In this document: piece by piece, positions 1 to 28,853 of the stretch
Numbering within the stretch: the stretch's first letter is position 1
How the letters are laid out: each line of letters opens with the position of its first letter
Virus record (IMG/VR): IMGVR_UViG_3300025131_008586
Location: 1-28,853 of that record
Length of the DNA: 28,853 nt
Direction: 5' to 3' (one strand)
Origin: a virus
Program-made: the position numbers and the translations under genes
The notes under the pieces: model-generated
What the model was told of the DNA's origin: nothing
Databases searched by the model: none
The model's input: only the letters and a program-made list of their open reading frames with translations

Positions 1-629
1 TGCGTGAAGGTGAAGGAAGGCAGAGCAGAGAAAACAGGGGCGTCTACGTGCCCAAATACGGCAGGCCTCCCCGAGGAGGGAAAGTTCCGCGTCTCCCGTT
101 CGAGCCACCGCATAAGCCGGCCGTTGCTTGGGGGCAACTGGAGGGCGGTCTCCACTTCTTGTCGGTTAGCCCGCCACGAGCGTTGCACTGAAGGGGGTGG
201 GTTCGCTATCGGCTGGGTCAGCTTGGGGGTTCCCGCCACCTTGAGTAGCTGCGGGAGGCAGTGCAGGGGCCCGAGGGAGCAGTTGTTCGCGCAGCCCTCT
301 GACAGCACGCGGGCCATCATGGTGCAGCTGGTTGCAGCTCGGTGCGCCGTCGCGACGCGGAGCTGCATGCCCTGGTAGTACACCCGTGCGTAGTCCCCGC
401 TCTCCTCGAGCTTCGCCAAGTCCTCCCACAGCTTGATTGCGGGGCTGATGGGGAGGGAGAAGGTGACGCTGAGGTTGTCCTTCGCGGATTGCGCCACCAT
501 GCCATCGTGGGGGAACGCAGCGGAGAGCTCCGTCATGAAGTCCCAGTGGCGCTCCTGCGGCAAAAGGAAGGCCGCTGCAGGAGCCAGATGGTAGTCGCTG
601 AGGAAGGCGTAGTACTCTACGTCTTGCAC
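1..629 (-). CDS. Unknown protein downstream of the reverse transcriptase (partial, runs off left edge)
   Basis: An open frame of about 209 codons runs from a GTG at 629 to the window edge with no stop, so the C-terminus is missing. The start has a good ribosome site (GAGG, 7 bases before GTG) and overlaps the RT stop by 13 bases, so it is probably translationally coupled to the RT. The protein begins VQDVEYYAFLSDYHLAP. In the middle it has four cysteines within about 25 residues (pattern roughly C-x10-C-x3-C-x7-C), which could bind metal. No family was recognised, and there is no obvious signal peptide or membrane segment. Codon third positions are GC-rich, as in the neighbouring genes. Its position right after a retron-type RT makes it a candidate accessory or effector of that RT, but this is only inference from context. 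Confidence 0.72.
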   Translation of the reverse strand, partial: MQDVEYYAFLSDYHLAPAAAFLLPQERHWDFMTELSAAFPHDGMVAQSAKDNLSVTFSLPISPAIKLWEDLAKLEESGDYARVYYQGMQLRVATAHRAATSCTMMARVLSEGCANNCSLGPLHCLPQLLKVAGTPKLTQPIANPPPSVQRSWRANRQEVETALQLPPSNGRLMRWLERETRNFPSSGRPAVFGHVDAPVFSALPSFTFT

Positions 630-1759
630 TTCTGTGCCTCGGCCGCGTCTGCATCCGCCTTGTCTTCCTCGTCCCACTTCTGGCGCTCGAGCTGTCGGTG
701 CTGTTCCAGCGCAGCGGTGAAGCAGTCGTGCAGAACGCCATAGCGGTGCTCCGTCAGTAGACCCTTCACATAAGCCAGGCGCCCGCGTAGGTGTGCGATG
801 AGGGCCTCCGGGGTGGTGATGCTGTGCTTGAGCTTCGTGCGCGCCTTCTCTACCTGAGAGGCGAACCCGAGGGCGCGGCAGTTGTGGAGGACGGCTCGAA
901 GCTGGCGGTACTGCTCTTGGGCCAGGTTGGCCTTCTCGTTCACTACTGCGCCGAGGACCACCTGCCTCTTCCAGTGAGGGGCTACACGGACCTTGTGGTG
1001 CCCCCACCCTGCGGCAGAGACAGCAGCGAGCACGGAGTCCTTGAAGCGGTCCGTGTCCTCCCGGTTCAGCAGCTGTGGGTGGCCCATGTAGACGTTGTCG
1101 GAGTAGCGCGTGTACTTCCACCCAGCCGCGTTCGCGAGCTCCAGGATGGATTGGTCCAGCTTCCAGTCCGCGATGCGGTTGGCGAGCGCGGGGCTGGCGA
1201 CGGTGCCTTGGGGCATGAAGCGGCGCTTGCGGCTCGTCCCGGAGACGATGTCGGTCACGCAGCAGAGCTGGCCGATGATGTTGGCTGCCTGCCGCGGGAA
1301 CCCGAGGTACTCGTAGTACGCGCGTATCCAGCTCAGACGAATCGACCCGAAGAAGTTCTTCAGGTCGAACGAGAGCAGGATCTTGCTCCCCGCCAAGAGG
1401 TGCGCGGTGTCGAGGGGCTTCACGCCCGGCTCGTAGGCCCGGACGTGGTCCCCGACGGGGATGGGCTTCACGTATGTCTCTGCGAGCACCTTCTGGATGT
1501 TGCGCAGACGCGGCTCGGGGATGTGGATCTGCCGTAGCGCCCCGCGCTTGCCAGCTCGGCCGCGTTTCAGGATGGCCGCCTTGCGGTACAGGGAGCCGGG
1601 TTCCCCGGCTGGAATGCGGCAGCCTCGGACGGCCCACCACAGTGCTTTGGGTCGTAGGCCCATGCCGTACGCCAGCGACACGTCATCTAGGACGATGGGT
1701 AGCTGGGGATGTACGGGCTGGAGATGCAGCAGCGCTAGCTGGCTACTGTCGTAGGTCGC
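617..1759 (-). CDS. Retron-type reverse transcriptase, YSDN active-site variant
   Basis: RNA-directed DNA polymerase of the retron/abortive-infection kind, about 380 aa. Visible blocks in order: YRKAAILKRG with IPEPRLRNIQ (entry region); VRAYEPG; FDLKNFFGSI (motif A, about residue 131, first catalytic Asp); MPQGTVASPALANRIADWKLD (motif B, about 182); YTRYSDNVYMG (motif C, about 219); LGAVVNEKANL followed by YRQLRAVLHN (retron-like, about 269); and LRGRLAYVKGL (thumb). Motif C reads YSDN where retron RTs usually have YADD: the first catalytic Asp is kept and the second is Asn. I chose GTG 1759 because it has AAGAAGG 5-6 bases upstream and overlaps the preceding stop by only 17 bases. A TTG at 1804 in the same frame would add 15 residues, but its purine stretch is too close. 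Whether it makes DNA, and on what template, cannot be told. No retron RNA gene lies directly upstream, because that space is coding. Confidence 0.9.
   Translation of the reverse strand, partial: ATYDSSQLALLHLQPVHPQLPIVLDDVSLAYGMGLRPKALWWAVRGCRIPAGEPGSLYRKAAILKRGRAGKRGALRQIHIPEPRLRNIQKVLAETYVKPIPVGDHVRAYEPGVKPLDTAHLLAGSKILLSFDLKNFFGSIRLSWIRAYYEYLGFPRQAANIIGQLCCVTDIVSGTSRKRRFMPQGTVASPALANRIADWKLDQSILELANAAGWKYTRYSDNVYMGHPQLLNREDTDRFKDSVLAAVSAAGWGHHKVRVAPHWKRQVVLGAVVNEKANLAQEQYRQLRAVLHNCRALGFASQVEKARTKLKHSITTPEALIAHLRGRLAYVKGLLTEHRYGVLHDCFTAALEQHRQLERQKWDEEDKADADAAEAQKCKT
1317..1326. repeat. TACGCGCGTA palindrome, site 1
   Basis: Exact copy inside the RT gene, spanning codons for Ile-Arg-Ala-Tyr; it starts at the second codon position. 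See the finding on this motif. Confidence 0.6.
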
Positions 1760-2456
1760 CACTCTCGCCTTCTTCTGACAGGGGTGAAGGGACTCCGTCC
1801 TCAAACTCCTGGCAGCGCAGGAGGTACGTGGGACGGCCGATGAGACCGATCTGCCTCAGGCAGATGTCGTCGCCCAGGAAGCACTTGCCCTGGAGCATGT
1901 CGGTGATCTGCGGACACGCCATGCACACGGGCCGGATCTCCTCCCGGTACACCACCAATGCGGAGATGTCGGGGTTGAGTCGGTTCTGGATGGTGGGCAG
2001 ATTTGACGACGCTCGAGACTTCCTCCACCCGAAAGCAGCCAGGTACCTGAGCTCTGCGGTGTGGTTGGGGGACGTAGGATTCGTGCTCAGTTGCGTCGTC
2101 TTTGGCTTGTCGGACTTCCCTCGCGAGACCCCGAGTGTGGTCGGGACCACTACGTCCCACTCCGTGTGGAGAGAGGCCAAGACGTCGTCTGGGAGTAGCT
2201 CCTGGACGGTGCGAACGGGGCTCTGGGGCGTCTTCTCGTGACGTCCGTTGACCTCCGCGCTGAGGTAGTCGATCCCTCGCGGGAGGATGCGTTCCCAGAT
2301 CTTCGGATTCAGTCGCGTTCTCAAGTAGCTCGGGAACACGTTCTTGAACTGCTCCCGACGGGAGTAGTGGACCAGGTACAACTGGTCGAAGGGGATTCCA
2401 CATCGTGCTGCCTTGGTGAGCTTCAAGTGGAACACCCGTGCGGTGGGGTCTGTCAC
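1743..2456 (-). CDS. Unknown protein with a Cys motif, between the VWA-like gene and the RT
   Basis: 237 aa. The start is a GTG inside GTGA, overlapping the stop of the VWA-like gene by 4 bases, so translation is probably coupled. The frame stays open for about 280 codons upstream, but that part is only the shadow of the VWA-like gene. The N-terminal half is basic and aromatic (KIWERILPRGIDYL). The C-terminal part has C178-x2-C181-x10-C192-x6-C199 and a further C215, a spacing suited to zinc or an Fe-S cluster. The tail is acidic (SEEGESGDLRQ). No family was recognised. It lies between an ATPase-partner-type protein and a reverse transcriptase in one operon and may be a nucleic-acid-binding or redox-sensitive partner of either; this is inference. 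Confidence 0.75.
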   Translation of the reverse strand: MTDPTARVFHLKLTKAARCGIPFDQLYLVHYSRREQFKNVFPSYLRTRLNPKIWERILPRGIDYLSAEVNGRHEKTPQSPVRTVQELLPDDVLASLHTEWDVVVPTTLGVSRGKSDKPKTTQLSTNPTSPNHTAELRYLAAFGWRKSRASSNLPTIQNRLNPDISALVVYREEIRPVCMACPQITDMLQGKCFLGDDICLRQIGLIGRPTYLLRCQEFEDGVPSPLSEEGESGDLRQ

Positions 2457-3874
2457 TGAATTTGCACTACGTGACCGTAGCTGTGACCTTTCTCGTTGTT
2501 CTGGGGGACCGGAGGTTGGCCCCCCTTTGTGATCAGCCACACCAGTGGCCGGATACGGAGTAGTTCGACAGGTGGCAGGGGGGCGTAGCCATCTGTGGCG
2601 TAGATGACCGCGTCTGCACGGAGCTCGGCAGCGCGCCGAAACACAGGCTCGAAGCTCGTACCCCCGCGCCCGGTGAAGGTGCGCTCTGGGGGCGTGAATT
2701 CGTCGATGTCGTACTCCCGCCCGATGGCGGCGTCGCACTCTATGACGCGGATCTCCACGCCAGGAGCCGCCTTCTGGATGCCGACGAGCTCGCTGATGGA
2801 GTCCTTCAGGTCCCCGGCGCTCATACTCCCACTCGTGTCGATGGCGAAGATCAGGGTGTAGACCTTCTCTCGCACACGTCCTGGGTACGTACAGGCGTCC
2901 GGGTCTTCCAGGAGCCTGCGCTTCGGTCGCCGAGAGCTCCGGTTGCGCCGGGTCCGCAGCGTGTTCAGGAGCCACTGCTTCAGCAGTCGCTGCCACGGGA
3001 CCGTGGGCGTCGAGAGCATGTCGTCGATGGCCTCCTTCAGAGACCCGGGGAGGGTGCCACGGCCCTTCTTCGTCTGCTCCTTGGCGTGGGACACAGCGTT
3101 GCGCGAGTCCCGCTCGGAGCGGCTCACGGCGGCCTTGAGTTGGTCGCCGGACATCTCCTCGATCTGCTTGCGCATCTCGGTGTCTTGCGCGGTGGGGGAG
3201 TGGGCCTTTCGGTACTGCTCGAGGAGCTCGGTGAGCTCTTCGTCCGACATCCCGTCTCCGCTGCCACCCTCCATCCCTCCCGGCAAGGTTCCGCACTCAG
3301 CCATGAATTGGAAGAGATTCTGGAAGGCACCATCTGCGTCCGACATGAGCTGGTTGAAGTACCACTCGTAGGCTTGCTTCGGGGGGAGCCCGCAGTCCGA
3401 GGGGTACACGCCCCCGAAGGAGTACTTACCCGTCTCGGGGTCCTTCTCTCCCATGTTCTTGATGTCGTCGACTTTGCAGTCGCCGTTGGAGACCATGAGG
3501 GAGTTGACTGCGTAGTCGCAGGCGATGTTGGAGATGGCGTAGAATTTACGCTTCTCGAGATCGGAGCACTCGGACAGGGCGTCGAAGAGCCGGATGGTCC
3601 GAGGGATGTGGTGCAGCACGATGTGGTACACCTCGTGGATCAGGATGGTCTTGATGTCCTTGACCGACAGCGTCGCTAGCGTATCGGGGTCGTACATCAA
3701 GACCAGCCGGCCTTCCGCGGTCACGGTGACCCCGGCGGTGCCCAGGCCGTAGACCTCCTCACGTATCAACGCACGAATGACGTGCGGGAAGAACGGTGAG
3801 GAGGAATCGTGGCCCGAGAGAAGGTAGGTTAGAACGCTCGGGAGCGTTGTCGTCGTCGTCGTTTTTTCCATCAT
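2453..3874 (-). CDS. VWA-like protein with N-terminal HExxH metallopeptidase-like domain (DUF2201 type)
   Basis: 473 aa from ATG 3874; a second ATG follows at 3871. N-terminal domain: HEVYH at about residues 80-84 is a zinc-metallopeptidase HExxH motif, followed by an ISNIACDYAVNSLM helix that could supply a further ligand. The middle is charged and basic (RRKRRNRSS-type stretch near 320-330). C-terminal VWA-like domain: FAIDTSGSMS at about 344-353 gives the DxSxS metal site, and YATDGY lies near 427. This arrangement is known in bacterial proteins that work with MoxR AAA+ ATPases, and such an ATPase is encoded at 7641-8855. The product starts with a run of six Thr (ACG/ACA codons). It is the first gene of the minus-strand operon ending with the RT, and diverges from the plus-strand gene at 3909. 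The frame could extend to a GTG at 3931, but that lies inside the divergent gene and is less likely. Confidence 0.88.
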   Translation of the reverse strand: MMEKTTTTTTLPSVLTYLLSGHDSSSPFFPHVIRALIREEVYGLGTAGVTVTAEGRLVLMYDPDTLATLSVKDIKTILIHEVYHIVLHHIPRTIRLFDALSECSDLEKRKFYAISNIACDYAVNSLMVSNGDCKVDDIKNMGEKDPETGKYSFGGVYPSDCGLPPKQAYEWYFNQLMSDADGAFQNLFQFMAECGTLPGGMEGGSGDGMSDEELTELLEQYRKAHSPTAQDTEMRKQIEEMSGDQLKAAVSRSERDSRNAVSHAKEQTKKGRGTLPGSLKEAIDDMLSTPTVPWQRLLKQWLLNTLRTRRNRSSRRPKRRLLEDPDACTYPGRVREKVYTLIFAIDTSGSMSAGDLKDSISELVGIQKAAPGVEIRVIECDAAIGREYDIDEFTPPERTFTGRGGTSFEPVFRRAAELRADAVIYATDGYAPLPPVELLRIRPLVWLITKGGQPPVPQNNEKGHSYGHVVQIQ

Positions 3875-3908
3875 TTCGTATATACTTGAGGTTGTAGGAG
3901 GACTCCGA
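3875..3908. promoter_or_regulatory. Divergent start region shared by the VWA-like gene and the 337-aa gene
   Basis: Only 34 bases separate the two opposite start codons. The plus gene has a strong ribosome site (AGGAGGA, about 6 bases before ATG). A TATATA element near 3880 could serve as a -10 box on either strand, but neither side has a convincing -35 box. For the minus gene TATATA is so close to ATG that a transcript from it would be nearly leaderless. Promoters may instead lie inside the neighbouring genes or be read by the phage sigma factor. Confidence 0.3.
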
Positions 3909-4922
3909 ATGGACCAGAACACCGACACCACGTTCGCCGTGCTTCGTGAGATCGTAGCGGAGCGGCCAGCTCTGGTCCCCCTCGTTAAGACGGCGGAGGT
4001 AGGGGCTACTGTGAGAGAGGCCCTGCCTCCGTCTGCGTTCGCAGATCCGGGCAGGATGCTCTACCCCATCCACAATCCGGCGCAAGCGCTGCTATCACGC
4101 GCGTACATCGAGAAGGAAGCCGGTGCACCAGAAGAGGTGTTCGACCGGATCAACAATGCACTGCAGGTGTACGGTGTCGGGCTCCCCGGGATGGAGTTTC
4201 GGAAGGTGGCGGAAGCGCACGAGCAGCCCGACTACCTGCTGCCGAACACGGAGCAGATGCCGGTCTTCTCGGACACGGACCTGAAGCTGGCGTTCGACGC
4301 GGTGTCGCGCAACCAGAAGAAGCTCGCGCCAGCAACGCTAGCAACGGCCGCAACCAAGCTCGTCAAGCACGCCGCGGCTCGCGGCGAGGATCTTCCTCTC
4401 GAGGCGTATCAGTGGGCGGGGTTGGCCCAGTGCGATCGGGACGTCGCTGCGGACTGGATCGAGGCTCGAGGGACTGCTGCCCGCCACAAGGAGGCGGGCA
4501 TCGCTGCGTACAGCAAGGTGGCGGCGTTGGTACGGTCGCTTCCTTTTACCACAGAACGAGGTGATCTCACGAAGCTCGCCGAGGCGGTAGGCGACCTCGA
4601 CGAGACCTTCGGCCTGACGCAGTTCTACGGGAAGTCCCTGCCCGATCCCCTCAAGACGATGTTCAACACCAAGATCGCCATGGGCGAGGTGGTCAACATC
4701 GGGGGCACTCCAGTGCCGATGGCGACGCTGGTGAAGCAGGGTCCGGACTTCTTCTCGGACGTTCTGGGCCCCGACATCGTGGAAGAGATCTCCAACGACG
4801 GGGTCATGGACCCGAGCAAGATCAAGGAGATCTTCCCGACCCTGCCCAGCGACATGAACAAGCTGCTCCTCAAGCAGCTCGACCTCGCAGGGTGTGATTG
4901 CGGCGACGGTAGCTGCGGCTGA
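3909..4922 (+). CDS. Unknown phage protein, possibly structural (337 aa)
   Basis: Starts MDQNTDTTFAVLREIVAERP at ATG 3909, with AGGAGGA upstream. The block FADPGRMLYPIHNPAQALLS near residues 45-64 resembles a motif I recall from phage head-region proteins that lack a firm function; I cannot verify this. The rest is mostly helical and soluble, with no membrane segment. It ends in a Cys/Gly tail, CDCGDGSCG (three Cys), which could bind metal or cross-link. The next gene follows directly and both face the same way as the portal and terminase, which supports a virion or late role. That role is inference from strand and context. Confidence 0.8.
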   Translation: MDQNTDTTFAVLREIVAERPALVPLVKTAEVGATVREALPPSAFADPGRMLYPIHNPAQALLSRAYIEKEAGAPEEVFDRINNALQVYGVGLPGMEFRKVAEAHEQPDYLLPNTEQMPVFSDTDLKLAFDAVSRNQKKLAPATLATAATKLVKHAAARGEDLPLEAYQWAGLAQCDRDVAADWIEARGTAARHKEAGIAAYSKVAALVRSLPFTTERGDLTKLAEAVGDLDETFGLTQFYGKSLPDPLKTMFNTKIAMGEVVNIGGTPVPMATLVKQGPDFFSDVLGPDIVEEISNDGVMDPSKIKEIFPTLPSDMNKLLLKQLDLAGCDCGDGSCG

Positions 4923-4923
4923 C

Positions 4924-5598
4924 GTGCTCCGCAACCGCGCCATAGAGCTCCTGACCGCACGCGACACCCTCGGCATCGTCCTGTCTCTCGCAGCGGATGA
5001 GCTCACCAGCGGTGCGCACGCAGCGTGGGAGACAGACACGTTGCTGCTCTTCCTCGAGGAGGAGGGTGCGCTCCCGGACGAGGAGCCTCGTGATCGGCTG
5101 CTGGCTGTGACTGCAGTGCGGGCGAATCCTGCGCACCTGTGGGACGCTCGCGTCTTCGAGAATCTGACGGAGACCCTCAACGGCCGCATTGCGGTCCCAG
5201 AGTCCGTCAACGGCATCGAGATTGGCGAGGCGTGCTGGACCGTCGCGGAGTCGCAGCTCATCGCCAAGCACTACGAGGACTGGAAGGGTGACCAGCCGTA
5301 CGGAGACGAGACCGCTGCTTACGTTGCTGCGTTGTGTGCGTCGAACGGTCTGGTTCTCCTTCCCCCAGAGCTCTCCTTCGCGCAGGACGCGCTGGACACG
5401 CTGGTCCCGAAGGTGGGCCGCGAGGAGAAGCTAAAGGAGGACGTCCTCGCCCGACTGCGGAGTGCGACGCCCCCGCCGTATGACGAGGACGACGCAGTCT
5501 GCGTTCAGGCGAGGATTCTCCAGGAGGCGGGGCTCTACGTCAGCACGTTGCGGACTCTGCTGACCGAGCAGCTAGCCCTCGGCGGCGTCCGCCTCTAG
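4924..5598 (+). CDS. Unknown protein following the 337-aa gene (224 aa)
   Basis: Acidic, helix-rich protein beginning VLRNRAIELLTARDTLGIV. I chose GTG 4924, one base after the preceding stop (TGACGTG). A GTG at 4894 in the same frame would add ten residues and overlap the previous gene by 29 bases; neither start has a clear Shine-Dalgarno sequence, so the choice is open. The stretches TDTLLLFLEEEGALPDEEPRDRL and DALDTLVPKVGREEKLKEDVLARL look amphipathic. No catalytic motif or family was recognised. It is probably co-transcribed with the 337-aa gene, and its last 27 bases overlap the end of the convergent zinc-ribbon gene. Confidence 0.78.
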   Translation: MLRNRAIELLTARDTLGIVLSLAADELTSGAHAAWETDTLLLFLEEEGALPDEEPRDRLLAVTAVRANPAHLWDARVFENLTETLNGRIAVPESVNGIEIGEACWTVAESQLIAKHYEDWKGDQPYGDETAAYVAALCASNGLVLLPPELSFAQDALDTLVPKVGREEKLKEDVLARLRSATPPPYDEDDAVCVQARILQEAGLYVSTLRTLLTEQLALGGVRL

Positions 5599-5835
5599 GC
5601 TCATGGCCACCGAGGGGCTGGCCCACGGACAGGCCGGACACCCAAGGTAGGTCGCCAGTCCTGCCCCTCCTTTCAGGAGGGGAGAGTTGACTGCTACCTT
5701 GACGCGCACCACCTCAGCACCGCAGTTGGGACAGGGGCACCTGTCCTCCTCCGGCAGCCGCGCCCAAGAAGGGACGTCGGTGGGCTCTACTTTCGGGAGA
5801 CCGTACTCCCTCAGCTCGTCACTCTCGGGGTCCAC
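5572..5835 (-). CDS. Small zinc-ribbon protein (87 aa)
   Basis: Two CxxC pairs, CPNCGAEV near residue 35 and GCPACPW near residue 66, form a classic zinc ribbon. The start is GTG 5835, overlapping the end of the helicase gene by 25 bases, with AAAGG about 8 bases upstream. It is the last gene of the MoxR-helicase-ribbon operon and overlaps the plus-strand gene tail to tail by 27 bases. A small ribbon protein here could load or guide the helicase, or be a transcription accessory; nothing in the sequence decides this. Confidence 0.78.
   Translation of the reverse strand: MDPESDELREYGLPKVEPTDVPSWARLPEEDRCPCPNCGAEVVRVKVAVNSPLLKGGAGLATYLGCPACPWASPSVAMSLEADAAEG
5664..5682. terminator. Possible terminator hairpin inside the zinc-ribbon gene
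   Basis: CCCCTCC-TTTCA-GGAGGGG is a perfect 7-bp stem with a 5-base loop, 66 bases after the stop of the plus-strand gene. It would form in the plus-strand transcript, but no T run follows. It also encodes part of the zinc-ribbon protein, so it may be coincidental. Confidence 0.25.
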
Positions 5836-7640
5836 ACTCCTGCCTTTCTACGCACCCACTTAGCAGGGTGACGCTGCGCCCACGCGGTCAGGAACCACGA
5901 GGGGAGGTTGCGGCGCACAGAGTGCACCAGGTAATCAACGGAGGCGTCCAGCACGTAAGTGACGCAGTAGTCGCGTCGGTGCCGGCACCCTCGTCCGTAT
6001 GCCTGAATGAGCGCGTTGGTGGCCTGCGTTCCGTACCAGGCGTTGCCGTCGCTGAGGGCCTTGCGTGCCTGTACGCGCGTAGCTCCTAGGTTCGGGTAGG
6101 GCGCCTTCATGATGACCTGCGCTCGGACTCGGTTGTCCCGACCGTCTAGCCCCTCAGAACAGGAAGGGCTAGCGAGCCAGGAGTTCTCACTCCGGAAGAA
6201 CTGGTCAATCAGCATGTCGACGGGTGCGCCACCACGCTCGTGCCAGATGATCCGGTCCGCCAGGTGCTTCGGCAGCAGCTCCTTCAAGTCGGCGCTGTTG
6301 CGGAAGGTGTGCGTGTGGAGGATCCCCTTGTGTTTCGCGTGCTCCGTGGTCATGAGGGTCTCGATGACCTTCGCCATCTTGGGGAGCGTGACGTCCCGTT
6401 GAGATCGGTTCATCTTGCCCACAGGCCTGTAGATCAGGGGGCGGCACTTCATGGAGAAGAGCGAGGGGACGTCCACGAAGAGGCGAACTTCTTCCTCGCG
6501 AATCCCGAGGTCGTTCAGGAACGGCCCCTTGTTGAGGGTGGCCGACATCAGCACAACTTCGTCCGCCGCGTTGAACAGGATGTTGTGCGCCAAGCGCCCC
6601 GGACGAACGGGCTGGAAGAGCACGCGGTCGGGGTTGCGCTCTTGCTCTACGGCCCAGGACTCCGGGTAGGCCCGGTACGAGGGAGCTAGAGCGAGCAGGG
6701 AGAGGAAGAGCTTGGCGGCCTTGATGGTCTTCTCCTCCTCGGACCCGGATGTCGGGATCGAGGCAGAGAGCGTGGCCATCGTCGGGGCGGCCTGTATGGC
6801 CGCGTAGAGCTGCTTGCGGACCTCCTGGACCAGCGTCTTCCGACGCAGGGCGTTGCCCTCGTCCATTGGGGGGATGTCCGTCCGGTCGTAGCCGAGCTCT
6901 TTGGCCACCAGAGGCAGGAGCTTCCGCTCGAGCCAGGCCACGACTGAGGTGGGCGGGTCCCCCTGCTTGGGCAGCGGGTAGAGGCGTGGGTGCTTCCCCC
7001 GTCGCAAGTACTGGACCGGCACCTCGAGGATGCTGACCAGTCGGTCGGGGAGGAGGTGAGCTTCGTCGATGACCATGAGGGGTCGCTTGGTGAAGAGTCC
7101 GCTGTAGTTGAAGTGCGCGTGGAAGCTGTTGAAGTTGCTCAGCGCAATGTCGGCTTCCGCGGCCTCCGCCTTGGCCATCTGGTACGGGCAGAGCATCGCG
7201 TCACCCGGAGTCTTCTCCGAGCAGTGCTTGGCGATGAACTTCTTGCCGTCGAGCTCGGGGTCCACCTTTCGCCCGGGTAGGTAGGCGATGCAATTCGTGC
7301 AGCTGTAGAAGTCGCCAGCGTCGCGGTCGATCTCCATGAGATTCGCGCTGGCCTGGCAGGTGTAGTGCCCTCGTCCCCAGAGGTTCCGCAGATTCATGTG
7401 GCTGAAGTCGGCCAGGTACTGCTGTTGCAGGAACCGGTGCGAGGCGAGCAGGTGCGTTTCCCCTGCTTGCCCCGCCAGGGTCATGGCGATGGCGCTCTTG
7501 CCACTGCCGGTCGGCATCCGGAGAATGATGAACTTGGCGTCGGGCTTGTCGATCCGAGCCTGCTCTATGAGGGCGAAGACCTCCCGCTGGTGGGGGTAGG
7601 GTGTCGCCTCCACCAGCGGGAAATTGTCTTCGAGACTCAA
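5811..7640 (-). CDS. dinG-like: XPD/DinG-type superfamily 2 DNA helicase with Fe-S cysteines
   Basis: 609 aa. Walker A MPTGSGKSA at about 42-50 and the DEAH box VIDEAHLLPD at about 190-199. Between them lie C95, C114, C117, C140 and C151, where XPD/DinG enzymes carry four cysteines holding a 4Fe-4S cluster. The C-terminal half has VVLMSATLN and the arginine-finger motif IQAYGRGCRHRRD. Family members unwind DNA 5' to 3' and resolve R-loops, flaps or G-quadruplexes. The start is TTG 7640, directly after the TAA of the MoxR gene (TAATTG), with AAGGGT about 8 bases upstream, so the two are coupled. A role in replication or recombination is likely; a more specific link to the MoxR ATPase is inference. 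Confidence 0.92.
   Translation of the reverse strand: MSLEDNFPLVEATPYPHQREVFALIEQARIDKPDAKFIILRMPTGSGKSAIAMTLAGQAGETHLLASHRFLQQQYLADFSHMNLRNLWGRGHYTCQASANLMEIDRDAGDFYSCTNCIAYLPGRKVDPELDGKKFIAKHCSEKTPGDAMLCPYQMAKAEAAEADIALSNFNSFHAHFNYSGLFTKRPLMVIDEAHLLPDRLVSILEVPVQYLRRGKHPRLYPLPKQGDPPTSVVAWLERKLLPLVAKELGYDRTDIPPMDEGNALRRKTLVQEVRKQLYAAIQAAPTMATLSASIPTSGSEEEKTIKAAKLFLSLLALAPSYRAYPESWAVEQERNPDRVLFQPVRPGRLAHNILFNAADEVVLMSATLNKGPFLNDLGIREEEVRLFVDVPSLFSMKCRPLIYRPVGKMNRSQRDVTLPKMAKVIETLMTTEHAKHKGILHTHTFRNSADLKELLPKHLADRIIWHERGGAPVDMLIDQFFRSENSWLASPSCSEGLDGRDNRVRAQVIMKAPYPNLGATRVQARKALSDGNAWYGTQATNALIQAYGRGCRHRRDYCVTYVLDASVDYLVHSVRRNLPSWFLTAWAQRHPAKWVRRKAGVWTPRVTS
6072..6081. repeat. TACGCGCGTA palindrome, site 2
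   Basis: Exact copy inside the DinG-like helicase gene (Ala-Thr-Arg-Val); it starts at the third codon position. Confidence 0.6.
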
Positions 7641-8855
7641 TTACTGACCCTTGGCTGCGTCGTCGACCAGGGAGCTCTGCACGCTCTCGAGAGACCCGAG
7701 GATCTCCAAGAGGACGGGCTGGTACCCCTTGGACTGCTTGAGGAAGAGCTGGAGCTGATTGGTCCAGCGGCGCTCGTCGCGGCCTTCGGTGCTGCAAATT
7801 CCCTGGAAGATGACCACACGGAGCTCGTTGGGCAGGTCCTTCAGGAACTGCACGAGGTTGTTCGCCAGATCGGAGTTCGGCGTGGGCAGCGAGGAGCGCA
7901 ACGTCGCGGTCACGTTGTCGCAGAGCGATGACAGGATGTCGAGGCGGCCCTGCTCGATCGCTTCGAGGCAGCGTTTCCGGACCTTGCTCTTCTTCTTGGC
8001 GTAGTTCTCGATGACCTCGCTCGGGTGGATGAGGATCTGGTTGTTCTCCATGAAGCGGAGGAACTCGTCCGAGGGGACGTCCCCAATCAGACCCGAGACG
8101 ATGGGCTCGAGGGAGTTGATGTTGATGGAGCCGTCCTTATCAGTCTGGGACTTCAGGACATCGCTCACCTTCTCCCAGCTCGCGGGGGTTGCGTACACGA
8201 GGCCTGCCTCGCGTCGCTTGGTGTCGAGCAGCATCTCCCCGTTGGCCTGGATGTACTGGATGACGATGGAGTGGAGCTCGCGCTGCTCCGCGTACTTCAG
8301 CCACTCGGTCCGGTCTTCCCGGACGGCGATCCAGACGACGCGACGCCGAAGCGCAGGGTCGTTGGTCAGGGATGAAGTGGCGTACTCACCACCGGATGGG
8401 TTCATCGCCAAGGCGAGGCACCACTTGTCCCCGAAGTCCTTTCGGAAGGTGTCCATCATTGCGAAGGCCGCCGCTGCGGTCTCCGTACTGGCCCGGTTGA
8501 GCTCCTCGAGGACGATGACACCGCCTTTCGGGTACTTCTTGGGGAGGTCTGCGAGCTCCGAGCGCATCAGGTAGTCGTAGGCGGTTCCGTCCTCGCGGCG
8601 GAAGGCCAGACCCTGGATGTCCTCGGGCATGCAGGTCTGCAAGTACAGCCCCACGTAGCCGCCACCGCGGTCCTCCTCGCCCTCTTCTCGAAGACACTGG
8701 GTCTTGCCAATACCGGCGTGACCCACGAGGGCTGGGAACAGCCCTGCGTCGAACGCGATCTTGACTGCACGGCGTGCCTGCGCCACCGTGAGGGGGCTGA
8801 CCCCCATTTCGTCCCAGAAGTTCTTCTGAGACTCGGACTTCTCTTGGTTGCTCAT
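7641..8855 (-). CDS. MoxR-type AAA+ ATPase
   Basis: 404 aa from ATG 8855 (MSNQEKSE); a TTG at 8864 in the same frame is possible. Walker A VGHAGIGKT at about 44-52, Walker B GVIVLEELNRAS at about 112-123, sensor-like ALAMNPSGGEY at about 152-162, and LRRRVVWIAV as the arginine region. The AMNP motif and LEELNRA are typical of MoxR-family ATPases, which remodel or assemble protein complexes with a VWA-domain partner. That partner is probably the HExxH/VWA-like protein at 2453-3874, separated from this gene by two plus-strand genes and the helicase. The C-terminal third is helical and not recognised. It diverges from the terminase gene with almost no gap. Confidence 0.88.
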   Translation of the reverse strand: MSNQEKSESQKNFWDEMGVSPLTVAQARRAVKIAFDAGLFPALVGHAGIGKTQCLREEGEEDRGGGYVGLYLQTCMPEDIQGLAFRREDGTAYDYLMRSELADLPKKYPKGGVIVLEELNRASTETAAAAFAMMDTFRKDFGDKWCLALAMNPSGGEYATSSLTNDPALRRRVVWIAVREDRTEWLKYAEQRELHSIVIQYIQANGEMLLDTKRREAGLVYATPASWEKVSDVLKSQTDKDGSININSLEPIVSGLIGDVPSDEFLRFMENNQILIHPSEVIENYAKKKSKVRKRCLEAIEQGRLDILSSLCDNVTATLRSSLPTPNSDLANNLVQFLKDLPNELRVVIFQGICSTEGRDERRWTNQLQLFLKQSKGYQPVLLEILGSLESVQSSLVDDAAKGQ

Positions 8856-10475
8856 AAAATCCAAGCGTCGAGACGCCAGTTAGCGGAAACGCTTCTCTGG
8901 CTGGAAGGAGACCGTTTCAGTCTCCGTGACTACCCCATGTATGACGCTATCTACAGGGGAAGTTGGCGCCAGACGTTGATGAAGTGCGGGCGCCAAGTCG
9001 GGAAATCCGTCTCGGCTGCTGCGCACACGATCATCGACGCCGTAGCGCGACCATATTTTCGTACACTCTACGTCAGCCCTACGCTGAAACAGACGTCCGC
9101 CTTCTCGAATACGCGCGTAGCCAAAATGCTGCGGCACTCACCCAAGCTGAAGAACGTCTACCTAGACCCGTCCGCTCCGGACAACGTCTTTCTGAAGATT
9201 CTGGCTAACGGGTCCGAGCTCATCTTCTCGTATGCCTCGGACGACCCGGACCGAGCTCGCGGCTACTCTGCTGATCGCATCAACTTTGACGAGATCCAGG
9301 ACATCCTCTACGACGAGGTCGTCCCGGTGGTGTCGGAGTGCGCTGCTAACTCGCCCTACGGGTACTTCGGGTTCACTGGGACCCCGAAGACGATGGAGAA
9401 CACCATCGAGTTTCTCTGGTCGCAGTCGACGCGCGGCGAGTGGTGCGTCAAATGCGAGGGGTGTGGGTCCTACTCCTACTACGTGAGCGACGACGGCGTC
9501 GGCAAGAAGGGCGTTGAGTGCCTCAAGTGCCGCAAGTACGTCAACGTCCGCAACGGGATCTGGGTGGACATGAATCCCATCCCCCCAGGTACAGACCCGG
9601 CTTCTCCGGACGCGGACCGCATCAAAGGGTTCCACATCCCGCAGCTGATCCTGCCTCTGAATTCGGAGCGAGCTGACCGCTGGTCTAGGATTCTCACCAA
9701 GCACGAGAAGTACACACCCTCGGACTTCAAGAACGAGGTCATGGGCGTGTCGGACTCCATCGGTGCGCGGCTCATCTCGTTGGACGAGCTCCAGGCTTGT
9801 TGCGAGGAGCACACACTGGACACGGCTCCCTCCACGGCGGTGACTCCACCGACAGCGAAGAGCATCGTCCACGTCGTAGGCGGCGTGGACTGGTCCGGGG
9901 GCGGCAGCGCTGGGCACTCCCGCACCGTTGCGTGGATCTGGGGAATCGATAGTGGTGGGCGGCACCACTCGCTGTGGTACCGCATCTTCCCCGTGGTGAA
10001 TCCCGTCGACACGGTCGACGAGATCGCTCGAGTCTTCTCGCTCTACAACGTGAGCCTGGCGTTCGGCGATGCGGGTGAGGGGCACCTCGGCAACAACCTG
10101 CTCATCAAGAAGCTGGGTCCCCAGCGCGTCTGGCAAGTGCAGTACGGGAGCGCGGAGGGTTCGGGAAGCCACCTGAAGTGGAACGGGAAGGACCGCTACA
10201 TGGCGGACCGAACCACCATGATCGACAACTTCCTCTACAACGCCAAGACGGGACTGTACCGGTACCCCAACCACAAGCAGTCGGCTCCGGTGTTCGCGGA
10301 CATGCTCTCCGTTTACGAGGAGCGTACACGTACGGGGAAGCGCGTGTGGCGGCATCCCCCGTCCGTCCCGGACGATGCTCTGCATGCGCAGATCTTTGCG
10401 TGGCTGGCGGGCAAGGTCCGTCGTAACGACTTGTCCTTCTACAACCAGGACTCAGATTCTAGCCTAGTGGCGTAG
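8844..10475 (+). CDS. terL: Terminase large subunit (TerL)
   Basis: The DNA-packaging motor ATPase and headful nuclease, about 543 aa from TTG 8844. Near the N-terminus: LAETLLWLEG, then Walker A CGRQVGKS (about 48-55), coupling region YVSPTLKQTSAFSNTR, Walker B INFDEIQD (about 146-153), and FTGTPKT as motif III. A zinc ribbon CVKCEGCG...CLKCRKY lies between the ATPase and nuclease domains. The nuclease has VGGVDWSGGG, AFGDAGEGHLGNN and PDDALHAQIF, giving the acidic residues of the RNase H fold. The frame is open upstream to 8718, but that part lies in the divergent MoxR gene. There is no ATG, GTG or TTG between 8855 and the conserved N-terminus, so the start is uncertain. TTG 8844 would overlap the MoxR start by 12 bases. 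Confidence 0.93.
   Translation: MVAHKIQASRRQLAETLLWLEGDRFSLRDYPMYDAIYRGSWRQTLMKCGRQVGKSVSAAAHTIIDAVARPYFRTLYVSPTLKQTSAFSNTRVAKMLRHSPKLKNVYLDPSAPDNVFLKILANGSELIFSYASDDPDRARGYSADRINFDEIQDILYDEVVPVVSECAANSPYGYFGFTGTPKTMENTIEFLWSQSTRGEWCVKCEGCGSYSYYVSDDGVGKKGVECLKCRKYVNVRNGIWVDMNPIPPGTDPASPDADRIKGFHIPQLILPLNSERADRWSRILTKHEKYTPSDFKNEVMGVSDSIGARLISLDELQACCEEHTLDTAPSTAVTPPTAKSIVHVVGGVDWSGGGSAGHSRTVAWIWGIDSGGRHHSLWYRIFPVVNPVDTVDEIARVFSLYNVSLAFGDAGEGHLGNNLLIKKLGPQRVWQVQYGSAEGSGSHLKWNGKDRYMADRTTMIDNFLYNAKTGLYRYPNHKQSAPVFADMLSVYEERTRTGKRVWRHPPSVPDDALHAQIFAWLAGKVRRNDLSFYNQDSDSSLVA
9110..9119. repeat. TACGCGCGTA palindrome, site 3
   Basis: Exact copy inside the terminase gene (Asn-Thr-Arg-Val); third codon position. 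Confidence 0.6.
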
Positions 10476-10479
10476 TGGT

Positions 10480-10496
10480 ACGATTTCGCCGCAGCC
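10480..10496 (+). repeat. Direct repeat, copy 1 (after terminase stop)
   Basis: ACGATTTCGCCGCAGCC, 14 of 17 bases identical to copy 2 at 10631. The first eight bases are identical and two of the three changes are G in this copy against A in the other. The similarity runs on weakly on both sides (CGTnnnGG before, GC-rich after). Confidence 0.45.
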
Positions 10497-10630
10497 TGCA
10501 GCTCTTCGCAGCCCAGTTTCAGTTGCGAGCAGGAGCGAGTGCACCCGAGCGACGCACTCGGAACTGAGCAGTTACTACGAGCTCGTGACGAGCTCTGCTA
10601 GTTTGTTAGTGCTACCACCACGTGAGGGAC

Positions 10631-10647
10631 ACGATTTCACCACATCC
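10631..10647 (+). repeat. Direct repeat, copy 2
   Basis: ACGATTTCACCACATCC, the partner of the copy at 10480, 151 bases downstream. It lies between the 10579-10595 hairpin and the downstream stem-loops. Confidence 0.45.
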
Positions 10648-10739
10648 CGCGGGCGCCTCTCCGGAGGTACCGACGAGGACTCCAGCTGACACGCTGGCCC
10701 GCACGAGCTCCAGGGGGGCCTGGCCCCGGGAATTACTGT

Positions 10740-10756
10740 GAGAGCGGTGCGCTCTC
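10740..10756 (+). terminator. Possible transcription terminator after the terminase
   Basis: GAGAGCG-GTG-CGCTCTC, a perfect 7-bp stem with a 3-base loop, then GGCTTCCATTTTGCTTCT. The T-rich tail starts a few bases late, so this is a weak intrinsic-terminator match. It lies between two convergent genes, where a terminator is expected. Confidence 0.4.
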
Positions 10757-10793
10757 GGCTTCCATTTTGCTTCTGTCCCATCGGTGAGACTCA

Positions 10794-13700
10794 CTAGGCG
10801 CGGGTCTCGAGATCTTCTTCTTGTGCCAGAAAATCGGCTCGGTGTTTCTTGAGGTACTCGCCCAGCTCCATCTTCTCTCCGTACGAAGGCCCGACGTCCA
10901 CGTCGTAGGGCATGCCCACTGGCATGTCGGGGAAGGCCTCCGTGATGTGGTCGTCGATGCGCAGCTTCAGGAATGCCGTCAGCTGAGGGAGCAGACGCCT
11001 TGGCATCTCCAGGCACATCGAGTCGTGCACGGTGAGCAGCAGGCGAGCGCAGATCTCTCTGCGGAACTTCCCGATGTTGAGCATGCACGACATGACGATG
11101 TCGCTGCAGTAGGACTGCACCAGGAAGTTGACGCCCTGGCGCTCGTTGCGGCCCTGCATCCAGCGACCGATACGAGCCATGGGGAACCTGCGGAACCGTC
11201 CGTATGGAGTGGACACTCGGAGCTTCTTAGCGATCTCGCGGTGCGTGTCCTGGATGTACTTCCGGATGAGAGGGAAGCGGGTCATCAGCTTGTCGATGAT
11301 GATCTGCGCCTCCCGTTCGTCGACGCCAATCTGCTCCCCGATAGTGGTGGCTCCGGCTCCGTAGATGGTACCGAAGACCACACGCTTCGTAGCGTCGCGC
11401 AGGTCGGCCATCTCCGACCCCTTGACCTTCCTCCCGGTGTCCACAGCTTTGTAGTCGAGACCGTGGATCTCCGCAGTCATCCAGGAGTGCATGTCCTGCC
11501 CCCCGTTGAGCGCAGCAAGGAGAGCGGGGTCCTGCGCGTAGCGACACAACACCCGGACCTCAGCGCCCGCGAAGTCTAGGTCGACCCAGATGAGCTCGTC
11601 GCCTTGCACCCAGCCGTACTTGGCGGCCACGGCCAGGGCTTTGCGGGTGGCCCACCACTCGAGTTGGTGGATGGGCGTAGGGATGAAAGCCTTCTTGATG
11701 TTGATGCTGCCCAGCATGTAGGGCACGTTCTGAAGGTTGGGCGTTGCTGACGAAGACCGCCCCGTGGCCGTTCCATTGATGTGGATGTACCCGTGGATGC
11801 ACCCATCGATGGAGGACAGCTTCAAGTACGCCTTGATGTAGGTGTTGTTGGCCTTGCCGAGCTGCCTCCAGTCCAGGAGGTCTCGGGCGATGTCGTAGCC
11901 CTTCTCGATGTACTCAGCCAAGACGTCCTTCGACATCGAGGCCTGCCCCGTATCCGTGCGCTTGACGACGGGCAGCCCGTACATCCCGATGAGGATGTTG
12001 CCGAGCGTCTCTGGGTTGTTGAGCTTCACGTCCTCGTTCAGAGGCAGCCCTACATCGTTGAAGAGCTTCTCCCGTATGGAGAGGGCGAGCCGCGACACCT
12101 CGGCGCTGATCTCGGTCTCCAGGCTTTCGAGGTAGGTCCGGTCTACGTACACGCCCTCGGCCTGCATCTCGGACAGCAGTTCCGTCAGCGGCAGGTAGTG
12201 CCGAGTCATGAGGGTCAACAGGATTGGTCGAAAGCCTGCCTGACCGGGCGGATCCTCTTTGTACGCGCGTAGTCGCTGCTGTCGGGAGATCCTCTTGGTC
12301 ACGTCTGCGTCGATAGCTGCGTAGACCGACAGGACCGGGACCTTCAGGTCCTCATAGGTCGCCGTGCCTTCGCCGTCGGAGCGCTTGATGCTGTTGTGCT
12401 TCTGGTGCTCAACCCCGTACTTCCGGACCTTGCGGTCGAAGTCTTTCTGGAGGGCCTTCTCGTCCTTGAGGAGCCGGGTCAGCGCCTTCGTGCTCTGAGA
12501 CAGCGACGCCTTGCGGGCCCTGAAGGTCTTGGAGTCCATGTCCGGGTACGCCTTGCGCGTGTACCCACGCCACAGGCCTCGGTAGTAGTCCCGGTCCTTC
12601 TCTATGAGATCCGAGCGCTCTGCAAAGGCCGTAGACGGATCTAGGGTGACCAGATGATCTTCCTCTAGGAAGACCTCCAGCCCCAGCGGGGCTCGGCGCG
12701 CGGGGGCTGCCAGCCCTTCAAGGAGCTCGGCGGTCTCTGCATACGACGCTTCCTCGAACTCCCTGTCGAGGGCTGCCTCGTATCCGGAGAACTCGGGCAA
12801 GTAGTCGGCGACCACGACTTTCAGTCCGTAGAAGCCCTTCTTGTCCTCGTCCAGGAGGTGCTCGCCTAGCAGCCCGTCCCACTTGGTATTGGCGATTCCG
12901 CTGACCTCGAGGATTTCCTCTAGGGTCTTCCCTACGATGCTCTCGAGGCGTTCCCGGTAGCCGGGGTCCTCGCACAGCTCCCGCAACGCGGGCATCAAGC
13001 TGCAGATGAACATCTGCAAGTCGAACTTATAGTTCCACCACGTCTTTGGGTGGGCAGACATCGTGATCTTCAGAACGTAGGGCAGCGCCTCCGTCCAGTC
13101 GTACGGGCTCTCCCGGTGGTTCAGGAGGATGGCGCATGCCTTGTTGGTGTCCACGGACGCGGAGAACATGATGATGCGGGCGCCCGTGGACCACGGGATC
13201 TTGGTGTTGGTCTCCGTGTCGAGGGCCATCAACGTGTTGTCGAGGGTCTTGCCCTCCTGCGTATAAGTCGCGTACTCCTCGGCTATGGCCGCGACTTCCT
13301 CGATCGTTTGCGGCATCTCGTAGAGCTCGCTGAGCTCCTCGAGGTTGATGGTGTGAGCGATCCCGGCGACCTCTTTGGCAGCGCGGGCGATGTCGTTCTT
13401 GAGGACGCTGTAGAGGCCCGCATCCTCCTTCTTCAGGAGGGCCACCGGGCTCACCGTGGGCACTACCGGGAACTGCTTCCCACCTACTACCACCGAGAGC
13501 GTGGATCCCCTGAGGGTCTTCACGCCTCCGGTGATGCCGAGGCCGCGGAACGCCAGGTTCCCCATCGCCACGATGACGTCGGGGTTCAGCTGAAGAATGG
13601 TGTGCCGCGTGTAGGCCACGGCGCACTGGTTACTGATTTTGCTGTTGGGCTTGGTCTCTGTCGCGCACTGGATGGCGTACAGGTACGTGCGCTGCGTGAG

Positions 13701-13955
13701 CGCGGTTCGCATCGGCTTGTCGAAGACGCCGATGGTCGGGGTGCGCGCTTCCTCGCCAACCAGGTCAGCCACGATCTTCGTGACGATGGAGCTGGCTCGG
13801 TCGGTGAAGTTCTTCCCCCGTATCCGGCCACCCCAGCTAGCAGGACGACCGAATAGGAAGAGTATTTTGGGGGTGGAGCTCCCTACGAAACCGTTGCACA
13901 TGGGCTGTTCGTATAGGGGGCAACCCACACACCCAGAGGGTTTGACGGAGGTCAC
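10794..13955 (-). CDS. polA-like: Family A DNA polymerase with N-terminal uracil-DNA-glycosylase-like Fe-S domain
   Basis: 1053 aa. Residues 1-200 match the layout of Fe-S uracil-DNA glycosylases: C9, C12, C97 and C111 as likely 4Fe-4S ligands, and NPDVIVAMGNLAFRGLG with KTLRG. However, the motif-A region reads FGRPASWGG instead of GEAPG, and TVSPVALL stands where HPSxLLR is usual, so catalytic residues appear lost. Then comes a 3'-5' exonuclease: LDTETN (about 245), WWNYKFDLQMF, LLDEDKKGFYGLK. The polymerase has motif A DLDFAGAEVRVL (about 792), motif B RDATKRVVFGTIYGAG and motif C LTVHDSMCLEMP (VHDS instead of VHDE). I chose GTG 13955, which overlaps the primase stop as GTGA; TTG 13973 is an alternative. 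This is presumably the replicative polymerase. Confidence 0.93.
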   Translation of the reverse strand: MTSVKPSGCVGCPLYEQPMCNGFVGSSTPKILFLFGRPASWGGRIRGKNFTDRASSIVTKIVADLVGEEARTPTIGVFDKPMRTALTQRTYLYAIQCATETKPNSKISNQCAVAYTRHTILQLNPDVIVAMGNLAFRGLGITGGVKTLRGSTLSVVVGGKQFPVVPTVSPVALLKKEDAGLYSVLKNDIARAAKEVAGIAHTINLEELSELYEMPQTIEEVAAIAEEYATYTQEGKTLDNTLMALDTETNTKIPWSTGARIIMFSASVDTNKACAILLNHRESPYDWTEALPYVLKITMSAHPKTWWNYKFDLQMFICSLMPALRELCEDPGYRERLESIVGKTLEEILEVSGIANTKWDGLLGEHLLDEDKKGFYGLKVVVADYLPEFSGYEAALDREFEEASYAETAELLEGLAAPARRAPLGLEVFLEEDHLVTLDPSTAFAERSDLIEKDRDYYRGLWRGYTRKAYPDMDSKTFRARKASLSQSTKALTRLLKDEKALQKDFDRKVRKYGVEHQKHNSIKRSDGEGTATYEDLKVPVLSVYAAIDADVTKRISRQQRLRAYKEDPPGQAGFRPILLTLMTRHYLPLTELLSEMQAEGVYVDRTYLESLETEISAEVSRLALSIREKLFNDVGLPLNEDVKLNNPETLGNILIGMYGLPVVKRTDTGQASMSKDVLAEYIEKGYDIARDLLDWRQLGKANNTYIKAYLKLSSIDGCIHGYIHINGTATGRSSSATPNLQNVPYMLGSINIKKAFIPTPIHQLEWWATRKALAVAAKYGWVQGDELIWVDLDFAGAEVRVLCRYAQDPALLAALNGGQDMHSWMTAEIHGLDYKAVDTGRKVKGSEMADLRDATKRVVFGTIYGAGATTIGEQIGVDEREAQIIIDKLMTRFPLIRKYIQDTHREIAKKLRVSTPYGRFRRFPMARIGRWMQGRNERQGVNFLVQSYCSDIVMSCMLNIGKFRREICARLLLTVHDSMCLEMPRRLLPQLTAFLKLRIDDHITEAFPDMPVGMPYDVDVGPSYGEKMELGEYLKKHRADFLAQEEDLETRA
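12262..12271. repeat. TACGCGCGTA palindrome, site 4
   Basis: Exact copy inside the polymerase gene (Leu-Arg-Ala-Tyr); second codon position. Confidence 0.6.
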
Positions 13956-16900
13956 GAAGTAGGAGCATCCCAATCGCTGAGCATTGAAGTTACGTCGAAG
14001 ACGGTGATGTCCGTGAGGCTCACGCCCACCTTGAGGTGAGCTTTGATGCCCCCAGGCATACGTCGGAGCACGCGGGGTTTCACCACGATGGAGGTCCCTG
14101 CTTCAGCGAGTTGCTTCAACCGGGACGCCGTTTCCTTCCGGTACTGCGGAACGTTCTTCAGAACGCCGTGCAGCGCGTCGGTCCACAGGACAATGAGCCA
14201 GTGGTGCTTCTCGAGAGACTCGGGGTCCGGGTTGAAGGCAGCGTAGTAGACGCCGCATTCAGCCTCGTTCAGGAGAGAGCGCTCCATCGGGTCCGAGAGG
14301 AGAGATCGAACGTTGGTGTGCCTGGTCTCTGTGCCGGGCTTCGTGTACTGGAGCTGCGCGGAGAGGATGTGCTCGAGGAGCGACCTCTCGTGCGAGGTCT
14401 GAACGACCTGCTTCAGCATCGAGGCCTTGCGCTTGACGAAGCGCATCACAAACTCGTGAGGGTCCCGCCCCAGCAGCGACATCAGCGCTGCGGGGATGAG
14501 CACCCCGTCCAAGTACCGACTCGGGACCTGGACACCTGCGTGCTCCGAGAGATTGTGCATGATCTCGTGGTTGGCGTAGATGCCGCGCAGCCACGAGATC
14601 TCCTGCAGGAGGGCGGGGACCTTTCGGAACATGCCCAGCGTGATGGCGCGCCGGGCTTGCTTGAACTCGTCGAGTGTGAAGAGTTTCTCCATCGTCGTCT
14701 TCGGGTTGGGGTGGCCCTCGACGATGTCCGTCTTGACCTGCACGAACCGGCTCACGTCGGCTGCGTCGCGCAGGTACTGAATGGCCGCGGTCCAGATTTG
14801 GCACCGCAGGATGTACTCTGTGGCCTCCACGCTGTCCATGTTGCCGCGCAGGATGCGGGCTTCCGGGTTCGAGGTGAGTCCTCTGATGTCTCGGAGGATG
14901 CCGCGTACGCTGGCACTGTGCGTGTCCGACCCCTGGTCCTCGAATTCGTCGAGCACCGCTCCTAGCGAGCAGTTGTTCATCTCCTTGCGAAACCCGGCCA
15001 CGGTGTAGCTGTCCATGGTGAACGCGGCCTCGAGGAGTCGGGTGGGCCCCGTCCCCGCCAGCAGCGCCAGCAGCGAACTCTTCCCGGACCCACGAGGCCC
15101 GTTGAGCATCGTGTACAGCTGCCGCGGCAATGCCGAGCAGACCGGGTTGATCATGATCGCTGCCGCTAGGTACTCCGCGTCCTCGTGCTGGTGCTTGAAG
15201 CGCCAGCCTGCGTTGAGCACGCGACAGATGAAGGCGAAGGTTCCTGGTAGATCCGCTCCCAGACCCTCATTCAGGTCGTCCAAGCAGGTGAGCTCTCGGC
15301 TCCACTCCTTGCGGCTCATGTTGAAGATGTACGACCCGATTTGGGGGCCGTCCAGCACTCTCCACGCCACCACCCCGCCTTCCTCGGGTATGCCGAGGTA
15401 TACGTCGTGGCCGTTGACAATGACCCACCTCTTCTCGAAGACCTTGCCCACCCGCACGTCGATGTAGTGGCACCCAGCCTTGAGCTCGCGGCGGTCCTTC
15501 ATTGCGGGCAGTGACCGAATCATCCGCGTGAGCGCTATGTCCACGTAGCGTTTGATGGTCACCTCTTGGTCGATGTACTTCACGGGAGCCTGGACCATCC
15601 CAGAATTCCCGCGCACCGACTTGAAGGAGATCCACGTAGGAATCCCGACGTGGACCTTCGCCCAATCCACGAACGTGCCAAGGTCCGCAGACAGCGTCGA
15701 GAACAGGTCGGAGGGGCGCGCGATGTGTGCTCGCCGAAGCGTCCGCTTGTCCTTGTGCCAGAAGGTGATTAGCAGCCCCGCGTTCGAGGGTGCGGTACCC
15801 AGGAACGAGTAGTGCTGCTGCAGCGCGAAGACCAGGCGCTGGATGAACCCCTCTTCGTCATCGTCCTTTCCTACGATGAGCGCCAGCAGGTCCGCGGGGC
15901 TGAGCCCCGTGAATGCCACGACGGAGTCGATGTACGCCTTTTGCTCAGCCGGATCGGTGAGGCAGCTGCCCACCGTAGCCGCGGCAGTCTTCAGAGCTCG
16001 AACGTCCTCGAAGTCGGCTCCCTCCAGCTCCCGCTGCAGACGCAACGTGGCCCACACGTGAGGCAGGATGAAGTGCAACCTCTTGTTGGTGTCGGGGTCG
16101 CGGTCAGAGACCGCCTTCAACCAGGCATCCCAACCGTGCTGCTTGATAGCGTCGTCGGGGTCCTTGGCCTTGATAGCTGCGGGCCAGGAGAAGATGCCAG
16201 CAGGCATGTTGGTGTGCTCGAGCCAGTTGCCCGCCACCTCGTCGCCCCCGTGGTCCGGAGAGTCCGGTACGAGGAGGACGCGGTCGATGCCGAACTCCTC
16301 CAGGTCATCCAGGTGCAGGTCGGTGTTGCCGCCCGTGCAGAGCACGATGTCGTAGGGCCGCTTGTCCTTCAGCTGCCCCATCATGTTCGTCAGGACGTCG
16401 AACTCCCCCTCTAGAATCAGCGCCTCCTGCACCTCGGCAGGTCCGCGCAAGCTGGCCCGATAGAAGCGCAGGCCGTAGACCCCGATGGGGTCCCCGTTGG
16501 GGTTCTTGACGTAGGAGATATCCCGGGACCCATCGGGGCGCAGGAAGTCAGCGCGAATCTTGAACCCCCCGATGGTGTTCGGGGTGTCGTTGTACGGGAA
16601 GATGAGGCTCCCGATGTACGAGGGGGTCATGTACGGCTTCAGGTAGTCGTAGGCGTGCTTGGCCAGGTCTGCCCCGATGAGCTCCGTGAAGTGTGCCAGG
16701 GGCGGGAGCACTCCCAAAGGGAGGTACCCGAGTAGCTTGGCCTGCGCGGGAATCCCTCTGGATTCGAGGTACTTCAGCGCGGGGAAGAAGATGGCGTACT
16801 TACTACTCTCGTTCTTGGCGTGGTAGGGCTCCACAGCCTTGAGCAGACTCTCCTTCGCCGCCTTGTAGATGAGCGACCTGACCTTGCCGAGTTGCTCCCT

Positions 16901-17266
16901 GGTAGTGAGCTCCTCGTCGAGGGCCTTCGGGAACCCGGAGATGTTGTGCCGAGTCTTGAGGTGCTGGAGAGCCTGCACCCAAGAGAAGCCGCCCATGTCT
17001 GCGACGAACCGGATGGGGTTCGACACGAAGCGCTTGCAGCCGTAGCACTTGGCGTACCCCTTGTCGGGGTACACCCAGAAGGAAGGTGTACTGTCGGAGT
17101 GCTCGGGGTACGGGCACTTGCCCAGCAGGTTGCCTCCACGGATGGAGAACTCGCTGCTGGCTGTGAGCTCGAGCAGGAGGGAGCGCCAAGCCTCTGGCTT
17201 GAGCTCCTTCCACACCCGCCTGAACTGGTTCCCCGAGAAACTCTGACGGCGAGAGAGGCGTGCCAT
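13952..17266 (-). CDS. Primase fused to a P-loop ATPase (primase-helicase)
   Basis: 1104 aa, start ATG 17266. The N-terminal CHC2-type zinc finger has C51, H56, C74 and C77 (KCPYPEH...KCYGC), as in DnaG-type primases that select template sites. The catalytic TOPRIM region includes FPALKYLESRGI, FPYNDTPNTIGGFKIRADF, LILEGEFDVL (about 280, Glu) and VLLVPDSPDHGGDEVAG (Asp pair). A long middle part is not recognised. The C-terminal ATPase has Walker A LNGPRGSGKSSLL (about 727) and Walker B LGAVLDEFEDQG (about 772), and is probably a replicative helicase or loader-like module. It starts 5 bases after the Cas4-like nuclease stop and overlaps the polymerase start by 4 bases, giving a compact replication operon. 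Confidence 0.9.
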   Translation of the reverse strand: MARLSRRQSFSGNQFRRVWKELKPEAWRSLLLELTASSEFSIRGGNLLGKCPYPEHSDSTPSFWVYPDKGYAKCYGCKRFVSNPIRFVADMGGFSWVQALQHLKTRHNISGFPKALDEELTTREQLGKVRSLIYKAAKESLLKAVEPYHAKNESSKYAIFFPALKYLESRGIPAQAKLLGYLPLGVLPPLAHFTELIGADLAKHAYDYLKPYMTPSYIGSLIFPYNDTPNTIGGFKIRADFLRPDGSRDISYVKNPNGDPIGVYGLRFYRASLRGPAEVQEALILEGEFDVLTNMMGQLKDKRPYDIVLCTGGNTDLHLDDLEEFGIDRVLLVPDSPDHGGDEVAGNWLEHTNMPAGIFSWPAAIKAKDPDDAIKQHGWDAWLKAVSDRDPDTNKRLHFILPHVWATLRLQRELEGADFEDVRALKTAAATVGSCLTDPAEQKAYIDSVVAFTGLSPADLLALIVGKDDDEEGFIQRLVFALQQHYSFLGTAPSNAGLLITFWHKDKRTLRRAHIARPSDLFSTLSADLGTFVDWAKVHVGIPTWISFKSVRGNSGMVQAPVKYIDQEVTIKRYVDIALTRMIRSLPAMKDRRELKAGCHYIDVRVGKVFEKRWVIVNGHDVYLGIPEEGGVVAWRVLDGPQIGSYIFNMSRKEWSRELTCLDDLNEGLGADLPGTFAFICRVLNAGWRFKHQHEDAEYLAAAIMINPVCSALPRQLYTMLNGPRGSGKSSLLALLAGTGPTRLLEAAFTMDSYTVAGFRKEMNNCSLGAVLDEFEDQGSDTHSASVRGILRDIRGLTSNPEARILRGNMDSVEATEYILRCQIWTAAIQYLRDAADVSRFVQVKTDIVEGHPNPKTTMEKLFTLDEFKQARRAITLGMFRKVPALLQEISWLRGIYANHEIMHNLSEHAGVQVPSRYLDGVLIPAALMSLLGRDPHEFVMRFVKRKASMLKQVVQTSHERSLLEHILSAQLQYTKPGTETRHTNVRSLLSDPMERSLLNEAECGVYYAAFNPDPESLEKHHWLIVLWTDALHGVLKNVPQYRKETASRLKQLAEAGTSIVVKPRVLRRMPGGIKAHLKVGVSLTDITVFDVTSMLSDWDAPTS

Positions 17267-17271
17267 CAGTT

Positions 17272-18045
17272 CTACTGCTTAGCTGGGCAGATCTTCTGGT
17301 ACGGGCACCAGTCGCAGTGACGACCTTCTCCTGGATCCGTCAGCGTCGTCCGCGTTGCTGCCTCTTCCAGGAACCCCGGCGTGGAGCTGTCCTTGTCGTC
17401 TTCGCGGCGGTACGGATCTGCCCAGATGAAGGCACCGTCCTGCGCCGAGAAGAGGCCCGCCCGCACTACCTTGGCTTCCGGGTACAGCGCGAAGGCGCCG
17501 TGGGCGTAGGCGTTGAGCTGGTCCTGGGACCAGCGCAGTGACGCAGAGCCGGTCTTCAGGTCGAGGACCGCCACGCTCTCCTTGCTGACCGACACGAGCT
17601 GACGGTCGACCTTCCAGCGAAAGAACGCGTCGTCGCTCCAGTAATCGGAGGGCTTCCCGTCCGCGGTGAAGGCGAGCTCCCCCTCGATGAGGTCTTCCCC
17701 GATGTTCTGGGTCGACTTGAACTTCTCGACCCGCTCGAGGAACTCGTCGACGCCTTCGATGATGAAGCCCAGCTTCTCTTGCTCCGTGCTGGAGAGCCGG
17801 TTCTTGCGCGTCACCTGACGCAGGACCATCTTGGCGGGCTTGTTCTTCGCCACTCCTTCTGCGTACGAGTGAGCAGCGCTGCCGATGCGGAGCGGAGCGT
17901 CGTCGAGCTCTACGACCGTCGCCCCGCTGGGCTTGACCCTTTCCACGTACTGGAAGTGGTACTTCTGCGGACACTTCATAGCGGTATCCGCCTTGGTGAC
18001 GGACCAAGGCGCCCCCTGTAGGGCGAGGTTCGAGTACTTATGCAC
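17272..18045 (-). CDS. Cas4/RecB-like PD-(D/E)XK nuclease with Fe-S cysteines
   Basis: 257 aa from GTG 18045. C25 (MKCPQKYHFQYVE) plus C244, C247 and C253 (HCDWCPYQKIC) form the one-plus-three cysteine pattern of Cas4/AddB-type 4Fe-4S nucleases. Nuclease residues: H59 (GSAAHSYAEG), E123 (EGELAF), D147 (RWKVDRQ), D162 and K164 (VLDLKTG), with QDQLNAYAHG as motif IV. Such enzymes act on single-stranded DNA ends in recombination and repair, or in CRISPR adaptation. No CRISPR array or cas1/cas2 is present, so phage recombination or DNA processing is the likely role. It lies after the terminator that follows the ssDNA-binding-like gene and may have its own promoter, or be reached by readthrough. 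Confidence 0.88.
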   Translation of the reverse strand: MHKYSNLALQGAPWSVTKADTAMKCPQKYHFQYVERVKPSGATVVELDDAPLRIGSAAHSYAEGVAKNKPAKMVLRQVTRKNRLSSTEQEKLGFIIEGVDEFLERVEKFKSTQNIGEDLIEGELAFTADGKPSDYWSDDAFFRWKVDRQLVSVSKESVAVLDLKTGSASLRWSQDQLNAYAHGAFALYPEAKVVRAGLFSAQDGAFIWADPYRREDDKDSSTPGFLEEAATRTTLTDPGEGRHCDWCPYQKICPAKQ

Positions 18046-18062
18046 GCTTAGGCTTACTCCAA

Positions 18063-18102
18063 GTAAAAGAAGGAGGGGGCGCAGCGATGCGCGCCACCCC
18101 CC
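18063..18102 (-). terminator. Intrinsic terminator after the ssDNA-binding-like gene
   Basis: On the minus strand a GC-rich stem (GGGGGG-T-GGCGC pairing with GCGCC-CCC) has an 8-base loop and is followed by TTCTTTTAC. It lies about 10 bases after the stop of the gene at 18114. This is the best intrinsic terminator in the window and probably lowers expression of the replication genes relative to the upstream gene. Confidence 0.65.
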
Positions 18103-18113
18103 TCAGAGGGGAC

Positions 18114-18983
18114 TTACATGTCCCCGAAGTCGGGCTCGTCGTCGGAAGCCGGGGAGGCCTCGACTGTGATGGTGGACGACTCGACGCCACCCTCGGCGGG
18201 GACGTCGGGGAGTTCCCCCTTCGTACGCGCGTAGAACTCCTCGAGGAACGACTTGCGCGCCTCCGCGAGGTGGATGGTCACGTACTTGGCCACTTCCTGG
18301 ACATCGTTGGTGGGCGCCTCTGCGGACGCCGCGATGTCGTAGATGAAGAAGGAGCCCTTCTTGTTCTGCCGCCCCTCGGACGACAGCTTGAACTGCCGCG
18401 CCCACAGGGCGGTCTGGGAGCGCAGGAAGCGCCCCAGGGTCCGGCCCGTCTTGAACGACGAACCGGCGAAGCGGACGGTGTAGAGCGCCAGGGTGTCCGT
18501 GAGGACGATGGCGTTCATCACGTTCCCACACGCCTGCTTCTCGTTGTTGCGCCAGGGCAGGTCAGGGCAGTCCTTGCACAGGAGGTTGATGCTCCCGAGC
18601 TTGGCGTCCGGGGACTGGCACTCGATGTCGCGCCCGCCGCCCTCGTCCCACTTGATGTGGGACTTCCACAGCGCGACCGGGACGATCGACAAGGGCGAAG
18701 ACAGGAGGTCCCCACTGGTGGTGTAGAAGTCGCCCTCCTTGGCTTCCTCCGGGCACCCCGGGTCGGAAGTCATCTTCTGCTTGATCTTGATGACCGGCAG
18801 CTGGAGGGGCGAGTAGCCCTCGTCGTCGACATCCATCCCCACCGGCCCGGAGGGGGCGATGCTCCCCGATTCCCCACCGCCGAAGCGGGAGAGGAGGGTC
18901 TCCAGCATCTCCTGCTGGACCTCGGTGAGGTTGTCGAGGGCGAAGAGGGCTTCCTGGGAAGGTGCCTGTAGTTCTGTAGACAT
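18114..18983 (-). CDS. Probable single-stranded-DNA-binding protein
   Basis: 289 aa, start ATG 18983. The C-terminus is acidic and ends DDEPDFGDM, like the protein-interaction tips of phage and bacterial ssDNA-binding proteins. The middle has a possible zinc site (ECQSPDAKL, LCKDCPDL, ACGNVM) and a basic patch SSFKTGRTLGRFLRSQTALWARQFKL. N-terminal residues 1-45 are low-complexity helical. It has its own strong terminator and comes first in the replication block, as expected for a protein needed in large amounts. I did not recognise a named family; the assignment rests on the tail, size and context. Its ATG shares CATG with an ATG of the divergent sigma-factor frame. Confidence 0.6.
   Translation of the reverse strand: MSTELQAPSQEALFALDNLTEVQQEMLETLLSRFGGGESGSIAPSGPVGMDVDDEGYSPLQLPVIKIKQKMTSDPGCPEEAKEGDFYTTSGDLLSSPLSIVPVALWKSHIKWDEGGGRDIECQSPDAKLGSINLLCKDCPDLPWRNNEKQACGNVMNAIVLTDTLALYTVRFAGSSFKTGRTLGRFLRSQTALWARQFKLSSEGRQNKKGSFFIYDIAASAEAPTNDVQEVAKYVTIHLAEARKSFLEEFYARTKGELPDVPAEGGVESSTITVEASPASDDEPDFGDM
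18224..18233. repeat. TACGCGCGTA palindrome, site 5
   Basis: Exact copy inside the ssDNA-binding-like gene (Tyr-Ala-Arg-Thr); first codon position. Confidence 0.6.
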
Positions 18984-19050
18984 GTCTGCTTTCGTGAACA
19001 GCCGGGGCCTTGTAAGGTTAGCTGCTCAAATTAGGTGTGACGTCGCTTTT
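18984..19050. promoter_or_regulatory. Divergent control region between the ssDNA-binding-like gene and the sigma factor
   Basis: 67 bases separate ATG 18983 (minus) from GTG 19051 (plus), and it is AT-richer than its surroundings (GCTCAAATTAGG). TTGTAAGG near 19010 and AATTAGGTG near 19029 could be promoter pieces, but no -35/-10 pair with proper spacing stands out on either strand. If the sigma factor starts at the upstream ATG 18982, this region would be coding. Confidence 0.3.
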
Positions 19051-19839
19051 GTGAACACTTCTGATCCGGTCATCAAGGCATACTACGACGCCCTGAGTAG
19101 GGTACGAACGTACTCCCCCGAGGAGGAGCGTAAACTCTTTCGAGAGTACAAGGAAACGGGGTCGTCGGTCCTCCGGGATTTGCTGGTGGAGAGCTGTCTA
19201 AAGCTTGTTTTCAGCTTAGCCCGTAGGTACTGGATGGACAAGAATCCCGACACCTTGAAGGCACTTATTTCCGCAGGAAACGTGGGCCTTGTAGAGGCAG
19301 TAGACAAGTTCGATCCTGAGCGAGGAACGCGGTTCGCGTCGTACGCAGCCTTCTGGATCTTGATGCACATGCGAACGGAGCTCACGTGTCTCCACGAGGT
19401 AGTGACCCCCTCGTCACGTGAGAAGAAGTACCGGATGCAGTCCGCAGCCACACGAGCCGCGCGGGGTGAGAAGGTCACGTCGGCCGATAGCCGGTACTAC
19501 TCATTGTCCGCGGGTCCGGAAGACTTTAGCCTGGGGCTGCCATCGTCGGACCTGACAGGAGCGTCAGGCCTTCGTTCAGCGCGTGAGGAGCTTCGATCCG
19601 TGCAGGACGCTCGAGCTCTATACAGCCGCTGGTTCCGCTTTTTGACTGTGCGGGAACAGTTCATCCTACGCGCGTACTTCGGCCTCATCAACGATGGCGA
19701 CGGACTGCGCTTGCGCCAGGTAGCGGGCTACCTGGGCCTCAGTAGTGAGCGGGTGCGGCAGCTGAAGTCGGTGGCGCTGAAGAAGCTTCGGCGTTGGATG
19801 GCGTACGACGAAATCAAGGGGTTTGAGGACGTCTTCTGA
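19051..19839 (+). CDS. RNA polymerase sigma-70-family sigma factor
   Basis: 262 aa from GTG 19051 (VNTSDPVIKAYYDAL); in-frame ATG 18982 would add 23 residues. The GTG has AGGTG about 13 bases upstream; neither start is strong. Region 1.2/2: YYDALSRVRTYSPEEERKLF, LVESCLKLVFSLARRYW, LISAGNVGLVEAVDKFDPERGTRFASYAAFWI (core binding and -10 recognition). A linker follows. Region 4: FLTVREQFILRAYFGL, then the helix-turn-helix LRQVAGYLGLSSERVRQLKSVALKKLRRW (-35 recognition). The recognition segment reads FASYAAFWILMHMR, unlike the WWIRQAI of housekeeping sigmas, so it probably reads a different promoter class. It would redirect host RNA polymerase, plausibly to late genes. The gene is alone on the plus strand and ends at a strong hairpin. 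Confidence 0.92.
   Translation: MNTSDPVIKAYYDALSRVRTYSPEEERKLFREYKETGSSVLRDLLVESCLKLVFSLARRYWMDKNPDTLKALISAGNVGLVEAVDKFDPERGTRFASYAAFWILMHMRTELTCLHEVVTPSSREKKYRMQSAATRAARGEKVTSADSRYYSLSAGPEDFSLGLPSSDLTGASGLRSAREELRSVQDARALYSRWFRFLTVREQFILRAYFGLINDGDGLRLRQVAGYLGLSSERVRQLKSVALKKLRRWMAYDEIKGFEDVF
19667..19676. repeat. TACGCGCGTA palindrome, site 6
   Basis: Exact copy inside the sigma-factor gene (Leu-Arg-Ala-Tyr); second codon position. Confidence 0.6.
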
Positions 19840-19846
19840 ATAGGGA

Positions 19847-19880
19847 CCCCCAGCGCAGCAACTCTTCGCTGCGCTGGGGG
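19847..19880. terminator. Bidirectional terminator hairpin between sigma factor and ParB-like gene
   Basis: CCCCCAGCGCAGC / GCTGCGCTGGGGG is a perfect 13-bp stem with an 8-base loop, between two convergent stops. There is no T run on either side, so it may act as a transcription barrier, an RNA stabiliser, or a terminator needing a factor. Confidence 0.6.
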
Positions 19881-19893
19881 AAGCGAGTGCCTC

Positions 19894-21006
19894 CTAGGCG
19901 TCGTCGGCGGAGGTGGTCTTCGCTGACGTCGCCGCGTTGATGCGCTCGATGGCCTCGTCCGCGGAGAGCTCGGAGGTTGCGGCCTCGTCACCTTCCGCAT
20001 CGGTGCCTTCGGGCGTGGCGTCCTTGGATTCGGCGCTAGCGGCCTTGTCCTCGGCTGCCTCTTCCTCCGCGGGGGCCTCTGCCTCGGTGGAGGAGATCTC
20101 CGCATCGTAGAGCACCCAGGAGAGGGCCGAGATGTAGGCCTCGATCTCCACCTTCCCGACGTCGTCTGCCTCCGCCAGGGTGGTGCGGTAGGCCTCCACC
20201 TCGGCGACGATCTCGACTGCGGGTCGGGTCGGGTACTTGGTCTTGGAACTGGAGTCGTCCGAAGCAGCGGAGGCTGAGGACGTGTCCTTGCCTCCCTTGC
20301 TGCCTGTCTTCTTCCGGCTCCGCTTGGGCGGCGGGGCCCCCGCGTCCACGGCCTTCTCGACCGCCTCTTCTGCGAGGCGGTCGATGGCACGCGTTGCGAG
20401 GTCCTCCGTCACCGCCTTCTCCGTGACTTCACGCTGCAGCTCCTCGTTGGGAATCCGGAGAATGCTGCGGGCGTGCGTCGCGGTGATCTCGTTCTTGGCG
20501 AGGGCTTCCTGGAGAAACTCGGGGGCCGACAGCAGCTTGAGGCGCTGCTTGACCGCGAGCTCACCGAGTCCCAGCTTGCCCTGGATCTCCTCCATCTCGA
20601 CGTTGTTGTCGAGGAGGAACTGGATCTCCTTCGCCTGCTCGTACGGAGTCCACGTCTTCTGTGACGTGTTGATCGCGAAGAGAACCTCGCTTCGCTCCGT
20701 GTCGGACATCTCGGGGTCGAGGACCTGCACCTTGATGCGGCGGAGGTCCTGCCCCTTGTCGGAGTGAGTGACGCCTTCGGAGACCAGCTCCGTGATGGCG
20801 CGGAGCCGGCGGTAGCCGTTCTCGAGAACGTACTTGTGGCCGGACTCCTCGTCCTCCTCGATCTCGGAGACGTGGATGCGCCCCCAGAGGCCCAGGCCCT
20901 TGATGCGGGCCTTGAGCTCCTCGATGTCGCCGTAGTCCTCCCGGGAGTTACCCTCGGGGTCCACGTAGAGTTCGGAGAGAAGAACGTCCGTTTCCGTAAA
21001 GCTCAA
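19894..21006 (-). CDS. ParB/Spo0J-like protein with long acidic tail
   Basis: 370 aa from TTG 21006, with AAGGAG 7-8 bases upstream; TTGA overlaps the stop of the preceding gene. The N-terminal ParB/Srx-type domain has GNSREDYGDIEELKARI and ENGYRRLRAI (about 62-71, equivalent to the GERRxRA nucleotide-binding box). A helix-turn-helix follows (VEMEEIQGKLGLGELAVKQRLKLL, about 135-160). After a basic stretch (PPPKRSRKKTGSKGGK, about 224-239) the last 130 residues are Ala/Glu/Ser-rich and acidic. ParB proteins bind palindromic sites and spread or act as CTP switches; phage members also serve as regulators or nucleases. No parA is in the window, so a regulatory or genome-organising role is as likely as partition. 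Confidence 0.85.
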   Translation of the reverse strand: MSFTETDVLLSELYVDPEGNSREDYGDIEELKARIKGLGLWGRIHVSEIEEDEESGHKYVLENGYRRLRAITELVSEGVTHSDKGQDLRRIKVQVLDPEMSDTERSEVLFAINTSQKTWTPYEQAKEIQFLLDNNVEMEEIQGKLGLGELAVKQRLKLLSAPEFLQEALAKNEITATHARSILRIPNEELQREVTEKAVTEDLATRAIDRLAEEAVEKAVDAGAPPPKRSRKKTGSKGGKDTSSASAASDDSSSKTKYPTRPAVEIVAEVEAYRTTLAEADDVGKVEIEAYISALSWVLYDAEISSTEAEAPAEEEAAEDKAASAESKDATPEGTDAEGDEAATSELSADEAIERINAATSAKTTSADDA

Positions 21007-21296
21007 TTGAGTGCTCCTTGCTGTGGGTTGCCGTCGTTGTTGTCGTCGGCGTGTTGCATGTCCCGTCGGACGAGGATGCGTCGTAGCGTTCGGATCGTCG
21101 CTTTGAACGCGGCGACTCCGAGCTTGAATCTCGGGTTTCTACTCCGAGCTGCGAGCAGGCTACCTACATCTGCTGCGACTTCAAGTGTGTCGAGCAGGCG
21201 CAGGGCCTTGTTGGCGTCAGACGCCTCCGATGTCCGAAGAGCTCGTTCGACTGGGATGTCGACCCGGGTTGGGTCGACGAAGGGCAAAGATTCCAA
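21003..21296 (-). CDS. Small unknown protein upstream of the ParB-like gene (97 aa)
   Basis: Begins at TTG 21296, with GGGAG about 8 bases upstream, 34 bases after the nuclease stop. It is basic in the centre (RSRNPRFKLGVAAFKATIRTLRRILVRRD) and helical, with a polar tail DDNNDGNPQQGALN. Its stop overlaps the ParB-like start (TTGA), so the two are translationally coupled. No family was recognised; a small basic helical protein coupled to a ParB-like protein could be a DNA-binding partner (inference). Confidence 0.65.
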   Translation of the reverse strand: MESLPFVDPTRVDIPVERALRTSEASDANKALRLLDTLEVAADVGSLLAARSRNPRFKLGVAAFKATIRTLRRILVRRDMQHADDNNDGNPQQGALN

Positions 21297-21330
21297 CCAG
21301 AATCTCCCGCTGTGAAAGGCCTGGACTTCC

Positions 21331-22152
21331 TCAGCGGCCTCGGCATTCCGCCCAGTGCGAGCAGAATTTCTCGGTGCACCACCACTCCTCTGGGGAAGCG
21401 AGTGGGAAAGCGCCCCGACTGATGTTTTCAGCTACGTTGCGTACGAGCGTGCCTGCCCAGGCCATATCACCCTGGGTGAGCGTCGCGCGTACCGGGTGAA
21501 CCTCGGTACCGGCCTTCTTGTTGACGACTGCGTCAAACCCGACGGTTGGGATGCCCGTCACAGCTGAGTAGATAGTCAGTTGCAGGGAGTTTTTGGCTTC
21601 CCGCTCCGACTTCTTCCTCTTGGTTATCTTCAGGTCGACTACCGTCTTGATGCCGGTTCCGACGTCGATCAGGTCAATGATCCCCTTGACGCGGATGCCG
21701 TTCAGGCGTTGGTCGAAGCTCTCTTCGATGGCGAGGGGGACGATCTCTGGCGCCCTGATTCGGTGCCAGGCTTCGTACGCCTTGCGAACACGAGTTACGT
21801 ACTCGTCCTCGCTGACGTCCTTCTCGTCCCCCACCAGCTCAGTGCCCTCCAGGATACCCACAGTTATCCCGGGAGCCTCGTCGAGTCCTTCTTCCAGAGT
21901 GCGGAGCTTGCCCGTTCGGACGAGCTCCCGCAGAGTGTTCTCCACTAGCGAGTGGACCGATCGGCCTACGGAAGTAGCTGCGTTGCCCTTCCAGCGGTGC
22001 CCGTCCACGTACGTTCGACGGTAGTCCTCGCCGCAACGCAAGTACTTCGCCACCCGGCTGTTCGACAGGTAGTCGTCCGGGATGATCAGCTCAGAGGGAC
22101 GGGGGCCAGCTGGCTCCTCCTCGTCCCCCAGGTCAAGTCCAATGGGGCTCAC
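21331..22152 (-). CDS. Second RecB/Cas4-like PD-(D/E)XK nuclease
   Basis: 273 aa from GTG 22152, in a GTGA overlap with the RNase H stop. C40 (KYLRCGEDYRRTYVDG) plus C259, C264 and C270 (WWCTEKFCSHWAEC) resemble the Fe-S cysteines of AddB/Cas4 nucleases. Catalytic positions: H67 (GRSVHSLVE), E144 (IEESF), D160 (KGIIDLID), D173 and K175 (VVDLKITKRKK), with SLQLTIYS as motif IV. It is clearly a different gene from the similar nuclease at 17272, with little identity outside the motifs. It sits with RNase H and a SNF2-type helicase, suggesting recombination, repair or host DNA degradation. Confidence 0.87.
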   Translation of the reverse strand: MSPIGLDLGDEEEPAGPRPSELIIPDDYLSNSRVAKYLRCGEDYRRTYVDGHRWKGNAATSVGRSVHSLVENTLRELVRTGKLRTLEEGLDEAPGITVGILEGTELVGDEKDVSEDEYVTRVRKAYEAWHRIRAPEIVPLAIEESFDQRLNGIRVKGIIDLIDVGTGIKTVVDLKITKRKKSEREAKNSLQLTIYSAVTGIPTVGFDAVVNKKAGTEVHPVRATLTQGDMAWAGTLVRNVAENISRGAFPLASPEEWWCTEKFCSHWAECRGR

Positions 22153-22595
22153 TCTGCGCCCTCCTCTTCAGGAAAGTAGGTAGCGCGGACCTCCTCGTGG
22201 GGGGTCCCAGATGCCAGTGCATCCGCGGCGGGCGAGTGCCCTTCCGTGCGTCGCTGCCACCTAAAACGAGCACGCTCGAATTTCTTTGCTAGAGCTTGAA
22301 TAGCTTCCACCTCACGTCTCAGCCGTTGATTCCGGACGGCGTACACTCCGGTCAGCTGCTTCACGCAAAGCTGACTATCAGTGTACACCGTGACGTGCGT
22401 GGCTCCTAGCTTCGCGGCCTCCCTGAGGGCCATGTTTATAGCCAGGTACTCGGCTACGTTGTTCGTGCCGAAACCCAACCTTCGTGATGCGAGGGAGAGG
22501 AGCTTCCCCTCCGCGTCTTGTACGACCACTCCTGCGCCCATCGGCCCCGGATTACGGGGCGCAGCAGACCCATCGGTGGTCAAAGTCACCTTCAC
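22149..22595 (-). CDS. rnhA: Ribonuclease HI
   Basis: 148 aa, degrades RNA in RNA:DNA hybrids, for example primers or RT products. Catalytic residues D8 (TTDGSAAPRNPGP), E49 (NNVAEYLAI), D73 (YTDSQLCVKQL) and D125 (EGHSPAADALAS, with the usual His at 120). I chose GTG 22595 because it overlaps the helicase stop as GTGA and gives the canonical start VKVTLTTDGS. An ATG at 22640 would add 15 residues and overlap the helicase by 49 bases. It is coupled to the genes on both sides. The basic substrate-binding loop of long RNases HI is not evident, as in short bacterial or phage forms. Confidence 0.93.
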   Translation of the reverse strand: MKVTLTTDGSAAPRNPGPMGAGVVVQDAEGKLLSLASRRLGFGTNNVAEYLAINMALREAAKLGATHVTVYTDSQLCVKQLTGVYAVRNQRLRREVEAIQALAKKFERARFRWQRRTEGHSPAADALASGTPHEEVRATYFPEEEGAE

Positions 22596-24637
22596 AACAG
22601 CTGCGGCCTCACCTTTGTAAGGGACGTTTTCTTGTCCCATTTACAGGCGTCGTCGAAGGGCTCGACTCCACCATCGAGGCAGCTAACTACGCGGTCACAG
22701 CCAACACACGTCGGCTTCCTAGCCAGCAGCTCAGCTACGTCTCGTTTTTCTTTTAACAGATTCAGGGTAGATTCTGTCAGCGACCCTCGAGTGGCGACGG
22801 TATCGACCAACAACCGCTTGAATCCCTTGGCTCGGATGCCGTAGTTGCGGTCGAGGCTCTGCAGCCAGAAGTCCAGCCGCCAGTCCACCTCTGCGTAGAC
22901 CATGGCGGGGGCCTTGAAGGTAACCCCGATGCCCATGGAGATCTGCGCCAGGAGCACTTTGGCGTCGGGGTGGGTGTTGAACGTCTTCTCCACGATGTGC
23001 GGGGCAGCCGTAGCGCGGCTGTCGTAGCGCAGCAGCGCTTCCCCGCCAGGGCTGAGAGCCCACTCCGTCGGCCCCTTCAGCTCCTCGAAGAGCTTGTCCA
23101 GGATGGCGTGGTGCTTGGCCCACACCACCACCTTGCGCCCCTCGGCCATGTGCTCCTTCACGAGCTCCACGGTGGCCTCGACGACCACGGGGTTGTCTTC
23201 CGCCCAGAAGACGCGTCGATCTGGGGCGACCTGCACCACGGAGCACTGCTGGGTGTAGGGGCGGATCTCCGCGTCGACGCAAGAACGCTGGTGCTCGCAC
23301 CCGTCGCATATGGCCGGGTCCCGCATGTCCTCGTAGTAGAAGCCCGCGCTCAGCTGAGCCAGCTTGTTGAGCATCACGATGGGCTCCTCGAGCTCCACCT
23401 CGTTGCCGTCGTACACGATGACCCGGTCTTCGATGATCGAGTTGTACATCGACTTCTGCTTGGCGCTTGGGTCGATGCTGTGGTGCGTGAAGACGCGGTC
23501 CGGCATCGTGAGCACCTCTTCAGACTTCTTGCAGAGCGACAGCGACCCTGTGAGCTCCGCCAGCTTATCGAGGTTCTTGTAGCCGATGATGAAGTTGTCG
23601 TGGTTCGGAGCGGTGATCACGTGCCGCTTCCGGAACTCCCAGAAGTTCGGGAGGATGAACGGCCCGAGGAATCGATACTGCCCCCACACGTGGAGCGGGT
23701 CGCCTAGAGAGGGCGTTCCCGTCACCAACCACCTGCGCCCCGCGGGTTCGGACAGCTTGTGGGCTGCCTTGGTGATGCCGGTGCGGTGGCCACGCAAGCG
23801 GTGCGACTCGTCGGCTACGATGATTGTGTACCGGAAGTGGTCGAGCAGAGCTTGGGTCGTAGCCGACGCGGTCTCATAGGTGACCACCAGCGCAAAGGGG
23901 TCCTGCTCCCGGACGAGCTTCTCGAGCTTCTCAGCCCGCGCGAGGTAGGAGCCGGAGAGCGCTTCCCGCTGTGCCTTCTTCACAGCTCGCTGAACCACCG
24001 CGTGCCTCGTTCGCTTTGCTGCGTCGCTTGCGTTGCTGGAGAGAGGCCCGTTCTTCCTGCGCACGCGCGCCTCCGCCTTGTCGCGCGCCTCCTCCTTGAG
24101 CTCCTTGGCTTTCTCCGCGAGGCGCTTGGGTACATAGACGGTGGACTTGAAGGGAGCGCAGGTGAGCTCCCCTTGCGTGAAGCGCTCGAACTCGTCGACC
24201 CAGGTGTACAGGTTCACCCGCAGCGCAAGGATGAGTACCCGGGTGCGGGGGTCCTGCTGATGAAGGGCTCGAGCTGCCTCGACTACCACCTTGGTCTTGC
24301 CCAAGCCGCGGTCAAGAAAGAGGCCGTAGCGGGGGAACTGCAAGAGCTCCGCTACGGCCTCGTCCTGGTGAGCGTAGTTGGGGACGAGGGGACTGACGGG
24401 AATGGGGGTGTCGATGTTCTCGAGGTACTCGAGCGCCTTGTCGGACAGCGGGACACCCGGGACCAGCAGCTTCAGATCTTCTAGTACGCGCGTACAAAAC
24501 GGCTTGGCGGCGGGGAACAGCCAGGTGGCGTACTGGTCCGCATAGCGAGCTCCGTACACTCGCTTGAACGCGGGGTGCTTGCTGGCTACGGAGAAGACGG
24601 GGAACCCGTTTCTCAGAACATGGAACTCAATCACCAC
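22592..24637 (-). CDS. SNF2/DEAD-like superfamily 2 helicase or translocase
   Basis: 681 aa, start GTG 24637 or the adjacent GTG 24634, with GGGAG 5-6 bases upstream. Motif I FLDRGLGKTKVVVEAA (about 107-122; SNF2 proteins usually have DEMGLGKT), motif Ia VLILALRVNLYTWVDEFERF, motif II IIVADESHRLRG, motif III WLVTGTPSLGDPLHVW, motif IV/V KVVVWAKHHAILD and VLLAQISMGIGVTF, and motif VI WLQSLDRNYGIRAKGF. A lysine/alanine-rich insertion (KELKEEARDKAEARVRRKNG) separates Ia and II. Two cysteine sets (ICDGCEHQRSC and TCVGCDRVVSC) may bind zinc. It overlaps the zinc-ribbon gene before it by 11 bases and RNase H after it by 4. Confidence 0.9.
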   Translation of the reverse strand: MVIEFHVLRNGFPVFSVASKHPAFKRVYGARYADQYATWLFPAAKPFCTRVLEDLKLLVPGVPLSDKALEYLENIDTPIPVSPLVPNYAHQDEAVAELLQFPRYGLFLDRGLGKTKVVVEAARALHQQDPRTRVLILALRVNLYTWVDEFERFTQGELTCAPFKSTVYVPKRLAEKAKELKEEARDKAEARVRRKNGPLSSNASDAAKRTRHAVVQRAVKKAQREALSGSYLARAEKLEKLVREQDPFALVVTYETASATTQALLDHFRYTIIVADESHRLRGHRTGITKAAHKLSEPAGRRWLVTGTPSLGDPLHVWGQYRFLGPFILPNFWEFRKRHVITAPNHDNFIIGYKNLDKLAELTGSLSLCKKSEEVLTMPDRVFTHHSIDPSAKQKSMYNSIIEDRVIVYDGNEVELEEPIVMLNKLAQLSAGFYYEDMRDPAICDGCEHQRSCVDAEIRPYTQQCSVVQVAPDRRVFWAEDNPVVVEATVELVKEHMAEGRKVVVWAKHHAILDKLFEELKGPTEWALSPGGEALLRYDSRATAAPHIVEKTFNTHPDAKVLLAQISMGIGVTFKAPAMVYAEVDWRLDFWLQSLDRNYGIRAKGFKRLLVDTVATRGSLTESTLNLLKEKRDVAELLARKPTCVGCDRVVSCLDGGVEPFDDACKWDKKTSLTKVRPQLL
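24485..24494. repeat. TACGCGCGTA palindrome, site 7
   Basis: Exact copy inside the SNF2-type helicase gene (Cys-Thr-Arg-Val); third codon position. Flanks extend it to the 12-base palindrome GTACGCGCGTAC. Confidence 0.6.
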
Positions 24638-25019
24638 CCGGATCTCCCACTGGGCGGAACACCAGGTGTGGGTCCTCCCCGTCTGAGTATGCGCGTGTGT
24701 TCCGCACCCCGCAGTCGGGGCAGGACACAGCCACTTCGCGGTGCACCCCCATACCGCCTTCCGTGATGTCCATGGTCAGTACTCGGAGCCCTTCGATCTC
24801 CAAGGTGCCCTGGTCGCAGCGGGGGCAGGTAGGTCCGATAGGAACGGATCCGTGGCTCTCCCCGCAGTCGGTGCGCGGAGGGCCCTCTTCCTGCCATGTC
24901 TCCACTAGGAGTGGGCAGGGGTTGTGCACCATCAGCAACAGGCAGGATTTACCCTGTAGTTGTTGCGGTGGGGTGCACGCTGTAAGATTGTCGCAGAGCG
25001 AGCAGAGTTCATCTCGCAT
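24627..25019 (-). CDS. Cys-rich zinc-ribbon protein (130 aa)
   Basis: I chose ATG 25019 (MRDELCSLCDNLTAC) because the longer frame to GTG 25082 would run into the portal gene. Cysteine pairs: C6-x2-C9-x6-C16 at the N-terminus, C26 and C35, then CPRCDQG and CPDCGVR ribbons in the second half. The C-terminus is acidic. The N-terminal pattern with TPPQQLQGKSCLLLMVHNPC slightly resembles the start of Fe-S uracil-glycosylase-like proteins, but the protein is too short for that fold. It diverges from the portal gene with 33 bases between the starts and is the first gene of the helicase-RNase H-nuclease-ParB operon. It may be a nucleic-acid-binding or transcription factor; unproven. Confidence 0.72.
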   Translation of the reverse strand: MRDELCSLCDNLTACTPPQQLQGKSCLLLMVHNPCPLLVETWQEEGPPRTDCGESHGSVPIGPTCPRCDQGTLEIEGLRVLTMDITEGGMGVHREVAVSCPDCGVRNTRAYSDGEDPHLVFRPVGDPGGD

Positions 25020-25052
25020 GTACTTTCTTCTACCAGAATCCGAGGTGGCTGG
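24975..25052 (+). promoter_or_regulatory. Possible portal promoter and ribosome site
   Basis: TAAGAT near 24982 is preceded at 17 bases by TTGTTG, a weak sigma-70-like pair ending about 65 bases before the portal ATG. GAGGTGG about 7 bases before ATG 25053 is the ribosome site and decides that start. The promoter overlaps the start of the divergent zinc-ribbon gene. Confidence 0.3.
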
Positions 25053-26777
25053 ATGTTCTTGGGCGCAGACGAGGTCGGCCACTCAGGGGATGTCTACTCC
25101 GACCCTTGGCGCATGTGGGCGCACGCGCACACTCCGAAGGACCTGAAGCAGCTCTTCCGCTGGGCGGAGTACCTCTACCACAACAGCGCGCAGGTCTACG
25201 CCGGGGTCAAGAAGTTCGCCGAGTACCCCGTCACAAGCATCAACTACTTCACCGACAGCGAGAGTCTTCGCGACAAGTACCGTCGTATGTTGGAGAAGCA
25301 GCTCGGCGCCAAGCGCTGCGCCATCCGCGCATCCATCGACCTGCAGGTCTACGGGAACAGCTTCACGTCGGTGCAGCTCCCTTTCAAGCGGATGCTGAAG
25401 TGCAAGAAGTGCAACCGGTCCACCAACATCCGCTACGTCGACTTCAAGTACCACCACTCCAAGGCGCGCTTCTCGGGGACGTGTGGGTCGTGTGAGAAGA
25501 AGACAAGTTTCCTGGTAGAAGACAAAAAGGTCGTAGACCCTTCGCGCATCAACATCATCCGGTGGGACCCCGGGCTCATCGAGATTGTCCACAACCAGAT
25601 CACCAACGAGTACGAGTACTACTTGGAGATCAGTGGGGATCTGAAGGACCTGGTGAAGCGCGGGGATCGTCACACGGTGATGACGATGCCGCTGAGTGTG
25701 CTCAAGACCATCGCGGAGGGAACGGAGTTCAAGTTCACCCAGGGCGAGATCTTCCACATGCGAGCGGATGCCCCCGCTGGTGTGCAGAGTGGTTGGGGCT
25801 ACCCGCAGCTGGTCGCTGCGATGCCCCTGTTTTACCACGCAGCGGTGCTCCGCAAGGCCAACGAGGCCATCGCGCTCGAGCGGATCGTCCCCAAGCGCAT
25901 CGTCCACCCCGCGGCCACCTCCGGCAACGGAGACCCCATCACCACGCTGTCCGTTCAGAAGTGGATGGGCGACCTCAACTACAACATGAAGCAGTGGCGT
26001 CGCGACCCGAACCACATCATGACGTCTCCGGTAGCGGTAGGGCAGACAGCGCTGGGCGGTGACGGCCGTGCACTGCTGGTCGACGCCGAGATCCAGCGCG
26101 CGGAGGACAACATCATCGCGGCGATGGGGTTCCCCAAGGAGTTCGTCTACGGGGGGCTGAGCTTCACCGGCTCGAGCGTCACGCTCCGCATGTTGGAGAA
26201 CCAGCTGGAGACTTCGGTCTTCCAGCTCAACCGCTTCCTGCAGTGGATCTGCAACAAGACGTCGTCCTACCTGGGCTGGAGCGAGATCGAGGTCGAGTTC
26301 GGCGACTTCAAGATGGTGGACGACGTTCAGCAGAAGCAGCTCATCTTCAACCTCTGGCAAGGCGGCGTCATCAGCAAGACGACCCTGGCCGAGACCTACG
26401 AGATCGACCTGGCCGAGGAGCGTAAGCGCCTCAAGGAAGAGCAGCTCGCGGATATGCGTCTGCAGGAGGACATCGGCATCCTCCAGCAGGAGATGCAGGC
26501 CAGCATCGCGGAGCAGGCCAAGGCACAGGCGCAGCAGGGCCAGCCAGGCGCGCCGCTCCAATACGACCAGCAGGCCATCGTAGGCCAGGCTGAGAACATT
26601 TCGATGCAGCTGATGCAGATGCCCGAGCCGCAGCGTAAGTCGCGGCTCTCTGCGCTCCAGGCCGAGGACTACGTCATGTACGCCGTGGTCATCCAGCGCA
26701 TGGAGCAGATCAGGCTGGAGCAGAACAACGCGGCCAAGATGATGGTGATGCAGGGCGGCGGCGGGGGTATGGGGTGA
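25053..26777 (+). CDS. Portal protein
   Basis: 574 aa from ATG 25053 (MFLGADEVGHSGDVYSDPWRMW). It forms the dodecameric ring through which DNA enters the capsid and to which the terminase docks. Family signs: FAEYPVTSINYF, DLQVYGNSFTSVQLPF, INIIRWDPGLIEIVHNQ with EYEYYLEI, IFHMRADAP, GYPQLVAAMPLFYHAAVLRKANEAIALERIVPKRI, AAMGFPKEFVYGGLSFTGSSVTLRMLENQ, and the long helical tail. A zinc-ribbon insertion CKKCN...CGSCEKK lies near residues 128-150. The C-terminus is Gln/Met-rich with MQGGGGGMG at the end. The frame is open back to 24960, but the ribosome site supports 25053. It overlaps the next gene by 4 bases (GTGA). Confidence 0.9.
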   Translation: MFLGADEVGHSGDVYSDPWRMWAHAHTPKDLKQLFRWAEYLYHNSAQVYAGVKKFAEYPVTSINYFTDSESLRDKYRRMLEKQLGAKRCAIRASIDLQVYGNSFTSVQLPFKRMLKCKKCNRSTNIRYVDFKYHHSKARFSGTCGSCEKKTSFLVEDKKVVDPSRINIIRWDPGLIEIVHNQITNEYEYYLEISGDLKDLVKRGDRHTVMTMPLSVLKTIAEGTEFKFTQGEIFHMRADAPAGVQSGWGYPQLVAAMPLFYHAAVLRKANEAIALERIVPKRIVHPAATSGNGDPITTLSVQKWMGDLNYNMKQWRRDPNHIMTSPVAVGQTALGGDGRALLVDAEIQRAEDNIIAAMGFPKEFVYGGLSFTGSSVTLRMLENQLETSVFQLNRFLQWICNKTSSYLGWSEIEVEFGDFKMVDDVQQKQLIFNLWQGGVISKTTLAETYEIDLAEERKRLKEEQLADMRLQEDIGILQQEMQASIAEQAKAQAQQGQPGAPLQYDQQAIVGQAENISMQLMQMPEPQRKSRLSALQAEDYVMYAVVIQRMEQIRLEQNNAAKMMVMQGGGGGMG

Positions 26778-27175
26778 GCGACACCATCGTCGGCATGAGC
26801 CAGTTGGCAGGAGCTCCTCTGGAGCGCAAGTCCCCGAAGATCCCGGACGGTCTGGAGCTGGACGGGTCTAACCCGATCTACGGGCTCGACGAGCTCCTCA
26901 CTCCCGACGGGCCCTCGAAGACGTCGCTGACGCAGGGGCCGGAGAGCCAGGTCGAGGAGCGGTACGAGGCACACGCTCGCGTGTTCATCGTTGGCCCCGA
27001 CGTAGACCACAACGCGGAGTACGTGGACCTGCTCAACAAGGGTGCCAACGGGGAAATCATTTTAGCCCGTAGAGAGATCAACGACATGCAGGGCTCCGCT
27101 TCCTTCAAGGTGTACATCGAGTGGATGGTGCCGGTGAAGAAGAAGAAGAAGCTAAAGGAGAGACGCGGCGCATAG
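26774..27175 (+). CDS. Small unknown protein after the portal (133 aa)
   Basis: GTG 26774 overlaps the portal stop (GTGA), so it is coupled. The N-terminus is flexible and Pro/Leu-rich; the C-terminal half has beta-like segments (ARVFIVGPDVDHNAEYVDLLN, GEIILARREINDM, ASFKVYIEWMVPV) and ends in a very basic tail KKKKKLKERRGA. No family was recognised. Its place between the portal and a terminator suggests a minor virion or assembly role; this is inference. Confidence 0.75.
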   Translation: MSDTIVGMSQLAGAPLERKSPKIPDGLELDGSNPIYGLDELLTPDGPSKTSLTQGPESQVEERYEAHARVFIVGPDVDHNAEYVDLLNKGANGEIILARREINDMQGSASFKVYIEWMVPVKKKKKLKERRGA

Positions 27176-27187
27176 AGCGCCGCGTCT
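27161..27187 (+). terminator. Hairpin overlapping the stop of the 133-aa gene
   Basis: AGACGCGGCGC-ATAGA-GCGCCGCGTCT is a perfect 11-bp stem whose loop contains most of the stop codon. No clear T run follows (TTGACG). It is the likely end of the portal transcript and faces the convergent minus-strand genes. Confidence 0.55.
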
Positions 27188-27282
27188 TGACGACCCTCAG
27201 CCTAGTAGCTGGGGTCGTCGCGATCGTCCGGGTCGTCCCACGGTGACGGGTTCATGTCGAACCTTTCCCAGGGGGAAATCTT

Positions 27283-27298
27283 GGGGGGAGCTCCCCCC
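27283..27298. repeat. Perfect 16-base palindrome
   Basis: GGGGGGAGCTCCCCCC, directly next to the triplet repeat. It could cap transcripts from either side or be a protein-binding site. Confidence 0.6.
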
Positions 27299-27322
27299 TG
27301 TTGTTGTTGTTGTTGTTGTTGT
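27299..27322. repeat. Triplet microsatellite (TGT)8
   Basis: Eight tandem TGT units on the plus strand (ACA on the minus). They encode Gln or Thr depending on the minus-strand frame. Such a run can vary in length by replication slippage, but any whole-triplet change keeps the frame. Confidence 0.8.
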
Positions 27323-27530
27323 GCTTGTCTGTCTATTGGGAGGGTTCACGATCCCCAGCGCGAGAAGCGCCCTGGGAACCGTACCCTGTCCGTGATCCCG
27401 CCTTCCTAGCGGGTTGGCCCGGTAGCAGCACGCCCCGCCGACATCATGTCGTACGAGGCTACCGCTGCTACCGTCTGAGACGGAGGCCTTCGCCCCCGCC
27501 TTCGCCACTTCACGAACCTGTCGAACCACT

Positions 27531-28763
27531 TCAGCCGTTTCCCGCGGCCTGCGCCTCGTCGCCGTCTTCGCCGTCTTCGCCGGAGCGGATCGGGCTAGGG
27601 GCCACCTCACCCACCACGACCGCCGACTTGGCGTTCGCGCGGATGTCTCGGGCGTGGGCCACCAGGGCGTCCCAGCCCTTCGTGCCCTTGCGGGAGCCAC
27701 GCCTCTGACGGGTGATCCAGTCCGCCAGCTCCTGGTCCGCGTCGAGCCACTCCTCCAGGAGATTCTCGAAGTTCACGGTCGTCCCGTCCACGAGCAGGTC
27801 GTTCGCCGCGCCCCGGAGGGAGTTGCGCGCGTCGGTGCGCATCTCCTCCCGGGCCCGCATGTCGGCCTTGGTGGCCTCGCGGTCCTCCGGGGACATCTCA
27901 CGCCGGGCGGCGCGGCACTCCTGGAGTGCGGCCTCCCGGACCGCGAGCTCGGTGGCGGCGTTCTGCACGCCCTTGCCACCCTGGGGCGGAGGGGAGATCG
28001 CGGCGATCACGTCGGCCGCCCGGTGGAAGCGCTGGACGACCAGCTTCTTCGCGTACCTGACGTCCTGCTCCTCGGGGGACTCGACGCGCTTGCGGCGCTT
28101 CGGGGCCTTGGCCGAGGCCGCCTTCTCCGAGCTCGCGGAGGACGCCGCCTTCTCCGAGCTCGAACCCGCGGAGGCCGCGGGCGGCTCCTCGGAGATCGAC
28201 AGCCCGCCCTTCTCGAGGGCCTTCAGGAGGCGCGCCTGGAAGGCGGCGAACTTCTCCGCCTCCTTCTTGGCAGACTTCCGGAGCTCGGCCACCTCCGCCT
28301 CGAGGCGGGCGGTGCTCGGCCCGGCCGGGGACACAACCTGCTGGAGCAGGCGGTACAACTCCTCGCGGTGCTGCTCGTCCCAGACGAACACGACCTCCTT
28401 GTCGTGACAGGCCATCGCGACCGCGTCCTCCAAGAACACCTTGGTGCTCTTGGACTTGGACTTCTTCAGGTCCGCGTACGGGTGGCGCCAGAACCACCCG
28501 TCGTAGCCGACCTCTCGGATCTTCCCCGTGACCACGACGGGCTTGATGTTCTCACCCTCGCGCGTGGTCGGCGCGAGGAACGTGACGGTCTCCCCCTTGA
28601 GGGAGCCGACCTGCCCGTGCCGGCCTGGGGCCCACCCGAGGAAGTCCTCGAGCAGGTCGTTGTTCGTTCCGTCCGAATCGTCGTCGAGGACGACGATTCG
28701 GGGCATGACGCCCCGACCCGTGAGGGTCAGGGCGAGCTTCTCGAGATCACGGCGGGTAGCCAT
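27531..28763 (-). CDS. Unknown Ala/Ser-rich protein with coiled coil (410 aa)
   Basis: ATG 28763 is chosen because AGGAGAGAG lies about 4-8 bases upstream; a GTG at 28778 would add five residues. The N-terminal 130 residues look globular (PRIVVLDDDSDGTNNDLLEDFL, VVVTGKIREVGYDGWFWRHPYADL). Then comes a coiled-coil-like helix (ARLEAEVAELRKSAKKEAEKF), a low-complexity Ala/Ser/Lys linker with a duplicated SSEKAAS segment followed by KAPKRRKR, and a helical charged C-terminal half with WDALVAHARDIRANAK. The base composition is visibly more GC-rich than the rest of the window. No family was recognised. It sits opposite the portal operon; function unknown. Confidence 0.82.
   Translation of the reverse strand: MATRRDLEKLALTLTGRGVMPRIVVLDDDSDGTNNDLLEDFLGWAPGRHGQVGSLKGETVTFLAPTTREGENIKPVVVTGKIREVGYDGWFWRHPYADLKKSKSKSTKVFLEDAVAMACHDKEVVFVWDEQHREELYRLLQQVVSPAGPSTARLEAEVAELRKSAKKEAEKFAAFQARLLKALEKGGLSISEEPPAASAGSSSEKAASSASSEKAASAKAPKRRKRVESPEEQDVRYAKKLVVQRFHRAADVIAAISPPPQGGKGVQNAATELAVREAALQECRAARREMSPEDREATKADMRAREEMRTDARNSLRGAANDLLVDGTTVNFENLLEEWLDADQELADWITRQRRGSRKGTKGWDALVAHARDIRANAKSAVVVGEVAPSPIRSGEDGEDGDEAQAAGNG
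28117..28162. repeat. Tandem 19-base repeat inside the Ala/Ser-rich gene
   Basis: GCCGCCTTCTCCGAGCTCG occurs at 28117-28135 and 28144-28162, 27 bases apart (nine codons), giving the duplicated SSEKAAS segment. A recent in-frame duplication is the simplest reading. Confidence 0.8.
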
Positions 28764-28853
28764 AGTCTCTCTCCTCACATGTGGTGGTTTTCGCCAGCGC
28801 GGGGTATCACCCCCCGTTGCTGACTTACTTGGCTCGCCTTCGCCGAAGGCTGG
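28764..28853 (-). promoter_or_regulatory. Leader upstream of the Ala/Ser-rich gene (reaches right edge)
   Basis: Ninety bases with no gene. They contain the ribosome site (AGGAGAGAG), a partial inverted repeat GCGGGGTATCACCCCCCG near 28799-28815, and CCTTCG-C-CGAAGG near the right edge. The last could be the terminator of a gene lying outside the window. No clear promoter boxes were found. Confidence 0.35.

Follow-up and report, generated by a model that had tools for sequence, protein, structure and literature searches.

The window, by which we mean the whole stretch of DNA that was analysed, is one whole virus record of 28,853 bases. Within it, the gene for the terminase large subunit (terL) and a gene encoding a uracil-DNA glycosylase domain fused to a family A DNA polymerase (polA) converge on a gap of 318 bases (10476-10793), which extends from the terL stop to the end of the polA open reading frame (Table 1). 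The original prediction, made from the sequence alone, had singled out this gap as free of genes and rich in hairpins, and its description was borne out. Two perfect 7-bp hairpins with 3-nt loops (GAGCTCG.TGA.CGAGCTC and GAGAGCG.GTG.CGCTCTC) are present, as are a 7-bp stem with an 11-nt loop (10536-10560) and a direct repeat (10480-10499 and 10631-10650, 80% identity over 20 nt, pitch 151). When the gap was folded as a whole, it was unexceptional compared to shuffled sequences (z -1.09 on the plus and -0.87 on the minus strand). The case for a structured RNA therefore had to rest on relatives and on the true borders of the units within the gap.

Table 1. Features of the window in and around the terL-polA gap and the reverse transcriptase (RT)
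Feature	Position	Strand	Remarks
Gene D (part)	246..584	-	conserved downstream of RT; sole matching stretch, 32% identity
Retron-type reverse transcriptase, 395 aa	617..1804	-	YSDN at YxDD site
Gene U, four conserved cysteines	about 1743..2450	-	conserved, just upstream of RT
Terminase large subunit (terL)	8718..10475	+	convergent neighbour of array
Putative retron-type ncRNA unit 1, 152 nt	10471..10622	-	a1 10622-10613, G 10612, a2 10480-10471
P3 (msr-like) hairpin, unit 1	10579..10595	-	7 bp, 3-nt loop UCA
Putative retron-type ncRNA unit 2, 154 nt	10626..10779	-	a1 10779-10774, G 10773, a2 10631-10626
P3 (msr-like) hairpin, unit 2	10740..10756	-	7 bp, 3-nt loop CAC
UDG domain + family A DNA polymerase (polA)	10794..13973	-	convergent; upstream of array on RNA strand

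Relatives were collected by TerL and PolA searches of viral contigs. Where terL and polA converge in these, 57 distinct gaps were found, which measure 128-2651 bases; in two further loci (L049 and L055) the genes overlap, such that there is no gap. Perfect hairpins with 3-nt loops and stems of at least 6 bp are strongly enriched in these gaps (134 versus 14.4 expected from shuffles), a frequent form having 7 bp and a G-C closing pair. Imperfect hairpins indicate the strand. Among 7-bp triloop hairpins with one non-Watson-Crick pair, read in terL orientation, A.C/C.A mismatches outnumber G.T/T.G by 24 to 4. This excess corresponds to G.U pairs on the opposite strand, and hence places the RNA on the polA (minus) strand. 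A second wobble count gave 11 versus 2 for 3-nt loops and 13 versus 8 for loops of 4-8 nt, while long-range helices (36 versus 42) carried no strand signal. Within the gaps, the 7-bp, G-C closed form with the loop NNA on the RNA strand has a density of 1.32 per kb, 60 times that in 0.54 Mb of sequence elsewhere, where it is 0.022 per kb.

In 15 of the 57 gaps, an extended -10-like motif, TGKTATAAG, lies near the polymerase stop. These loci contain 36 copies in total, without exception on the polA strand. The motif is found in seven of eight whole records, on one strand per record, and is absent from the window. Where it recurs (G001-G004, G007 and related loci), it does so three to six times per record, on the polA strand only.

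To delimit the units, 75 such hairpins in the gaps were used as anchors, with the near-duplicates L004, L034 and L116 excluded. A closing helix with its short side 5′ and its long side 3′ of the hairpin on the polA strand reached a mean score of 18.5, versus 13.7 for shuffled flanks; the mirror geometry gave 13.8 versus 13.4. In 39 units the helix was equalled by at most 3 of 40 shuffles, and flanking Gs played no part in finding them. In these blindly found units, a G invariably follows the 5′ arm (a1; 39 of 39), and in 38 of 39 a G stands just before the 3′ arm (a2), which is preceded by AAATTCG, AAATACG, ATCTTG, AAACAG or a similar motif. On the RNA strand, a descriptor composed of both Gs and a required helix score of 18 matched 57 units, distributed over 27 gaps. 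The opposite strand of these regions gave 3 matches, and 1.08 Mb of sequence outside the gaps gave 6, both strands counted. A unit begins with the a1 arm of the a1/a2 closing helix and an invariant G, continues with a small hairpin, a second hairpin of 7 bp with a 3-nt loop and the variable msd, and ends in AAATCG and a2.

This scaffold stays in place across related units, while the RNA sequences themselves diverge fast. A set of 66 units, which leaves out L004, L034, L116, L010-L012, L042, L047, L066, L114 and units lacking a G-C closed P3 hairpin, folds with a mean z of -3.96, and 61 of the 66 lie below -2; TAGC is the commonest context of the priming-position G (14 of 66). The original prediction had proposed comparing relatives for conserved structure and compensatory changes, and both were found. 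Thirteen paralogous units (eight of the ten plus-strand units of L289 and five of the six of L311) were aligned with plain MAFFT. From this alignment RNAalifold, unaided, returned the closing helix (P1), a short P2 and the 7-bp P3 with its 3-nt loop, with at least one compensatory change in 16 of 17 pairs. The ortholog pair L013/L016 showed just three compensatory changes, with an unclean control. A conserved protein frame, which had been named as counter-evidence, did not emerge, in that the units are noncoding. In a few relatives, such as L095/L096, the terL-polA gap lacks units and looks coding by its third-position variation.

Three further gaps (L010, L011 and L012) carry tandem units of about 105 nt with another type of hairpin, namely A-T closed triloops, and a conserved CTAGTC/AACACGCA pattern. 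The RT score in these three loci falls below the Pfam cut-off.

The window gap accommodates two units of this design in tandem. In unit 1, a1 and a2 pair over 10 bp including one G.U (CGTGGTGGTA/TACCACTACG), the G stands in a TAGC context, and a2 overlaps the terL stop codon. Unit 2 has only 6 bp (GGGACA/TGTCCC) and the context CAGA. In both, a1 is spaced 17 nt from P3, and GAAATCG precedes a2 after the msd. Folded separately on the minus strand, the units have z values of -2.29 and -2.16, with 5 of 200 shuffles equally good for each, and the predicted fold of each shows the helices described here. Cut at its own borders, each unit thus beats most shuffles, unlike the whole 318-mer. The two hairpins noticed originally are the P3 (msr) hairpins of the two units, and the repeat ACGATTTCnCCnCA is the reverse complement of the msd/a2 junction, its pitch of 151 being close to the unit length. 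The minus strand, the two tandem units and the resemblance to retrons go beyond what had been noticed before.

Several other identities were considered for the gap RNA and rejected. Rfam, at gathering score and by E-value, gave noise only. A tRNA- or tmRNA-like RNA had no ARAGORN match, with no tRNA in the window and the same result in 24 loci. For a Y RNA/Ro60 system, a TROVE protein was found in none of 44 records. The idea of a donor template or antisense RNA was likewise dropped, in that gap 15-mers recur elsewhere in none of four genomes (G003, G005, G026 and G012). In G018, five gap 15-mers recur elsewhere, most of them from one stretch that ends in the motif before a2.

The window also encodes an RT, located 8.7 kb from the array along the same strand. 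Its top profile matches are retron RTs (PADLOC, NCBIfam), and among PDB entries the Ec86 RT is closest to it in sequence (E 1.2e-16). An AF2 model built from a 27-sequence alignment (pLDDT 93.7) was compared to the PDB, and the best 18 matches were all retron RT chains, a DGR RT ranking 27th. Thus, by profiles and by its predicted fold, the window RT is of the retron type. Its motifs are diverged. YSDN or YCDN is found at the catalytic site in the window clade and others, and about half of the relatives have YxDD; xLG replaces VTG in all 26 RTs (VLG in the window), and published variants of the VTG motif exist (PMC6868368). The window RT was also searched for NAXXH, a signature motif of retron RTs, which was not found. 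Since the signature motifs are not matched and the msDNA is a predicted product, we speak of a retron-type system rather than of a confirmed retron. Across the RT loci L157-L181 and the window, the catalytic motif divides the RTs into a Y(S/C)DN set, which includes the window, and a YxDD set.

On either side of the RT, most related phages have a conserved gene. Gene U precedes it, encodes about 200-274 aa in most loci and has four conserved cysteines, while gene D follows it, encodes about 420-576 aa and has eight invariant cysteines; in L276, such conserved cysteine-rich genes lie at 9342-10022 and 11055-12785. In the window, gene D is either cut by the window end or diverged. Neither gene matched a family in PADLOC, Pfam or PHROG, and a model of gene U had no PDB match at E<=0.001. 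A DUF2201 metallopeptidase/VWA protein is encoded upstream of the RT, and no known family of retron effectors was recognised among the neighbours.

Across genomes, arrays and RT go together. Of 44 records, 25 contain RVT_1 (21 of 30 listed as array-bearing versus 4 of 14 others), many of the records being fragmentary. Thirteen contigs were scanned whole. Same-strand units that abut one another are present in seven of the eight with an RT (15 pairs) and in none of the five without (p 0.0047); the eighth RT-bearing contig, G023, has units, none of them abutting. An out-of-sample test of the link between RNA and RT showed that units can also lie away from the gap. Three are found at 117,587-117,987 in G036, an RT-bearing record in which terL and polA overlap; G032, which is RT-bearing and has a gap devoid of units, carries them at about 57-59 kb; and G003 has extra ones near 82, 128 and 135 kb. 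The scan showed no units in the RT-bearing G043 (33 kb).

When 80 loci were sampled by their RT only, unit clusters appeared in 17, several of which are phages already in the set. The new clusters (L283-L286, L288, L289 and L311) adjoin terL, with polA on the other side wherever it is in view; in L289, ten units are arranged in tandem on the RNA strand. One or more units stand directly before the RT, in the ordinary retron layout, in L323, L325 and L327, whose RTs are about 26-27% identical to that of the window. No unit was found in the RT-bearing loci L287, L291, L302 and L306, nor in most loci with other distant RTs. A search for hosts gave one remote match among genome contigs, and the cultured phages Arash and D69 (31% TerL identity) have an ordinary late-gene order after terL.

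Retron RNAs are described as having complementary ends and, where the a1 stem ends, a priming G in a TAGC or CAGA context, and the retron RT as binding a stem of 8 or 9 bp that carries a 3-base loop (PMC6868368). At the sequence level, the gap units match the published features point by point, with complementary a1/a2 ends, a G in the priming position, an msr hairpin with a 3-nt loop in both window units, and an RT of retron lineage by profile and fold matches. In the window, RT and ncRNA are not joined with an effector in a single cassette. Compared to Retron-Eco1 (Ec86), the units share the complementary RNA ends, the G after a1, a hairpin with a 3-nt loop like that recognised by the RT, a variable msd and a related RT. 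In contrast to Retron-Eco1, there are many ncRNAs per RT, which in most cases is kilobases away; the system is phage-borne, between terL and polA; the RT motifs are diverged; and new genes U and D, rather than a known effector, flank the RT.

Another comparable system is Retron-Nex1 (Ne160) of Nannocystis exedens, with several repeated msr-msd copies and no RT within a kilobase, although it is bacterial and no fixed place in a phage genome is described for it in the accessible part of the source, the likeness being drawn from that description (PMC6868368). Retron RTs have also been found in viruses, namely in three among the viral contigs of cold-seep sediment, but neither an ncRNA array nor a fixed locus is described there, as far as the accessible text goes (PMC10504277). 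A literature search, whose coverage largely left out subscription papers, gave no report of phage arrays of this kind.

Taken together, the gap very probably contains two retron-type ncRNAs (msr-msd), arranged as a tandem array on the minus strand and served by the phage's own retron-type RT. Two of the options offered originally, a noncoding RNA and a template RNA for the distant RT, are supported by the retron-type RT, the msr-msd anatomy of the units and the co-occurrence of array and RT across genomes. We infer that the array would be read from the minus strand after polA and cut into single RNAs, each of which would fold into the a1/a2 closing helix, the G, two small msr-like hairpins and the variable msd. 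Bound to the triloop hairpin, the phage RT would initiate from the 2′-OH of the G after a1, with the msd as its template, and thereby produce branched single-stranded DNA (msDNA), such that a single RT could make several different msDNAs from one array. Several points count against the reading as a retron array, i.e., the RT motif departures, the distance of 8.7 kb, the short a1/a2 helix and the CAC loop of unit 2, the lack of TGKTATAAG in the window, some RT-bearing loci in which no units were found, and the lack of a known effector nearby.

It is conceivable, if rather improbable, that the units are retron-derived structured RNAs with a decoy or regulatory function that are no longer reverse transcribed, the YSDN RT then being a binding protein only. 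The motif of the window clade indeed is without the second aspartate of YxDD, and rapid divergence on a constant scaffold would suit such RNAs. However, related RTs with arrays keep YxDD, and conservation extends to the priming G and to the motif that precedes a2, neither of which RNA-only decoys would need. Phage RTs often are those of diversity-generating retroelements (DGRs), and an RT is present, but the template RNA of a DGR or of another RT class is very unlikely to lie here, given the ranking of retron RTs over the DGR RT in the fold comparison and the profile matches to retron RTs. Moreover, the gap 13-mers do not recur elsewhere in the window, which speaks against a TR/VR pair, and 15-mers of related gaps do not recur in four of the five whole genomes examined.

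The packaging RNA of phi29 is a small structured phage RNA, as the gap RNA would be, and in most relatives the array has its fixed place beside terL. Apart from this position, nothing was found in support of a packaging RNA or packaging site for the terminase, which was among the original options. Units are absent where terL and polA overlap (L049 and L055), the array then lying elsewhere (G036); and, different from the phi29 RNA, the presence of the arrays follows the RT and not terL. For this last reason the packaging function was set aside as exceedingly improbable. Likewise, nothing spoke for an origin, which had also been suggested. Convergent genes need terminators, and the unexceptional fold of the whole 318-mer would agree with bidirectional terminators or chance hairpins. 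This account is hardly credible, however, in view of an architecture shared between units, with invariant Gs and compensatory changes, and of units that are also found away from terL and polA; no gap-wide T tracts were noted, and the co-occurrence of abutting units and RT in whole contigs contradicts it.

Retrons are known from bacteria as anti-phage systems, in which an ncRNA and an RT are combined with an effector. In the present case it is phages that carry such parts, largely in a fixed place beside terL and polA; each RT has many RNAs, and no effector was recognised. Judging from sequence, up to ten tandem RNAs per distant RT in uncultivated phages would amount to a new form of retron and, if true, to a virus-owned multiplexed one. 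This raises the testable question of what a phage gains from many short DNAs in the infected cell. The arrays would also provide a sizeable collection of naturally diverged ncRNAs that a single RT reads, of use for the study of RT-RNA recognition and for tools of single-stranded DNA production.

In known retrons, the RT-ncRNA-DNA complex holds a toxic effector in check (PMC12548924), and by analogy one might guess that the msDNA product serves counter-defence. Tentatively, the RT-msDNA complexes could act as mimics or decoys that restrain host retron effectors or other DNA-sensing defences. In a more specific and somewhat more doubtful version for this uncultivated phage group, one RT would make several to about ten different msDNAs as mimics that disarm defences, each unit being tuned to its own target. 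It seems less likely still that the RT-msDNA complexes and the conserved genes U and D make up a system by which the phage acts against competing phages or takes over its host.

A further observation concerns the RT reading frame itself. Unit-like structures lie inside it at 1210-1331 (minus strand) of L168, which is the same as 10177-10298 (plus strand) of L290, and at 5057-5172 (plus strand) of L170. They have a closing helix of 11-14 bp and a triloop hairpin, at a similar place in two phages, and may be a coincidence driven by the coding sequence.
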